DNA from: Acetomicrobium flavidum
GTDB lineage: Bacteria; Synergistota; Synergistia; Synergistales; Acetomicrobiaceae
Direction: 5' to 3'
DNA: 64,000 bases
NCBI RefSeq assembly: GCF_900129645.1
Contig: NZ_FSQZ01000001.1
Location: 1,760,001-1,824,000 of the forward strand
The notes under the pieces were generated by a model that did not search any database, was not told the DNA's origin, and saw only the letters and a list, made by a program, of their open reading frames with translations. The position numbers and the translations under genes are program-made. Position 1 is the stretch's first letter, and each line of letters begins with the position of its first letter. Below are positions 1-64,000 of this stretch, in pieces.

Positions 1-2
1 CG

Positions 3-380
3 GCTGATGCCGGGTTGGAGATAGAGGCCGACTCGGCTGAAGGATTAGTCTTGGAGTCGGCGAAGGCGTTGTATTCCTTTATGTTTGGCGAATTTTCCGA
101 CTTAAAGCCCGACCAGGAAGATACCATAAAGATCGAATCTTTAGATTTGCTGGAGCTTTTCGTTTCCTGGCTTAATGAACTTCTTTATATATACGACGTC
201 AGGGAAAGAATATTTTATCCGAGAGACGTGAGCATAGACCTGCAAGGCATGAGGTTAAGCGTCAATGGAAATTTGTGTATTCCACCTAAACCGGTCAGGG
301 CCATAAAGGCTGTTACATACGGTAGTGCAGAGATAACGACCAAGCCGACGTGGAGGTTTCGGGTATATCTCGACCTTTGA
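3..380 (+). CDS. archease, 5'-truncated by the window edge
   Basis: The reading frame is open to the first base and the first visible residues (ADAGLEIEADS) match the early conserved segment of archeases, so only the extreme N-terminus is missing. Archease is a small acidic metal-binding protein that speeds guanylylation and turnover of the RNA ligase RtcB. The C-terminus ends in the family's hydrophobic strand (RFRVYLDL). The stop lies 16 bases before rtcB, with a GGGGGAGGAAAG ribosome site between, so the two form one operon, as in many archaea and some bacteria. The TTG at 15 is an internal codon, not the start. Confidence 0.85.
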   Translation, partial: ADAGLEIEADSAEGLVLESAKALYSFMFGEFSDLKPDQEDTIKIESLDLLELFVSWLNELLYIYDVRERIFYPRDVSIDLQGMRLSVNGNLCIPPKPVRAIKAVTYGSAEITTKPTWRFRVYLDL

Positions 381-396
381 GGGGGAGGAAAGTATC

Positions 397-1824
397 ATGG
401 CGTTAAAACAGTTGGACCACGTCAGATGGTTGCTGGACAAGGATTTCAAGGCCGGGATGAGAGTTACAGGGTTGATATATGGTGACTCGTATATAATCCA
501 GAAATTGGAAAAGGAAGGCGCCTTGGAGCAGATCGCAAATGTTGCCTGCTTGCCTGGCATATTGAAACACAGCTATGCAATGCCCGATGTCCATTGGGGG
601 TACGGTTTTCCCATAGGCGGGGTTGCTGCCTTTTCCATGGATGATGGAATCATTTCGCCTGGAGGAGTAGGCTACGACATATCTTGTGGCGTTAGGGTAA
701 TGCTCACCTTCCTGGATCAGGACGAGGTGAAACCCCATATCGATGAGCTTACTGCGGCTATATTCACCAAGGTTCCATGCGGCGTAGGCTCTAAGGGTGC
801 CATAAAGATAGGGGAATCTGATTTGCTTGATGTGCTTGCAAACGGTGCCCTTTGGGCAGTAAAGAAAGGATATGGAACTAAGGAAGACCTAGAATGCATC
901 GAAGAGAGTGGCAGGCTCCCGCACGCTAACGCCTCTTACGTCTCCAAAAAAGCGCTTGAAAGGGGCAAGCCTCAACTTGGGACGTTGGGAAGTGGCAATC
1001 ATTTCCTTGAGATACAAGTGATAGATGAGATTTACGACGAAAACGTAGCAAGGCGATTTGGTCTAAACCTAGGACAAGTTACCGTGATGATACACTGTGG
1101 AAGCCGCGGGTTGGGCCATCAGGTGTGTGATGACTATATCAAGGTCATGCTTAGGGCCATGACCAAGTACGGCATAAAGGTTCCGGATCGGCAACTGTGT
1201 TGCGCACCATTGAAGTCGCAAGAAGCACGTGAATATCTTGGGGCTATGCAGGCAGCGGCAAATTACGCGCTGGCAAACAGGGAGATTATCGGCCATATGG
1301 TAAGGGATGTATTCTTGAGGTTTTTCCCAAAGGCTGAGTTGAAGCTCCTTTATGACGTCAGTCACAATATGGCCCATATAGAAAAACACGAGCTGGACGG
1401 AATAATTATGGACGTATGCGTCCACAGGAAGGGCGCCACAAGGGCGTTTCCTCCCGATCATCCGTCGTTGCCCGAAAAGTATCGCCCTGTAGGTCAGCCC
1501 GTGATAATACCCGGGAGCATGGGCACAGAAAGCTACATTCTCGTGGGTACCAAACGGGGCATGGAGGAATGTTTTGCCTCGACCTGTCATGGCGCAGGAA
1601 GGGTCTTGAGCAGAAAGGCTGCGATGAAGTCCGAGGATGCGGATACGGTTTTAAAACGGCTTGAACAAAAGGGCATAAAGGTCATGGCCGACCAAATGGG
1701 CACAATCAGGGAAGAAATACCTGAGGCCTATAAGGACGTCTCTCGCGTGGTGGATGTCGTGGAGAAAGCAGGAATTAGCAGAAAAGTCGCACGTTTGCGC
1801 CCGCTGGCCGTCATCAAGGGGTAA
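397..1824 (+). CDS. rtcB: RtcB RNA ligase (3'-phosphate/5'-hydroxyl joining)
   Basis: A 475-residue protein, full length for RtcB. It joins RNA 3'-phosphate or 2',3'-cyclic phosphate ends to 5'-hydroxyl ends using GTP and Mn2+, in tRNA or rRNA repair. Metal-site motifs are all present: PDVHWGYGFPIGG (about 63-75), GVGYDISCG with D94 and C97, GSGNHFLE (N201, H202), HCGSRG (H233) and VSHN (H323). The histidine that carries GMP is H343 in CVHRKGATRA. It directly follows archease, its known activator. A long perfect inverted repeat just after the stop ends the operon. Confidence 0.95.
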   Translation: MALKQLDHVRWLLDKDFKAGMRVTGLIYGDSYIIQKLEKEGALEQIANVACLPGILKHSYAMPDVHWGYGFPIGGVAAFSMDDGIISPGGVGYDISCGVRVMLTFLDQDEVKPHIDELTAAIFTKVPCGVGSKGAIKIGESDLLDVLANGALWAVKKGYGTKEDLECIEESGRLPHANASYVSKKALERGKPQLGTLGSGNHFLEIQVIDEIYDENVARRFGLNLGQVTVMIHCGSRGLGHQVCDDYIKVMLRAMTKYGIKVPDRQLCCAPLKSQEAREYLGAMQAAANYALANREIIGHMVRDVFLRFFPKAELKLLYDVSHNMAHIEKHELDGIIMDVCVHRKGATRAFPPDHPSLPEKYRPVGQPVIIPGSMGTESYILVGTKRGMEECFASTCHGAGRVLSRKAAMKSEDADTVLKRLEQKGIKVMADQMGTIREEIPEAYKDVSRVVDVVEKAGISRKVARLRPLAVIKG

Positions 1825-1826
1825 GC

Positions 1827-1870
1827 AAAGTTGCAAGGCCAAAAGCAATTGCTTTTGGCCTTGCAACTTT
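1827..1870. terminator. bidirectional intrinsic terminator
   Basis: A perfect 44-base palindrome begins three bases after the rtcB stop, flanked by an A run on the left and a T run on the right. It can terminate rtcB rightward and the decayed minus-strand gene leftward. Confidence 0.9.
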
Positions 1871-1880
1871 TTTTGATGTT

Positions 1881-2319
1881 TTACCGAGGGTTGGGATTTT
1901 GCTTTCCTGTGATGTCGTCTACCTTGATTTTCCATACTAACACACGGTCCAACATGGGCTTTGGAAGCTCGAAATCCCCTTGGACGAAGGTTTCAGCGAA
2001 GGTGGTCAGCGCTTTTCTTTTTTCGGTTTCGTCTTCGACGAATGAAACGATCCCTGAGCCTATCACGCTGCGATAATGTGTCGTCCAATCGCAAGGCCTT
2101 GGTCCCTCGATAATCTTCCATTCGGGAACTACGCAAAAAGAAACTCTAGGGTTTTCTCTGACAATAGTGAAGGTAAAGAAAGCCGTCTTTCCATGCATAA
2201 TGCATAGGCACGATGTACGGTTCATTATTCCTACAGAGCGACAAAAAGCAAACCTTACCTTCCTCTAAAACTTCCTCTATCCATTTTTGGTCCGTTATTT
2301 CGCGGTCCTTCCTCCTCAT
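1881..2319 (-). pseudogene. NimA-like pyridoxamine-phosphate-oxidase-fold protein, disrupted
   Basis: Two frames on the minus strand give one family-like protein. From ATG at 2319 (after a good ribosome site) the first frame reads MRRKDREITDQKWIEEVL, then IVPMHYAWKDGFLYLH, and hits a stop at 2146-2148. The second frame resumes with RENPRVSFCVVPEWK and continues through WTTHYRSVIGSG to the end. Between FLYLH and RENPRVSF, about nine residues usual in the nitroimidazole-resistance/5-nitroimidazole reductase-like flavoproteins are missing. A short deletion near 2155-2175 that also shifts the frame explains both. Function, if any remains, would be flavin binding and reduction of nitro or quinone compounds. 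A sequencing error is less likely, because residues are missing as well as the frame. Confidence 0.7.
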
Positions 2320-2333
2320 GGCAGTTCGCCTTC

Positions 2334-3941
2334 TTACCAGACAGCAATATGTCCGTCAGTTCGAGGTTCTGTGGCACAGCAGTACGAACCATGTTCCGTC
2401 TTCCATATTATCTGCCCTCTACCAAAGGAATGATGTTCCAGCTCTAACTTCACGTCATGCCCCATTCGAGATAAAGCCGCCGCGATGTTTTCGGGTGTTC
2501 CGTATTCCACCGAGACAACGTTGTCCTTTATCCACTGCCAGCGCGGGGCGTCTAATGCCTCCTGCGGGTTCAAATGAAAATCGAGCAAGTTAGACAGGAC
2601 TTGCACGTGAGCCTGGGGTTGCATATAGCCTCCCATAATTCCGAAAGGACCTACGGGTGAACCGTCCCTTGTTAAGAATCCCGGAATGATCGTATGATAA
2701 GGACGTTTGCCGGGCGCCAAGGCGTTCGGGTGTCTCGGATCCATCACGAAACAATGGCCCCTGTTGTGTAGGGCAATTCCTGTCCCGGGTACCACCAGCC
2801 CCGATCCGAAGCCCATGTAGTTGCTCTGGATGTAGGATACCATGTTGCCCTCTTCGTCTGCCGTGGCCAGATAAACCGTGTTGCTTCCAGGAACGACGCC
2901 AGGGTTGTAAACTTTTGCCCTTTCGCCTATCTCAGAACTTCTTTTTCTGCTGTAGTTCTCGGAAAGCATTTCCTCTATGGGCGTCTTAAAGTATTTGGGA
3001 TCTCCAATGAGTGACAAACCGTCGGCAAAAGCCAATTTTATCGCTTCTATTTGAAGATGGTACGATCTTGGATCTTCTTTGTCGGTCATCTCGAAGTTTT
3101 TGAGTATATTAAGGGCAACGAGTGCCACAAGCCCCTGTCCATTGGGGGGGAGCTCCCATACTTCCATTCCTCTATAGTTGATGTGCAACGGCTCTACCCA
3201 TTCAGGCTTAAAAGCTTCAAGGTCGCTTAGCTCAAAAAATCCCCCGGTTTGCCTAGAGAAATTAACTATTTTTTCCGCAAGCGTACCCCTATAGAATGAC
3301 TCCGCCTGAGTCTGTCCAATTTCCCGTAAGGTGTCGGCCATGACCTCACACTTCCATAGCTCTCCAGGGATTGGGGCACGTCCCCTTGGAGCAAATGTAT
3401 CAAACCAATGCTTGAATATTTCGTCTTTGGCGACCCTCTTGTACCACTCAAAGCGCCTTCCCCAATTTTCCGCAAGCTCGGGAGATATGGGATAACCTTC
3501 GGAGGCATATCGAATGGCAGGCTTCAACACTTCGCTCAAGGGCAATTTGCCGAAACGCCTTATTAGGGATGCCCATGCCGCCGGAATGCCCGGCACGGTC
3601 ACAGGCGGCCAACCAACAGGAGGAATCTCTTTGTATCCCTTGTCTTTCAGCGCCTCGATAGAGATGTTTTGAGGTGCAGGCCCGCTGGAATTGAGGCCGT
3701 AAAGTCTTCCGTCGACGCAGACCATGCAAAAGGCATCTCCTCCTATGCCGTTAGAGGCCGGCTCAACGACGGTCAAACATGCAGCAGTGGCCACAGCCGC
3801 ATCGACGGCGTTGCCGCCTTTCTTTAAAATTTCAAGTCCTGCCTCTGCAGCTAAAGGTTGTCCTGTTGCTACAACTCCTTTTTTGGCGAAGACCAAATTT
3901 CTCCTCGAGGGGTAGCGATGGGAGTAGGGGTTAAAAGTCAT
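2334..3941 (-). CDS. ggt: gamma-glutamyltransferase family protein, cytosolic
   Basis: A 535-residue Ntn-hydrolase of the gamma-glutamyltranspeptidase family, which hydrolyses or transfers gamma-glutamyl groups. N-terminal family motifs GGNAVDAAVA (about 42-51) and GIGGDAF (65-71) are present. The expected self-cleavage nucleophile is T355 in GSNTVYLATAD, followed by the GFGSG oxyanion region. No signal peptide is seen, unlike periplasmic E. coli Ggt; it resembles cytosolic YwrD-type members. It lies 46 bases downstream of a minus-strand permease gene, so the two are probably co-transcribed. The substrate could be glutathione-like peptides or gamma-glutamyl oligomers. The latter would link it to the pgs locus at 24-27 kb, but that is inference. 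Confidence 0.85.
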   Translation of the reverse strand: MTFNPYSHRYPSRRNLVFAKKGVVATGQPLAAEAGLEILKKGGNAVDAAVATAACLTVVEPASNGIGGDAFCMVCVDGRLYGLNSSGPAPQNISIEALKDKGYKEIPPVGWPPVTVPGIPAAWASLIRRFGKLPLSEVLKPAIRYASEGYPISPELAENWGRRFEWYKRVAKDEIFKHWFDTFAPRGRAPIPGELWKCEVMADTLREIGQTQAESFYRGTLAEKIVNFSRQTGGFFELSDLEAFKPEWVEPLHINYRGMEVWELPPNGQGLVALVALNILKNFEMTDKEDPRSYHLQIEAIKLAFADGLSLIGDPKYFKTPIEEMLSENYSRKRSSEIGERAKVYNPGVVPGSNTVYLATADEEGNMVSYIQSNYMGFGSGLVVPGTGIALHNRGHCFVMDPRHPNALAPGKRPYHTIIPGFLTRDGSPVGPFGIMGGYMQPQAHVQVLSNLLDFHLNPQEALDAPRWQWIKDNVVSVEYGTPENIAAALSRMGHDVKLELEHHSFGRGQIIWKTEHGSYCCATEPRTDGHIAVW

Positions 3942-3987
3942 TAATATTCACCTCTTTAGAAATTTTTATGACAGCTCGAACTCATAA

Positions 3988-5187
3988 CTAGTGCAAGAAA
4001 TTAGTACATATGCCTGCTATTACGATAGATAGCGTTGTAACCGATGCAAAACCTGCTATCACATATGCGGGCATTATTCTCTTTAAAATTATCTCTCTTT
4101 CCTCATCGTTTTCCGCTACGGCCGTGGCAATTTCATTTGAAATCAGATATGTGGCGGGAAATCCCAAAAGCTGTGCCATCGATATTCCAACGGCCAGGTT
4201 CCTTGAGCCGACAATCTTCCAAAGAGGAAGGAAATATACCAATAGGAAGGTGCCGATCAGAACGGCTGCAAAGATGGCGACCGTCTGAAAAAGCAATGTC
4301 ATCAGATCGCCGACCTTTATCATGGCAAGTGAAGGTATGATCCCGGCAAAGATTGCCATATTGAGCAATCCGGCTGAATTGCCCTTTTCAAGTATCTTTG
4401 GCGGAACGATCCCGATTTGCCCTATGACGGCGCCCAAGATTAGAGCCCATATGGAGTAATTTATCTCGACACCCATTGTCTTTGATGCCCACTGGAGGTA
4501 GTAAGAAAGCCAAGCGAAAAAGGCCGTCACCCCGAGACATGTGAATGGAGTGAAGTATTTGCCCAAACCCAATCTCTCATATAACAGCGGTTTTTGGGCT
4601 TCTTTAGGATCGTCCTTTGACACTTCGCTCGATTCGGACATTCCTTTTTCACGATACTCCTTCAATATCAATTTGGCCTCTCTTAGGCCAAAGAGCGAAG
4701 CCGGGGGCGTTCCGACGAACTTTTGGACAGCGTAGATAATGGCCCCTAAAGCCGCTGCCAATCCCAAGCCCTTGTCCAGTGCAGTAGTGGTCATTATTTG
4801 TGTTGCCACTATTCCGCCGTTGATTATGGGTATGCTGACGACAGCTGCCTGTTTTCCTATGAACGGTATTATGACGATGATAGATAAAGCTGCAATGGCC
4901 ATTGCTATTAAGGACATCACAACCGTCCTCCATTCGCGGGCCAATTCGCGCATGTTAATCATTGTGCCCATATGAAACACGATAAAACCAGAACTCCAAC
5001 GGGCTATATCAGACAACATGGCCTGATTGATGATGTCCTTGGGGAGCACGCCCGTCAAAAAACCCACCAAAAAGATCATCAGAGCCACAAAAACAGATGA
5101 AAGCTTAGCCTTTGTTGCGACTCCCAAGACATCGCCTATGGTGAAAATGATTAAGCAAATGAACAGGAGAAACATAGATTGGACCAA
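3988..5187 (-). CDS. polytopic membrane protein, probable permease paired with gamma-glutamyltransferase
   Basis: A 399-residue, very hydrophobic protein with about ten predicted membrane segments, split into two halves by a charged loop (about residues 180-215, rich in E, K, S and D). The halves look like an inverted repeat, with GGIVATQIMT in the first and an IPSLAMIKVG segment in the second; this layout is seen in glutamate:sodium (GltS/ESS)-type and related carriers. I do not recognise the exact family. It is the first gene of a minus-strand unit with the gamma-glutamyltransferase, suggesting import of a gamma-glutamyl compound or export of its product. A ribosome site (AAAGGAGG, complement of 5198-5205) precedes the start. 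Confidence 0.6.
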   Translation of the reverse strand: MVQSMFLLFICLIIFTIGDVLGVATKAKLSSVFVALMIFLVGFLTGVLPKDIINQAMLSDIARWSSGFIVFHMGTMINMRELAREWRTVVMSLIAMAIAALSIIVIIPFIGKQAAVVSIPIINGGIVATQIMTTTALDKGLGLAAALGAIIYAVQKFVGTPPASLFGLREAKLILKEYREKGMSESSEVSKDDPKEAQKPLLYERLGLGKYFTPFTCLGVTAFFAWLSYYLQWASKTMGVEINYSIWALILGAVIGQIGIVPPKILEKGNSAGLLNMAIFAGIIPSLAMIKVGDLMTLLFQTVAIFAAVLIGTFLLVYFLPLWKIVGSRNLAVGISMAQLLGFPATYLISNEIATAVAENDEEREIILKRIMPAYVIAGFASVTTLSIVIAGICTNFLH

Positions 5188-5334
5188 AACACAATACCTC
5201 CTTTAGGTGAAAAAATAATGGTGTGTTGCATATGGTATGTCATGCTGCGTATATTAACATGTATTGTATAATAAATCTAGTTTTGAATACCAATTAATCA
5301 CTTTCACTAGCTGATCTAAGGAGGGAGATACAAT

Positions 5335-6054
5335 TTGCCCGATATCTTTGACGATCAAATGGCAAACGAGTACGACTCTTGGTATAAAACGCCAAAGGGT
5401 AGACTGGTAGACAAGATCGAAAAGGAGGTGATGTACGAGTTTTTAAAGCCACAGCCCGGTATGGAAATACTGGATATAGGATGCGGGACCGGGAACTTAT
5501 CGCTTGAGCTGGCACGGCTTGGGGCAAGGGTTACAGGTGTAGATATATCCGAGCTCATGCTTGCCATAGCGCGCCAAAAGGCATTGCGAGAAAAGCTCGA
5601 TGTTAAATTTTATAAGGCTGACGTCCATGATTTGCCCTTCGATGACGAGACCTTCGATGCGGTTGTGTCTTTGTCCGCCTTGGAGTTTGTGTCCGATCTA
5701 AGCGAAGCCCTTAAAGAGGCTTATCGTGTGCTGAAACATGGCGGACGTTTGGTGATAGGTATCATAGGCGGAAACAGCGTCTGGAGCAGATACTACGAGG
5801 CGAAGGCAAAGAAGGACCCCAAAAGCGTCTTCCGTTTCGCCCATTTTCCCACATTAGACGAACTTGTGTCTGCTATGCCAGGAGAGGGAGTGCGGGGCAA
5901 GGCTGTCTTATTTGTGCCACCCGATTTTGACTTTGAAAGGGTAAATGAAGCTTTGATGTTGGAGGAGGAAGCACGTAGACAGGGAAGGAAGGACGGAGGA
6001 TTCGTCTGCGCCCTATCTTATAAGCCTAAAAAGGAGTTGAGTGAAAATGGGTAA
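5335..6054 (+). CDS. class I SAM-dependent methyltransferase
   Basis: A 239-residue methyltransferase of the Methyltransf_11/UbiE-like type. Motif I is LDIGCGTGNLSLELA (about 45-59), followed by the acidic ribose-binding end of strand 2 (TGVDIS) and the post-II motif (ADVHDLPFDDETFDAV). The C-terminal part gives no substrate clue. I take the TTG at 5335 as start because a clear AAGGAGGGAG ribosome site lies about 8 bases before it; the next in-frame ATG is at 5359. A consensus -10 (TATAAT at 5267-5272, preceded by TG) lies upstream without an obvious -35. The end overlaps the next gene, so the two are translationally coupled. Confidence 0.85.
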   Translation: MPDIFDDQMANEYDSWYKTPKGRLVDKIEKEVMYEFLKPQPGMEILDIGCGTGNLSLELARLGARVTGVDISELMLAIARQKALREKLDVKFYKADVHDLPFDDETFDAVVSLSALEFVSDLSEALKEAYRVLKHGGRLVIGIIGGNSVWSRYYEAKAKKDPKSVFRFAHFPTLDELVSAMPGEGVRGKAVLFVPPDFDFERVNEALMLEEEARRQGRKDGGFVCALSYKPKKELSENG

Positions 6055-6685
6055 AACGGCCTTTTTGATCGTCGATATGCAAAACGATTTTTGTCTGCCC
6101 GGGGCGCCCTTCGAGGTGAAAGGAGCCATGGGGGTGGCAAGGAACATACGAAGGGCTTTGGAGGCCTGTCGTCAGCACAAACTGCCTGTAGTGCATGTGT
6201 TTCGTTATTACAGGCCGGACGGAAGCGATGTTGAGATAACGAGATACGATAAATTTATGCAGGTAGGCGGCGCTTTAATTGAAGGTACAAAGGGGGGAGA
6301 GATCGTCGAAGAACTCAAGCCCCTGGCAGGCGAATATTTAGTTTGCAAGAGGCGGTGGAGCGCTTTCTTTCAGACGGAACTGGACAGCTTGCTTAAACGG
6401 CTTGGCGTGGATCAAGTGGTGGTAACGGGCGTTCAAACGCCCAACTGCATAAGAGGTACGGTTTGGGATGCCAACTCGCTTGACTACGAGGTAATCGTGC
6501 TCGTCGACGGAACGGGGGCCAATATGCAAGAGGTCCACGAGGCAAACTTAACCGATATGAAAAACATCGGTGCTAAACTGATGACCGTGGATGAATTCGT
6601 CAAAAGCCTGCCAAATCCGCCGAAAGATGGGCTTATAGAAAAGATTAGGAGAGATCTGGAGGAGCGGAAAAAGGGTAGCTTGTAA
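6047..6685 (+). CDS. isochorismatase/nicotinamidase-family hydrolase
   Basis: A 212-residue cysteine hydrolase of the isochorismatase-like superfamily, whose members hydrolyse amides such as nicotinamide, N-carbamoyl compounds or isochorismate. The catalytic triad is visible: D10 in LIVDMQNDF, K101 in CKRRWSAF and C134 in TGVQTPNCI. The cis-peptide segment GVQTPNC fits the family. Substrate cannot be assigned. The ATG at 6047 is preferred over the GTG at 6041, because the AAGGAG site at 6031-6036 is better spaced for it. It overlaps the methyltransferase by 8 bases and ends shortly before a terminator. Confidence 0.85.
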   Translation: MGKTAFLIVDMQNDFCLPGAPFEVKGAMGVARNIRRALEACRQHKLPVVHVFRYYRPDGSDVEITRYDKFMQVGGALIEGTKGGEIVEELKPLAGEYLVCKRRWSAFFQTELDSLLKRLGVDQVVVTGVQTPNCIRGTVWDANSLDYEVIVLVDGTGANMQEVHEANLTDMKNIGAKLMTVDEFVKSLPNPPKDGLIEKIRRDLEERKKGSL

Positions 6686-6702
6686 TTCTTTGGCCATTTC
6701 TG

Positions 6703-6748
6703 GGGGCATGCCGAAGGTCAATAAAGGTCGGTATGCCCCTTTTATTTT
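6703..6748 (+). terminator. intrinsic terminator
   Basis: A 12-bp stem (6703-6714 with 6728-6739, one G-T pair) is followed by TTTTATTTT. It ends the methyltransferase-hydrolase unit. Confidence 0.85.
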
Positions 6749-7003
6749 GGATTATTTTGTATATATCATACAATATTCTTATAATAAAAAGCCCAATCAT
6801 CCTCTTGACATAAGAAATTGATAATGCTACTGTTATACACGCATGGAACGCAGTATTCGGTATGCCAAAGATCGCGTTAAAAAACAACTTTATTCCTCGA
6901 CTTTTATGGTCCCCTTTTGAGAAAGTTCGAATGATCGCCCCTTCATTTGACTTCACGATGATACCCTGTTAAAGCCTTTAGTATAAGATGGGAGGGGTGT
7001 CGT
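6749..7003. other. intergenic region upstream of the lactate permease
   Basis: An AT-rich stretch without a credible gene; the minus-strand reading frame here lacks a ribosome site and family resemblance. A TTGACA at 6805-6810 is a possible -35, but no good -10 lies 15-18 bases after it. A GGGAGGGG ribosome site immediately precedes the permease ATG. Confidence 0.5.
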
Positions 7004-8630
7004 ATGGAAGTTAACGTTTTTAGGTGGATTTGTGCTTCTCTTCCGATTCTGGCCATACTCGTCTTGATGATAGGTTTTAAGTGGAGCGCCTCAAAGGCGG
7101 GGCCTATCGGTTTTTTTGTGGCCCTGATTGGTGCTTTGGTCGTCTTTAAGGCTGACTTCCATTTGTTGGCCAACTCGAACGCCAAGGGTTTTGTCATGGC
7201 TTTTTACGTGCTTTATATCGTATGGGGTGCTTTGTTGCTATATAACGTCGTAGACGTGACCGGTGGGATCGAAAGTATAGGCGCTACCTTCATAGAGATG
7301 ACGCGAAACAAAATTTTGCAGCTTCTCATGATAGGTTTTGCCTTCGTCACTTTTTTGCAGGGCGTAGCCGGCTTTGGCGTCCCGGTAGCTGTTGGGGCAC
7401 CACTGCTCATAGGCATGGGGTTTGACCCTGTAAGCGCTGTGGCAATTGCTCTCATCGGACATTCCTGGGCGGTTACTTTCGGCGATATGGCTGCATCCTT
7501 TGCAAGCTTACAGCAAGCTACGGGGGTTGCCGGCAGCCGATCTTGCGCCTTGGTGTGGATTTTTCATAGCCCTTGCTGGTATCTTTTGCGGAATGTTTGC
7601 GGTACATGCTTACGGAGGCATGAAGGCCTTACGGCAAGGGCTTGTGCCGACCCTCGTAGTTTCCTTTAGCATGTCGATCGCCCTGTGGTTCATTGCGCAA
7701 TGGGAGCCCACCTTGGCCACGTTTTTATCGGGAATCGTCGGGATGCTTGTAACAGCCCTTTTAGCTAGGGCAAAGGTCTTCAATACAGAGGAGGCCATAA
7801 ATGCTTCATTCTCGTCTACTGTTTTATCTAACACTCCTAACCCAAACCCTGGGGCAAAGGGCAAGGTCGTTACTAAAAAGCTACCCTTTAATTTGGCCTT
7901 CGCTCCCTATTACTCTTTGATAGTCATAGTGTTGTTGGTAAAGTTCATACCGGGCGTTGAGGATTGGCTAAAGGGGTTACTTGTGCTCAAGCTCAAGTTT
8001 GGCGAGTACTCAACAGGCCTGGGATGGGTTACTCCTGCCGGGTCATCTACGAGCGTGGGCATCTTTTCTCATGCCGGCGCATTTCTTGTGTATGCTTCCA
8101 TTGTGGGCATGTTGATCTATCGCGCAAAGGGAGTATGGAAGCCAGGAATGTTTAAGGCAGTCTTATCCAAGGTAGTAAAAGGAGGAGTTAGCTCCAGCAT
8201 CGCCACCACGTCCATGGTTTTGATGGCCTTCATGATGGTCGAATCCGGCATGACCTACACCCTGGCAAAGGGCGTGGCCAATGCCTTCGGATCGATATAT
8301 CCAATTTTTATCCCCCTCGTAGGAGTGCTTGGGGCCTTTATGACCGGCAGCAATACCAACTCTAACGTCATGTTTGGGGCTTTCCAGGTTCAAATAGCCA
8401 AGATACTCGGCATAAGCACATTGATAAGCGCTGCCGCTCAAACTGCAGGTGGCTCCATTGGAAGCATGCTGGCGCCGTCAAAGGTCATAGTCGGTACTTC
8501 GACCGTTGGCCTGACCGGACGCGAGGGAGAGGTCATAGGCAAGACATTGAAATATTGCGTCACCTTGGCGCTCATTTTGGGCGTCATAGCATGGTGCATG
8601 CTTTTCATACTGTATAAGCACGTTTATTAA
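7004..8630 (+). pseudogene. lctP: L-lactate permease (LctP family), interrupted by a single-base frameshift
   Basis: Two overlapping frames together encode a complete LctP-type lactate/glycolate permease of about 540 residues with a dozen or more membrane helices. The first frame runs from ATG 7004 through TFLQGVAGFGVPVAVGAPLL and AVTFGDMAASFASLQQATG. The second continues LPAADLAPWCGFFIALAGI to the stop at 8630. The join falls in a run of five G at 7522-7526; with four G the reading frame is continuous (TG then LPAAD). Both halves look fully conserved and show no other damage. The shift is therefore very recent, a homopolymer sequencing error, or slippage-regulated. Lactate uptake would feed pyruvate to the oxidoreductase encoded downstream. 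Confidence 0.85.
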
Positions 8631-8649
8631 GAAGAAGGGGGCGTTCAAA

Positions 8650-8820
8650 GTGGCAAAGAAGGGAAGTAATCAAACCGTTCTGGGTTTATCGCTCCTCGGG
8701 ATGTTAATAGCGCCACCTCTTTTGTTATACCCTGGAGCTACACATCAAAATGTTGCCTTGGAGACAGTTGGGTATTTGGTGCTTATCATTTCAATGTTGG
8801 TTCCCATTATTAAAGGTTGA
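8650..8820 (+). CDS. 56-residue small membrane protein following the lactate permease
   Basis: It starts with GTG 19 bases after the permease stop, with an AAGAAGGGGG ribosome site at the right distance. The product has a short basic N-terminus (MAKKGSNQ), then two hydrophobic segments (about residues 10-26 and 37-54) with APPLLLYPG at the turn. I know no named family. Position suggests a permease companion, co-transcribed with lctP. It is too short to judge by composition alone; the ribosome site and clean two-helix pattern are the support. Confidence 0.55.
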   Translation: MAKKGSNQTVLGLSLLGMLIAPPLLLYPGATHQNVALETVGYLVLIISMLVPIIKG

Positions 8821-8843
8821 TTTCGACAAGCTTATTTGATGAC

Positions 8844-8872
8844 TTGACGTTAACCAAAGATTAGGTTATTCT
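8844..8872 (+). promoter_or_regulatory. promoter for the CDC48-oxidoreductase operon
   Basis: TTGACG (8844-8849), a 17-base spacer and TATTCT (8867-8872) lie about 50 bases before the GTG start of the AAA ATPase gene. Confidence 0.6.
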
Positions 8873-8922
8873 TAAACGAAAGATTGGCATACCATATACC
8901 AAATAATATAAGAGGGATTAAT

Positions 8923-10977
8923 GTGGATAGACAGTATTTTTATGTCGAGGAAGGTTTGCCAGAGGATAAGGGGAAGGACATAGCCAGAATGGATCCCGAG
9001 GACATGAAGTCCATTGGGGTGCAAAGCGGCGAATTTATCCTGGTCAAAGGAAAATCGCAGGTGGCTTTGAAGGTCTTTCCCAGCCCCACTGCCTTTCGCG
9101 GTTCAAAGTTGATCCAGATAGACAGCGTTGCCCGCGACAACTTAGGCGTTCACATAGGAGATGCCGTTGAGGTATCGAAAGTCAATCCAATTCCGTTGAA
9201 GACGGTAATGTTGGATAAGGGTGGTCTTGCCCCCGATGAAGTCCCTCCCAGCGAAGAGCTTAAAAAACACTTACTGGGTCGAGCTGTAGTCATCTCCAAT
9301 AAAGTGCCAGTCCTACTTTATAGCGGAGGCGTCATTGCCCTGAGGATCCAGGGAATGGCGCCTTCCGTTGAAATAGGGCTCGTCACGAAGGATACGAGCA
9401 TAATACTGGTGGATCAAACCCTCGATTCCAAAAAGGATAGAGTAAGTTATGAGGACATAGGCGGCCTCAAGGAAGAAGTAAAAAAAGTAAGAGAGCTTGT
9501 CGAACTTCCCTTGACCCGCCCAGATCTTTTTAGAAAATTGGGCATCGAACCGCCGAAAGGAATACTGCTTTACGGTCCCCCAGGAACTGGTAAGACCCTT
9601 ATAGCGCGTGCAGTTGCCTCCGATTCAAGGGCTTACTTCATCGCCATTAACGGTCCAGAGATCATGAACAAATACTATGGGGAAAGTGAGGCAAGGTTAA
9701 GGGAGATCTTCGAGGAGGCAAAGAAAAACTCCCCCGCCATCATATTCATAGATGAACTTGATGCCGTAGCTCCCAAGAGATCTGAAGTCGTTGGCGACGT
9801 CGAAAAGAGGGTTGTCGCGCAGCTTCTTTCGCTCATGGACGGACTTAAATCTCGCGGCGACGTCATCGTGATCGGAGCATCGAACATGCCGGAATTGCTC
9901 GATCCGGCTTTAAGGAGGCCCGGGAGGTTTGACAGAGAAATTTTCATAGGTGTTCCGGGAACTCAGGGAAGGGAAGAGATACTCAAGATTCATACCAGGG
10001 GGATGAACCTGGCGCCTGACGTCAACCTCCGAAAGATAGCGGAAGTCACGCACGGTTACACAGGAGCAGACTTGGCCCAGCTTTGCAAGGAAGCCGGAAT
10101 TCGCGCCTTGGAGCGATACATGGATCGCCGCGAGACGGGCGACGTAACCGTAACAAAGGAAGACTTCGAAAGGGCGCTTAAAGCGATAGAGCCTTCGGCC
10201 TTGAGAGAGATGATCGTTGAGATCCCGTCTGTGGGATTTGAAAGCGTAGGCGGGCTTGCTGATGTAAAAAAGAGTTTATTGGAACTGGTCAAAATACCCC
10301 TTCAACATTCGGAAGTCTACGACGAATTCGGCTTAAAGAAATCCAGCTTCATCATGTTTTTGGGCCCTTCCGGCACGGGCAAATCCTTGATGGCAAATGC
10401 TATTGCAAAGGAAGCCGGCTTAAACCTAATTCACGTCACTCCTCCAATGCTTTTATCCCACAAGCGGGGAATAGAGCAGTCTGTAAGCGACCTGTTCAAG
10501 CTGGCAAAAAGGGTATCTCCCTGCATACTGCTCTTCGACAGAATAGACGGAATGGTCGCAGCTTTGGGAAAGCGGTTTACAAACCAGTTAATAGTAGAAC
10601 TCGATGCTAATAAAGAAGTCAATAACATCATAATAGCCATCGCCAACTCCCTTGAAAACATAGATCCCTCTTTGATATCCGCCGACAGGTTAACGGCGAT
10701 GCTTGCCTTTAACATGCCAACCCTGGAGGAGAGAAAGGAAATACTTCAAATAATCTTCAAGAAAATACCTAACTGTAATGTGTCCTTGGATTATTTGGCA
10801 GAGATCACCGAAGGCCTTTCCGGAGCGGACCTCAAAGCGTCTGTGGAAAGAGCTTGCCGCAAGGTGATTTATAAGATGATATTCAAAGGGGGAGGTGGTG
10901 TCCTGACCAACGAAGAGATGATGGAGGCGTTGCAGGAAATCAATAAAGGACAGGAGGTGTTTTTTAATGAGTCTTGA
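8923..10977 (+). CDS. CDC48/VAT-type AAA+ ATPase with a degenerate second ATPase domain
   Basis: The layout is a CDC48 N-domain (about 1-170) and two AAA modules. D1 is intact: Walker A GPPGTGKT (218-225), Walker [10 protein letters not shown] (D277, E278) and arginine fingers in LRRPGRFD. D2 keeps Walker A (GPSGTGKS, 481-488), but its Walker B reads [10 protein letters not shown], with Arg in place of the catalytic Glu (about R540), and the finger segment is LISADRLT. D2 may bind but probably not hydrolyse ATP. Archaeal VAT and eukaryotic p97 unfold or remodel protein complexes. The GTG at 8923 has an AGAGGG ribosome site; the TTG at 8884 is an alternative start. The 3' end overlaps the oxidoreductase gene by 11 bases, arguing for a role with that complex. 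Confidence 0.88.
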
Positions 10978-11926
10978 TGCAAAGAAGTTGTTTGAAGAGC
11001 CTAGTCTGATTCAGATCACGACTTGGGCGCGCGGTGTCCTGCAAAACAAGGATGCCAGGGATGTTGTCTTTGCGTTAGCTAACGCCGGATCCAAAGAGGG
11101 CAAGTATGTTCAGGCATGGGAAAATTACGTCGATCTTCCGGACAGGGTGGGCGTTCCTGTGCGTGCTTATGCTCGAGTGAGCGAAGAGCCCATTTTAAGC
11201 AAGTACATATATGAGAACGAAAATCCGGATGTGGTAGTCCTTACGGAAGAGGCGTTGGTAAAGGGAAATGACGTATTGGCAGGGATGAAGCCGGGTGGTG
11301 TCTTGATAGTAAACACCAAGAGGGATCCACAGTATATACTTAAGTTCTTGAAGGACACTACCTATCTTGGAACCATAGGGTGCGTCGATGCTACGGGAGT
11401 TGCCGGTTACGTCCAGACGCTTTCGGGAGCAGAAGGAGCTACGGACGCATCGGGTATAGGCGTAGGCGCAGGAGCGGTTTTGGCAGGAGCAGTTGTAAAG
11501 GCTAAACCGTTCGTTAAGCCCGAAAGCGTATTCTCCTCGGTGAAGAACGAGCAAGCCTGCAGATATGGCTACAACGAGGTCCACCTGATGACCGTAAATA
11601 CTACTTTTCCTGCCTTTGTCCCTGCACCTAAAAAACAACTAGGGGTGGATGACCTTCCCTTTGCCGGCACAGTGCCGTCCGTGAACAAGGAAAACGAAAA
11701 GAGGGTAACGGGCAACTGGAGATCCGAAAGGCCCGTTTGGTCAAAGGAACGTTGCACCAGCTGTTTGCTGTGTTGGGCCAGCTGTCCCGATGCTGTCATA
11801 ACCTACAAGACTCCCGAGGCCATGGAATTTAACAACCTGAAATACTGTAAGGGTTGTGGCCTTTGTGCGGCTGTGTGTCCGACGAAGGCTATAACCATGG
11901 TACCAGAGTTGGATTTTGAGGATTAG
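10967..11926 (+). CDS. 2-oxoacid:ferredoxin oxidoreductase, fused gamma-delta subunit
   Basis: Residues 1 to about 185 form the gamma (catalytic gamma, Rossmann-like) domain. The C-terminal about 75 residues form the ferredoxin-like delta domain with two [4Fe-4S] motifs (CTSCLLCWASCP and CKGCGLCAAVCP). Gamma and delta are usually separate genes in four-subunit pyruvate or branched-chain 2-oxoacid oxidoreductases; here they are one chain. The enzyme decarboxylates a 2-oxoacid with CoA to an acyl-CoA, passing electrons to ferredoxin. It starts within the end of the ATPase gene and is followed 12 bases later by the alpha subunit. Pyruvate versus another 2-oxoacid cannot be decided from sequence by eye. 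Confidence 0.9.
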   Translation: MSLDAKKLFEEPSLIQITTWARGVLQNKDARDVVFALANAGSKEGKYVQAWENYVDLPDRVGVPVRAYARVSEEPILSKYIYENENPDVVVLTEEALVKGNDVLAGMKPGGVLIVNTKRDPQYILKFLKDTTYLGTIGCVDATGVAGYVQTLSGAEGATDASGIGVGAGAVLAGAVVKAKPFVKPESVFSSVKNEQACRYGYNEVHLMTVNTTFPAFVPAPKKQLGVDDLPFAGTVPSVNKENEKRVTGNWRSERPVWSKERCTSCLLCWASCPDAVITYKTPEAMEFNNLKYCKGCGLCAAVCPTKAITMVPELDFED

Positions 11927-11938
11927 GAGGTGAGATCC

Positions 11939-14076
<2,138 letters not shown>

Positions 14077-14094
14077 AGTGTAGGATTAGCAAAA

Positions 14095-14126
14095 ACAGGC
14101 CCTCTTTTACGTGAGGGCCTGTTTTT
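14095..14126. terminator. bidirectional intrinsic terminator
   Basis: A 10-bp perfect stem (14095-14104 with 14113-14122) is flanked by A and T runs between the convergent oxidoreductase and MOSC genes. Confidence 0.9.
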
Positions 14127-14131
14127 ATAGT

Positions 14132-14590
14132 CTATTTATTTATCTTATCCTTCGTAGGAAGCTTCTTAACCCTATCGCCTTTCTTTATCTTGCCGCCCTT
14201 GATGACTGCGCAAAATATGCCCTTCTTTGGCATGATGCAATCGCCTGTTATCCTGTAGATCTCACACTTGCTGTGACATTCCTTGCCGATTTGTGTCACC
14301 TCAAGCAAAGCTTCGCCTACCTGCAACCTATCTCCGACGGATAAACATTCCGTATTGAAGCCCTTTACCGTGATGTTTTCGGCAAAACTTCCCGCTTTAA
14401 GATCGGGGAGTTTTTCTTGCATTTTTTCTATATCCTCAAGGGCAAGCAGGCTTACCTGTCTGTGCATGAAGCCTGCATGGGCATCACCTACCAAGCCAAG
14501 GCCTTCGACGAGTAAGGCCTCGCCCACGTCTTCCTTGACGGTGCCTTTTTCCTTAGACATGCATACCGCCCACACTACGCCTTCGCACAT
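14132..14590 (-). CDS. MOSC-domain protein
   Basis: A 152-residue single MOSC domain, related to the C-terminal domain of molybdenum cofactor sulfurase and to MoaC-MOSC/YiiM-type proteins, thought to carry persulfide sulfur to molybdenum sites. GDAHAGFMHRQVSLLA and AGSFAENITVKG are family motifs. The conserved cysteine is in TQIGKECHSKC (about residue 105). It overlaps nifU by 16 bases and follows nifS-nifU, so it sits beside a sulfur donor. A role in sulfurating the molybdenum hydroxylases encoded at 44-60 kb is attractive but is inference from the three xanthine-dehydrogenase-type enzymes in the window. Confidence 0.85.
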   Translation of the reverse strand: MCEGVVWAVCMSKEKGTVKEDVGEALLVEGLGLVGDAHAGFMHRQVSLLALEDIEKMQEKLPDLKAGSFAENITVKGFNTECLSVGDRLQVGEALLEVTQIGKECHSKCEIYRITGDCIMPKKGIFCAVIKGGKIKKGDRVKKLPTKDKINK

Positions 14591-14988
14591 TGTTTCTCTC
14601 CGCTTTCTTTCTTATTGTCGTTGCCCCTTTTTGCCAAGTAGTCTTCGATGGCAGCTTTGATTCCTTCCTCTGCAAGCAGAGAGCAGTGAAGCTTCTGCGG
14701 CGGAAGCCCGCCTAAAGCCTCGGCAACGTCCTTATTGGTGACTTTAAGTGCTTCGTCCAGCGTCTTGCCCTTGACCATCTCGGTTACCATTGAGCTTGTT
14801 GCAATGGCAGCGGCGCAGCCGAAGGTCTCAAATTTGACGTCCACAATGCGATCATCTTTTATCTTTAAATATATCTTCATCACGTCGCCGCATACGGGAT
14901 TGCCGACCTCTCCAATTCCGTCCGCATCCTCTATTCGTCCCACATTTTTGGGATTCATGAACAGCTCCATGACCTTTTCGGTGTACAT
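14575..14988 (-). CDS. nifU: NifU/IscU-type Fe-S cluster scaffold
   Basis: A 137-residue scaffold for [2Fe-2S]/[4Fe-4S] assembly. The three ligand cysteines and the aspartate are present: C33 and D35 in GNPVCGDVM, C58 in FGCAAAIATSS and C102 in LHCSLLAEEGI. There is no C-terminal NifU domain, so it is the short N-terminal form common in anaerobes, often paired with NifS. It follows nifS after 6 bases and overlaps the MOSC gene, forming a nifS-nifU-MOSC operon. Confidence 0.93.
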   Translation of the reverse strand: MYTEKVMELFMNPKNVGRIEDADGIGEVGNPVCGDVMKIYLKIKDDRIVDVKFETFGCAAAIATSSMVTEMVKGKTLDEALKVTNKDVAEALGGLPPQKLHCSLLAEEGIKAAIEDYLAKRGNDNKKESGEKQCAKA

Positions 14989-14994
14989 AATATT

Positions 14995-16164
14995 TTACCC
15001 CCTTTTGCCGTAAGGAGACATTGCCCTTAACGACTCTACCACTTTGGGCAGATTTTCCAATACGTAATCGATGTCCTCGTCGCTTGTGTCCTTACCCAAC
15101 GTCAACCTCAACGATCCGTGAGCCACCTCGTGGGGCAACCCTATAGCAAGAAGCACATGGCTGGGCTCCAAGCTTCCCGATGTGCAGGCCGAGCCGCTGC
15201 TTGCCCCTATTCCCAATGCATCCAAGCGCAAAAGCATGGATTCGCCTTCGATGTAGCGGAAGCAAAAGCTTGCGTGAAATGGAAGCCGCTCAAGGCGATG
15301 GCCGGTCAAAATGACGTCCGGGATGTTTTTTAAAACTCCATCGATCAGCTTGTCTCTAAGGCGCGTCTCCTTTTCCATCTCACCCTTTGCAAGCCTTTCT
15401 GCTGCCAATGCGGCTGCCTCGCCGAAGCCCACTATTCCTGCGGTGTTTTCCGTGCCGGAGCGTAGCCCTCTTTCCTGGCCGCCACCATGAATGAGCGGGA
15501 TGACTTTGACCCCTTTTTTGATATAGAGTGCCCCCACGCCCTTGGGGCCGTACATCTTGTGTGCTGCCATCGTCATGAGATCAACGGGAAGATTTTTAAC
15601 GTCGATAGGTATGTGCCCGGCAGCCTGGACGGCATCGCTGTGGAAGAGCACTCCGTGGCTGCGACATATGTTTCCGATTTTTTCTATGGGCTCAATAGTG
15701 CCTATCTCGTTATTAGCGAAATGAATGGATACCAGTATGGTGTCAGGGCGAATGGCGCGTTCAAGCTCATCAGGTCTTATCATGCCGTACTCGTCGACCG
15801 GCAAGACAGTTATATCGAAGCCCTCCTTGGCGAGCCAGTTACATGTATCCAACACAGCGTGGTGTTCTATGGCAGAAGTTATGATGTGTCTTCCCTTGTC
15901 TTTTTTGGCAAAGGCTACGCCTTTTATGGCGAGGTTATCAGCCTCGCTTCCGCCTCCCGTAAAAATTATCTCTGCAGGATAGGCGTTTATCAGCTGTGCT
16001 ACCTGATTTCTGGCTTTATCCACTGCCTGTCTTGCCTTTCTGCCCCAGGCATGCAGGCTGTTGGGGTTTCCGAAATCCGGCGCAAAAAAGGGCATCATAG
16101 CATCAATTACCCTTTGATCGACCGGCGTCGTTGCCGAATGGTCCAAGTAAACGAAACGGCTCAT
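14995..16164 (-). CDS. nifS: cysteine desulfurase NifS/IscS
   Basis: A 389-residue class V aminotransferase-fold PLP enzyme that takes sulfur from cysteine as a protein persulfide and leaves alanine. The PLP lysine is K203 in MAAHKMYGPKGVG. The active-site cysteine is C327 in SSGSACTSGSLEPSHVL, in the long flexible loop typical of group I (IscS/NifS) enzymes. It is the first gene of the minus-strand nifS-nifU-MOSC operon. A TTGACA-17-TAAACT promoter about 50 bases upstream shares its -35 region with the divergent GntR promoter. Confidence 0.95.
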   Translation of the reverse strand: MSRFVYLDHSATTPVDQRVIDAMMPFFAPDFGNPNSLHAWGRKARQAVDKARNQVAQLINAYPAEIIFTGGGSEADNLAIKGVAFAKKDKGRHIITSAIEHHAVLDTCNWLAKEGFDITVLPVDEYGMIRPDELERAIRPDTILVSIHFANNEIGTIEPIEKIGNICRSHGVLFHSDAVQAAGHIPIDVKNLPVDLMTMAAHKMYGPKGVGALYIKKGVKVIPLIHGGGQERGLRSGTENTAGIVGFGEAAALAAERLAKGEMEKETRLRDKLIDGVLKNIPDVILTGHRLERLPFHASFCFRYIEGESMLLRLDALGIGASSGSACTSGSLEPSHVLLAIGLPHEVAHGSLRLTLGKDTSDEDIDYVLENLPKVVESLRAMSPYGKRG

Positions 16165-16210
16165 TTTTGTATCGCCTCTCTTTATTAGAGATACCTAACT
16201 TCTATTAGGA

Positions 16211-16239
16211 AGTTTATTCCTTGACACGCCGGTTGTCAA
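16211..16239 (-). promoter_or_regulatory. promoter for nifS-nifU-MOSC
   Basis: On the minus strand, TTGACA (16239-16234), a 17-base spacer and TAAACT (16216-16211) give a start about 40 bases before the nifS ATG. Confidence 0.6.
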
Positions 16240-16248
16240 TGATACCAT
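16221..16248 (+). promoter_or_regulatory. divergent promoter and TTGACA-N7-TGTCAA palindrome
   Basis: TTGACA (16221-16226), a 16-base spacer and TACCAT (16243-16248) face the GntR gene. The two -35 hexamers of the divergent promoters form an inverted repeat, 16221-16239, that one dimeric regulator could cover. The 190-base leader to the GntR start holds only a 62-codon frame without good support. Confidence 0.5.
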
Positions 16249-16442
16249 GCAATAAGCGTATTTCGAATATTGCTTTGAGTAAGCTGTTCGCCTATGAATG
16301 AGCATGAAATTTGTTGTTTAGGATTTTGTGCGAGTTTAACTCGTGTTATTGGTCAAGGTTTTAGTTGGAATTGGTCTTTGATATTTGGTATATTTAAAAA
16401 CAATAATCCAGATCGACATATTATTTTAAGTGGGGATGAAGG

Positions 16443-17123
16443 ATGGAGAATTCAAGTGTTATCAGACCATTGGTTGATGTAAACATCAGCGATAAGGTGT
16501 TTGATGTACTTAAAAAGGCAATACAGTGCGGAGAGCTAAAGCCGGGCGATGTCCTTATAGAGCGTGATCTTGCAGAAAAACTGGGAGTTTCGCGCACGCC
16601 TGTTCGCGAGGCAATACAGCGCCTAAAGTCAATGGGGCTGGCTGTTCAGATTTCAAAGAAGGCCGTAATCGTGGCAAGGCCCACGCCGAAGGAAGTGATA
16701 GATACCTATGACGTCCGGGAGGTCTTGGAAGGGCTTGCCGCGGGCAAAGCCGTCGATAACGTTACTGCCGAGGATATCTCTTACCTCAAGAAATTGATGG
16801 ACGATATGCATAGATGTATCGAAACAAACGACGACGAAGGGCTTGAAAGAATCCACATGCTCTTTCACGAACGTTTGTACAGTTTATCGGGAAACAAAAA
16901 GCTTCATCAAATATTGATGGACCTTAGGGAATGCATAAAGGCTTACACACACGTGGGTTATTCTTTTCCAGGCAGAAAATTGGAGGCCGCAAAAGAACAT
17001 GCTGAGATCTTAGAGGCCTTGATATCGCGTAATCCCAAAAAGGCCGAAGACTGGGCCAGGAAGCATATTGAAAGATCCAAGGAAGCGTATATAAAGGAGC
17101 TGCAGAAATCAAAAGAATACTAG
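16443..17123 (+). CDS. GntR-family regulator, FadR/FCD subfamily
   Basis: A 226-residue regulator. An N-terminal winged helix-turn-helix (GDVLIERDLAEKLGVSRTPVREAIQRL, about 32-58) is followed by an all-helical FCD ligand-binding domain (from about residue 75). The FCD metal-site pattern is visible: D..R in DTYDVREVLEG, HMLFHERLYSLSGN and a late AKEHAEILEAL. Such proteins bind carboxylic acids with a metal ion. The neighbours on both sides (nifS operon, C69 peptidase) do not reveal the effector. The palindrome at 16221-16239 is a candidate operator. Confidence 0.88.
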   Translation: MENSSVIRPLVDVNISDKVFDVLKKAIQCGELKPGDVLIERDLAEKLGVSRTPVREAIQRLKSMGLAVQISKKAVIVARPTPKEVIDTYDVREVLEGLAAGKAVDNVTAEDISYLKKLMDDMHRCIETNDDEGLERIHMLFHERLYSLSGNKKLHQILMDLRECIKAYTHVGYSFPGRKLEAAKEHAEILEALISRNPKKAEDWARKHIERSKEAYIKELQKSKEY

Positions 17124-17649
17124 AAATTTGTCGATGGATAGGATGACATGGCTATCTCGGTGCAATTTTAAAGGTGAGCTCAGAATATGTCTAGCCAATT
17201 GTAGATCAATATCAAGTAGATATAAGATCAACATATTATCTATCTTAATCGCTACATCTAAAGCGTAGAGTAGCATCGATGTTTCATTATATTGCTACAT
17301 AATTGAAGGTGCTTATTTTTTAAATTAGGTAATTATTAATAATTTATCGCGACTGCAGCATCACGTCGTGTAAGTATATAACTTTATGAAGATTGTATAT
17401 CATTGTAAAATTTAGTACATTTAAAATAAGCAATTTTTAGTTTGACTGTAACGAACTTTGATGTATAATCATGTTGAAATAGTTGCTATTATAACTATCG
17501 TAACTTAAAAATTGTTTTTGCAAAGAAACAAAATGAAGCTTCGGTTTTAAGCGATATCAGTCAATGTATCCACCATAATTTCCAGTCCTCTTCCGTATAT
17601 TTCCATTCCTGAATGCTATTACATTAAAATAGAGAAGGGAGTAAGTTTA
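17124..17649. other. 526-base AT-rich intergenic region
   Basis: No gene is recognised on either strand. It is much richer in A and T than its neighbours and has many stops. The only clear signal is the promoter at 17442-17469, which leaves a leader of about 175 bases before the peptidase gene. No riboswitch fold was recognised in the leader, and no terminator was found after the GntR gene. Confidence 0.6.
17442..17469 (+). promoter_or_regulatory. strong promoter for the exported peptidase
   Basis: TTGACT (17442-17447), a 16-base spacer and a consensus TATAAT (17464-17469) preceded by TG. Confidence 0.7.
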
Positions 17650-19266
17650 ATGAACATGAGGAAAGCGTGTTTCCGATTGTGTACCGCATTAGCTGTTGTT
17701 GCCTTATTTGTTGGATCAGTATCAGCGTGCACGGACATAGTAGTTGGGAAGAAGGCTTCCGTCGATGGCTCTGTAATGACCTCTCATACTGCGGATGGAG
17801 CGTTTTACGATGCTAATGTTCGGGTCATAAAGGGTAAAAAGTTTCCTAAGGGGTCAAAGGCGGATGTCTTTTGGAACATAATTGGTGAGGAGAATTATGC
17901 TCCGAAGAAGATAGGGGAAATTCCTCAAGTCGAAGAAACGTATACATATTTTCATGTGGGATATCCTTTTATGAACGAGCACGGGGTTGCCATAGGGGAA
18001 ACGACAATACCTCAGAAAGAAAACTTAAAGACCTTTTATCCGGATGGTAAGGCTATAATGACGATCGAGCAGCTGGAAGTTTTTGCTCTACAGAGAGCAA
18101 AAACGGCTCGCGAGGCCATAAAAGTTATAGGAGAATTGGCCGAAAAGTATGGATTTTTGCCGTCCTGTGGCAGCGAGGGAGAATGCCTTACGATTACCGA
18201 TTCCGACGAGGCTTGGGTGTTTGAGATGTTCAGCGCAGGCTTCATGTGGACTCCCGAAAGCGGGAAACCGGGTGCGATATGGGCAGCCCAGAGAGTGCCT
18301 GATGACTGCGTAGTTGTCGTGCCCAACATAAGTCGGATTCGCAATATAGATCCGAATGACAAGAGTAATTTTATCGTATGCAAACATTATATGGAACCTG
18401 CTATAGAGAATGGTTGGTATAACCCTAAAGACGGAAAACCTTTCGTTTGGCAGGAAGCCTATTCTCCGCTTACTGGCAACGACGATTGGTCCTTGTCTTC
18501 CATATGGGTTCGCGATCGGCTCCATACCCTTTACAGTAAGTTAGACCCATCCAGGGAATGGGATCCCTATGCTGAGACGATGTCCTATCCTTTCGCTATT
18601 AAGCCCGCAAAGAACTTGTCTGTTCAGGATGTCATGGAGATGTTAAAAAGCTACATGGCCGGTACGCCTTTTGATATGACGGAGAATAACGCATGGTACG
18701 TGCGCGAGGGGGATAAAATGGTCAAAAGCCCCTTGGCCACTCCTTTCATGACGTCAGATCAAAGGAAGTTACTCAATATACCTTACTATCGACCGGTTGC
18801 CAAGTACGATTGTGCATACAGCTTTGTATCTCAGGCACGGTCCGGATATCCTACGCCGCTTAAGACAGTACTTTGGTTTGGATATGACAACCCTAATACT
18901 ACCTGTTATGTTCCTATATACTGCGGCGCTTTGGATACAAGGGAAAATTGGCGCACATTTGATAGGGATGCCTTTTCTTTGAATTCCGCTCAATGGGCCT
19001 TTATACTGGCAGATGATCTGGTTAACAAGCGATATCAGGATGCAATTAAGGATCTGCATCAAGTGCGTGATCCCCTTGAAGAAACATTTTTCAAAGAACA
19101 AAAGGATGTAGATGCAAAGGCTTTGGAGCTGTCTAAGAAGAATCTGCAAAGTGCAAAAGATTATTTGACGGAATACACGAAAAGCTGCATGGAAAAGGTA
19201 GAGAAGGCATGGTGGAATTTAAATTGGACTTTGATAACGAAGTATAATAATAATAAAGTCAAATAA
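17650..19266 (+). CDS. exported C69-family dipeptidase (first copy)
   Basis: A 538-residue protein with a Sec signal peptide (about 1-26) and the C69 (PepD-like) Ntn-hydrolase fold. The catalytic cysteine C27 immediately follows the predicted signal cleavage (SVSA then CTDIVVGKKAS), so export would itself expose the N-terminal nucleophile. VDGSVMTSHTADG and ETYTYFHVGYPFMNEHG are family motifs. C69 enzymes release amino acids from dipeptides and small peptides. A tandem-type paralogue lies at 22858 in the same cluster. It has its own strong promoter; the GAGAAGGGAG ribosome site is well placed. The signal region also resembles a lipobox (VSAC), so lipoprotein processing cannot be excluded. Confidence 0.88.
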   Translation: MNMRKACFRLCTALAVVALFVGSVSACTDIVVGKKASVDGSVMTSHTADGAFYDANVRVIKGKKFPKGSKADVFWNIIGEENYAPKKIGEIPQVEETYTYFHVGYPFMNEHGVAIGETTIPQKENLKTFYPDGKAIMTIEQLEVFALQRAKTAREAIKVIGELAEKYGFLPSCGSEGECLTITDSDEAWVFEMFSAGFMWTPESGKPGAIWAAQRVPDDCVVVVPNISRIRNIDPNDKSNFIVCKHYMEPAIENGWYNPKDGKPFVWQEAYSPLTGNDDWSLSSIWVRDRLHTLYSKLDPSREWDPYAETMSYPFAIKPAKNLSVQDVMEMLKSYMAGTPFDMTENNAWYVREGDKMVKSPLATPFMTSDQRKLLNIPYYRPVAKYDCAYSFVSQARSGYPTPLKTVLWFGYDNPNTTCYVPIYCGALDTRENWRTFDRDAFSLNSAQWAFILADDLVNKRYQDAIKDLHQVRDPLEETFFKEQKDVDAKALELSKKNLQSAKDYLTEYTKSCMEKVEKAWWNLNWTLITKYNNNKVK

Positions 19267-19325
19267 AATTTTCTAAAGCCTAATTTTGCTTATATTTTTT
19301 AACATTAGCAAAAATATTAAAACAA

Positions 19326-19353
19326 TTGACCTTAAAACTTTGACTGATATTAT
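19326..19353 (+). promoter_or_regulatory. extended -10 promoter for the DUF6305-like gene
   Basis: TTGACC (19326-19331), a 16-base spacer and TATTAT (19348-19353) with the extended TGA just before it. Confidence 0.65.
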
Positions 19354-19400
19354 ATTAGGCGTCGCTAGCGTTATGAAATTAGTGAAAAGGGGGTCAAAAT

Positions 19401-19991
19401 ATGAAGAAACTAGCAAGATTTCTTGCGCTCGGTAGCTTAGTATGTGTATGTTGTGTGTTGTGTTTGTCGATGGTTGCCATAGGCAATGAGATACCGCCTA
19501 TCAAGCCGCCAATCATCATCACGACTTGTGGCCAGAGTCCTGGTGCCGTTATGGTAAAGATGTCCATAATGCAGGCTCAGATCGCGCCTGTGGAGAACAA
19601 CAATACGATCACGGCTTCCGAATTGAAAGGCAAGGGTTACAAGACGCTGATCGTTACGACAGGTACCAGCGGTAAAGGCATGGGCGCTGCTGGAACCAAC
19701 GTAAACAAGGAGATCGCTCGTTGCAAGGAAGTTATTGAAGAGGCCAAAAAAGAAGGAATACTGGTGATAACTGCACATGTTGAAGGAATGGCACGACGCA
19801 CCGACAGTGCCGATCAGCAGTCAATCGATGAAATCATGCCGCTTGGAGATGTAATGTTGGTTGTGGCAGACAGCAACTCTGACGGATATTTCACTAAATT
19901 GGCCAGAAAATATAACAAACCGTTGATAGAAGCTAAGGATGCCCTGGAGATTGGGGCAAAGTTGAAAGAATACGTTGAGGTGAAAAAGTAG
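19401..19991 (+). CDS. secreted DUF6305-like protein
   Basis: A 196-residue protein with an N-terminal signal peptide (hydrophobic core about 9-28, cysteine-rich CVCCVLC) followed by a small alpha/beta domain. PIIITTCGQSPGAVMVKM, LIVTTGTSGKGMGAAG and MLVVADSNSDGYF suggest a Rossmann-like fold with a Gly-rich loop. It matches my memory of the DUF6305 family, for which no function is established. It is transcribed from its own promoter and followed at once by a strong terminator, so it may be made in excess over the downstream permease. That pattern resembles solute-binding proteins of TRAP or ABC systems, but the fold does not look like a classical binding protein. Confidence 0.65.
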   Translation: MKKLARFLALGSLVCVCCVLCLSMVAIGNEIPPIKPPIIITTCGQSPGAVMVKMSIMQAQIAPVENNNTITASELKGKGYKTLIVTTGTSGKGMGAAGTNVNKEIARCKEVIEEAKKEGILVITAHVEGMARRTDSADQQSIDEIMPLGDVMLVVADSNSDGYFTKLARKYNKPLIEAKDALEIGAKLKEYVEVKK

Positions 19992-19993
19992 TG

Positions 19994-20034
19994 AAAAGTA
20001 CGTCCTGCCCCCTGGGCGGGACGTACTTTTATTG
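19994..20034 (+). terminator. strong intrinsic terminator inside the cluster
   Basis: A 17-bp stem (19994-20010 with 20014-20030, one G-T pair) starts two bases after the stop and ends in TTTTATT. It would make the DUF6305-like gene largely monocistronic, with the permease genes downstream read by leak-through or another promoter. Confidence 0.88.
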
Positions 20035-20059
20035 GCACTAAAATCTTTAAGAAGGGAAA

Positions 20060-21397
20060 ATGGTTCATATGTTTGCACATGCAGAGATCGTTCTGGTAGT
20101 TATTGTTGTGGCCTTTGCCATATTTAAGTTGTTAAAACTTACCACTGAACTGTCCATGTTCCTTTCAGCTATAGTGGCCGCTATAGCGCATTCGATTCTT
20201 TTGCGGTTGGCATCTGATCCTAGGGGTATTGTGCCGCTCATTCCGGTACGTCATATCGTTGAGGGAGCTTTCACTTATTTTGATGTATGTCTGATATTTC
20301 TTACGGCGACGTTTTTTATGGCGCTCTTTAGGGATAGCGGTGGCGTTGCGTTCATAGTGAGAAAAATAGTATCAGCTTTTCACACCAGACGAAATTTGTG
20401 TTTGTTGTTCTTAACATTGGTTTTATTACTTCCTGGAGCTATTACAGGCTCTGGCGCGACAACAGTTCTTACTGTCGGTGCGCTGGTGGGTTCTGTATTG
20501 ACCTCGATGGGGATTGATGAGACCAAAAGGGCTGCAATTATATTTATGGGAGCTGCGATGAGTGCAGCTGCACCACCAATTAACCTTTGGGCAATGATGG
20601 CTGCAGCGGGTGCTAATATGCCTTACGTAGGTTTTGGCAAGCCGTTGCTGGTGCTGTCGTTATTGGGTGCCCTGTTTTCTACCTATTGGTTGGCGGGTAA
20701 GGCGAACAAAAAATTGGAGTTGCAAGAAGCTTTAAGCATGCTTCCCGAGGTACCCGAGAGACAAAACTGGTTTAGGGTTGGATTCCCCTTTGTTTTGTTG
20801 TTGGCATTAATACTGGCCGGTAGAATATGGTTTTTCAATATGCCCGTATTGGGGCTGCCGTTATTGTTTATGCTTGCCTCTCTTTCTGTTGTCATTCTAA
20901 GCCCAAAACCGTTGCCCATATGGCAGATTGCATGCTCTACCGTACATTCGCTATTGCCGTTGGTTGGCATTATGGTAGTGGTAGGCGTGTTGATCCAGAT
21001 CATGGCCTTAAGCGGCGCGAGGGGATTGTTGTCATTGTTGATAGTTACATTGCCCTTGGGAGTGCTGTATGCAACGCTTTTCTTTATCTTGCCCATCTCA
21101 GAGGGTGCCCTTCAGTATGCTGTGGCTCCCTTGATTGGAGTTCCGCTCATCATGCTTTTTAACATGAAGGGAATGGATCCGGTAATTGCCCTGTCAGCTA
21201 TGGCTGTAATATGGCCAATTGGAGACTGTTTGCCACCAACTGCAATTGTGGGTCGGGCAACTGTAATTGAATTGGAATACAAGGGTAAGTATTACGGAGA
21301 ATTCCTTAAAACTTGTCTGATACCCATGGCATTTGTAGCGTTAATTGGAACGCTATTTCTTATTTTTAGTACAAATCTGTCTTTCTTGGAGGGATAG
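20060..21397 (+). CDS. TRAP-type (DctM-like) large permease
   Basis: A 445-residue protein with about 11-12 membrane helices. PGAITGSGATTVLTVGALVG (about 128-147) and AMSAAAPPINLWAMMAAAGANMP (about 172-194) resemble the two re-entrant hairpins of DctM-type large subunits of TRAP dicarboxylate transporters. A matching motif sits in the C-terminal half (WPIGDCLPPTAIVGRA). No classical DctP binding protein or DctQ subunit is adjacent; instead a 54-residue membrane protein follows immediately. Substrates of the class are carboxylates and acidic amino acids. The location between gamma-glutamyl-related enzymes suggests glutamate or gamma-glutamyl peptides. Start ATG 20060 follows AAGAAGGG; ATG 20069 is possible. 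Confidence 0.7.
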   Translation: MVHMFAHAEIVLVVIVVAFAIFKLLKLTTELSMFLSAIVAAIAHSILLRLASDPRGIVPLIPVRHIVEGAFTYFDVCLIFLTATFFMALFRDSGGVAFIVRKIVSAFHTRRNLCLLFLTLVLLLPGAITGSGATTVLTVGALVGSVLTSMGIDETKRAAIIFMGAAMSAAAPPINLWAMMAAAGANMPYVGFGKPLLVLSLLGALFSTYWLAGKANKKLELQEALSMLPEVPERQNWFRVGFPFVLLLALILAGRIWFFNMPVLGLPLLFMLASLSVVILSPKPLPIWQIACSTVHSLLPLVGIMVVVGVLIQIMALSGARGLLSLLIVTLPLGVLYATLFFILPISEGALQYAVAPLIGVPLIMLFNMKGMDPVIALSAMAVIWPIGDCLPPTAIVGRATVIELEYKGKYYGEFLKTCLIPMAFVALIGTLFLIFSTNLSFLEG

Positions 21398-21402
21398 CTT
21401 AG

Positions 21403-21567
21403 ATGATACTGGCAAATACTATCATAATGTGGCTATATTACGGTATAGTCCTGTTTTTTACAGGAGCTATTCTGCGTAATTTTGTCAAATCGACAAATGC
21501 TCAAGATATTGTCCTTTATGGCATTGTCTTGCTTCCCTTTGTCCTTAGACTAGCAAGACTTAAGTAG
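21403..21567 (+). CDS. 54-residue small membrane protein following the TRAP-like permease
   Basis: ATG 21403 lies 5 bases after the permease stop, and a GGAGGG site at 21388-21393 serves as ribosome site. Two hydrophobic helices (about 4-24 and 37-50) are joined by RNFVKSTNAQD. It may stand in for the DctQ small subunit of TRAP systems, although DctQ normally has four helices. The next gene starts 18 bases later, so it is embedded in the operon. Confidence 0.65.
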   Translation: MILANTIIMWLYYGIVLFFTGAILRNFVKSTNAQDIVLYGIVLLPFVLRLARLK

Positions 21568-21585
21568 CAATTAGGAGGCTTACTT

Positions 21586-22749
21586 ATGCCAAATAAATAT
21601 GTAAAGATCTTTACAATAATATTTCTTATCGTCTTTGCGTCAATCGGTGGACATGATTTTTATGTTCACAGGCACTTTAAAGAAGCAATGGTGCCTTCCT
21701 CATCCTTGACAGAAGTTAGACATCTGTCTGACTATGAGCCTTCCCTCAAGGGCACTGTTAATGACAGTAACATATACGTCTTCGATAGTGGCATTCCCGG
21801 TGGCACGGTTTTGCTTTTGGGGGGGACACATCCTGAAGAACCGGCTACTAATTTAACCGCGCTTCTTGTGGCAGAGAATGTAAAAATAGAAAAGGGACGC
21901 CTGTTTGTCATAATTAGAGCAAACAGGAGCGCCTCTACGGGAACAAGAATGGGAGAGGCATACCCTGATTTCTACCATGTAAAGACTCCATGGGGAACAA
22001 AAATTTTTCGTATGGGAGATAGGGTCTCTAATCCTTTGGATTCTTGGCCCGACCCTGAAGTATACATTCATTACCCGACAAGGCAGATGCTGGCGTATAT
22101 GGATTTTAGAAACCTAAATAGATGTTGGCCAGGCAGAAATAACAGTGCCATTACTGAGCGCACTACATGGGCCATGATGCAACTCATTAGAGAAGAAAAT
22201 ATGGATATGGTTGTAGACCTACATGAGGCTGAGCTTGAGTATCCTGTCATCAATACAATAGTAGCGCATGAAAAAGGACAGGCAGTAGCTGCGATGACTT
22301 CAATGACGCTGACTGCTCAACTGTTTGATGTTCCTCTTAACATGGAATTTTCGCCGAAAGCGTTGAGAGGTTTATCTCACAGAGAAATTGGAGATCATTC
22401 CAATGCTATGTCACTGCTTGTAGAATCAGCCGAGCCCATGCTTGATCGCATAAGGGGCATTACCGACGAGTACCTCCTCATGACGGGTAAAGATGAGTTT
22501 GTTGTAAAAGCGGGAGAGCATGGATTGCTTTACTCGCCAATAGATGAAAAGGGTTGGCCCATAGATGTTAGGGTAGGGCGTCATTCATCGACCTTTCTGA
22601 CAATGTTGCAGTTTTTTACTATGATGTACCCAGATAAGCCAATAGTCGTATCAGGGGTCCCTGGCTATAAAGAGATTATTGCAAATTCTTTAGGGACTTA
22701 TCTTCATAACCCACAAGAAGCAAAGGATGGCCATGTCTTTTACGATTGA
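21586..22749 (+). CDS. membrane-anchored M14-like zinc hydrolase (succinylglutamate desuccinylase/aspartoacylase family)
   Basis: A 387-residue protein. One N-terminal membrane segment (about 6-22) anchors an extracytoplasmic domain. Zinc ligands H82 and E85 (GGTHPEE) and H213 (VVDLHEAE) are present. NLNRCWPG (177-184) is the substrate-binding Asn-Arg motif of AstE/AspA enzymes, which belong to the M14 carboxypeptidase clan. Family members cleave N-acyl amino acids; related M14-like enzymes of phages hydrolyse poly-gamma-glutamate. Being exported and placed between the permease and pgsBCW genes, it may trim gamma-linked glutamate chains or peptides outside the membrane. That substrate is inference. 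GGAGG precedes the ATG. Confidence 0.8.
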   Translation: MPNKYVKIFTIIFLIVFASIGGHDFYVHRHFKEAMVPSSSLTEVRHLSDYEPSLKGTVNDSNIYVFDSGIPGGTVLLLGGTHPEEPATNLTALLVAENVKIEKGRLFVIIRANRSASTGTRMGEAYPDFYHVKTPWGTKIFRMGDRVSNPLDSWPDPEVYIHYPTRQMLAYMDFRNLNRCWPGRNNSAITERTTWAMMQLIREENMDMVVDLHEAELEYPVINTIVAHEKGQAVAAMTSMTLTAQLFDVPLNMEFSPKALRGLSHREIGDHSNAMSLLVESAEPMLDRIRGITDEYLLMTGKDEFVVKAGEHGLLYSPIDEKGWPIDVRVGRHSSTFLTMLQFFTMMYPDKPIVVSGVPGYKEIIANSLGTYLHNPQEAKDGHVFYD

Positions 22750-22857
22750 GCGCTTTTGATTTAGATGGGAAAGGAGGGGGTAACTTATTTAAGACTAATA
22801 TTGTAGCATAGCATTAGGTAAGCATATTTTGGTTACAAGGAGAAGGGAGAGAAAAAG

Positions 22858-24501
22858 ATGAGTCGAAGGTTGGCAAAAATTTTGTCGTTATCCGTGCTGG
22901 CTGTTTTTTTGCTCAGTCCTGTAGCTGATGCTTGTACCACGATCATTGTAGGGAAAGAAGCCTCCACGGACGGATCCGTAATGGTGACGCACACATGCGA
23001 CGGTTGGTACGATAACAGGGTTAGAGTGGTTCCGGGAGGCATTCATAAAGATGGAGAAATGACGCCGGTATACAAAGAACTTTGTCATGGCACCAGGCCA
23101 GATATGCCCTTGGTGAAGGTGGGTGAAATTCCCCAAGCGAAAGAAACGTATACGTATTTCCATGTGGGATATCCGTTTATGAATGAGCATCAAGTGATAA
23201 TGGGAGAGGCGACATGGACCGGACGCGACGAAAACTATTGCCCGAACGGTTGGATGATGATAGAGCAACTTCAAGTGTTTGCACTGCAGAGGGCATCTAC
23301 AGCTCGCGATGCAATAAAAATCATGGGGCAACTTGCAGAGAAGTATGGATATGGCGATGGTGGCGAAACTCTCCTTGTGATTGATAAAAACGAAGGTTGG
23401 ATATTCGATATATGCGGTCCGGGTCCTCTTTGGACACAAGATAGCAGGAAACCAGGGGCCATTTGGGTTGCTCAACGCGTTCCCGATGATTGCGTAACAG
23501 TTGTCTCCAATCGCACAAGGATTGGAACGATAGATTGGAACGATAAAGATAACTTCATGTATTCTTCCAACATAAAGACGTTTGCCCAGGAGATGGGGTG
23601 GTGGAAACCAGGAGAGCAGTTTGTCTTCCATAAGATTTACAATCCCGAACCGTATGGAAGCCCCTACTACCAGCAACGCAGGGAATGGAGAGTCTTAAGC
23701 ATTTTGGCTCCATCTTTGAATTTGAAGGAAAATGCTGCAGATATGTATCCCCTTATGGTAAAACCCGATAAGAAAGTATCCGCAAGAGATCTCATGAGCA
23801 TAAACAGGGATTACTACGAAGGAACTCGTTTTGATCTTACGAAGGGACTTGCAGCAGGACCATTTGGCACTCCAAATCGTTATTCAACGCCCAAGGAAGT
23901 TCGTCCTGAAGGCAGGAAGGATGTAGATTGGACTCGAGCAATTTCCATATTCCGTTGCTCCTACAGCTTTGTAGCCCAGGCAAGAAGTTGGTTGCCCGAT
24001 CCTGTAGGAGGTGTTTTATGGTTTGGAGAAGATGCGCCTCATTCCACGGTGTATATGCCGATTTATGCAGGCACTGCGAGCCTTCCTCAGAGCATTACGG
24101 AATGCAAGCGAGCGGAGTTCGACAGGAACTCCGCATACTGGGCATTTAACTTTGTCTCTAATTGGGCCGACTTAAAGTTTAACTATATTATGAAGGACAT
24201 CAAGGCGGCACAAAAAGCTTATGAGGATGAGTTCTTCATGTATCAACCAGTCGTTGAAGATAAGGCAGTTGCGCTTTACAAAGAAGATCCATCGAAAGCT
24301 AAATCTTATTTGACCGATTATGTAAACAAGAGTATGAATAAGGTCGTAGATGGATGGTGGAACTTAGCTCAGCAGCTCGTTGGGAAATACTCTGACGGAT
24401 TCATCACCTACCCTGACGGCAAGCAAGAATCCGTTGGTTATCCGACGTGGTGGCTTGAGACTGTCGATTTTGGAAAGGAAGAGATGGAACCTAAGCAGTA
24501 A
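22858..24501 (+). CDS. exported C69-family dipeptidase (second copy)
   Basis: A 547-residue paralogue of the protein at 17650. Signal peptide about 1-25; the nucleophile C26 directly follows ADA. VGKEASTDGSVMVTHTCDGW and KETYTYFHVGYPFMNEH are shared with the first copy, but the C-terminal parts differ enough to suggest different specificities. It is expected to be exported and to work as an N-terminal-cysteine hydrolase on small peptides. A GGAGAAGGGAG ribosome site lies just upstream. Together with the first copy and the zinc hydrolase it gives three exported peptide or amide hydrolases in one cluster. Confidence 0.88.
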   Translation: MSRRLAKILSLSVLAVFLLSPVADACTTIIVGKEASTDGSVMVTHTCDGWYDNRVRVVPGGIHKDGEMTPVYKELCHGTRPDMPLVKVGEIPQAKETYTYFHVGYPFMNEHQVIMGEATWTGRDENYCPNGWMMIEQLQVFALQRASTARDAIKIMGQLAEKYGYGDGGETLLVIDKNEGWIFDICGPGPLWTQDSRKPGAIWVAQRVPDDCVTVVSNRTRIGTIDWNDKDNFMYSSNIKTFAQEMGWWKPGEQFVFHKIYNPEPYGSPYYQQRREWRVLSILAPSLNLKENAADMYPLMVKPDKKVSARDLMSINRDYYEGTRFDLTKGLAAGPFGTPNRYSTPKEVRPEGRKDVDWTRAISIFRCSYSFVAQARSWLPDPVGGVLWFGEDAPHSTVYMPIYAGTASLPQSITECKRAEFDRNSAYWAFNFVSNWADLKFNYIMKDIKAAQKAYEDEFFMYQPVVEDKAVALYKEDPSKAKSYLTDYVNKSMNKVVDGWWNLAQQLVGKYSDGFITYPDGKQESVGYPTWWLETVDFGKEEMEPKQ

Positions 24502-24532
24502 ATTAACTATGGCATAGGCATTATGCCTTACG

Positions 24533-24572
24533 GCAGTTCGACGGGGATGATAATAACTTCCCGTCGGACTGC
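24533..24572 (+). terminator. hairpin, possible weak terminator or attenuator
   Basis: A 13-bp stem (24533-24545 with 24560-24572, one G-T pair) sits between the second C69 gene and pgsB, but is followed by TTCTGGTTTTG rather than a clean T run. It may reduce transcription into pgsBCW. Confidence 0.45.
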
Positions 24573-24608
24573 TTCTGGTTTTGAGGTTTTGATCGAAAGG
24601 GGATTATT

Positions 24609-25604
24609 TTGAAGGCGAAATACAGGGTGCTTGTCACCGGCACACGGGGTAAAAGTAGCCTGGTTAGGCTAATGACAGCAGGTTTTAGGTCCGCAGGCAT
24701 GGCATGTTTTTCTCGCATAACTGGAGTCATACCTACCGAGCTGTCGCCTCATGGTGTCAGGAGGATTATAAGGTCGAGGGAAGGGCACATAAAAGAACTT
24801 CAGTGGTGGCTTTCAACAGTGCCTCCGGTTGCTGATGCAATAGTTGCAGAAAATAGTGCTGTTTCGGAAGAATTTCAACCTCTGGCTGCAAGATGGCTGG
24901 AACCGAACCTGGTGATTTGGACGAATTTGAGAGAAGATCATTTTGAAGCTTGGGGTCCGACTAAAGCTGGAGCAAGAATGGCTTTGTTTTCGGGTATACC
25001 AAGGAAAGTTGCGGTTATCCTAGGGCCGAACATGGATGACGATAAAAGACTGCTTGAACTTTTGAAAAAAAATCAAAATGCAATTTATTTTACGCAAGGT
25101 AATTTTTCTAATTTTGAGGATGCCAATGTTGCGCTCGCAATACAGGCGTTTAAAATACTAGGTTTAAATGTGACCAAAGAGAGGATATATGCTTATTTAG
25201 ACGACGATCCCGGCAGGTTCAAGGTGTTAAAGGCGGGCAACGGCGTCCTGGCGTTTGCTTTTGCTGCCAACGATCTGGAAAGCACCGTTGATCTTTTTGC
25301 GTCACTTGGTTGGGACGAAAAGGAAACGTCCATTCTTTTTAATAATAGGCGCGACAGGCCGGGAAGGCTTAGGGCTTTTGAGCCCTGGCTTCGCAGCGAA
25401 CGATGGGATGGTGTTTTTATATGCGGAGCTCACCCCCTGCGGTTGATAAGGGGCGCTAGTTGGATTTATTTTAAAAACAAGGAAGAGATTGTCTCGTTTG
25501 TGGGAAAAAGAGGCTTGGTATTCGGATGTGGCAATATAGCCGGTCTACCTATATTAGAACTATTGTCATGTGAAGAGGTGAAAGGCAACTGCAGCAGGAT
25601 TTAA
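24609..25604 (+). CDS. pgsB: PgsB/CapB-like poly-gamma-glutamate synthase ligase subunit
   Basis: A 331-residue Mur-ligase-like ATP-dependent amide ligase. The P-loop is GTRGKSS (11-17), and NLREDHFEAWGPTKAGAR (about 111-128) is the CapB/PgsB signature after the Mg2+ site. It forms gamma-glutamyl amide bonds at the inner membrane face. It is shorter than the Bacillus enzyme and lacks its N-terminal membrane helix. TTG 24609 is the start, with AAAGGGGA at 24595-24602. Its stop overlaps the pgsC start by one base. No PgsA/CapA is found in the window, so export or length control must work differently or be encoded elsewhere. Confidence 0.88.
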   Translation: MKAKYRVLVTGTRGKSSLVRLMTAGFRSAGMACFSRITGVIPTELSPHGVRRIIRSREGHIKELQWWLSTVPPVADAIVAENSAVSEEFQPLAARWLEPNLVIWTNLREDHFEAWGPTKAGARMALFSGIPRKVAVILGPNMDDDKRLLELLKKNQNAIYFTQGNFSNFEDANVALAIQAFKILGLNVTKERIYAYLDDDPGRFKVLKAGNGVLAFAFAANDLESTVDLFASLGWDEKETSILFNNRRDRPGRLRAFEPWLRSERWDGVFICGAHPLRLIRGASWIYFKNKEEIVSFVGKRGLVFGCGNIAGLPILELLSCEEVKGNCSRI

Positions 25605-26002
25605 TGGTTATCGCCATAAGCATAATTATTGGCATGATTTTTTATTACAGAACGGGCATAGCAACCGGAGGCATCATCTCGCCTGGTTTATTGGCCATCA
25701 AATACTTTTCATGGCAATTATTCGCGATAGCAATAGCATATTCAATGATCATATTGTTGGTATTAGAAGTTCTCGTCAGAGTCTTCGGTGTATATGGAAG
25801 ACAAAGGACATGTTTTGCTCTGCTCTTGGCAGCTTTTTTGGGTATAATTTCAAGTTCAAGCTTGCCGTGGATTGGATGGATCGTGCCCGGGCTCATGGCG
25901 GCAGACATGCAAAGGCAAGGTATTCTTCCTACGACTTTGGGGCTGTTGGTGGTTTCTGGACTATCGCTTTTGACGGGGCAATTGATCTATGGGATATTTT
26001 AG
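25604..26002 (+). CDS. pgsC: PgsC/CapC-like membrane subunit
   Basis: A 132-residue protein with about four or five membrane helices. Family motifs are YRTGIATGGIISPGLLA near the N-terminus and WIGWIVPGLMAADMQRQG near the C-terminus. With PgsB it forms the membrane ligase that builds poly-gamma-glutamate. The TAATG overlap with pgsB and the 14-base overlap with pgsW show tight coupling of the three genes. Confidence 0.88.
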   Translation: MVIAISIIIGMIFYYRTGIATGGIISPGLLAIKYFSWQLFAIAIAYSMIILLVLEVLVRVFGVYGRQRTCFALLLAAFLGIISSSSLPWIGWIVPGLMAADMQRQGILPTTLGLLVVSGLSLLTGQLIYGIF

Positions 26003-27065
26003 TGCTTTCTTTCATGGTTTATTTAACATATTCTTTGGGAGCAACACGCCCCTGTCGAAGAAATGTAATCTTAAACTAATTATCCTCGCAACAGTCGTAG
26101 GTCTTTTAATATGGGCATGGCCATCAGGAAACCTTACCATCGAAGAGGAAAGGATTTGGGATAGGGTCAGGGATGCCCAATCCTACTTGTATAATCTTAA
26201 AGTTCAAACTGAAGGACATGTTCCACCTGAAGAATTAGACCCTATGAAGTGCGGGTTGATAGGCGTGGAATGGAGTCCGATTTCTACGACAATAGGATCG
26301 CTTCAATCCAAGCAGATATCCTGCAATCCAATTTGGGCGGTCATATTCCTGCGATGGTTTGATGAACTGGGCCTGAAAAAAGGCGATCGTGTGGCGATTT
26401 TGAGTTCTGGCTCCTTCCCTGGTTTTCTGATTTCTTCCATCATTGCGGCCGAAGCAAAGGGATTGGATGTATTTCTTCAGATATCGCTGGGTGCTTCTAC
26501 CTACGGGGCTAACGATCCGGATTTTCCTATATCCCGCATCCTCGCGGAGTTGCGCAAGGCTGGGTACATTTCCTCGAAGGCTGCCTTTTATACTTTAGGC
26601 GGAGACTACGAAATAGGCGGAGGTATACCTAAAGAGGGCATAGATTTAATGTTAAAATCTGCTCAAGCGGAAGGAGTTCCTGTATTGCGAGCCAAATCGC
26701 TGCAGGAGATTACTGAATCCAAGATGAGATATTTAGATAAGTTTAACCCCTCATTGGTCATACACATTGGGGGTGCCCATTCCAACATTGGAACTGACGA
26801 GAGCGTGCTTTCCTTGCCCCCCGGCATTTTAAGCTCGAGGCATGAAAAAAATGCCGGAAACGGGATAATATCTTTGATGCTTAAGAGGAAAACGCCCGTA
26901 ATTCATATTCTTAATGTGAAAAGGCTGTGCAGGATTACCGGTGTCCCCGAAAGGGCAATATTTGTGAAAGCTGGTCCTACTCCTTTTAGGTTGCCGAGAG
27001 CTTTATTGGGTCTCATGTGTTTTGCGGTATTTTTATATAAATATGAGCGTTGGACAATTGAATAG
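25989..27065 (+). CDS. pgsW: PgsW-like poly-gamma-glutamate system protein
   Basis: A 358-residue protein. One N-terminal membrane helix (about 27-47) and probably one at the C-terminus (about 333-352) flank an extracytoplasmic alpha/beta domain. VAILSSGSFPGFLISSIIAAEAKGLDVFLQ, then GASTYGANDPDFP and HIGGAHSNIGTDES are distinctive. It matches my memory of the poly-gamma-glutamate system protein (PgsW), a family that accompanies pgsB and pgsC in genomes without the Bacillus-type pgsA. Its biochemical role is not established. It may replace PgsA in polymer export or attachment. It overlaps pgsC and is last in the cluster. Confidence 0.75.
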   Translation: MGYFSAFFHGLFNIFFGSNTPLSKKCNLKLIILATVVGLLIWAWPSGNLTIEEERIWDRVRDAQSYLYNLKVQTEGHVPPEELDPMKCGLIGVEWSPISTTIGSLQSKQISCNPIWAVIFLRWFDELGLKKGDRVAILSSGSFPGFLISSIIAAEAKGLDVFLQISLGASTYGANDPDFPISRILAELRKAGYISSKAAFYTLGGDYEIGGGIPKEGIDLMLKSAQAEGVPVLRAKSLQEITESKMRYLDKFNPSLVIHIGGAHSNIGTDESVLSLPPGILSSRHEKNAGNGIISLMLKRKTPVIHILNVKRLCRITGVPERAIFVKAGPTPFRLPRALLGLMCFAVFLYKYERWTIE

Positions 27066-27098
27066 CCTGTATCTCATGGACAAGCGAGGTGGTTTTTG

Positions 27099-28433
27099 AT
27101 GGATTTTACCAATGACGAAATGATCGAAAAGGCTAAAAAACCGGCCGAGGAAGCGCTAAAGCTGCATCGATTTTACCATGGCAAGATGCAAACGGTGCCC
27201 AAGTGCTGCATCAGGGACATATCTGACTTTGCCATCTGGTACACGCCAGGTGTGGCTGAACCCTGCAAGGAGATAAACAAAAACCCTGAGCTGGCTTACG
27301 AGTTTACTAATAAGGCAAACACCATAGCGGTCGTAACTGACGGAACGAGGGTCTTGGGCTTGGGCGACATAGGGCCCGAAGCGGGGCTCCCCGTCATGGA
27401 AGGCAAGTGTATGCTCTTTAAGTACTTGGGTGGTGTGGACGCCGTGGCAATTTGCCTTGATACCAAAGACCCCGATAAGTTCATAGAGACGGTCAGAATG
27501 CTTACTCCTGCCTTCGGCGGGATCAACCTGGAAGACATAGCCCAACCGAAGTGCTTTTATATTCTCGACGAGCTTCGCAAGGACTGCAAGGTCCCGGTAT
27601 GGCACGACGACCAGCAGGGAACGGCTGCCGTTAACCTGGCAGGCCTTTACAGCGGCCTTAAGATAACCGGCAAGAAGATCGAAGATATAAAGGTCGGCTT
27701 TTTTGGCTGCGGGGCCGCTAACGTCGCTACGGTAAGGATCCTAATAAGCGCAGGGGTCAATCCCAAAAACATACTTATTGCAGACAGCAAGGGAGTGCTG
27801 CACTCGGAAAGAAGCGACCTTGACGACGTAAAATACGACATAAAGCGGCACCTTGCCCAAATTACCAATCCCGATAACGTCAGCGGAGGACCGGAGAAAA
27901 TCTTTGAGGATGCTAATGTGGTGTTTTGTTACACCAAACCAGGCCCCGACGTGGTAAAAAAGGAATGGGTCGCCAGGATGGCCAAGGACGCAATGCTTTT
28001 TGCCTGCGCCAACCCCATTCCCGAGATATGGCCCTGGGAGGCCAAAAAAGCCGGTGCCAGGATAGTTGCCACAGGAAGGTCCGATTTTCCGAACCAGATA
28101 AATAATTCCTTGATCTTCCCTGCGGTTTTTAGAGGTACCCTTGACGTCAGGGCATCGGTCATAACTGATGAAATGTGCATAGCTGCGGCAAAGACGTTGT
28201 CAGAGTGCGCCGAAAAGATAGGCTTGAACGAGGATTACCTGATTCCTACCATGGATCAGACATGGGTATACCCTGAGGTCGCTGCGTCGGTGGGTGTCAA
28301 GGCAATCGAACAGGGCGTGGCAAAACTCACCGCTTCCAGAGAGGATCTGGTCAAGATGGCGGAAGAAAGGATAAGGCTTGCCCAGGAGATGACGAAACTT
28401 CTCATGAAAGAGGGGTTGATAAAATCTCTGTAA
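27099..28433 (+). CDS. malic enzyme (NAD(P)-dependent, bacterial short form)
   Basis: A 444-residue enzyme that decarboxylates malate to pyruvate. The N-terminal malic domain holds YTPGVAEPC (about 50-58) and DGTRVLGLGDIGPEAGLPVMEGK. A central HDDQQGTAAV leads into a Rossmann domain with FFGCGAANVATVR (about 202-214). It lacks the C-terminal phosphotransacetylase domain of MaeB. ATG 27099 is chosen over TTG 27096; a CGAGGTGG site precedes it. NAD versus NADP preference is undetermined. Alone between the pgs genes and the argG T-box, it supplies pyruvate to the fermentation pathway. Confidence 0.92.
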   Translation: MDFTNDEMIEKAKKPAEEALKLHRFYHGKMQTVPKCCIRDISDFAIWYTPGVAEPCKEINKNPELAYEFTNKANTIAVVTDGTRVLGLGDIGPEAGLPVMEGKCMLFKYLGGVDAVAICLDTKDPDKFIETVRMLTPAFGGINLEDIAQPKCFYILDELRKDCKVPVWHDDQQGTAAVNLAGLYSGLKITGKKIEDIKVGFFGCGAANVATVRILISAGVNPKNILIADSKGVLHSERSDLDDVKYDIKRHLAQITNPDNVSGGPEKIFEDANVVFCYTKPGPDVVKKEWVARMAKDAMLFACANPIPEIWPWEAKKAGARIVATGRSDFPNQINNSLIFPAVFRGTLDVRASVITDEMCIAAAKTLSECAEKIGLNEDYLIPTMDQTWVYPEVAASVGVKAIEQGVAKLTASREDLVKMAEERIRLAQEMTKLLMKEGLIKSL

Positions 28434-28450
28434 ATTTGGCCAAAGGGCTA

Positions 28451-28479
28451 TTGACAAATTTTATAATATTTGGTTAACT
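28451..28479 (+). promoter_or_regulatory. promoter for the argG T-box leader
   Basis: A consensus TTGACA (28451-28456), a 17-base spacer and TTAACT (28474-28479) with an extended TGG in front. Confidence 0.55.
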
Positions 28480-28481
28480 AA

Positions 28482-28833
28482 CCTCAAGTTCATTGAGGAG
28501 CGTGGAATGTTGATGTTGACATCTCTTCGAATAAGACGAGCTAGACGTATAAGACCTTGTTCCGCTCAGTTGTCCCATAATAGGGCGATGAGGGGGAAAG
28601 TAAGTCTGTGCTCGTCGACAGAGAGGGGATGCAGTAGCTGAGAGCGTTCCTCGAAAGTAGCCGGACCGAAGAGAGCTCCCGAGCCAGTTCCGAAGAAAGG
28701 TTAAGACCAAGTAGGAACTCGGGTGGCCTCCGACAAAGGGCCGGCAAGAGGGCAGGACCAAAGAGGTCCTAGCCAAAAAGGGTGGTACCGCGGGCAATTA
28801 AAGGCTCGTCCCTTAAGTGGGACGGGCCTTTTT
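28482..28833 (+). promoter_or_regulatory. T-box riboswitch controlling argG, probably sensing tRNA-Arg
   Basis: A T-box leader with its conserved parts in order: an AGTA element (about 28602), the CAGAGAG bulge (28618-28624), the GCTGAGAG-type distal region (28637-28644), a specifier region GAAG-AGA-G-CTCC, and the T-box AGGGTGGTACCGCG (28779-28792). By alignment with other leaders the specifier codon is AGA (28672-28674), arginine, fitting the downstream gene. The TGGT in the T-box would pair with an ACCA tRNA end. Uncharged tRNA-Arg would stabilise the antiterminator and switch argG on. The specifier reading is by eye, with neighbouring triplets (GAG, AGC) as the main alternatives. Confidence 0.88.
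28803..28833 (+). terminator. T-box-controlled terminator before argG
   Basis: A 10-bp stem (28803-28812 with 28819-28828) is followed by five T. Its 5' arm lies just after the T-box sequence, as expected for mutually exclusive antiterminator pairing. Confidence 0.9.
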
Positions 28834-28869
28834 ATTTTATGAACATAATTCAAAGAAGGAGGAATTGTG

Positions 28870-30129
28870 ATGTATAAGGGAAAGGTAGTTTTAGCTTACA
28901 GTGGAGGGCTCGATACTTCCGTTGCCATAAAGTGGCTCATGGATCAGGGGTATGATGTCGTGACGTTCACTGCCGATGTGGGTCAGACCGTGGATTTGGA
29001 GGCCTGCAAGGAAAGGGCGCTCCTCATAGGGGCCTGCAATGCTTACGTCATGGATCTGAAGGAAGAATTTGTACATGACTTCGTTTGGCCTGCACTGAAG
29101 GCAAATGCCATGTATCAGGGAACGTATCCCTTGACGTCAGCGCTTTCGAGGCCTCTGATATCCAAGTATTTGGCAAAAATCGCTGAAATCGAGGGAGCTG
29201 TTGCAGTTGCTCACGGATGTACCGGCAAAGGCCAAGACCAGGTTCGCATAGAAGTTTGCACCAGGGCATTAAAGCCGGATTTGAAGGTTTTGGCACCGGT
29301 AAGGGATTGGCACTTCTCCCGGGATGACGAGATAGATTACGCCAAAGAGCACGGGATCCCCATTCCGGTCACGAAGAAAAGCCCCTACAGCATCGACGAT
29401 AATCTGTGGGGCAGGGCCATCGAATGCGGTCCTCTTGAGGATCCCTGGACAGAACCACCGTCCGATGCCTTTACGCTTACCGTTGATCCCTGGAAGGCGC
29501 CTGAGGACGTAAAATATATCGAGATAACCTTCAAGGAAGGGTTGCCCGTTGCTCTGGACGGCGAGGAGATGGACGGCGTCACCTTGATCGCCAAGTTAAA
29601 CGACATCGCCGGCAAATATGGTGTCGGGCGAATAGACATGATCGAAGACAGGCTTGTCGGATTTAAGAGCAGGGAAGTATACGAATGCCCGGCGCCGGTC
29701 GTGTTGCTTCAGGCTAAAAAGGCATTGGAGAAGATGACGTTGGCCAAGGATTTACTAGCCGTCAAAGCAGACCTTGAACTGAAATATGCAGAGCTTGCCT
29801 ACGTGGGCTACTGGTTTTCGCCCCTGAGGGAAGCGTTAGATGCCTTCTTCAACGATGCCCAAAAGGTGGTAAACGGCGTCGTGAGGGTGAGGTTGTATAA
29901 AGGTCAAAGCGTAGTAGTAGGCCTTAAGTCCCCCAATTCCCTTTATGTAAACGACCTTGCTACGTACTCTGCCGGAGATTCCTTCGACCATTCTTCGGCG
30001 GTCGGCTTCATAAATATTTGGGGGCTTCCCATAGTCACATGGAAGCAGGTGCACGGATCCAAGAAAGGCGAATGTACATGCGGTGCTAACGTTGACAAGG
30101 AGGCCGTAGGTTCGAGCCAGAAAGGTTAA
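28870..30129 (+). CDS. argG: argininosuccinate synthase
   Basis: A 419-residue enzyme joining citrulline and aspartate with ATP in arginine synthesis. The N-type ATP pyrophosphatase loop is AYSGGLDTSVAIKWL (about 9-23). YPLTSALSRPLI and VAHGCTGKGQDQVR (about 115-128) are ArgG signatures. ATG 28870 follows a GAAGGAGG site; the GTG at 28867 is too close. No argH is adjacent: a terminator follows directly. The C-terminus is somewhat longer than usual, with a cysteine-containing tail (GECTCGANV). Expression is set by the T-box upstream. Confidence 0.95.
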   Translation: MYKGKVVLAYSGGLDTSVAIKWLMDQGYDVVTFTADVGQTVDLEACKERALLIGACNAYVMDLKEEFVHDFVWPALKANAMYQGTYPLTSALSRPLISKYLAKIAEIEGAVAVAHGCTGKGQDQVRIEVCTRALKPDLKVLAPVRDWHFSRDDEIDYAKEHGIPIPVTKKSPYSIDDNLWGRAIECGPLEDPWTEPPSDAFTLTVDPWKAPEDVKYIEITFKEGLPVALDGEEMDGVTLIAKLNDIAGKYGVGRIDMIEDRLVGFKSREVYECPAPVVLLQAKKALEKMTLAKDLLAVKADLELKYAELAYVGYWFSPLREALDAFFNDAQKVVNGVVRVRLYKGQSVVVGLKSPNSLYVNDLATYSAGDSFDHSSAVGFINIWGLPIVTWKQVHGSKKGECTCGANVDKEAVGSSQKG

Positions 30130-30130
30130 A

Positions 30131-30182
30131 GATAAAAGCGGGGTGGCGTCTAAGTATTTTCTGACGTCACCCCGCTTTTATC
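30131..30182. terminator. bidirectional intrinsic terminator
   Basis: A 20-bp stem (30131-30150 with 30163-30182, one G-T pair) with A and T runs on its outer ends, between convergent argG and the radical SAM gene, whose stop lies in the 3' arm. Confidence 0.9.
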
Positions 30183-31452
30183 TGCCATTTGCGAGGTCTT
30201 TAAGCTCCTGAAGCTGATCTTGCGTGATATCAGGCGTCATGTACCCGCAGTAAGCGGTGTTATTTTGATACAAAGGTTCTGTCCTGAACTGGGGAAAGCT
30301 TTTGGCGCATTCATCAAACATTGGCGTTCCCGGAATTGGGGAGTACTCAGCCAGCTTGGCGGTTGCGCCCAAGGATTTTACAAATAAAATAGCCTCTTTT
30401 ACGCTTTCATAGCTTTGACCTGGCAGCCCAACCAGTATATACGTCTCGATGTCGTTTAAGGAGTAACCCGCCTTCAGCAAGTTTTTTACGGCCTGGACAT
30501 ACTGCAGGTTGCAGACCTTGTCGGAGCTTGCCCTTTGAACGGCCGGGTCTGTGCCTTCGAAGCTCAACCGTATCGTCTTAAAACCCACCTTGAAAAGATA
30601 GCGGGCGCAAAGTTCGTCGATTTCCCTCACGTGAAGGCCGTTAGGGGTATGAAAGCGTAAATCGCTAAACCCGTCTTTTAACCTCTCGCACAAGGGATAA
30701 AAATGCCTTTCTTTGTCCATCAAAAGAGCATCATCGTAGAAGGCCATATCTTTGACGGTCGGGATGCTGGCCTGAAAGGATATCTCGGCGATTACCTCTT
30801 CTGTCGGACGCCTGCTGTATTGTGGCCATAGCTTCCCGGAAGCGCAGTACCTGCAGTGCAAAGGACAGCCTATCGATGTGACCGTGACGCCATATTCCGG
30901 ATTGTCGTAGAGGTCCAGGGCGGGCCGACGCAAGGGCAGGTTAAGCTGACAGGTTTGAACACCGTCGACGCCCAGGGTCTGGGCGTGATCGGGGCAAAGT
31001 TGAGCATATATGCCTCCAAGTAGCAATGGGATATCGGGAAAATGCCTTTTTATTATGTCGATACACCATTTTACTCCCAGGTACCAGTACGTCATGCCCG
31101 AGGTGACTAAAATTACGTCGGGCCTTTTTACTTGGGAAAGCCTCTCCTCGAAAGCTTCCTTCGTCATGCCAAAATGATAAAACCTGCGCGGGATGTCCCG
31201 GTAAGCATCGGGCTTTTCGACCCTTGCCCTTTGGGTCTTATGGCGTCCGAAGGTTTTAGGCTTGCTGCGTCCCTCGTATATGCAATCTATGAGGCTGACA
31301 TCGTTTCCCAAGTCCCTCAAGTAATCCAGTATATAAAGTAGACCTAAGGGCTTTGCCCAGAGATCGAAGAAGGCGAAGTCGAAGACCGGCGGGTTAATCC
31401 CGAGAATATTTTTGTGGCTCAAGCTTTTCAAAAACGATGAGTAATCGCCCAT
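30178..31452 (-). CDS. B12-binding radical SAM protein
   Basis: A 424-residue class B-like radical SAM enzyme. The N-terminal about 150 residues form a cobalamin-binding-type Rossmann domain (LGLLYILDYLRDLGNDVSLIDC; RPDVILVTSGMTYWYLGVK). The SAM core follows, with cluster motif CPLHCRYC (CxxxCxxC, about 206-213). The GTDPAVQ and LVGLPGQSYESV segments fit the Elp3/MiaB/NifB-like barrel. Members carry out methyl transfers or ring chemistry on many substrates, and none can be named here. A single gene, convergent with argG. Its upstream region has a TGATATACT extended -10 inside an inverted repeat (31462-31481). Confidence 0.82.
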   Translation of the reverse strand: MGDYSSFLKSLSHKNILGINPPVFDFAFFDLWAKPLGLLYILDYLRDLGNDVSLIDCIYEGRSKPKTFGRHKTQRARVEKPDAYRDIPRRFYHFGMTKEAFEERLSQVKRPDVILVTSGMTYWYLGVKWCIDIIKRHFPDIPLLLGGIYAQLCPDHAQTLGVDGVQTCQLNLPLRRPALDLYDNPEYGVTVTSIGCPLHCRYCASGKLWPQYSRRPTEEVIAEISFQASIPTVKDMAFYDDALLMDKERHFYPLCERLKDGFSDLRFHTPNGLHVREIDELCARYLFKVGFKTIRLSFEGTDPAVQRASSDKVCNLQYVQAVKNLLKAGYSLNDIETYILVGLPGQSYESVKEAILFVKSLGATAKLAEYSPIPGTPMFDECAKSFPQFRTEPLYQNNTAYCGYMTPDITQDQLQELKDLANGR

Positions 31453-31461
31453 GTTTAAAGT

Positions 31462-31481
31462 ATATCAAATTATGTTGATAT
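31462..31481 (-). promoter_or_regulatory. inverted repeat over the radical SAM gene promoter
   Basis: ATATCAA (31462-31468) and TTGATAT (31475-31481) form a 7-bp inverted repeat overlapping a minus-strand TGATATACT extended -10. It could be an operator. Confidence 0.4.
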
Positions 31482-31632
31482 GTAGGTCGGAGTATGCCCA
31501 AAAGCAGGAAGTTCGACAAACGCACGTCAAAGCATTTTTTTGGCCCGCGAAAGGTTGCCCAAATGCTGGTAGCAGCTAAAATAAAAAACTGTGTCTGCGT
31601 TATCTTCATTTAGTCGTTCGGAGGTGTTGGTC

Positions 31633-33027
31633 TTGTTGATGCAACTTGTAAGAGCTGCAAATGGCATCCTGTGGGGTAACCTGATGATCTGGTTGTTGCT
31701 TGGGACTGGGATCTTTTACACCGTTCGCCTTGGCTTCCCGCAATTTCGGCGTTTCGGACATATGTTTAAGATCCTGCTGGGAAGCAGGAAGGCCGAGGAA
31801 AAGGGAATTTCGTCGTTTCAGGCCCTGTGTACCGGCTTGGCTGCACAGGTGGGAACGGGAAACATAGCAGGTGTAGCTACAGCACTTGTTTCTGGTGGCC
31901 CGGGTGCTGTCTTTTGGATGTGGATGACAGCGCTGGTCGGCATGGCGACTATTTCGGCCGAGGCCGTTTTGGCCCAGCTTTTTAGGGTAAAAAACGAGGA
32001 CGGGACTTATCGCGGTGGGCCTGCTTACTATCTTGAAAGAGGGCTTGGCCAGAGGTGGATGGGCATCCTTTTTGCGATAAGCATCATACTGGCCATGCCA
32101 TTGGTGTTCAACGCAGTTCAGTGCAACTCGATAGTTGCAGGCATCAGAGGGGCGTTTTTTAGGGACTCTTCGGCCAAAAATATAGAGCTTTATCTTGGCA
32201 TAGGCGTTGCAGCCGTTACGGCCGTAGTCATCTTCGGAGGACTTAGAAGAATTGCCCGCGTGGCTGAGGTAGTCGTGCCTTTTATGGCTATCATGTACAT
32301 AAGCATCGCTCTTGTGACTTTGATTTTAAACATTCATCACGTTCCGGATATCATCACCTTGATCTTTAAGAGTGCCTTTGGCGTCAGACAAGTCGCGGGC
32401 GGCATAATGGGTCACACGGTGTCTGAGGCATTGAGATATGGAGTGGCAAGGGGGCTTTTTTCCAATGAGGCCGGCATGGGGTCTACGCCGAACGCCCATG
32501 CCACAGCCGAAGTAAAACACCCTGTTCGGCAGGGGTTTACGGCCATGTTCGCAGTGTTCGTGGATACCATAGTGATTTGCTCTGCTACGGCGCTTTTCAT
32601 ATTGCTATCAAACCAGCTTGGCAGCGGCCTGACAGGAGTGGAACTGACTCAAGCTTCGCTAATTGATATCGTTGGCTCCTGGGGGGCCTATTTTTTGAGC
32701 ATAGCTTTGACGTTTTTTGCATGGACATCGATATTGGGCAACTATTACTACGGAGAAAGCAACCTAATGTATCTCTTCCCCGGTTCGGAAGGAAGGGTAA
32801 TGCTTTATATCTACAGAATTGGCGTGCTTGGGATGGTTATATTTGGAGCCGTAAGTTCGGTACCTTTCGTGTGGGAACTTGCGGACTTCTTCAACGGATT
32901 GATGGCCCTGCTCAACTTAGTGGGCATCCTTTGTCTGTCCGGCCTGGTTGTAAAGATGTTTAAAGATTATGAACGCCAGCTCGAGGCAAACCCCAAGGTA
33001 GAGCCGGTATACATCAGAAAAGATTGA
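31633..33027 (+). CDS. sodium:alanine/glycine symporter (AGCS family)
   Basis: A secondary transporter of about 464 residues with about 11 membrane helices. GLAAQVGTGNIAGVATALVSGGPGAVFWMW is the AGCS signature, and GTYRGGPAYYLERGLG and ARGLFSNEAGMGSTPNAHA are also diagnostic. It imports alanine or glycine with Na+. TTG 31633 (or ATG 31639) is preferred as start because of the GGAGGTG site at 31620-31626; a longer frame from GTG 31591 has no ribosome site. Glycine import would match the nearby glyA gene, but no glycine riboswitch is seen upstream. Confidence 0.9.
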   Translation: MLMQLVRAANGILWGNLMIWLLLGTGIFYTVRLGFPQFRRFGHMFKILLGSRKAEEKGISSFQALCTGLAAQVGTGNIAGVATALVSGGPGAVFWMWMTALVGMATISAEAVLAQLFRVKNEDGTYRGGPAYYLERGLGQRWMGILFAISIILAMPLVFNAVQCNSIVAGIRGAFFRDSSAKNIELYLGIGVAAVTAVVIFGGLRRIARVAEVVVPFMAIMYISIALVTLILNIHHVPDIITLIFKSAFGVRQVAGGIMGHTVSEALRYGVARGLFSNEAGMGSTPNAHATAEVKHPVRQGFTAMFAVFVDTIVICSATALFILLSNQLGSGLTGVELTQASLIDIVGSWGAYFLSIALTFFAWTSILGNYYYGESNLMYLFPGSEGRVMLYIYRIGVLGMVIFGAVSSVPFVWELADFFNGLMALLNLVGILCLSGLVVKMFKDYERQLEANPKVEPVYIRKD

Positions 33028-33048
33028 GATTGCATTTGAGCGCTACGG

Positions 33049-33097
33049 AGCTGGCCGCGACAGTCACGATGTTTGCGTGACTTAAAGGCCAGCTTTG
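33049..33097 (+). terminator. branched intrinsic terminator
   Basis: An outer 8-bp stem (33049-33056 with 33087-33094) encloses an inner GTCACG/CGTGAC hairpin (33063-33068 with 33076-33081) and is followed by TTT. It ends the symporter gene ahead of convergent deoC. Confidence 0.7.
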
Positions 33098-33124
33098 ATA
33101 TGTGCTGTGTCGGCACGCCGAGGA

Positions 33125-33787
33125 TTAGGCCAAACTGCAGGAAGATACTATTTGAGGGCCGCTGCTTGTGCCTATCCTGGACGCCCCAGCCTCTATGAAT
33201 GCATAAGCGGTCTTAAAATCACGGATGCCTCCCGCGGCCTTCACTCCCATATGGGCAGGTACGCTTCTTCGAAGCAGCATTACATCTTCAATTGTAGCCC
33301 CGCCACTTCCAAAACCCGTCGACGTCTTGACGAAATCGGCACCCGCCTCGGCTGAGAGACGGCAGGCTAATACTTTTTCCTCATTCGTTAGATAACAGCA
33401 TTCTAATATCACCTTGACGATCGCAGCGCTGCCAGCTTTAACCACAGCTGATATGTCCTTTAAAACAAGCGCGCAATTGTCGTCCTTTAGTGCCCCGATG
33501 TTAATTACCATGTCGATCTCGTTTGCCCCGTCTCTTATGACGTGTTCAGTTTCGAGTGCCTTAATTTCGGAAAGGGTCGCCCCAAAGGGAAAACCGATTA
33601 CCGAAGCGACATTTACGCCCCTTCCCTCAAGAAGCTCCGCGGCCTGTCTTACTCTGCAGGGATTTACGCATACAGCCGCAAAACCATATTGCAACGCCTC
33701 TTTGCATAAATGTTCTATGTCAAGGCTTGAGGCCTTCGGATTTAAATTTGTGTGGTCGATATATCTTGCTATTTCCTCGCGGGTCAT
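33125..33787 (-). CDS. deoC: deoxyribose-phosphate aldolase
   Basis: A 220-residue class I aldolase that splits 2-deoxyribose-5-phosphate into acetaldehyde and glyceraldehyde-3-phosphate in nucleoside catabolism. The Schiff-base lysine lies in ADFVKTSTGFGSGGAT (about 148-163). VKVILECCYLTNEEKVLAC and AAGGIRDFKTAYAFIEAGA are typical. It is monocistronic on the minus strand. It complements the purine island by handling the sugar part of deoxynucleosides. Confidence 0.95.
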   Translation of the reverse strand: MTREEIARYIDHTNLNPKASSLDIEHLCKEALQYGFAAVCVNPCRVRQAAELLEGRGVNVASVIGFPFGATLSEIKALETEHVIRDGANEIDMVINIGALKDDNCALVLKDISAVVKAGSAAIVKVILECCYLTNEEKVLACRLSAEAGADFVKTSTGFGSGGATIEDVMLLRRSVPAHMGVKAAGGIRDFKTAYAFIEAGASRIGTSSGPQIVSSCSLA

Positions 33788-33922
33788 ATCAGCGCCTCCT
33801 TGGTCATATCGGCATATTTATTTCACAATAGCATTGCAAGAAGGGCATGTCGAGATGAGAACCTTTCCGTTGAATAACTTTTACATTAGCTTTTACTATC
33901 ATATAACAGAAGGTATTATGAA

Positions 33923-33951
33923 TTGCTTCTTAAAAGATGAAGCTCTAAAAT
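33923..33951 (+). promoter_or_regulatory. probable glyA promoter
   Basis: TTGCTT (33923-33928), a 17-base spacer and TAAAAT (33946-33951). A small perfect hairpin (33970-33976 with 33984-33990) lies in the leader that follows. Confidence 0.45.
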
Positions 33952-34020
33952 AATATGTAAAGTGTACATTGCTGTCATTGCGGGACAGCATCACAAAAAG
34001 CGTCGTTAAGGGGGAGAAAA

Positions 34021-35295
34021 ATGATCGAAAAGAGCTTAATCTCATCGCTTACTCAAGCGGATCCCCAAGTTTTCGGGATGATGGAAGGAGAGTTGGCCAG
34101 ACAGCGCGACGGTTTGGAACTCATAGCCTCGGAAAACTTCGTTTCGCTAGCGGTCCTTCAAGCCCAAGGTTCGGTACTTACCAATAAATACGCAGAAGGA
34201 TATCCTCACAAGAAATACTATGGCGGATGCGAATATGTCGAAAACATCGAAGAGCTGGCCATAAAGCGGGCGTGCGAGCTTTTTGGGGCAGAGCATGCAA
34301 ACGTTCAGCCTCACTCAGGCACCCAGGCCAACATGGCCGTTTATTTTTCCGTGATGGAGCCGGGAGATACGCTTCTTGCAATGAATCTTGACCAGGGTGG
34401 TCATCTTTCGCACGGACATCCCCTGAACTTCACGGGCAGGTGGTATAAGGTCGTACCTTACGGAGTCAAACCGGATACCGAGACGATCGACTACGATGCC
34501 GTTGAGGCCTTGGCCAAAGAGCATAAGCCCAAGGTAATAGTGGCAGGTGCGAGCGCCTACCCGCGTTTCATAGACTTTAAGCGTTTCAGCGACATAGCCC
34601 AAGAAGTGGGAGCCATCTTGATGGTCGATATGGCCCACATTGCAGGGTTAGTTGCAGGGGGAGCACATCCAAGCCCGGTTCCATACGCAGACTTCGTGAC
34701 GACCACGACGCATAAGACCTTGCGCGGGCCTAGAGGTGCCTTGATCCTGTGCAAGGAAAAATACGGCGCACAGCTTGATCGGACGGTCTTCCCCGGTATC
34801 CAGGGAGGCCCTTTCATGCACGTGATAGCGGCCAAGGCGGTATGTTTCCACCTTGCCATGCAACCTGAATTCAAGGAGTATGCCAAGCAGGTTGTCGCCA
34901 ATGCAAAGGCTTTGGCTAAGGGTCTTAGCGACAGGGGATTTAGGCTCGTGTCAGGAGGCACGGATAACCACATGATGCTGGTAGACCTTAGGAGCAAGAA
35001 GATCACGGGTAAGGAAGCCGAAAAGGTCCTAGAGAGCGTCGGGATTACCGTAAACAAGAACATGATACCCTTCGACCCAGAAAAGCCCATGGTGACAAGC
35101 GGCGTTCGCATAGGAACGCCCGCCCTGACCACACGGGGAATGAAGGAAAAGGAGATGGACCTTGTCGCTGACCTGATAGACAGGACGTTGTCTCATCCCG
35201 ACAGCGAAAGCGAAAAAGAAAAAGTGCGCCGTGAGGTCAAGGAGCTTGCTCACCGCTTTCCCCTTTATCCGGAACTGAGCAACCCTTGGTGTTAA
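34021..35295 (+). CDS. glyA: serine hydroxymethyltransferase
   Basis: A 424-residue PLP enzyme interconverting serine and glycine with tetrahydrofolate. The PLP lysine is in [18 protein letters not shown] (about residue 228). [27 protein letters not shown] and [17 protein letters not shown] are invariant SHMT segments. It has its own promoter and terminator. A GGGGGAG ribosome site precedes the ATG. It supplies glycine and one-carbon units for purine synthesis, consistent with purE just downstream on the other strand. Confidence 0.97.
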
Positions 35296-35310
35296 AGTAA
35301 TTAAACCAGC

Positions 35311-35346
35311 AAAAGCCCTGTGTCTTAAAGCACAGGGCTTTTGATT
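35311..35346 (+). terminator. bidirectional intrinsic terminator
   Basis: A 12-bp perfect stem (35311-35322 with 35331-35342) with A and T runs, between convergent glyA and purE. Confidence 0.9.
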
Positions 35347-35361
35347 TATCGCGCGTTAAAT

Positions 35362-35880
35362 TTAGGAGAAGGCCTCAATTGGTGCCGTTGGCAGGTCGCC
35401 CAAATCTTTTCTGGCCTTGAGCACTTTTTCTGAGGATTTGTCCCGATATTCGCGGATCTTATCCTCAAACGACCGGTCGTACAGACAAAGCATCTCTATG
35501 GCAAGCAAGGCGGCGTTAATCGCTCCGCCTATGCCCACCGCCGCAACGGGAACTCCAGGAGGCATCTGAGCGATGGACAACAGGGCATCCACGCCCTTCA
35601 ATGGCCCTGCCTCCAATGGAAGCCCTATGACCGGGAGAGTAGTATGGGCAGCCAAAACCCCCGGTAAAGCGGCAGACAAACCGGCAGCAGCGATGATAAC
35701 CTTGATGCCGCGGTCCCTTGCGTTCTTTGCGTAATTTGCAGCGTCATCGGGGGTTCGATGTGCAGAAGCCACGGTGACCTCAAAGGGAACGTCTAATTCA
35801 TTAAAGATGTCAAAGGCCCCCCTTAGTTTATCCAGGTCGGAGTTTGATCCCATCACGATGCCGACTAGCGGTCTATCCAT
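35362..35880 (-). CDS. purE: N5-carboxyaminoimidazole ribonucleotide mutase (class I PurE)
   Basis: A 172-residue enzyme that converts N5-CAIR to CAIR in purine synthesis. Substrate motifs GSNSDLDKL and VASAHRTPDDA (catalytic His about residue 41) are present, as are AGLSAALPG and GLPLEAGPLKG. ATG 35880 is chosen because the GGGAGG site is 7 bases before it; longer starts overlap that site. It lies just downstream of the minus-strand LysR gene (18 bases), so the two may be co-transcribed by chance of position. Confidence 0.95.
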   Translation of the reverse strand: MDRPLVGIVMGSNSDLDKLRGAFDIFNELDVPFEVTVASAHRTPDDAANYAKNARDRGIKVIIAAAGLSAALPGVLAAHTTLPVIGLPLEAGPLKGVDALLSIAQMPPGVPVAAVGIGGAINAALLAIEMLCLYDRSFEDKIREYRDKSSEKVLKARKDLGDLPTAPIEAFS

Positions 35881-35898
35881 GTTCATTCCTCCCAATGT

Positions 35899-36822
35899 TT
35901 ATTGTTTTAACGTTACTTCAAGGCCAGATTTTGTTAAGTGGCTTTTTAAGATTTTTTGGAAGGCCCAGGAAGCGTAACTTGGCTCCTCATATCTATGGGT
36001 CAACATCAAAAAATTAAAGCTCAGTTCATGAACGCCTGCAAGGGGAAGTTCTATCAGATCGCCTCGATTTAATTCCTCCTCGACAGCCAACCTGCTCGTG
36101 AGCGCCAGGCCCATACGATGCCTCACCGCTTCTTTGAGCAGGTCAATGTTACCGACGTCAATAATGGTTTCTATGTTGATATGATGTCTTTTGAGGAAGG
36201 CGACGGCTATCTCGTTGATGCTGGACGGAGTGGCGGCAAATACAAAGGGCGTTCCCCCAAGCTCCGCAGGCTCTATCCTATCTTTTGCCCTCCACGAATG
36301 TTCTGGCCAGGCTATTAGTGCCATGCGGTCCTCGTATATCTTGGAGATCTTAAGAAGCGGAGAGAGCATCGACGTGCCGTCAGGGACAAAGCCGATGTCG
36401 GCGGCCTTTGTCTCGATAAAGTGTTTTATCTCGTTTGCATCGAGAGTTTGGAGCATCAGGTCGATCTTGGGGTATTTATTATGGAACTCCATAAGCGGCT
36501 TCATGAGCAGATACTGGGCCAAGTGATGGGTGCTTGCCAGTTTGAGGCTTCCCACCTCTAAGCTTTTCGTGGCCTTAAGCTTATCTATTATGGAGTCAGC
36601 CTTTTCCATGATCTCCTTGGCTATCTGGTAAAACACCTTTCCATCGGCGGTTATATAAAGCCTTCTTCCTCTCTTTTGGAAGAACTTCACCTCAAATTCC
36701 TCCTCAAGCGCCTTTATCTGCTGGCTCACGGCGGATTGGGTTATAAAAAGCTTAGAGGCGGCACTCGTTATGGACATCTCGTCACAGACGGCGAGGAATG
36801 TTCGAAGTTGCTGCAGGGTCAT
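35899..36822 (-). CDS. LysR-family transcriptional regulator
   Basis: A 307-residue regulator with an N-terminal winged helix-turn-helix (LRTFLAVCDEMSITSAASKLFITQSAVSQQIKALE, about 5-39) and a LysR substrate-binding domain (from about 88). The cleft residue pattern is not specific enough to name an effector. ATG 36822 is supported by GGAGG nine bases upstream. It is divergent from the first gene of the purine/ureido operon (131 bases between starts), so it is the likely local activator of that operon. Confidence 0.9.
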   Translation of the reverse strand: MTLQQLRTFLAVCDEMSITSAASKLFITQSAVSQQIKALEEEFEVKFFQKRGRRLYITADGKVFYQIAKEIMEKADSIIDKLKATKSLEVGSLKLASTHHLAQYLLMKPLMEFHNKYPKIDLMLQTLDANEIKHFIETKAADIGFVPDGTSMLSPLLKISKIYEDRMALIAWPEHSWRAKDRIEPAELGGTPFVFAATPSSINEIAVAFLKRHHINIETIIDVGNIDLLKEAVRHRMGLALTSRLAVEEELNRGDLIELPLAGVHELSFNFLMLTHRYEEPSYASWAFQKILKSHLTKSGLEVTLKQ

Positions 36823-36887
36823 GTAACCATACCTCCATCGGTTCAATTTATAAGCTATGCCTAAAGTATATCAGAAATAAATATTAA

Positions 36888-36915
36888 TTGTTACTTAAAC
36901 AAATTAAGATATAAT
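36888..36915 (+). promoter_or_regulatory. promoter of the purine/ureido operon
   Basis: TTGTTA (36888-36893), a 16-base spacer and a consensus TATAAT (36910-36915). The AT-rich DNA just upstream (36870-36900) is where a LysR activator would bind. A minus-strand TGATATACT extended -10 (36865-36873) may serve the LysR gene. Confidence 0.55.
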
Positions 36916-36953
36916 AAAAATCAATAAACGATCATCGTAGTGGTGAGGATGCC

Positions 36954-38165
36954 GTGCTGATGCGAGAAACGTTTTGGGATGTCGTGCAACAACTTTCGCC
37001 TGGAGCAGTCGTTGAGCTGTGTTCGAAGCTTGTAAGCATCCCTAGCATTTCGGGCAGGGAGGAAAAAATCGCTTACTACTTATTCAATCTGCTTGAGACC
37101 CTCGGTTACGACGAAGTGGCCATGGACGAGATGGGAAACGTCATAGCAAGGCAGATATTTGGCGGAAGCGGAAAGCGATTGCTTTTTGAGGCCCAGATGG
37201 ATCACGTAGATGCGAGAGATTTCATCGAATGGTCCTTTTACCCCTATGGGGGCATCGTAAGCGATGGGAACATCTATGGCAGGGGCACGGTCGATGCAAA
37301 GGGAAGCTTAGCCGCGATGATAATCGCCGGAAGTGAACTTAAAAAGTGCTCCGATCTGCTTTGCGGGGAACTGGCCATAGCATGTGTCGTAAACCAGGAG
37401 GTGGCCGAAGGGGTTGCTTCCTCAAAGGTATATGAGTTCTTCAAGCCCGACGGCGTTGTCATCGGAGAGGCCTCGAACTTAAACATAAAGAGGGGCCAGC
37501 GCGGAAGGGCCGAGGTCGTCATTGAAGTTCACGGTAAAATTGCCCACACTTCTTTTCCCCTTTCGGGAATAAATGCCGCCGACAAGATGGTATTTCTCCT
37601 TTCCTTCATAAAACAGCACTTCTTACCGCCTCGCCATTACCTTTTGGGAGACGGAATATTGGTTTTGACGGACCTTGAGACATCGCCCTCTTTGGGGACG
37701 AGCATCCTGCCCGACAGATGCGTGGCCACCTTTGACAGGAGGCTTTTGGTCGGCGAATCCGAAGGTCAGGTCGTTGAAGAGATAGCGCGCTTGATTGCCC
37801 TTGCCAGGGACATAGACCCTGAACTGCAGGGAGACGTGAGATTGGCCGAAGACTATGTGTCCTGTTTCACGGGGAAACGTCTTAAGGTCAAACACTTCGC
37901 TCCCGGCTGGTTTTTCGAGGAAGGGGAAGAGCTTGTCGAAAAGGCTTTATCGGGCTTGCGGGCGATCGGAATGGAACCATCTTTATCCGAGTCGGGCTTT
38001 GGGACCAACGGCTGTTATTACGGCGGGATCAAAAATATCCCGACCATAAGCTTTGGGCCCTCCAAGGAGGACTTGGCACATACGAAAGATGAGCATGTAA
38101 ACATAGATCAGCTCATAAAGGCGACGCAGGGATATATGGCCATAGCCGCCTCTTTTTTGGCATAA
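36954..38165 (+). CDS. YgeY-like M20 metallopeptidase-fold protein with altered active-site residues
   Basis: A 403-residue M20 (ArgE/DapE/YgeY) fold protein. YGRGTVDAKGSLAAM (D114), GEASNLNIKRGQRGRAEV and DLAHTKDEHVNID match YgeY. However, the first zinc-ligand histidine of the HxDxV motif is Gln (EAQMDHVD, Q81), and the first Glu of the catalytic EE pair is Gln (VVNQEVAEG, Q148, E149). The true YgeY at 41011 keeps both. The protein may thus bind but not hydrolyse by the usual route, or use D83/H84 differently. It is the first gene of the operon under the LysR regulator. GTG 36954 (GGTGAGG site) or ATG 36960 is the start. Confidence 0.82.
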   Translation: MLMRETFWDVVQQLSPGAVVELCSKLVSIPSISGREEKIAYYLFNLLETLGYDEVAMDEMGNVIARQIFGGSGKRLLFEAQMDHVDARDFIEWSFYPYGGIVSDGNIYGRGTVDAKGSLAAMIIAGSELKKCSDLLCGELAIACVVNQEVAEGVASSKVYEFFKPDGVVIGEASNLNIKRGQRGRAEVVIEVHGKIAHTSFPLSGINAADKMVFLLSFIKQHFLPPRHYLLGDGILVLTDLETSPSLGTSILPDRCVATFDRRLLVGESEGQVVEEIARLIALARDIDPELQGDVRLAEDYVSCFTGKRLKVKHFAPGWFFEEGEELVEKALSGLRAIGMEPSLSESGFGTNGCYYGGIKNIPTISFGPSKEDLAHTKDEHVNIDQLIKATQGYMAIAASFLA

Positions 38166-38219
38166 ACGCAAAAACACCAAAAATAAACGGCCGCACTGAT
38201 CGGAAGGGGAGGTATTCAA

Positions 38220-39461
38220 GTGGCTAAGGTAAAAAAATTACGATGCGTGCTTTGCGGAAGAGAATTTGACCCAAAAAGCGATGTCTTTACATGCCCCGAT
38301 TGCGGGCCCGATGGTACCCTGGACGTACTCTACGATTACGATGATGTAAGGCAGAAATTTACACCCGAGGCTTTAGCTAAAAATAAAGAAAGAAGCATCT
38401 CCCGATACATAGAGCTTCTTCCTCTAAGCGACCCGGCCTTTTTCCCAAACCTGAAGGTCGGTTGCTCACCGCTTTATGAAAGCACCTATTGGGCAAAAAA
38501 GCTGGGGGTTAAACAGGTCCTGATAAAAGACGATGGAAGAAACCCAACTGCTTCCTTTAAGGACAGGGCAAGCTTTATAGGCGTGGCCAAGGCCAAAGAG
38601 AAGGGCGCTACATCCATAGCGTGCGCCTCTACGGGTAACGCCGCAAGCTCTCTGGCAGGATGCGCTGCCGTCGCAGGGCTTGACTGCTACATATTCGTGC
38701 CCGAGAAGGCCCCGGTAAACAAGGTGACACAGCTTTTAATCTACGGGGCCAAGGTCTTTTTGGTAAAGGGTACCTACGAGGATGCCTTTAAGCTCGCCGT
38801 GAAGGCCATAGATGCTTACGGCTGGTACAACAGAAACAGCGCCATCAATCCCTATCTGGTGGAGGGCAAAAAGACCTGCGGGCTTGAGTTGGCCGAGGAG
38901 CTGTCCTTCGACCTGCCCGACAAGGTGTTCGTCTCGGTAGGCGACGGCTGCATAATAAGCAGCTTTTACAAGGCCTTTTATGACCTAAAACAAATCGGAT
39001 TGATAAGTCACATCCCGCAGCTGATAGGGGTTCAGGCAGAAGGCGCTTGTCCCATATACAAGGCCTTTAAAGAGGGCAAAGACGTCATCGAAAGAAAACC
39101 TACCAACACGTTGGCCGACAGCATAGCCGTGGGCGAACCGCGAAACTGGGCCAAGGCGCTTAGGGCCGTCAGAAACTCCGGTGGCGATATGGTCGCCGTG
39201 TCGGACGACGAGATGCTTGAGGCCATGAGGTTGTTGGCACGCACCAGTGGGGTATTCGGCGAACCTGCAGGCGTGACGGGCTTTGCAGGATTGCTCAAGT
39301 ACGCCCAAACAGGCAAACTGGACAGCCATGAGCGAGTTGCTGTCATCGTTACCGGAAATGGCCTGAAGGACTCAGAAAGCGCAAAAAAGGCTGCAGGCAA
39401 TCCTTTCTTAGTCGAGCCCACGCTTGAGGCAGTAAACCGAGTTCTTGGATCTATGATTTAA
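38220..39461 (+). CDS. threonine synthase-like fold-type II PLP enzyme with N-terminal zinc ribbon
   Basis: A 413-residue enzyme. Two CxxC pairs (C9/C12 and C25/C28) form a small zinc ribbon. The PLP lysine is K114 in NPTASFKDRASF, and the phosphate/PLP loop is ASTGNAASSLAG. By motif it is a threonine synthase (phosphohomoserine to threonine). It lies inside the purine/ureido operon between two YgeY-type genes, with no other threonine gene, and occupies the place where E. coli has the PLP enzyme YgeX (2,3-diaminopropionate ammonia-lyase). A beta-elimination on a diamino or ureido amino acid is therefore an alternative. GTG start with a GGGGAGG site. Confidence 0.78.
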   Translation: MAKVKKLRCVLCGREFDPKSDVFTCPDCGPDGTLDVLYDYDDVRQKFTPEALAKNKERSISRYIELLPLSDPAFFPNLKVGCSPLYESTYWAKKLGVKQVLIKDDGRNPTASFKDRASFIGVAKAKEKGATSIACASTGNAASSLAGCAAVAGLDCYIFVPEKAPVNKVTQLLIYGAKVFLVKGTYEDAFKLAVKAIDAYGWYNRNSAINPYLVEGKKTCGLELAEELSFDLPDKVFVSVGDGCIISSFYKAFYDLKQIGLISHIPQLIGVQAEGACPIYKAFKEGKDVIERKPTNTLADSIAVGEPRNWAKALRAVRNSGGDMVAVSDDEMLEAMRLLARTSGVFGEPAGVTGFAGLLKYAQTGKLDSHERVAVIVTGNGLKDSESAKKAAGNPFLVEPTLEAVNRVLGSMI

Positions 39462-39502
39462 AAATTAATTAAATAAATATAAACGAAAAGGAGAGAGCAA
39501 AG

Positions 39503-40978
39503 TTGATAGACCTTACCGTCAACGAAGAGATACTGAAAAAGGCAGTCGAAAGGGCGAAAGAGAGGGGCATCATCCTTCCGACATTTGAACAGATGAAAGA
39601 CCCGACCAAGATTCCCCAAGCTATTAAGGAAAAGCTTAAGGGTGTAGGCCTTTGGGATGTAAATTCCCTTAACCTTTTTCGCATAACCTGGAAGAACGAG
39701 CCTAAGGAAAAGGGCGGGACATTTGGCAAGGTCAACTACTTCGTGATGCCGCCCGAGATAACCGGAGTAAAGGCCAAGATAGTGGCCTTGGTCGGCAAGT
39801 GGTTTCCCACGGGGGCACACAAAGTAGGCGCGACTTACGGTTGCCTCGTTCCGCGTCTGGTCACCGGACAGTTTGACCCGACCTCCCAAAAGGCAGTCTG
39901 GCCATCTACCGGAAATTACTGCAGGGGTGGAGCCTACAATGCCCAGCTTCTGGGGTGCGACTCCATAGCCATACTTCCTGAGGGCATGAGCAGGGAAAGG
40001 TTTGAATGGCTTAAAAGCGTCGCGGGCGAGATCATAACAACGCCCGGAGGAGAAAGCAACGTCAAGGAGATCTTCGACAAGACCTGGGAATTAAAGCGCA
40101 CCAGGGAGGACGTAGTCGTATTTAACCAGTTCGAGGAGTTTGGAAATCACCTGTGGCATTACGAGGTCACAGGACATGCCATGGAAGAAGTGGTTAATGA
40201 ACTGGCCACTTCCGGAGAAAGGTACTTTGGTGTCGTACTCACATCCGGTTCGGCCGGGACACTTGGTTGCGGCGACTACATGAAGACCCTTTATCCTGAT
40301 AGTAAGATCGCCGTTGGTGAGGCAATGCAGTGCCCGACGCTCCTTTATAACGGCTTTGGCGACCACAGGATCGAAGGCATCGGCGACAAGCACGTTCCCT
40401 GGATCCATAACGTTAAAAATACCGATATGGTCATCGACATCAACGATGAATCCTGCCTGCGCCTGCTTAGGCTTTTCAACGAAGAGGCAGGGAAAAAGTA
40501 CCTTAATTCCATAGGCGTTCCCAGGGAAGTCGCGGATAACCTATCCCTCCTGGGGATCTCGGGAATAGCCAACGTAATAGGTGCCGTGAAGATGGCAAAG
40601 TACTACGGTTTGACGGAACATGACATGGTTTTCACTGTCTTTACGGATTCTGCCGACATGTACCGCTCGAGGGTCCAGGAGATGAACGACCGTGAAGGGG
40701 CTTACGACGAGCGCATGGCGGAAAAGGATCACCACGTTCATATGTTGTCTCAGACTTCCGATTGGATGCTCGAACTTTCCTATTACGACAGATTCCGCAT
40801 TCACAACCTCAAGTACTACACCTGGGTCGAGCAGCAGGGCAAATCGGCCGACGAGCTCAACGCCCAATGGTTCGATTACGACAACTACTGGGGTAGCATA
40901 CACAATATGGCTCCCAAGATAGACGAGCTGATAAGAAAATTCAACGAGAGAACGGGACTTTTAAAGGGTTTGGAATAG
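39503..40978 (+). CDS. uncharacterised fold-type II PLP enzyme, TrpB-like GAHK motif
   Basis: A 491-residue protein. The expected PLP lysine is K107 in KWFPTGAHKVGATYG, a context resembling the GAHK of tryptophan synthase beta. WPSTGNYCRGGAYNAQLLGC (about 133-152) is the substrate/PLP loop and TSGSAGTLGCGDYMKTL (about 249-265) the phosphate-binding loop. A C-terminal extension (from about 400, rich in Asp, His and Trp) is not found in TrpB or cysteine synthase. No named function is known to me. Flanked by the threonine synthase-like gene and ygeY, it probably works on an amino-acid intermediate of purine or ureido breakdown, by beta-elimination or beta-replacement. TTG start at 39503 with a GGAGAG site. 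Confidence 0.78.
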   Translation: MIDLTVNEEILKKAVERAKERGIILPTFEQMKDPTKIPQAIKEKLKGVGLWDVNSLNLFRITWKNEPKEKGGTFGKVNYFVMPPEITGVKAKIVALVGKWFPTGAHKVGATYGCLVPRLVTGQFDPTSQKAVWPSTGNYCRGGAYNAQLLGCDSIAILPEGMSRERFEWLKSVAGEIITTPGGESNVKEIFDKTWELKRTREDVVVFNQFEEFGNHLWHYEVTGHAMEEVVNELATSGERYFGVVLTSGSAGTLGCGDYMKTLYPDSKIAVGEAMQCPTLLYNGFGDHRIEGIGDKHVPWIHNVKNTDMVIDINDESCLRLLRLFNEEAGKKYLNSIGVPREVADNLSLLGISGIANVIGAVKMAKYYGLTEHDMVFTVFTDSADMYRSRVQEMNDREGAYDERMAEKDHHVHMLSQTSDWMLELSYYDRFRIHNLKYYTWVEQQGKSADELNAQWFDYDNYWGSIHNMAPKIDELIRKFNERTGLLKGLE

Positions 40979-41010
40979 CAGATTGAGCAGGCGTGTTAGG
41001 GGGGATCGAC

Positions 41011-42216
41011 GTGGAACTCAGCAAGGAAATCTTATCTAAGGCCGAGGGATATAGGGCCAGCATAAGCAAGTTTTTAAGGGATATCATTGCCCTTCCAAGC
41101 CAAAGCTCGGGCGAGGAGGCGGTGATAAAAAGGATTGCCCAGGAGATGGAACATGTGGGCTTCGACAAAGTGGAGATAGACCCCATGGGAAACGTCCTTG
41201 GGTATGTGGGGAATGGTTCTAACTTGATTGCCATGGATGCTCACATAGATACCGTGGATATAGGAGACCCATCGCTTTGGAAGTTCGATCCCTACAAAGG
41301 TTACGAGGACGAAAAAGTCATAGGCGGCAGGGGCGCAAGCGACCAGAAGGGCGGAATGGCTTCCATGGTCTACGGCGCCAAGATAATGAAAGAACTAGGA
41401 TTACTTGGCGATTGTACCGTGCTAATAACGGGTACCGTTCAGGAGGAGGACTGCGACGGCTTGTGTTGGCAGTACATCATCGAAGAGGACAAGATAAGGC
41501 CCGAGTTCGTCCTTCTTACCGAGCCGACGTCCTGTAAGGTCCATAGGGGTCAACGCGGCAGGATGGAGATAAAGGTTACGACAAAGGGGGTGTCGTGCCA
41601 CGGTTCCGCACCCGAAAGGGGAGATAACGCCATATACAAGATGGCACCCATCATACTTGAGCTTCGAGCCCTCCACGAAAATCTCGCCTACGACGAGTTT
41701 CTGGGCAAGGGAAGTTTAACGGTTTCCGAGATCTTCTTCACGTCACCGTCAAGGTGTGCCGTCGCCGACAGCTGCACCATCTCCATTGACAGGCGTCTGA
41801 CGCACGGGGAGACCTGGCAGGAGGCCTTGGCCCAGGTAAGGAGATTGCCTGCCGTCAAGGCCTGCGGCGCTGAAGTGTCCCTTTATTCCTACTCGCGTCC
41901 CTCCTGGAAAGGGTTGGTCTATCCCACGGACTGCTACTTCCCCACGTGGGTGGTAGAAGAGGACCATCCTGCCTGCAGGACCGTTGTCGAATCCTACAAA
42001 AAGCTTTTTGGCGAAGATCCCATCGTCGACAAGTGGACCTTTTCCACCAATGGAGTTTCCATAATGGGTCGTTACGGCATTCCCTGCGTTGGCTTTGGCC
42101 CGGGACACGAGGACCAGGCACACGCTCCAAATGAAATAACCTGGAAGGACGAGCTGGTGAAGGCTGCTGCCGTTTACGCGGCCGTGCCTTACGTATATTC
42201 AAATCTAAAGAGCTAG
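41011..42216 (+). CDS. ygeY: YgeY selenium metabolism-linked M20 hydrolase
   Basis: A 401-residue enzyme very close in motif and length to E. coli YgeY. It has [13 protein letters not shown] (zinc His and Asp), [34 protein letters not shown] (catalytic Glu pair), [17 protein letters not shown] and [15 protein letters not shown]20 enzymes hydrolyse amide or ureido bonds with two zinc ions. YgeY belongs to the purine cluster reported in gut bacteria, acting on ureido intermediates. GTG 41011 is preferred (AGGGGGG site, 6-base spacing) to GTG 40993. It is followed after 18 bases by ygeW, the same order as in E. coli with YgeX removed. Confidence 0.92.
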
Positions 42217-42234
42217 TGTGAGGGGGTAAAAATT

Positions 42235-43218
42235 ATGCAGACGCAGTTTCATAACAAGCATTTTATAACGCTTCAGGAGTGGACCAAGGAAGAGATCGAT
42301 ACCCTTTTGGATGTCTCCTTTGAGCTTAAAAGGCACTTTGCCATGGGAGTTCCGACGCCTTATCTTTCCTATAAGACAATATTTTTGATGTTCTTTGAGC
42401 AATCGACGAGGACGAGAAATTCCATGGAAGCTGGCATCGCCCAGCTGGGAGGACATGCAAACTACCTGGATACCAGCACCATGCAGATTGCCCACGGGGA
42501 ATCGGCCAAGGACACGGCCATAATACTTTCCCGATTTGGGCACGGCATAGCCTGCAGGAACTGCTTCTGGGGCATAGGAAACAAGTACCTGCGGGAGATG
42601 GCTCAATGGGCCACAGTGCCGGTCATTAACCTCCAGTGCGACCTTTACCACCCCATGCAGGTGCTGGCCGACCTGATGACCATCAAAGAAAAGGTCAAAG
42701 ATACCCAGAGGCTTAAGGTCTCGATAATCTGGGCTTACGCCACGACCCACAAAAAACCCATATCGGTGCCACTGAGTCAGATCCTTCTTTTCCCGAGGTA
42801 TGGCATGGACGTGACGCTTGCCTATCCGGAAGGATATGACCTGCCGGATTGGGCCATAAAGCAGGCAGAGGAAAACGCCAAAGCCAACGGCGGAAGCTTA
42901 AGGATCACCCACAACCAGGAAGAGGCTTACGAGGGAGCTCACGTCGTCATCCCCAAAAACTGGGGAGACTGGGTGACGAACCCCGACCCTGCTGTCATCA
43001 ATCCACGCCTTGAGGCCAACAAGCACTGGAAGTGCACCGAGAAGATGATGAGCCTGGCCGACCCGGACGTGATGTACATGCATGCCCTGCCGGCAGACCG
43101 CAAGAACGAGGTCGAAGACAGCGTAATAGACGGACCTCACTCCATAGTCTACGACGAAGCCGAAAACAGGATACACACGGCCAAGGCCGTCATGACCCTG
43201 ACGATGGGTGGAAAGTAA
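42235..43218 (+). CDS. ygeW: YgeW knotted carbamoyltransferase
   Basis: A 327-residue member of the aspartate/ornithine carbamoyltransferase family. The carbamoyl phosphate loop reads FFEQSTRTRNS (about 55-65). LDTSTMQIAHGESAKDTA and LYHPMQVLADLMT (HPxQ) are present, and MHALPADRKNEVEDSV closes the site, as in the knotted YgeW group. E. coli YgeW is somewhat longer. In catabolism it is thought to remove carbamoyl groups from a ureido amino acid as carbamoyl phosphate, which a carbamate kinase could turn into ATP; no such kinase is in the window. GAGGGGG precedes the ATG. Confidence 0.9.
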   Translation: MQTQFHNKHFITLQEWTKEEIDTLLDVSFELKRHFAMGVPTPYLSYKTIFLMFFEQSTRTRNSMEAGIAQLGGHANYLDTSTMQIAHGESAKDTAIILSRFGHGIACRNCFWGIGNKYLREMAQWATVPVINLQCDLYHPMQVLADLMTIKEKVKDTQRLKVSIIWAYATTHKKPISVPLSQILLFPRYGMDVTLAYPEGYDLPDWAIKQAEENAKANGGSLRITHNQEEAYEGAHVVIPKNWGDWVTNPDPAVINPRLEANKHWKCTEKMMSLADPDVMYMHALPADRKNEVEDSVIDGPHSIVYDEAENRIHTAKAVMTLTMGGK

Positions 43219-43244
43219 AAAATTAAGAGGAGGCGAAATAGAGA

Positions 43245-44336
43245 ATGGCTAACCTCAAAGTCAAGATAGCGGGGATGGAGTTTGAAAATCCCTTGATAAT
43301 AGCTGCCGGGCCTCCTTCCAGAAACTACGAGACCATAAAAAGAATGGTGGAGGGCGGAGCAGGTGGCGTAGTTACCAAGACCATATCCGTCAAGGCTGCA
43401 GACGTACCCCGTCCCTGTATGGCCGCCTTTAAGGAGAGCTTCATAAATACCGAGCTCTGGTCAGAACATTCCCCCGAACACTGGCTGAAGGAGGAATACG
43501 GCAAGATATCTGCCCTTCCCGTGCCCATAATAGTAGGCCTGGGCTATACGGCCGAAGAGTTGACGGAGCTTATACCCAAGACCGAACCCTTTGCCGACGC
43601 CTTCGAGCTTTCCACTCACTACGTGGGCCGCGACCTGACTCCTGTGCTAAACACGGTAACGGCTGCAAGGAAGGCCACCAAAAAGCCGATCATCGTAAAG
43701 GTAAGCCCGGGAGTTCCCGATCTGGCTGAACTCGGCAAAAAGCTTGAGGAAGTGGGCGTTGACGCCTTGGCTGCCATAAACTCCGTCGGCCCTGCCCTTC
43801 GCATAGACTTAAAGACGAGCCTTCCTTACATGGGAAGCGACACGGGCTACGGATGGATTTCGGGGCCTGCCATAAAGGGAATCGCCCTTCGACATGTCTT
43901 TGAACTGTCTCGTGCCGTCTCTATACCCGTTATCGGTGTGGGGGGAGTATCAAGCGGCGAAGATGTCGTTGAGATGTTCATGGCAGGAGCATCGGCGGTG
44001 CAGATATGCACGCAGGCGATCCTGGAAGGTCCAAAGGCCTTCAAGAGGATCGCTCAAGAAACGTCGAAGTGGCTTGACGAACACGGCTACTCGTCCCTTG
44101 ATGATATCAAGGGCTTGACCGCCAAGAAGTGGTCTTCCAGAAAAGAACCCCTGGTCAAGGTTACTCCGAGCGTAGACGAGGAAAAGTGCATAGGATGTCA
44201 CAGATGCGAGGAGTCCTGCGTCTACTACGCCATAAAGGTTGGCTCTTCCGGCAAGGCGGGCGTTACTCCCGATGCCTGCTTTGGGTGCGGGCTTTGCTAC
44301 ACGCGTTGCCCGGTCGGCGCCATTACGCTTTCTTAA
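43245..44336 (+). CDS. PreA-like dihydroorotate/dihydropyrimidine dehydrogenase with two [4Fe-4S] motifs
   Basis: A 363-residue protein. The flavin-binding TIM barrel (about 1-285) has ENPLIIAAGPPSRNYETI at the start, SVGPALRI, and IGVGGVSSGEDVVEMFMAGASAVQ near the FMN phosphate site. The C-terminal ferredoxin domain carries CIGCHRCEESC and CFGCGLCYTRCP. The order (barrel, then ferredoxin) is that of PreA, the catalytic subunit of NAD-dependent dihydropyrimidine dehydrogenase, but no PreT partner is adjacent. It may take electrons from ferredoxin to reduce a heterocycle or ureido intermediate. Position between ygeW and the first xanthine dehydrogenase set ties it to purine breakdown. Confidence 0.85.
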   Translation: MANLKVKIAGMEFENPLIIAAGPPSRNYETIKRMVEGGAGGVVTKTISVKAADVPRPCMAAFKESFINTELWSEHSPEHWLKEEYGKISALPVPIIVGLGYTAEELTELIPKTEPFADAFELSTHYVGRDLTPVLNTVTAARKATKKPIIVKVSPGVPDLAELGKKLEEVGVDALAAINSVGPALRIDLKTSLPYMGSDTGYGWISGPAIKGIALRHVFELSRAVSIPVIGVGGVSSGEDVVEMFMAGASAVQICTQAILEGPKAFKRIAQETSKWLDEHGYSSLDDIKGLTAKKWSSRKEPLVKVTPSVDEEKCIGCHRCEESCVYYAIKVGSSGKAGVTPDACFGCGLCYTRCPVGAITLS

Positions 44337-44342
44337 ACACCT

Positions 44343-44380
44343 GCATTAGCCCTGTAGGCCCAATGCTGCAGGGCTAATGC
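44343..44380 (+). other. perfect hairpin before the first xanthine dehydrogenase set
   Basis: A 12-bp perfect stem (44343-44354 with 44369-44380) and a 14-base loop, without a T run after it. It starts six bases after the PreA-like stop. It could be a partial terminator, an RNA-stability element or a binding site. Confidence 0.6.
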
Positions 44381-44401
44381 AAGGCCAGAGGAGGAAGAGA
44401 T

Positions 44402-46690
44402 ATGTTTAGCACGGTAAATAAGCCCGCAGAGAGGGTCGACGCCTACGAAAAGGTGACGGGAAGGGCGAAGTACGGAGCTGACCTTCAGTTTGCCGGGATG
44501 CTTTACGGCAAGGTGCTTCGGGCAAAGCAACCTTCGGCAAGGATAAAAAGCATTAACGTGGAGAAAGCTCGCGCCATACCGGGCGTATGGGCCGTTATGA
44601 CGGCTCAAGACGTTCCCTGCAATGAAATAGGCGTCATCATTCAGGATCAGCAAGTCCTGGCCAAGGAACGCATTTACTACATAGGCGACGGCGTAGCCAT
44701 GGTGGCTGCCGAATCCCTTGACGTTGCCGCCAAGGCCTTGGAATCCATAGAAGTCGAATACGAAGAAATGGGCGGAATTTTCGATCCCCTAGTGTCAAAG
44801 GAAAGCGATCCTATACATCCCGAAAGAGCCAGCAATGAAGTGGTACACCATAAATTGAGAAAGGGCAACGTCGATGAGGGCTTTGCTGGAAGCGATGTCA
44901 TCATCGAAAGAGAGTACGAGACGCAGTTCGTGGAGCATAGCTACATAGAGCCCGAGGCCGTCGTGACAGTCCCTCACGAAAACGGAAGCCTGGTGACGAT
45001 CTATGGTTCAGTTCAAAACGTCTTTGCTACCAGGGATGCCGTAGCGAGGTGTCTTAAGGCTGACCTGAGCAAGGTAAGGGTCGTTCAAAACCACATAGGC
45101 GGCAGCTTTGGCGGCAAAGATGAGGTCGTATCCGCCATGGCCTGCAGGGCAGCCCTTTTGGCCTTAAAGACCGACAGGCCCGTTAAGATGGTAAATACCA
45201 GGGAAGAGTCCATAGTCGAAAGCTATAAAAGACATCCCTATAAGATGAAATATAAGGTAGGAGCTACTAAGGACGGCAAGCTGATGGCCATGGAGATCGA
45301 GGCCGTCGCCGACGGTGGAGCTTACGCTTGCCAGACCCCGTTCGTCACGTGGAGGTCGGTTGTCCAGGCGACGGGACCTTACGAAGTGCCCAACGTCAAG
45401 ACCGACACCTACGGCTACTACACGAACAACATATATACAGGCGCCATGCGCGGTTACGGATCCCCTCAGGTGATATTTGCAAACGAGTCTCTGATGGACG
45501 AGCTGGCCCAGGAACTCGGCATAACTCCGCTTGAGATAAGGCTTAAAAATATCTTAAAGAACGGTTCGGTGACGGCAAGCGGACAGAAGCTTGATCGCCA
45601 CGAGGTAAGCCTTGCTGAAGTCATGAAAAAGGCCGCAGAGGCCATAGGCTACGAGGAAAAATACAAAGAATACAGCAAACCCCAAAGGGGCGACAAGCGC
45701 AGAGGTATAGGCATGGCCATAAGCTTCAGAGGATGCAGCTTGGGCGCTGAAGCCGTTGACGGTGCCGGAACGGTTTTGTCCATTCAGAAGGACGGAAGCG
45801 TTTACCTTTACAGTGGTTTGGCAGAAAACGGCCAGGGGCTTAAGACCACCTTCTGCCAGATTGCGGCGGAAGAGCTCGGCATAGACATGAAGCATATAAC
45901 CTTCCTCGAGGCCAATGCCTTGATCTCGCCGGACAGCGGCTCCACCGTAGCATCGCGCTCCACCTTAGTGGGAGGAAACTCTGTCCTAAACGCTGCAATG
46001 AGGGCAAGGAAGGCCTTATCCGAGTTCTTGGCAGGCCAATATAACGTGCCTGCCGAAGGCCTGATCTTCAAAGACAGCAATATTTTTACCCCTGACGGCA
46101 AGAAGCTGATTTCCTTCGCCGAGGCTGCGAACAAAGCTTTTTGGGCCGGCGTTCAACTGTCTCATGTCGGATGGTACGTGGCGCCAAGCATCCACTGGGA
46201 CGAGGAGGAAGGAAGGGGCAATCCCTACTTCACCTACGTCTACGGCTGTCAGATAGCCGAGGTCGAGGTAGACATGGGGACGGGCGAGGTAACGGTCTTG
46301 AACATGGCGGCCGCCCACGATGTGGGGCGGGCGATAAATCCTGAGATGTTGAAAGGGCAGATATACGGGGGAGTTATGATGGGCCTGGGTTATGGCATCA
46401 TGGAAGAGGTGGAGACCGACGAAGGTTATATCGCGAACATCAACTTTGACGAATACATAATTCCCACCTCTAAGGACATGCCCAACATAATCCCCATAAT
46501 CGTCGAAAATCCAGACCCCGACGGACCTTTTGGCGCAAAATCCATTGGGGAGCCTACGCTTGAGCTTGGGGCAGCTGCCATAGCCAACGCAATCGCTCAG
46601 GCTACCGGCAGGAGGATAAGGTCATTGCCGTTAAATTTGGAGAGGGTGCTTTTGGGCCACCCCTTGAAGAAAGGACGTGGCAGGAAATGA
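44402..46690 (+). CDS. xdhA: xanthine dehydrogenase-type molybdenum hydroxylase, large subunit (set 1)
   Basis: A 762-residue large subunit. The molybdopterin-cytosine motifs GGSFGGKDE (about 239-247) and GAMRGYGSPQ (about 342-351) are present, and the active-site Glu lies in GAKSIGEPTLELGAA near the C-terminus. It hydroxylates purines or related heterocycles using water, with electrons leaving via FeS and FAD subunits. It belongs with the two genes downstream: FAD and FeS genes follow, with an ATGA overlap to the FAD gene. Some relatives carry a labile selenium atom at molybdenum; sequence alone cannot show this. An AGGAGGAAG site precedes the ATG. Confidence 0.93.
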   Translation: MFSTVNKPAERVDAYEKVTGRAKYGADLQFAGMLYGKVLRAKQPSARIKSINVEKARAIPGVWAVMTAQDVPCNEIGVIIQDQQVLAKERIYYIGDGVAMVAAESLDVAAKALESIEVEYEEMGGIFDPLVSKESDPIHPERASNEVVHHKLRKGNVDEGFAGSDVIIEREYETQFVEHSYIEPEAVVTVPHENGSLVTIYGSVQNVFATRDAVARCLKADLSKVRVVQNHIGGSFGGKDEVVSAMACRAALLALKTDRPVKMVNTREESIVESYKRHPYKMKYKVGATKDGKLMAMEIEAVADGGAYACQTPFVTWRSVVQATGPYEVPNVKTDTYGYYTNNIYTGAMRGYGSPQVIFANESLMDELAQELGITPLEIRLKNILKNGSVTASGQKLDRHEVSLAEVMKKAAEAIGYEEKYKEYSKPQRGDKRRGIGMAISFRGCSLGAEAVDGAGTVLSIQKDGSVYLYSGLAENGQGLKTTFCQIAAEELGIDMKHITFLEANALISPDSGSTVASRSTLVGGNSVLNAAMRARKALSEFLAGQYNVPAEGLIFKDSNIFTPDGKKLISFAEAANKAFWAGVQLSHVGWYVAPSIHWDEEEGRGNPYFTYVYGCQIAEVEVDMGTGEVTVLNMAAAHDVGRAINPEMLKGQIYGGVMMGLGYGIMEEVETDEGYIANINFDEYIIPTSKDMPNIIPIIVENPDPDGPFGAKSIGEPTLELGAAAIANAIAQATGRRIRSLPLNLERVLLGHPLKKGRGRK

Positions 46691-47562
46691 TAGATTACGA
46701 ATTCTTAAAGGCGCATTCCCTAAACGAGGCACTGGATTACCTTGGTTCCCGCGAAGGTGTTAAGGTCATCGCCGGTGGAACGGACCTGTTGGTGGACATC
46801 AGGAAGGAAAATGCACGCGCGAAGGGTTTCAAGTATTTGTTGGACATAAGCGGATTAAAGGAATTGAAGTTCATCGAAGAAAGAAAGGACTGCGTGGCGA
46901 TAGGTGCTTTATCCACTCATACGATGCTTGTGGAGTCTCCCGTAATTAATAAACACTTTCCCCTGTTGGCCTCCGCTGCCAAGACCATAGGTTCCACCCA
47001 GATAAGAAACAGAGGCACCGTGGGGGGGAATATCAATAACGCCTCACCCGCCGCCGACCTGCTTCCTCCTCTCATTGCCCTAAAGGCACATGTGAAACTG
47101 CGTACTTTAAATGGCGAAAGAAAGCTTCCACTGGACGAGTTTTTGGCCGGTCCCTACAGGACGAACCGTCAAAGCGGGGAAATGATGACTGAAGTATGTG
47201 TGCCCTTACTTGGTGAAGGTTATTTTACTAACTTTCAAAAGATAGGAAGAAGAAAGGCCATGAACATAGCCAGGCTTAATCTCGCGGTCGTCTTGGGCAT
47301 AAAGGACGATACAATCTTTGACCCTAGAATTGTGCCGGGCGCAGCGACAGCATACCCGATTCACTTCGGCAAGACCGAGGAAGCGATCGCCGGCAAAAGG
47401 ATTGACGAAATTGATCCAGCAAAGATAGGCGAAATGGCAAGCGAGGAGATGATCTCTGCCACGGGCGTTCGCTGGTCCACGCCTTACAAGCGCATAGCCC
47501 TGGCAAGCCTGGTAAAGCGCGCCTTGGAGACGATTTTTACGGAGGCGAATGCCGATGAGTAA
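46687..47562 (+). CDS. xdhB: xanthine dehydrogenase FAD-binding subunit (set 1)
   Basis: A 291-residue CoxM/XdhB-type subunit. FAD pyrophosphate motifs AGGTDLLVDI (about 31-40) and TVGGNINNASPAADLLPPL (about 116-134) are intact. It takes electrons from the [2Fe-2S] subunit and passes them to an acceptor such as ferredoxin or NAD. It overlaps the large-subunit stop by 4 bases and the FeS gene start by 8 bases, indicating strict co-expression. Confidence 0.93.
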   Translation: MIDYEFLKAHSLNEALDYLGSREGVKVIAGGTDLLVDIRKENARAKGFKYLLDISGLKELKFIEERKDCVAIGALSTHTMLVESPVINKHFPLLASAAKTIGSTQIRNRGTVGGNINNASPAADLLPPLIALKAHVKLRTLNGERKLPLDEFLAGPYRTNRQSGEMMTEVCVPLLGEGYFTNFQKIGRRKAMNIARLNLAVVLGIKDDTIFDPRIVPGAATAYPIHFGKTEEAIAGKRIDEIDPAKIGEMASEEMISATGVRWSTPYKRIALASLVKRALETIFTEANADE

Positions 47563-48034
47563 TATCGAAGTCACCATCACCGTAAATGGGACGAAACATC
47601 GCCTTACAGTCGGGCCGAAGGAAAGGCTGCTTGACACCTTGCGGGAGCGTCTTCACCTTACGGGCACGAAGGAAGGTTGCGGCGTCGGGGAATGCGGAGC
47701 CTGTACGGTAATACTTGACGGTGAGGCGGTGCATTCCTGCATGGTCTTGACGGCTCAAGCCGACGGAAGCGAGGTCCTTACCGTCGAAGGCTTGGAGGTC
47801 GACGGACGCCTTCATCCGCTGCAGGAAGCGTTTATAAAGCATCACGCCGTACAGTGCGGATTTTGCACGCCCGGCATGCTCATGTCCGCCAAGGCCTTGC
47901 TCGACAAAAACCCAAACCCTACCAGGGAGGAGATAAAGACCGCCATAGAGGGAAACTTGTGCCGCTGTACTGGGTATGAGCAGATCATAGAGGCGATAGA
48001 AAGCGTGGCAAAGGAGCCTCATATAAATCGCTAA
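47555..48034 (+). CDS. xdhC: xanthine dehydrogenase [2Fe-2S] subunit (set 1)
   Basis: A 159-residue two-cluster subunit. The plant-type cluster is CGVGECGACTVILDGEAVHSC; the helical cluster is QCGFCTPGM with CRCTGY. ATG 47555 is better spaced from GGAGG (47541-47545) than ATG 47549. It completes the first hydroxylase set (large, FAD, FeS), the gene order of E. coli XdhABC. A perfect hairpin follows the stop after 11 bases. Confidence 0.93.
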   Translation: MSNIEVTITVNGTKHRLTVGPKERLLDTLRERLHLTGTKEGCGVGECGACTVILDGEAVHSCMVLTAQADGSEVLTVEGLEVDGRLHPLQEAFIKHHAVQCGFCTPGMLMSAKALLDKNPNPTREEIKTAIEGNLCRCTGYEQIIEAIESVAKEPHINR

Positions 48035-48045
48035 CCTTTGATCGG

Positions 48046-48089
48046 GCACGAACCTTATCCCCATTTTCGATCGAAGTTAAGGTTCGTGC
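48046..48089 (+). other. perfect hairpin after the first xanthine dehydrogenase set
   Basis: A 12-bp perfect stem (48046-48057 with 48078-48089) and a 20-base loop, again without a T run. It sits between the FeS subunit and the cytosine permease-like gene and mirrors the hairpin at 44343. Confidence 0.6.
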
Positions 48090-48189
48090 AGGTGGAGTTG
48101 GCTAAAAGGATGTTTATTTTTACCGGATTTTGCTGTTTTCTATAAAACTTTGAATGCAGTTTTGGGCAAACCTAAAAGGAGGCTGTATT

Positions 48190-49458
48190 ATGCCTAAGAA
48201 CAGAGCAAACGATTACGAGCTGACAGCTGTTCCGTTTGATCAGCGAAAGACTTTTCTTGGCGTTACGATGGTATGGACTGGATTCGTGTTTGTAATTGCC
48301 AGCATGGTTGCAGGGGGCGGTTTGGCGGCTGGACTCACGTTTAAGGAGATAGTTTGGGTCACCATACTTGGCAATTGTTTTTTAACAGTGGTTGCTTCCC
48401 TGATCTCTGTAATATCCTGCAAGACCGGATTGACTTTTGCCCTCATAACGAGATACAGCTTCGGTATAAAAGGTTCTAGAATAGCGTCATTTTTTGTACC
48501 TATAGTTAACATAGGCTGGTACACAATCCAGTCAGCGTTATACGGGCATTTAATAGCACAACTATTACATCTGGGACCTATAGGGGAAGGTATTGCCATG
48601 ATTGCCAGCGCTATCCTCATGGGTGTATTTGCCTTGATAGGGATAGATGCCCTCACTGTGTTGGGGTATGTGGCCATTCCCAACATAATATTTCTTTCCA
48701 TTGCAACCACGATGAAATCTGTACAGCTTTCCGGCGGTTGGAGCAGTATATCTCAATATATACCAGCTTCGCCCACTACGTTAGGCTACGCGTTTTCCAT
48801 AGTTGTAGGTACGTGGATATTTTCAGCTTCAACTTGTATTGCCGATATCATGAGGTATGCCAAAAACACGAGGGAAGCCGTTTTGAGCGCTGGATGCGGA
48901 TTGGTCGGGGGAAACAGCTTATTAATCATATGCGGTGCGATTACCAGCATAGCGATGGGTGACAGCGACCTTACCAAGGTGTTGCTTGATATGGGGCTTG
49001 TAATACCTAGCATAATATTGATGAGTACCAATATATGGACCACCAATGCAGCGAACGTCTATTCTACCAGTTTAAACCTTGCCAATGCACTAAATAAGGG
49101 CAAAAAAGGAATTTTGGCGGTGGTATTGATCGTCTCGGCTTTGCTTACCTTGACCAAACCTTACAATATAGGCATATTTTTCGTGTTCTTAAATACGCTA
49201 GGAAACATAGTTCCGCCTCTTCCTGGGATCATTTTCGCTGATTATTATGTTTTAAAACACAGATATTACGATACGTCAAAGCTAGGTTACGATGACTGGA
49301 ATTATATTGCCTGGCTTTCTTGGGTCGTATCTGTATTATTAGTATTTGTCGTTAAGGTTGGATTTCCACCTGTAAACGGCATATTATTCGGATTTTTTAC
49401 GTACTTGTTATTGTCTGTTTTGTTAAAAAGAAAGCATACTTATATACAAAGTAGGTGA
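48190..49458 (+). CDS. NCS1-family cytosine/purine permease (CodB-like)
   Basis: A 422-residue permease with about 12 membrane helices. LTAVPFDQRKTFLGVTMVWTGF at the N-terminus and GWYTIQSALYGHLIAQ resemble CodB, the cytosine:H+ or Na+ symporter of the NCS1 family. Allantoin and purine permeases belong to the same family, so the substrate is uncertain. ATG 48190 has an AAAGGAGG site with ideal spacing; the longer frame from 48154 does not. It is followed directly by a 60-residue membrane protein and two deaminases. Confidence 0.88.
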   Translation: MPKNRANDYELTAVPFDQRKTFLGVTMVWTGFVFVIASMVAGGGLAAGLTFKEIVWVTILGNCFLTVVASLISVISCKTGLTFALITRYSFGIKGSRIASFFVPIVNIGWYTIQSALYGHLIAQLLHLGPIGEGIAMIASAILMGVFALIGIDALTVLGYVAIPNIIFLSIATTMKSVQLSGGWSSISQYIPASPTTLGYAFSIVVGTWIFSASTCIADIMRYAKNTREAVLSAGCGLVGGNSLLIICGAITSIAMGDSDLTKVLLDMGLVIPSIILMSTNIWTTNAANVYSTSLNLANALNKGKKGILAVVLIVSALLTLTKPYNIGIFFVFLNTLGNIVPPLPGIIFADYYVLKHRYYDTSKLGYDDWNYIAWLSWVVSVLLVFVVKVGFPPVNGILFGFFTYLLLSVLLKRKHTYIQSR

Positions 49459-49463
49459 TTTCT

Positions 49464-49646
49464 TTGACTGATGCAAAGAAGATAAGGCAAGGCAGATTAT
49501 TTGCGGTTATAGGTATTTTTATAATGGCTGTTGGATCTTTTATGGCATGTTTAAGCAATACAGGTAGCGGAATAAATACGGGCAATATATTGCTAATTTT
49601 AAGCTTGGCCCTGACGACATACGGTTTTACGTATTGGCGACCTTAA
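49464..49646 (+). CDS. 60-residue small membrane protein following the cytosine permease
   Basis: TTG 49464 lies 5 bases after the permease stop and is served by AGTAGGTGA at 49450-49458. A basic N-terminus (TDAKKIRQGR) leads into two hydrophobic helices (about 11-30 and 40-55) with a Gly/Ser/Asn-rich loop between. No family is known to me. Tight placement and the same two-helix plan as the microproteins at 8650 and 21403 suggest a permease-associated role. Confidence 0.6.
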   Translation: MTDAKKIRQGRLFAVIGIFIMAVGSFMACLSNTGSGINTGNILLILSLALTTYGFTYWRP

Positions 49647-49696
49647 AGCTTTAGTGATTGTTAATTTCTAAATTGAATCTTGGGTGGTGGAAATTA

Positions 49697-50191
49697 GTGA
49701 GAGGCCAATTTGATGAACTTGATCATATTAAATTCTTACGTTTGGCAATTGAAATCTCCAGTAAGGCTAGGAAATCAGGTAACACACCTTTCGGAGCTGT
49801 GCTTGTAGGTCCTACGGGTAACGTGTTGCTTGAACAGGGAAACGTAGAAATTACTGAGAAAAGATGTACGGGGCATGCTGAATTGGTCTTGGTCGAAAGA
49901 GCGTCGCGAATTTACGACAAGGAATTCCTATGGCAGTGTACGCTTTATACCTCAGTGGAGCCATGTGCTATGTGCACGGGAGCGATCTATTGGTCTAATG
50001 TCGGAACCATAGTCTACGCTTTATCCGAAAGGCAACTGTTGGCCCTGACGAGGGATCATCCGCAAAATCCGACGCTTGACCTCCCGTGTAGGGAAGTGAT
50101 AGCCCGCGGTCAGAAGGACATTTGCGTGATAGGACCCTTTGATGAGCTTGCAAATGAGGTAATTGAGGTCCATAAGGGATATTGGGAATGA
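49697..50191 (+). CDS. CDA-fold nucleobase deaminase (guanine deaminase-like)
   Basis: A 164-residue zinc deaminase. The zinc/proton-shuttle motif is GHAEL (H60, E62) and the cysteine pair is SVEPCAMCTGAIYW (C90, C93). TPFGAVLVGPTGNVL fits the guanine deaminase (GuaD) subgroup of the cytidine deaminase superfamily, which turns guanine into xanthine. GTG 49697 is chosen because of the GGGTGGTGG site; the longer frame from 49658 lacks family resemblance. Context supports a role in feeding guanine to the xanthine dehydrogenases. Confidence 0.82.
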   Translation: MRGQFDELDHIKFLRLAIEISSKARKSGNTPFGAVLVGPTGNVLLEQGNVEITEKRCTGHAELVLVERASRIYDKEFLWQCTLYTSVEPCAMCTGAIYWSNVGTIVYALSERQLLALTRDHPQNPTLDLPCREVIARGQKDICVIGPFDELANEVIEVHKGYWE

Positions 50192-50231
50192 TAAGTTCAG
50201 GTATTTTGCTGCAAGGAAAGGAGGGGTGTGA

Positions 50232-51569
50232 ATGTTAATCCTAAAGGGCGGAAGGATTGTAACCTTGGGAGAAGATTGCAAGGTCATAGAAGACGGCGGT
50301 CTGGTCATAAACGGTGAAACTATAGCTGCCGTGGGCAAAAGTGACGATATCCTTGCAAAATATGGCAATAAAGAAGGGGTAACGGTTAAAGACTTGGGCG
50401 GAAGGCTTGTGATGCCGGGCTTTCTCAATGCCCACATGCACCTTTACAGCAGCTTCGCCCGCGGCATGTCCATAGCAGGTCCCTCGCCAAAGACCTTTAC
50501 GGAGATACTGGAGCGGCTATGGTGGAGCATGGACAAAGACCTTATGACGGAAGAGGAGCTTTACTACAGTGCCCTTGTAGGCGCCATAGAATCGCTTAAA
50601 AGCGGGACGACCGCGATACTTGACCATCACGCATCCTTCGGCATGATCGAAGGAAGCCTTGACGTGCTCGAAAAAGCCTTAAAGGACGTTGGAATTAAGG
50701 GGTCTTTGTGTTTTGAGGTCTCTGACCGCTGGGGACCGAAGGCAAGAGATGCCTCCATAGAAGAAAACGTGAGGTTCATAAAAAAGAACGCAAACGATCC
50801 CTTTGTTCGGGCGATGTTTGGACTTCACGCTTCTTTCACGCTTGAGGATGAAACGATAAGGCGCTGCGTGGGGGAAGCAAAGGATCTCAACGCTGCCTTT
50901 CATTTTCACTTGGCCGAAGGTTTGGCTGACGTTACCGATGCCAGGGAAAGAGGCTACAAAGGGGTTGTTGACAGGCTCTACGACCTTGGTGTGCTAATTC
51001 CGGGAAGCCTTGCCATTCATGGCGTCCATATCGGAGAGCCTGAGGTAGAGCTTTTGGCGAAATGTGGCGTAAATGTCGTTCATAACCCGGAGTCCAACAT
51101 GAACAACGCCGTGGGCGTGCCAAATGTCGTGGGGATGATAGCAAAGGGCGTAAACGTGGGTTTGGGCACCGACGGTTACACTCCTTCCATGCTTGAGTCG
51201 GCCAAGGTGGCTTACATAATACACAAACACGAGCGTCGGGATCCGACCGTGGGCTGGACTGAGACGGCCAAGATGCTTTTTGAGTCGAACGCTGCGATCT
51301 TTTCTGCCCACTTCAGTAAATCCATGGGGGTTATAAAGGAAGGAGCTGCTGCCGACCTGGTCGTCCTTGATTACTATCCGCCTACGCCCATAACGCCTCA
51401 GAACCTTTTAGGCCATCTTATATTTGGCATTCGCGATAGCGCGGTAAATACCGTCATTGTGGAAGGTAGCGAGGTCGTAAAAGACCACGTCCTGGTGAGC
51501 ATGGACGAAGAAAGCGTCATGGCGAAAGCCAAAAAGGTAGCTGAAAGTTATTGGAAGAAAAGGAGTTGA
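50232..51569 (+). CDS. ssnA: SsnA-like amidohydrolase
   Basis: A 445-residue amidohydrolase superfamily member (chlorohydrolase/deaminase branch). Metal ligands are visible: PGFLNAHMHLYSS (HxH), FHFHLAEG, LAIHGVHIG and LGTDGYTPSM (Asp). Length and the SFARGMSIAGPSP segment fit SsnA, the putative aminohydrolase of the E. coli purine cluster. It is predicted to deaminate or hydrolyse a purine-derived heterocycle. It is one of the genes linked to anaerobic uric acid breakdown in gut bacteria. GGAGGGGTGTG precedes the ATG. Confidence 0.88.
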   Translation: MLILKGGRIVTLGEDCKVIEDGGLVINGETIAAVGKSDDILAKYGNKEGVTVKDLGGRLVMPGFLNAHMHLYSSFARGMSIAGPSPKTFTEILERLWWSMDKDLMTEEELYYSALVGAIESLKSGTTAILDHHASFGMIEGSLDVLEKALKDVGIKGSLCFEVSDRWGPKARDASIEENVRFIKKNANDPFVRAMFGLHASFTLEDETIRRCVGEAKDLNAAFHFHLAEGLADVTDARERGYKGVVDRLYDLGVLIPGSLAIHGVHIGEPEVELLAKCGVNVVHNPESNMNNAVGVPNVVGMIAKGVNVGLGTDGYTPSMLESAKVAYIIHKHERRDPTVGWTETAKMLFESNAAIFSAHFSKSMGVIKEGAAADLVVLDYYPPTPITPQNLLGHLIFGIRDSAVNTVIVEGSEVVKDHVLVSMDEESVMAKAKKVAESYWKKRS

Positions 51570-51574
51570 GGGCG

Positions 51575-52381
51575 ATGGAGTGGTACCGGCCAAAGAGCTT
51601 GGAAGAGCTGACAAAGCTTTTAGGCGAGGATGGCGTGCTTATTCATTCGGGAGGCACGGCCATTAAGGAAGACAAGATCAAGTCGGCGACAAAAGTCGTA
51701 GACTTGTCGAGCCTTCCTCTAAGATATGTGAAAAAGGAAGGAAATAACTGGCATATAGGAGCTACAGCCACGCTTAGAGATGTCATCGACATATTGGGCA
51801 AAGAGGAATGTTTCAACCCGCTGGTGAAGGCCTTGAAATGCACGGCAACGACCCCATTGAGAAACCGCATCACCATCGGTGGAAGCGTGTTTTTGTCGCC
51901 CCTTTGGTCCAACTTTATGGGTCCACTTTTAGCGTTGGATGCAAAATTGAACGTTGTAGGCAAATTAAACGGCACCTATTCATATGAAGAGTTCTTGTCG
52001 AACAAGGCCAAATTTCAGGGATGCGCCGTGACAGAAGCCAGTTTTCAGGCAGATGCCTCGACGCGCTTCTTTTTCGACAGGTTTGCCCGTACCGCAAACG
52101 ATTATTCCGCTTTGACCGTTACGTTGGGCTTTTCCATGAAGGGCGATGTTGTAGATGAGGCAAAGATAGTCGTTACCGGTTGTAAGAAGGTCTACGAAAG
52201 GCTGGATGCGGTTGAGGCCGGCCTTAAGGGTAAATCGCTGAAAGCTATTGACCCTGATCGCCTTTTTGATGACGTGAAACTTGAGTTTGCGGACAAACCA
52301 GCCGGAAGCGGCCCTTACCTGGCTGAGGTCGCAAGGGTATTGATCATGCGCGGGTTTGACGCCTTAGCAAGTGCGAGGTGA
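51575..52381 (+). CDS. molybdenum hydroxylase FAD-binding subunit (set 2, YgfM-like)
   Basis: A 268-residue CoxM-type subunit, diverged. The first FAD motif reads HSGGTAIKEDK instead of AGGTDLL, and the second is TIGGSVFLSPLWSNFMGPLLALD without the usual PAAD. It thus resembles YgfM more than XdhB. FAD binding is likely but may be altered. ATG 51575 has an AAAAGGAG site. It is followed by the FeS and large subunits, the reverse order of set 1. Confidence 0.82.
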   Translation: MEWYRPKSLEELTKLLGEDGVLIHSGGTAIKEDKIKSATKVVDLSSLPLRYVKKEGNNWHIGATATLRDVIDILGKEECFNPLVKALKCTATTPLRNRITIGGSVFLSPLWSNFMGPLLALDAKLNVVGKLNGTYSYEEFLSNKAKFQGCAVTEASFQADASTRFFFDRFARTANDYSALTVTLGFSMKGDVVDEAKIVVTGCKKVYERLDAVEAGLKGKSLKAIDPDRLFDDVKLEFADKPAGSGPYLAEVARVLIMRGFDALASAR

Positions 52382-52386
52382 TAGAG

Positions 52387-52845
52387 ATGAAAGCCCTATT
52401 TAAGATAAACAAAAAAGCCTACGAACTTGAATTTGCCCCTAACGCCAAACTGCTTGACGTCTTGCGGGATAACGGGTTTACGGAGGTCAAGTGCGGCTGC
52501 AGGGAGGGCTTTTGCGGGGCCTGTAGCATCCTGCTCGACGGAGAGCTCGTTAACTCCTGCATGGTTTATGCAGCCTCCGTCGGGGATAGGGAGATCACCA
52601 CGGTAAAAGGCATCGGAAGCATTCATGAACCTCACCCCATCCAGGAGGCCTTCGTCGAGGCGGGTGCCGTGCAGTGCGGATTTTGCACCCCCGGTATGGT
52701 GCTTGCCACTTACGCCCTCCTTCAAAGAAACCCTGACCCGAGCGATGAAGATATAAAAGAGGCCTTGGACGGGAATTTCTGCAGGTGCACGGGTTACGTG
52801 AAGATAATCGATGCCGTGAAACTGGCCGCAAAGAAGGTGAGATAA
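52387..52845 (+). CDS. molybdenum hydroxylase [2Fe-2S] subunit (set 2)
   Basis: A 152-residue subunit with both clusters: CGCREGFCGACSILLDGELVNSC (extra Cys before the first ligand) and QCGFCTPGM plus CRCTGY. ATG 52387 follows GAGGTGAT with good spacing. It directly abuts the large-subunit gene, whose ATG follows the TAA stop with no gap. Confidence 0.92.
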   Translation: MKALFKINKKAYELEFAPNAKLLDVLRDNGFTEVKCGCREGFCGACSILLDGELVNSCMVYAASVGDREITTVKGIGSIHEPHPIQEAFVEAGAVQCGFCTPGMVLATYALLQRNPDPSDEDIKEALDGNFCRCTGYVKIIDAVKLAAKKVR

Positions 52846-55173
52846 ATGAGTGAATACTTAAATATCGGCAAGGACAAAAGGAAGGTCGATGCCCTGGCGC
52901 TGGTTGCGGGAGAGCCTCTTTTCGCCGACGACTATCCCCTGCATAACCCCCTCCACATTGCCTTTCTTTACTCTCCCCATGCCCATGCCAAGATAAAGTC
53001 CATAGATACGAGCGAAGCCGAATCGATGCCTGGAGTCGCGCTGGTGTTGACCTACAAAAATACCCCGAGGGTGCTTTACACCTCAGCCGGCCAGTCCTAT
53101 CCGGAGCCGTCGCCCTACGATATGTACATGTTTGACGAAAAGGTGAGGTTCGTCGGCGACAGGGTAGCCTTAGTAGCCGCCGAATCTCTAGAGATCGCAA
53201 AGGAAGCCCTAAAGAAGATCAAGGTGGAATACGAGATGCTTCCTGCCCTTTTCGATATTGAAGAGGCCGAAAAGGATGGGGCTCCCGTGCTTCACGACGG
53301 AGAAGAGCACGTCATGATACCTTCTGCCATCTACAGGCCGGAGAAAAACGTGGCTGCCAGGATAGCCTTCTTATATGGCGACTCGCAGAAAGGATTTGAA
53401 GAGGCCGATTTCGTTCACGAAGCCTCTTACTACACCCACATTGCCTCCCACTGTGCCCTGGAGACGCACGTGACGAAGGCCACCTTCGATCACTACGGAA
53501 GGCTTGTCTTGATCACCTCGACTCAGGTTCCTTTTCACGCAAGGAGGATCGTATCGAGCGTCACCGGAATTCCCTTAAACAAGATAAGGGTTATAAAGCC
53601 GCGCGTCGGCGGAGGGTTCGGGAGCAAGCAGGAAGTGCTGCTTGAGCCTTACGTCGCGCTTGTGGCATGGAGGACGAAGCGGCCGGCGCAGATCGTCACC
53701 TCCAGGGAGGAGTACTTCGTATCGGGCAGGACGAGGCACGCCATGCGCTCCAGGATAAAGATTGGCACGAAAAAGGACGGCACCATCGTCGCCATGGAGA
53801 TAGATGACCTCATGAACGCGGGTGCCTACGGGCCTCACGGGCCAACAGTATTGTCCAACACGGGAGCCAAGGTGTTGCCGTTATTCAATAAGATAAATAA
53901 CGTGTCGTTCTACGCCGATTGTGTCTACACTAACCTCCCGGTGGGCGGAGCTTACCGCGGCTACGGAGCAACCCAGGGGTTCTTCGGCCTCAATCAGCAC
54001 TTGGACGAAATCACGAGGAAGCTCGGGATAGACATGGCCGAGTTCGTCAAGAAATGGCATATAAAGACCGGTGAGACCTCAGAAGTGTTCAAGGCAATAG
54101 GCGAGGGCAAAACAGGGCATGAGCAAATTGTTACATCCTGCAAATTATCTGAATGCATAGATGAAGCTGCCCGTGCCATTGGCTGGAAAGAAAAGCGCGG
54201 CGCAAGGCGCAGAGTTGGCGACAAGCTCTACGGCGTGGGCATGGCCGTTGCCACGCAGGGGTCGGGCATCCCGCTGGTGGACATGGGTGCCGCCCACATA
54301 AAGATGAACGAGGACGGCTCCTTTAACCTCTTCGTTGGCGCTACCGACATAGGAACCGGGTCTGACACCGTGCTGGCCCAAATCGCGGCAGAGTCGCTTC
54401 ATGTGCCCTTTGAAAAGATCATAGTGCTTTCCTCCGATACCGACCTTACGCCCTATGACGTGGGAGCGTATGCGTCTTCTACGACCTACGTATCGGGCAA
54501 CGCCGTAAGGGTTTGCGCCGAAAAGGTCTTAGAGCAGGTATTAAAGGTAGCTTGTGAAATGCTTGAGTGCTCAAGGCAAGATTTGGCCCTTGGAGTAGAA
54601 GAGGTCATACATGCAAGAAGCGGCCGAAGGCTAAGCTTCAAGGACATCGCCTACTACGCCTTTTACACGAAAAACCAGTTCCAGATAGAAGACAGCGCGT
54701 CCTTCGTCAGCCCCGTGTCACCCTTCCCCTTCTGCACCACCTTCGCCGAAGTGGAAGTCGATATAAGGACCGGGATCGTCAGACCCCTCAAGGTCGTGAC
54801 GGCTATGGACTGCGGCAACGTCTTAAATCCGAAGCTTGCCGAAGGGCAAGTGGAAGGCGCCGTCTTAAACGGCATAAGCTTTTCTCTCTGCGAGGAGTAC
54901 CTCTTTGACGAGAAGGGCAGGATGAAAAATCCCAACTTCTGGGACTATAAGGTCTATAAGACCACGGACTTGCCGGAGATCGTCACTATACTCGTGCCTT
55001 CTTTCGAGGAATACGGACCTTACGGGGCCAAATCTGTAGGAGAAGTTGCCATCAACACGCCTGGGCCGGCCATAGCTAACGCCATTTACGATGCTGTTGG
55101 AGTTAGGATATACAACCTTCCCATGACCCCGGAACGCGTCCTTAAGGCAATAAAGGAAAAGGGTATAGGATAA
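52846..55173 (+). CDS. molybdenum hydroxylase large subunit (set 2, XdhD-like)
   Basis: A 775-residue large subunit. It has RVGGGFGSKQEVLLEPY, GGAYRGYGATQGFFGLNQ, GATDIGTGSDTVLAQIAAESL and the catalytic Glu in GAKSVGEVAINTPG. In E. coli the hydroxylase nearest to SsnA is XdhD, in which the three domains are fused; here the parts are separate chains. The substrate may be hypoxanthine, xanthine or a nicotinate-like heterocycle, not decidable by eye. Last gene before a weak terminator. Confidence 0.9.
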   Translation: MSEYLNIGKDKRKVDALALVAGEPLFADDYPLHNPLHIAFLYSPHAHAKIKSIDTSEAESMPGVALVLTYKNTPRVLYTSAGQSYPEPSPYDMYMFDEKVRFVGDRVALVAAESLEIAKEALKKIKVEYEMLPALFDIEEAEKDGAPVLHDGEEHVMIPSAIYRPEKNVAARIAFLYGDSQKGFEEADFVHEASYYTHIASHCALETHVTKATFDHYGRLVLITSTQVPFHARRIVSSVTGIPLNKIRVIKPRVGGGFGSKQEVLLEPYVALVAWRTKRPAQIVTSREEYFVSGRTRHAMRSRIKIGTKKDGTIVAMEIDDLMNAGAYGPHGPTVLSNTGAKVLPLFNKINNVSFYADCVYTNLPVGGAYRGYGATQGFFGLNQHLDEITRKLGIDMAEFVKKWHIKTGETSEVFKAIGEGKTGHEQIVTSCKLSECIDEAARAIGWKEKRGARRRVGDKLYGVGMAVATQGSGIPLVDMGAAHIKMNEDGSFNLFVGATDIGTGSDTVLAQIAAESLHVPFEKIIVLSSDTDLTPYDVGAYASSTTYVSGNAVRVCAEKVLEQVLKVACEMLECSRQDLALGVEEVIHARSGRRLSFKDIAYYAFYTKNQFQIEDSASFVSPVSPFPFCTTFAEVEVDIRTGIVRPLKVVTAMDCGNVLNPKLAEGQVEGAVLNGISFSLCEEYLFDEKGRMKNPNFWDYKVYKTTDLPEIVTILVPSFEEYGPYGAKSVGEVAINTPGPAIANAIYDAVGVRIYNLPMTPERVLKAIKEKGIG

Positions 55174-55179
55174 AACTAG

Positions 55180-55204
55180 AAGGGGTGTCCTTTGGCACCC
55201 CTTT
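55180..55204 (+). terminator. hairpin, probable weak terminator
   Basis: An 8-bp stem (55180-55187 with 55196-55203) seven bases after the stop, followed by a short T run. The uracil-xanthine permease gene starts 26 bases later, so read-through is likely. Confidence 0.5.
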
Positions 55205-55229
55205 GTAATTAGCAAGGATGGTGAAAAAT

Positions 55230-56603
55230 ATGGCATATGATCCAGAACAGCCGGTGTTCGAGCAGGAAATTCAAATGCTGACTAAGCCCATTCTTACCAT
55301 CGATGAAAAGCCCAAGTCGGTCTTTGAGACGCTTTATTATGCCCTGCAGCTCACGTTGGTAGATTTCAGCCCCTTCATATGGGCCACGGCCTTCGTTGCC
55401 ATGGCAGGACTTCCGGAGAGCATCACGCCTTCAATGATAAGCTACTGCTTCATAGGAGTCTTTGTGGCCACCATGATACAGACCACTTTGGGAAACAGGC
55501 TGCCCGTCGTTCAGCTTCCTTCGGTTCCCATATTTATGAACATGGCCTCCATTGCAAAGACCTATCCCTTTGGGCTTACTACAGCTTGGGGGGCTGCCTT
55601 CGCCAGCGGCATCATAGAGGGGTTGATCGGCACCTCCAGGGTCCTTACGGTGCTCAGGAAATTCATGCCTCCAGTTGTCGTAGGCTCAGTGGTCGCGACT
55701 ATAGGGTTTGTAATAACGCGCATCTCACTTTCGTGGATCTTTGCTAAGACAGAGCCTTTATATTTGATATTAGGGATAGTCAGCTTCCTGTTTGCCCTGT
55801 TTTTGAGGTTTAAGCTAAGGGGGCTCATATCCCGGGGGTTTGTGCTCATCTCTATATTGGTAGTGGGAGTGCTTGGCGGTACGGTGCTTGGCATATTTGA
55901 TTGGGGCAGCGTAGCTAGGGCGCCGTGGATAAGCCTTCCAAAGCTTTTTCCCTTCAAGGGATGTGATGGGGCAAGCTCTCCCTTCATCTTCAGCTTTTCG
56001 GCCATACTGCTGGTATTGACGGGCTATGCCTGCTCGATATTTGAATCCATCGGAGATTATGCGGCCATTTGTACAGCGGCAGCCGAACCTTACAAGGTAA
56101 AACACATGAACAGGGGCATAGCGGCTGAGGGCTTTTCATGTGCCTTGTGTTCGCTCTTTGGCGGGCTTCCCGTAACAAGCGCAAGCCAAAACGCCGGCAT
56201 CATTGCCTCAACGGGTGTGGCAAGCAGGATCGTGACTCAAACTGCCGCCTTCATATTCCTGCTTTATGGCCTGTCGCCGAAGTTGACGACAATTTTGGCG
56301 GCCATACCCAAGTCCGTGGTGGGAGGAGCTTTCATAATAAGCGCAGGCCTCATATTGCTATCCGGAATTAACACCGTGATGTCGGATGTGAAGGATAACT
56401 TCGGCAACATGATCGTAGCAGGGGTAACGCTTGGAATCTCCGTCATGATGCCTTATTACCTCAGCCTGGATAGAAGCGCCTGGCTTGGTACGCTTCGTCC
56501 CTTCACGAAGCTTTACCTGACCAGCAACGTATTTTTGGCGGTTACTATAGGTATAGTCTGTAATTTACTGATAAACTATGTGTTTTATAATAAGAATAAC
56601 TAG
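55230..56603 (+). CDS. NCS2 uracil-xanthine permease family protein
   Basis: A 457-residue nucleobase:cation symporter-2 protein with 12-14 helices. TLGNRLPVVQLPSVPIFMNMASIAKTYP and GLPVTSASQNAGIIASTGVASR are typical of the xanthine/uric acid/uracil group (NAT family). ATG 55230 with GGTGA is preferred to ATG 55218. Placed between molybdenum hydroxylase sets 2 and 3, it probably imports xanthine or uric acid. Confidence 0.9.
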   Translation: MAYDPEQPVFEQEIQMLTKPILTIDEKPKSVFETLYYALQLTLVDFSPFIWATAFVAMAGLPESITPSMISYCFIGVFVATMIQTTLGNRLPVVQLPSVPIFMNMASIAKTYPFGLTTAWGAAFASGIIEGLIGTSRVLTVLRKFMPPVVVGSVVATIGFVITRISLSWIFAKTEPLYLILGIVSFLFALFLRFKLRGLISRGFVLISILVVGVLGGTVLGIFDWGSVARAPWISLPKLFPFKGCDGASSPFIFSFSAILLVLTGYACSIFESIGDYAAICTAAAEPYKVKHMNRGIAAEGFSCALCSLFGGLPVTSASQNAGIIASTGVASRIVTQTAAFIFLLYGLSPKLTTILAAIPKSVVGGAFIISAGLILLSGINTVMSDVKDNFGNMIVAGVTLGISVMMPYYLSLDRSAWLGTLRPFTKLYLTSNVFLAVTIGIVCNLLINYVFYNKNN

Positions 56604-56636
56604 TTTAATTTGATGGAGGGGAGTTGTTGCCCTTTG

Positions 56637-58946
56637 ATGGAACAGCTGAAGTCTGAATCAACAGAAAAGGAGTTTCTAGGCGTTGTCGGAAAATCCGTGA
56701 CGCGTGTGGATGCCTGGGACAAGGTGACCGGAAGGGCTCAATATATAGATGACATACCTTTCCCCGGCTGTTGGTACGGCGGAACGGTAAGAAGCGATGT
56801 GCCTCGCGGGAAAATTGTAGGAATCAGGCAGGATCCGTCCTTTGACTGGTCCAAGGTGGTATTTGTAACGGCAAAAGACCTTCCGGGCCCGAACGAAGTG
56901 GCCATGGTTAGGTGTGACATGCCCATATTGGCAGAGGATATCGTAAATTACGTATCGGAACCCATAGCGCTCGTTGCCGCCCCTACAAAGGCACTCCTCA
57001 AGGCTGCACTGAAGGCCGTAAAGGTTGAAATCGAACCACTGGAGCCTGTTCTTTCCATCGAGGAGGCCCTTGAGGGCAAAAACGTGATATGGGGCGATGA
57101 CAACGTCCTTGCCAAGTTCGAGGTAAAAAGGGGAGACGTCGACGAGGCCTTCAAGGAAGCCGACATCATCATAGAGGAGACCTACAGGACGGGCCATCAG
57201 GAACAGCTTTACCTGGAACCTCAGGGCATGGTGGCCCTCCCTCGCGACGGCGGGGGCGTGGAGGTAGTAGGTTCGCTGCAGTGTCCCTACTACATACATG
57301 GCGCCATGACACATGCCTTAAACCTCCCACCCGACAAGGTCGTAATAAAACAGGCCGTGACGGGAGGAGGCTTTGGCGGAAAGGAAGATTTTCCCTCCCT
57401 TCTTGCGATACACGCAGCCGTGCTGGCCTTGAAGGTCAAAAGACCTGTAAAGATCATCTACGACAGGGCTGAAGACATGGTATCGACCACCAAGAGGCAT
57501 CCTTCCAAGATAAGGCACAGAACGGGAGTAAAGAAGGACGGTACTATAGTTGCACAGGATATAGATTTGATATTGGATGGAGGAGCCTACACGACTTTAA
57601 GCATTGTAGTGCTTCAAAGGTCGCTGCTTCACGCCACGGGCTGCTACAACATACCAAACGCACGAATCCTCGCCAGGGCCGTAGCCACAAATACCCCGCC
57701 AAACGGTGCCTTCAGGGGCTTTGGCGCACCCCAAAGCATATTTGCCATGGAAAGGCAGATGGACAAAATAGCAAGGACGCTTGGCTTAAGTCCTATAGAG
57801 GTGCGGCGTAAAAACCTGTTAAAGAGCGGAGATGCCTTTCCCTTCGGTCAAAGGGTCGAAGACGACGGTGCAAGGCTGGTCTTTGAACGTGCCTTAGCGA
57901 TCTCGGAATACGAAAGGAAAAGGGCCGAGTATTCAAAGGACCAAGGCCCGAAGAAACGTGGCATCGGCGTGTCGCTTTTCCTTCACGGAGGGGGATTTAC
58001 GGGATCGGGAGAACAGAGGATAAACGGTAAGATAAAGCTTCGCCTGACCGGCGACGAGGTCGAGCTTTACGTGAGCAACGTCGATATGGGGCAGGGTGCG
58101 GCTACGGTGCTCGCCCAGATAGCAGCCCAAGGGCTTAAAATACCTTTCGAAAAGGTGAGGTACTGTCCTCCGGATACGTCAAAGGCTCCCGACAGCGGGC
58201 CCACAGTTGCGTCGCGTACCACAATGATAGTGGGAAAGATAGTGCTTCGCGGGACGGAAAAGCTTATTGGCCGTCTCAAGGAGCACGTGTCCAGATATTT
58301 CGATGTCTCCCTTGAAGACATAGCCTATGAAAATGGGATATTTCTTGAAAATGGTATGCCCTTAGCTGACTTCTTTGAGATAGCTAGGCGCATCGAGGGA
58401 GAAAGCGGGCCTCTTGAGGTCATGGGCAACTACGTCCACCCGCAGGGCTTAAGCTGGGATGACGAAAAGTGCCAGGGAGATGCATACCAGGGTTACGCCT
58501 GGGGAGCAAACGTTTTGGAGGTGGAAGTCGATACCGATACCTGGGAGGTAAGACCCTTGCGGGATACTGTCGTGGTAGACGTGGGCACTGCCATAAATCC
58601 CTTGCTTGCCGTTGGCCAGGTAGAAGGCGGAAGCCTGCAGGGATTGGGCTACGGCTACCTTGAGGTCATAGAGATGGAAGGCGGCAGGTATAGGAACAAC
58701 AGGCTTTCAAATTACGCCATACCAACAAGCGTCGATTGCCCCGACTTCTTCGTCGAGCTGATGGAGATTCCATGCAGCAGAGGAGCCTTTGGGGCAAAGG
58801 GATTGGGCGAAATGCCCCTAAACGGAGGAGGGCCTGCGGTGGCAGCTGCCATTGAGCACGCCACGGGGCTTTTTGCAAACAGGCTTCCCGTTACGGGAGA
58901 GGTGCTTACTGCACTTGAGCAAAAAGGGGATGAAAGACGATCATGA
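56637..58946 (+). CDS. molybdenum hydroxylase large subunit (set 3)
   Basis: A 769-residue xanthine dehydrogenase-type large subunit. It has GGGFGGKEDFPSLLAIH, GAFRGFGAPQSIFAMERQ, SNVDMGQGAATVLAQIAAQGL and a C-terminal GAKGLGEMPLNGGGPA with the conserved Glu. ATG 56637 (or TTG 56634) is the likely start; GGAGGGGAG at 56616 is slightly distant, and ATG 56613 would add a cysteine-rich tag but overlaps the ribosome site. Its partner is the fused FeS-FAD protein that overlaps its stop by 4 bases. Confidence 0.9.
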   Translation: MEQLKSESTEKEFLGVVGKSVTRVDAWDKVTGRAQYIDDIPFPGCWYGGTVRSDVPRGKIVGIRQDPSFDWSKVVFVTAKDLPGPNEVAMVRCDMPILAEDIVNYVSEPIALVAAPTKALLKAALKAVKVEIEPLEPVLSIEEALEGKNVIWGDDNVLAKFEVKRGDVDEAFKEADIIIEETYRTGHQEQLYLEPQGMVALPRDGGGVEVVGSLQCPYYIHGAMTHALNLPPDKVVIKQAVTGGGFGGKEDFPSLLAIHAAVLALKVKRPVKIIYDRAEDMVSTTKRHPSKIRHRTGVKKDGTIVAQDIDLILDGGAYTTLSIVVLQRSLLHATGCYNIPNARILARAVATNTPPNGAFRGFGAPQSIFAMERQMDKIARTLGLSPIEVRRKNLLKSGDAFPFGQRVEDDGARLVFERALAISEYERKRAEYSKDQGPKKRGIGVSLFLHGGGFTGSGEQRINGKIKLRLTGDEVELYVSNVDMGQGAATVLAQIAAQGLKIPFEKVRYCPPDTSKAPDSGPTVASRTTMIVGKIVLRGTEKLIGRLKEHVSRYFDVSLEDIAYENGIFLENGMPLADFFEIARRIEGESGPLEVMGNYVHPQGLSWDDEKCQGDAYQGYAWGANVLEVEVDTDTWEVRPLRDTVVVDVGTAINPLLAVGQVEGGSLQGLGYGYLEVIEMEGGRYRNNRLSNYAIPTSVDCPDFFVELMEIPCSRGAFGAKGLGEMPLNGGGPAVAAAIEHATGLFANRLPVTGEVLTALEQKGDERRS

Positions 58947-60301
58947 GGTTACAGTTTACTTTAAACGGACAGGAAATTACGGCTGAGGTTTCTCCCCTGG
59001 ACCGACTGCTTGACGTATTGCGAGAGTACTTGGGTTACACCGGGACCAAGGAAGGTTGTGGCGAGGGCGAATGCGGTGCCTGTTCCGTCTTGCTGGATGG
59101 CAGGCTTGTCAACTCTTGTCTTGTGCCTGCCATTCAGATTAGGGGTGCCGATGTGCTGACTATAGAAGGCTTAAGCGGCGAAGATGACGAACTTCAGGAA
59201 GCCTTCGTCGAGGAAGGGGCGGTACAGTGCGGATTTTGTATCCCCGGAATGGTGTTGGCGGCACGTGCCCTTTTAAGCGAAAACCCCCATCCGACCAGGC
59301 ACGACATAAAGCATGCCCTGGCTGGAAATTTGTGCCGCTGCACGGGGTATGAGCGGATATTTAGGGCGGTGGAACGTGCAGCATCACAAGGTTATGGAGA
59401 TAAAATTTCCACGCGAAACTCGAGGCAGGACAAGGGCAGAAAAAGCTTATTTGAACTGCAGGGAAGTGAGCCGTCGTGGGCCTTCGTGCCTCAAAGCTTG
59501 GACGAGGCACTGGAGATTTTAAGCGAGTACCACGATGTGACGCTGCTTTCCGGATGCACGGACTTTTACCCCGACCTAAAGAAGGGAAAACCCGAGCCCG
59601 CAAGGGTGATGGACATCTGGGGCTTGAGCGACATTTGCGGGATAAAGATGAAAGACGGCTACATCGAGATCGGAAGCGGCACGACCTTTAGCGATATAGC
59701 TTCCTGCGAGACGATTAAAAAATATCTTCCGGCGCTGGCGGATCTTTCGACCATGATAGGCGCAAGGGCCATACAGAACCGTGCCACAATTGGAGGAAAT
59801 ATAGTCAATGCCTCCGCCGCCGCTGACAGTCCACCGCTTTTGTTTGTCTATGGCTCGACGGCAGTGCTTCGAAGCAAAAACGGGACGCGTGAGGTCTCCA
59901 TTGCCGAGCTTTTTGGGGGCTACAGAAAGACCGTCCTGAAGCCGGGAGAAATGCTTGCAAGCATAAAGATTCCGCTTCCTTCGCCAGGTGCGCATCAGTT
60001 TTTCTACAAGAGGGGCTCAAGGCTTGCTTTGACCATATCTAGGCTTTCCGTGGCCGGGCTCATCGAGCTTGAAGGCGACGTGGTAAGCAGCGTTCGCATA
60101 GCTACGGGCAGCATGTCTCCCGTGCCGTCGTTTTTGACCAAGACCGAAGGGTACCTTAAAGGCAAAAGGCTGACGGGAGAGGTCATAGAAACTGCTGCTG
60201 CAATTGCAAGCGAAGAAGTATCTCCCAGGACTTCTAAGGACTACAGAAAGCATGTCACGGGCAGGCTGGTATCGCGATTCTTAAAGGAGGCCAGATCATG
60301 A
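58943..60301 (+). CDS. fused [2Fe-2S] and FAD-binding subunit of molybdenum hydroxylase (set 3)
   Basis: A 452-residue chain. The N-terminal about 155 residues are a two-cluster ferredoxin (CGEGECGACSVLLDGRLVNSC; QCGFCIPGM; CRCTGY). A linker rich in K, R and S follows, then a CoxM-like FAD domain (LLSGCTDFYPDLKKG; TIGGNIVNASAAADSPPLL). The FeS-FAD order is that of XdhA in Rhodobacter-type enzymes. In the first FAD motif the usual AGGTDL is SGCTDF. An ATGA overlap on both sides (large subunit and deaminase) shows tight coupling of all three proteins. Confidence 0.92.
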   Translation: MRLQFTLNGQEITAEVSPLDRLLDVLREYLGYTGTKEGCGEGECGACSVLLDGRLVNSCLVPAIQIRGADVLTIEGLSGEDDELQEAFVEEGAVQCGFCIPGMVLAARALLSENPHPTRHDIKHALAGNLCRCTGYERIFRAVERAASQGYGDKISTRNSRQDKGRKSLFELQGSEPSWAFVPQSLDEALEILSEYHDVTLLSGCTDFYPDLKKGKPEPARVMDIWGLSDICGIKMKDGYIEIGSGTTFSDIASCETIKKYLPALADLSTMIGARAIQNRATIGGNIVNASAAADSPPLLFVYGSTAVLRSKNGTREVSIAELFGGYRKTVLKPGEMLASIKIPLPSPGAHQFFYKRGSRLALTISRLSVAGLIELEGDVVSSVRIATGSMSPVPSFLTKTEGYLKGKRLTGEVIETAAAIASEEVSPRTSKDYRKHVTGRLVSRFLKEARS

Positions 60302-60882
60302 GCTGTAACGATAAGGCGTTGTTTGACAGGCTGCTTGACGTGATCGAATACGACATTCTGCCGCAGACTAAAAAATGCGTTCCCTTGGGCCATAAGGTCT
60401 TTGGCGGTGCGGTGCTCAAGGCGGACGATTTGTCCTTGGTGGTGGCCGCCACCAATCACGAGGGAGAAAACCCCATATTTCACGGCGAGATATATACGAT
60501 ACTGAAGTTCTTTGAGCTTAAAGACCATCCAAAGCCGCAGGATTGCATCTTTCTTTCGACGCACGAACCCTGTTCGATGTGCCTGTCTGCCATAGCCTGG
60601 GCAGGGTTTCCGAAGATCTATTACTTCTTTAAGTACGAGGATACCGAGGATGTCTTTAACATCCCGCATGACATCAGGATGCTCAAAGAAGTGTTCGAAT
60701 GCGAGCGTCCAAGCCATAAGAACTCCTTCTTTGAGTCGTACTGCATTCTGGAAATGCTGCCTAACATTCAAAACGACCCAGAGGTTAAGCGTCGCATAGA
60801 AAGGATAGTTTCAGAGTATGACGACCTTTCAAGGCAGTACCAGGCCATCAAGGATAGGATAGATAATATCATAAGAAAGTGA
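60298..60882 (+). CDS. CDA-fold deaminase-like protein with HGE motif
   Basis: A 194-residue member of the cytidine deaminase superfamily. The zinc motif is FHGEIYT (H62, G63, E64), with Gly where most have Ala, and the cysteine pair is STHEPCSMCLSAIAW (C92, C95). A C-terminal helical extension (about 145-194) is unlike guanine deaminase. The substrate is unknown. It overlaps the fused FeS-FAD gene by 4 bases, so it probably acts together with hydroxylase set 3, for example deaminating the purine before or after hydroxylation. Confidence 0.78.
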   Translation: MSCNDKALFDRLLDVIEYDILPQTKKCVPLGHKVFGGAVLKADDLSLVVAATNHEGENPIFHGEIYTILKFFELKDHPKPQDCIFLSTHEPCSMCLSAIAWAGFPKIYYFFKYEDTEDVFNIPHDIRMLKEVFECERPSHKNSFFESYCILEMLPNIQNDPEVKRRIERIVSEYDDLSRQYQAIKDRIDNIIRK

Positions 60883-61041
60883 TAAAGTTAAAACGGGTGG
60901 GGTTGAAGGAAAGGTTTTTATGTAAATGTCGCCTTAGAGGCGATCATCACAAAGGGGGTAGATAGATCGGGTTATCGGCGTTATTAAAGGCTTAAAGGCC
61001 TTGGAGGTTAGCATAAAACGTTTAAAGGAGGTGCTTGTTTT

Positions 61042-62343
61042 ATGGGTGAGTGGTTGGACAAAAGGTTTAACATAACTGCGAGCGGCAGTAGCATTCACAC
61101 CGAGATAATTGCCGGCATCACCACGTTTATGACCATGGCTTACATAATATTCGTCAACCCCGCTATTTTAAGCGAAGCCGGCATGGATTTCGGAGCGGTC
61201 ATGACGGCGACCTGCTTGGGTGCAGCCGTAGGGACTTTCTTGATGGCGTTCCTGGCTAATTATCCCTTTGCCCTTGCGCCTGGCATGGGGCTTAACGCCT
61301 TTTTTGCCTATACCGTCGTGCTTGGAATGCAAGTTAGCTGGCAGGTGGCGCTTGCGTGTGTGTTCTTCGACGGAGTCATATTTATCATACTGACCGCGGG
61401 CAAGGTAAGGCAGGCCATCGTCAATGCCGTTCCCTACACCCTCAAGGTGGCGGTAGGAGCCGGCATAGGTATGTTCATCGCCCTAATTGGCTTAATTCAG
61501 GCAGGCATCATAGCGGATAACCCCGCTACGCTAGTTTCTCTCGGAAACCTCAAATCCCCCATTCCTATCCTTGCCATGATAGGACTTCTCATAATGGCCG
61601 TACTCCACGCTTACAGGGTTAAAGGAGCCCTTCTTTGGGGGATACTTATCATAACGATCATTAGCATACCGCTCGGGATAACGACGCCGCCTGAAGGATT
61701 TTTCTCCATGCCACCAAGCATTGCTCCCCTGTTTTTGAAGTTCGACCTTAAGGGTGCGTTGACCTTTGCAATGTTTCCCGTGATCATAACCTTCGTGTTC
61801 GTCGATATGTTCGACACGATCGGAACGCTTATAGGCGTTTCGACGCGTGCCGGCATGCTTAACGAAAAAGGAGAACTTCCCAGAGTCGGCCAAGCGCTCT
61901 TTGCCGATGCTGTTGCCACAGTGGTAGGTGCCTGCGTCGGGACCAGCACCGTTACGACCTACGTGGAAAGCGCAGCCGGGGTTGAGGAGGGGGGCCGCAC
62001 CGGTTTAACGGCCCTAGTAGTGGGGATACTCTTTTTGTGCGCCCTCTTCATATCTCCCATAGCAAAGATTGTACCGTCTGTGGCCACTGCGCCGGCTCTG
62101 GTCATGGTTGGCGTCTTCATGATGCAGTCACTTAAAAATTTGAATTTCGACGATCTGACCGAGATAACCCCCGCGTGTATCACGATATTTGCGATGCCCT
62201 TTACTTACTCCATAGCAGAAGGCATTTCCTGGGGGATAATCTCCTACGCCCTGATCAAGTTGCTCTCCGGGCGCGGCAAGGAAGTCAGCAAGACCATGTA
62301 TGTGCTGGCCATACTTTTCTTGCTCAAGGAGTTTGCCCTTTAA
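61042..62343 (+). CDS. adenine/guanine/hypoxanthine permease (AzgA-like, NCS2)
   Basis: A 433-residue permease with about 13 helices. ITTFMTMAYIIFVNPAIL at the N-terminus, PGMGLNAFFAYTVVLGM and VDMFDTIGTLIGVSTRAGML are hallmarks of the AzgA/PbuG/YicO group, which takes up adenine, guanine or hypoxanthine. An AAAGGAGG site precedes the ATG. The 160-base leader (60883-61041) shows only small hairpins and no recognisable purine riboswitch. It is the last gene of the purine island and convergent with purD. Confidence 0.92.
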   Translation: MGEWLDKRFNITASGSSIHTEIIAGITTFMTMAYIIFVNPAILSEAGMDFGAVMTATCLGAAVGTFLMAFLANYPFALAPGMGLNAFFAYTVVLGMQVSWQVALACVFFDGVIFIILTAGKVRQAIVNAVPYTLKVAVGAGIGMFIALIGLIQAGIIADNPATLVSLGNLKSPIPILAMIGLLIMAVLHAYRVKGALLWGILIITIISIPLGITTPPEGFFSMPPSIAPLFLKFDLKGALTFAMFPVIITFVFVDMFDTIGTLIGVSTRAGMLNEKGELPRVGQALFADAVATVVGACVGTSTVTTYVESAAGVEEGGRTGLTALVVGILFLCALFISPIAKIVPSVATAPALVMVGVFMMQSLKNLNFDDLTEITPACITIFAMPFTYSIAEGISWGIISYALIKLLSGRGKEVSKTMYVLAILFLLKEFAL

Positions 62344-62363
62344 TGTAAGTTGAAAACTTAAGG

Positions 62364-63632
62364 TTAAACGAAGGCCTGCCACGCTATGTCCCTACGGTAG
62401 TGGGCGTCCTTGAAGGTTATGGATGATATAGCGCGGTAGGCCTTATCTCTTGCCTCTTTCAGGTCGTCGGCAAGCCCAACGACCGTAAGCACCCTTCCGC
62501 CGTTAGTGAGAAATTTGCCCCCTTCCATCCTGGTTCCCGAGTGAAATGCGATGACGTCGTCTTTGCCTTCAAGGGCATCTAAGCCTTCGATGGGGTAGCC
62601 GATTTCGTATTTGTCCGGGTATCCGCCGGAGGCCATTACGACACCTACGCCGCTTCTGGCGGCGTTGATCTGAGCGCTTTCCTCGAGGTTGCCGCCTGCG
62701 CAGGAAACAAAGATCCTGCCCCAATCCACGTCGCAAATGGGGATGACGACTTGCGCCTCAGGATCGCCAAAGCGAACGTTATATTCAAGCACATAAGGAG
62801 AGCCTTCATGTATCATCAATCCTGCGTAAATCGTGCCCCTAAAGTCAATCCCTTTGCGCTTTAAGCCCTCTACGGTTGGTTTTACAACTTCGTCTTCGAT
62901 CTTAGCTTTAAGCGTATCGTCAACCTGAGGTAGGGGAGAGTAAGCCCCCATTCCTCCCGTGTTTGGGCCCTTGTCACCGTCGTAAGCCCTTTTGTGGTCC
63001 TGGCTTAAGGGAAGCATCCTGTAAGTCCTTCCGTCAGTTATCGCCATGGCCGTAATCTCGTATCCTGCCAGGAAATCTTCTATTACGACGGTACGCCCTG
63101 ACTCCCCTAGGACGCCTTTCACCAGCAGTTGATCTAAAATATTGCGTGCTTCCGTCGTGTCATCTATGATGAAGGCGCCCTTTCCCGCAGCTAAGCCGTC
63201 TGCCTTTATGACGAAAGGCGGCGTACGCTTCTTTAATGCTTCTAAGGCTTTATCGAAACTGCTGCATACGTCAAAGGGCGCGGTGGGAATACGGCAGTCA
63301 TTCATGAACCTTTTGGCGAAGGCCTTGCTTCCTTCAAGCATTGCACCTGCCCTTCCGGGGCCGTAAACTTTGATGCCTTCTTTTCTGAGCACGTCGGCGA
63401 CACCTGCGACAAGCGGAGCCTCGGGGCCTATGACTACGATATCGACCTTTTGGGTTAACGAAAGCTCAAGGACTTCCTTTGAATTTACCGGATTTAGCGG
63501 AAAGACCTCCACCATTTTTGATATGCCGCCGTTTCCGGGGGCTGTTATGACCTCATCTACGAAACTTGATTTCTTCAAGGCGTAAACCAGGGCGTGTTCC
63601 CTTCCTCCTGCCCCCAAGACCAGTGCTTTCAT
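62364..63632 (-). CDS. purD: phosphoribosylamine-glycine ligase (GAR synthetase)
   Basis: A 422-residue ATP-grasp enzyme joining phosphoribosylamine and glycine in purine synthesis. KALVLGAGGREHAL at the N-terminus, VIGPEAPLVAG, YGPGRAGAMLEGSKAF, DGLAAGKGAFI and NTGGMGAYSPLP are diagnostic. It lies 19 bases downstream of purH on the minus strand, as in many purHD operons. The CAAGGAGG site precedes the ATG. Confidence 0.97.
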   Translation of the reverse strand: MKALVLGAGGREHALVYALKKSSFVDEVITAPGNGGISKMVEVFPLNPVNSKEVLELSLTQKVDIVVIGPEAPLVAGVADVLRKEGIKVYGPGRAGAMLEGSKAFAKRFMNDCRIPTAPFDVCSSFDKALEALKKRTPPFVIKADGLAAGKGAFIIDDTTEARNILDQLLVKGVLGESGRTVVIEDFLAGYEITAMAITDGRTYRMLPLSQDHKRAYDGDKGPNTGGMGAYSPLPQVDDTLKAKIEDEVVKPTVEGLKRKGIDFRGTIYAGLMIHEGSPYVLEYNVRFGDPEAQVVIPICDVDWGRIFVSCAGGNLEESAQINAARSGVGVVMASGGYPDKYEIGYPIEGLDALEGKDDVIAFHSGTRMEGGKFLTNGGRVLTVVGLADDLKEARDKAYRAISSITFKDAHYRRDIAWQAFV

Positions 63633-63651
63633 GGCCTATACCTCCTTGCCG

Positions 63652-64000
63652 TCAGTGCCTAAAGGCTCGCATCTTCGTCACGAGCATGGGTATTCTATGC
63701 TTGATGCAAGCTTCCTTGACCTCTTCGTCGCGTTTCGAGCCTCCCGGCTGAAGTATGAGAGCGATGTCTGCACGGGCTGCAATCTCTATACTGTCGGGGA
63801 AGGGGAAAAAGCCGTCTGAGGCCAAAACAGAACCTTTAGCTTTTTGTCCTGCGTGCCTTACCGCCCATTCGACGGCATCAACGCGGCTCGTAAAGCCCGA
63901 TGCGATGGCAACCGTGGCTCCGTCCTTTGCCAGGGCTATGGCGTTGCTTTTTGCCAAGGCGGCTGCCTTCCAGGCGACCAAAGCATCATCTTTTAGCTCA
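63652..64000 (-). CDS. purH: PurH (AICAR transformylase/IMP cyclohydrolase), C-terminal end only
   Basis: The frame is open to the window's last base, so the start lies beyond it. The visible 115 residues (ELKDDALVAWKAAALAKSNAIAL, AIASGFTSRVDAVEWAV, ASDGFFPFPDSIEIAA, ILQPGGSKRDEEV) are the end of the AICAR formyltransferase domain. PurH carries out the last two steps to IMP. It is the upstream partner of purD. Confidence 0.93.
   Translation of the reverse strand, partial: ELKDDALVAWKAAALAKSNAIALAKDGATVAIASGFTSRVDAVEWAVRHAGQKAKGSVLASDGFFPFPDSIEIAARADIALILQPGGSKRDEEVKEACIKHRIPMLVTKMRAFRH

Follow-up and report, generated by a model that had tools for sequence, protein, structure and literature searches.

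The locus at 17650-27065 is best read as belonging to a widespread envelope system, as yet undescribed, that consists of two parts, a PgsB-PgsC-PgsW set and a module of transport and hydrolase genes. It lies in a window of 64,000 nucleotides of Acetomicrobium flavidum DNA and comprises nine genes, every one on the + strand, in the order C69, DUF6305, permease, 54-aa microprotein, AspA/M14-like zinc hydrolase, C69, pgsB, pgsC and pgsW. Gene calls and Pfam/NCBIfam searches bear out the gene set, order and strand given in a preliminary description of this DNA. Its term "fused" was too strong, since the parts are separate genes and probably form two transcription units. The association between PgsW and DUF6305 and the composition of the module are well supported.

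Genes of the locus

As for the exported hydrolases, the two C69-family N-terminal-nucleophile enzymes, C69a (17650-19266, +) and C69b (22858-24501, +), match PF03577 (9e-59 and 1.2e-69, respectively). In each of the eight C69 sequences compared, the signal peptide is immediately followed by the catalytic Cys, which would be N-terminal after processing, as expected from members of this family. C69 enzymes are known dipeptidases that act on alpha-peptides. Upstream of C69a is a promoter-like site (TTGACT-16-TATAAT; 17442-17469, +) that agrees with the consensus at 11 of 12 positions, a consensus match only. The membrane-anchored zinc hydrolase (21586-22749, +) is AspA/AstE/DoeB-like (M14-like). 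It scores 24.4 bits against PF24827, just short of the cut-off of 25, and its profile, when compared with solved structures, finds DoeB and aspartoacylase-like enzymes. It carries the HxxE...H zinc site and the Asn-Arg motif of the AspA/AstE family, with H82, E85, H213, N178-R179 and E280 invariant in 14 aligned sequences. A carboxypeptidase proper was considered for this protein and rejected in favor of the AstE/AspA-like assignment, on the basis of the PF24827 profile and the DoeB/aspartoacylase-like relatives. The catalytic motifs of the hydrolases of the locus are intact.

In many other loci, the slot of the second C69 is occupied by a gene for a gamma-glutamyltransferase (GGT) of ~570 aa. 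TIGR00066 scores above its cut-off in all six of these GGTs that were tested, and the nucleophile Thr is retained. The CapD-type arrangement, with a GGT beside pgs/cap genes, is thus present in the GGT-type relatives, while the window has a C69 in that place. The window also holds a distant GGT-like gene (2343-3920, - strand; TIGR00066 335 bits, under the cut-off), ~15 kb upstream of the locus.

The permease (20060-21397, +) has no Pfam family above cut-off, and a profile search of solved structures by sequence gave nothing useful. Its AlphaFold2 model (pLDDT 70.5) is nearest, according to Foldseek, to MleN, INDY and TRAP membrane subunits, and its halves carry two Pro-Pro motifs. The predicted MleN/DASS/TRAP-M-like fold would place it in the ion-transporter superfamily, whose members are mostly carriers of carboxylates or inorganic anions, and this fits, without proving, glutamate-like pieces as its cargo. 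The likeness to TRAP transporters, which combine a DctM-family permease with DctQ and DctP, is at the level of superfamily fold only: DctP and DctQ are absent among the neighbors, and neither the permease nor DUF6305 has such a Pfam match. The permease can therefore still be called "TRAP-like," as it was initially, when the superfamily is meant, but it is not TRAP proper.

Two side observations concern permeases in the window. The best fold match of the permease, MleN, is a malate/lactate antiporter, and a malic enzyme gene (27096-28433) begins 30 bp past pgsW, where none is seen in the related loci. Further away, another permease gene (48154-49458), cytosine/purine carrier-like by eye, lies under a dip in G+C (0.418 at 48001-50000) and is adjoined by xanthine-dehydrogenase-like and deaminase-like genes.

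The microprotein (21403-21567, +; 54 aa) is conserved in relatives. Hydrophobic counterparts of 47-61 aa are found 3' of the permease in 18 of 18 Synergistales loci, where their similar C-termini have a P followed by L/M-R and end in K. Of 78 further evaluable loci in a wider set, 76 have such a counterpart. The P and R are invariant in all 125 profile hits. Since pN/pS is uninformative, synonymous sites being probably near saturation, the reality of this gene rests on its position and its conserved residues. As judged from these sequences, such position-specific conservation across phyla is not due to chance, and it suggests that the microprotein might be a small subunit of the permease. The secreted DUF6305 protein (19401-19991, +), assigned by PF19823 (6e-49) and by alignment, is proposed to be a periplasmic helper of the permease. 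Its profile produced chance-level matches only against solved structures, and no publication on DUF6305 was found in the open-licence literature. Profile comparison gave no support to PgsW and DUF6305 sharing an origin.

The pgsB, pgsC and pgsW genes overlap or abut. PgsB (24609-25604, +) is a PgsB-type, Mur-ligase-like, ATP-dependent amide ligase that matches Mur_ligase_M (PF08245), keeps the P-loop GTRGKS and is without the N-terminal stretch of the TIGR04012 model, against which it scores 99 bits, below the equivalog cut-off of 222.7. PgsC (25604-26002, +) is a PgsC/CapC membrane protein, with 70.6 bits for PF14102 (cut-off 27) and 57.5 bits for TIGR04011, under its cut-off of 96.45. PgsW (25989-27065, +), encoded beside pgsB and pgsC as is typical of its family, reaches 323 bits for TIGR04332 against a cut-off of 100. 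It was modeled with a pLDDT of 88.3 and has one predicted membrane helix on either side of a soluble domain, and the flanking charges indicate that this domain is probably outside the membrane. A fold search with PgsW returned low-TM matches and no good match among solved structures, and its profile found nothing useful there by sequence. Among open-licence papers, no study of PgsW/TIGR04332 was found, save for a Francisella annotation. The absence of PgsA/CapA, initially reported for this locus, holds genome-wide in a PF09587 search, and the set is in this respect not a PgsBCA system.

A 16-bp hairpin, terminator- or attenuator-like (24532-24573, +; z-score -4.8), lies at the junction between the module and pgsB. 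Because it precedes pgsB, the module and pgsBCW are probably two neighboring transcription units, as predicted from sequence, rather than one established operon. Hairpins of at least 9 bp are found 5' of pgsB in 18 of the 23 junctions where pgsB follows the module, and 7 of these 18 have a T-rich tail. Like this window, most loci from other phyla in which pgsB comes after the module have a strong hairpin right before pgsB. Examples are L034, L039, L120, L124, L127, L130 and L132, some of which have a T-rich tail.

Conservation across phyla and co-occurrence in genomes

Scanning genome contigs with the permease alignment yielded 289 relatives, the best 80 of which were read, many on contigs of metagenome-assembled genomes (MAGs). 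According to their titles, these best 80 loci belong to Synergistota, to Bacillota (Halanaerobium, Flavonifractor, Pseudoflavonifractor and other Clostridia), to Aminicenantes/Acidobacteriota and to single MAGs called Atribacteria and Thermotogota. Neighborhood maps reveal DUF6305-permease-microprotein-AspA as a near-invariant block. The permease, microprotein and AspA genes, usually with DUF6305, recur together in Synergistota, Bacillota and Aminicenantes (Acidobacteriota), with C69 before or after the block or GGT after it, most modules having one of the two. The pgsBCW genes often adjoin the block, on the same strand or facing it. Oscillospiraceae-type loci have the order C69, DUF6305, permease, microprotein, AspA, pgsB, pgsC, pgsW, which is that of the window minus the second C69, and in Aminicenantes pgsW-pgsC-pgsB are on the opposite strand, facing the module. 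Among the best 80 of 289, PgsW is near the module in 31 of the 49 loci with enough sequence, and in many cases pgsBCW does not adjoin the module. A neighborhood confined to this genome had been named at the outset as what would speak against the proposal. The neighborhood is instead conserved across phyla and in opposite orientations, and co-occurrence in genomes is near-complete even where the parts are unlinked.

Some loci have further features. The order in Halanaerobium is pgsW, a single protein that combines DUF6305 with an AstE/AspA domain (L121:4997-6205, directly 3' of pgsW; a similar protein is in L122), a histidine kinase and a response regulator. A sensor histidine kinase gene follows pgsW there (L121:6196-8176, with the response regulator) and in several Synergistota loci (L062:13649-15046). 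No report of Halanaerobium making polyglutamate was found in open-licence papers. In Aminicenantes, a membrane protein of ~200 aa without a Pfam match is encoded before the permease (L144:8349-8960, L162:7377-7958), in some cases with an M28 peptidase gene between it and DUF6305. Three congeners (L036-L038) have kept pgsBCW, with only C69 remnants 5' of pgsB (L036:11804-12139, L037:12076-12255 and L038:6689-6940). In two of the three genomes, a complete or partial GGT-type module lies at another site (L089, L099). It looks like these congeners have lost the C69-type module and use the GGT type.

In genome counts, PgsW was used as a stand-in for PgsBCW. TIGR04332 is found in 34 of 61 Synergistales genomes: 31 have both PgsW and DUF6305, 3 have PgsW alone, 2 have DUF6305 alone and 25 have neither. 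In the class to which an Aminicenantes carrier belongs, the corresponding counts for 70 genomes are 30, 0, 1 and 39. The Fisher values (1.8e-11 for Synergistales and 5.6e-19 for the Aminicenantes class) ignore shared ancestry and overstate the evidence. Within two families, f5 and f10, which each hold carriers and non-carriers, PgsW and DUF6305 agree genome by genome, and they do so in f5 even though the two genes are >50 kb apart. PgsW is present in 17 of the 18 genomes behind the permease loci, including nearly all of those where none is seen beside the permease. For the order of the Pseudoflavonifractor genome, an Oscillospirales-type sample, PgsW is in 1 of 79 genomes and in none of the 78 others. 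PGA_cap (the PgsA family) does not track PgsW in Synergistales, occurring in 12 of 34 genomes with PgsW and in 12 of 27 without it.

A tree of 121 permeases shows a single change of partner type (GGT or C69), against 22 changes in adjacency to pgsW; many Aminicenantes loci with neither hydrolase in range were left out of the partner-type count. The tree is a quick build in which long branches separate the main clades, which makes the exact joins unsure; the split itself is strongly supported. The single change of partner type means that permease subtype and hydrolase type travel together, as would be expected if the permease imports the product released by the hydrolase.

Proposed function and alternative readings

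We tentatively favor, with a confidence that falls somewhat short of even, a system that makes, trims and re-imports a gamma-glutamyl-type product, with PgsW replacing PgsA. Its first part, PgsB-PgsC-PgsW (an ATP-dependent ligase, a membrane partner and the probably outward-facing PgsW), would make and export a gamma-glutamyl-linked polymer or oligomer. The second would consist of DUF6305, the permease, the microprotein, the AspA-type zinc hydrolase and an N-terminal-nucleophile hydrolase, either C69 or GGT. Outside the membrane, the exported hydrolases would cleave this material or peptides derived from it. The acidic pieces would be brought back in by the permease, of which the microprotein would be a small subunit and DUF6305 a periplasmic helper. 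The gamma-glutamyl product, the direction of transport, the substrate, the role of DUF6305 and the physiological purpose are all things that we infer; a nitrogen or osmolyte store, as earlier proposed, may be that purpose. This is the most economical reading because GGT occupies the slot in one clade and PgsW is nearly always in the same genomes. The gamma-glutamyl part of the initial interpretation thus gains support, since GGT fills the slot of the second C69 in many loci, while the loop and its product keep the conditional standing that they had.

Several points count against this reading. PgsB and PgsC are under their equivalog cut-offs, C69 enzymes are known for alpha-peptides and many modules are apart from pgsBCW. 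PgsBCW of one and the same type is found with C69 in some loci and with GGT in others, and action of a GGT on the polymer can thus be no general rule. F. tularensis, a carrier of capB and capC homologues, is cited as yielding no poly-D-glutamate in broth (PMC2629122).

Alternatively, the module may serve nutrient scavenging: it would digest material from outside, whether gamma-glutamyl peptides, acidic peptides or N-acyl amino acids, and import the products, with PgsBCW downstream, using or conjugating the imported glutamate. The peptidases are exported, C69 and GGT act on peptides generally, many modules stand apart from pgsBCW and carriers include amino-acid fermenters. There are also known cases of GGT and transport serving scavenging (PMC2629122). 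We nevertheless consider this unlikely, although it is the main rival, as scavenging alone leaves unexplained both the near-constant retention of PgsW, unlinked and in two phyla, and the repeated re-association of the two parts. Another alternative is that the product of PgsB-PgsC-PgsW, which the module processes and imports, is not polyglutamate but a short oligomer, a modified acceptor or a product of another amino acid. The low scores of PgsB and PgsC, the absence of PgsA, the failure of PGA_cap to follow PgsW and the lack of a proven polymer for PgsW-type loci, including the Francisella broth result (PMC2629122), are in keeping with such a product. We regard it as quite improbable, given that the P-loop of PgsB and the CapC family membership are kept and that a GGT at the place of the hydrolase suggests gamma-glutamyl bonds. 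The two parts might, finally, be independent gene sets that share lineages by chance or hitch-hiking, which is compatible with their probably separate transcription units and the 22 changes of adjacency on the permease tree. This we judge very improbable in view of co-occurrence without linkage, genome-by-genome agreement within f5 and f10, replication in a second phylum and adjacency in opposite orientations.

Relation to known systems

Like Bacillus PgsBCA(E)/CapBCADE, the locus has a PgsB-type ligase and PgsC. There, CapD, a GGT-type enzyme that trims and anchors polyglutamate, or another cleavage enzyme is found beside the synthetase genes (PMC3815933). Here, in contrast, PgsW stands for PgsA, the ligase is without the N-terminal stretch of the model, C69 is in the GGT slot, and there are an extra permease, microprotein, DUF6305 and AspA-like hydrolase. 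Francisella capBCA resembles the locus, as judged by annotation, in having a ligase, CapC and a PgsW-family protein, its CapA being annotated as "poly-gamma-glutamate system protein" (PMC5362203). The permease shares its predicted fold and two Pro-Pro motifs with the TRAP/DASS (ion-transporter superfamily) proteins; unlike in these systems, a microprotein of 47-61 aa takes the place of DctP/DctQ, and DUF6305 is no known binding protein. The zinc hydrolase has the HxxE...H and Asn-Arg motifs and the late Glu of AspA/DoeB, and it is related to the zinc carboxypeptidase-like fold of PghL, a known hydrolase of poly-gamma-glutamate (PMC6506827). It differs from AspA/AstE/DoeB and from PghP/PghL in being exported, membrane-anchored and a separate subfamily.

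A more far-reaching proposition, possible yet doubtful, is that PgsB-PgsC-PgsW, rather than being a capsule synthetase, would provide the ligase half of a cycle, either of peptide salvage or of gamma-glutamyl material, that extends across phyla. DUF6305, the permease and the microprotein would then form a new tripartite secondary transporter that has a matching periplasmic hydrolase of its own and depends on the product of the ligase.

Together, these findings join DUF6305, an unnamed microprotein, a permease without a Pfam family and PgsW into one testable multi-phylum system. For PgsW-type pgs/cap loci, none of which has a defined product, the first substrates to try are indicated by the partner enzymes, most of all by the GGT that takes the same slot.
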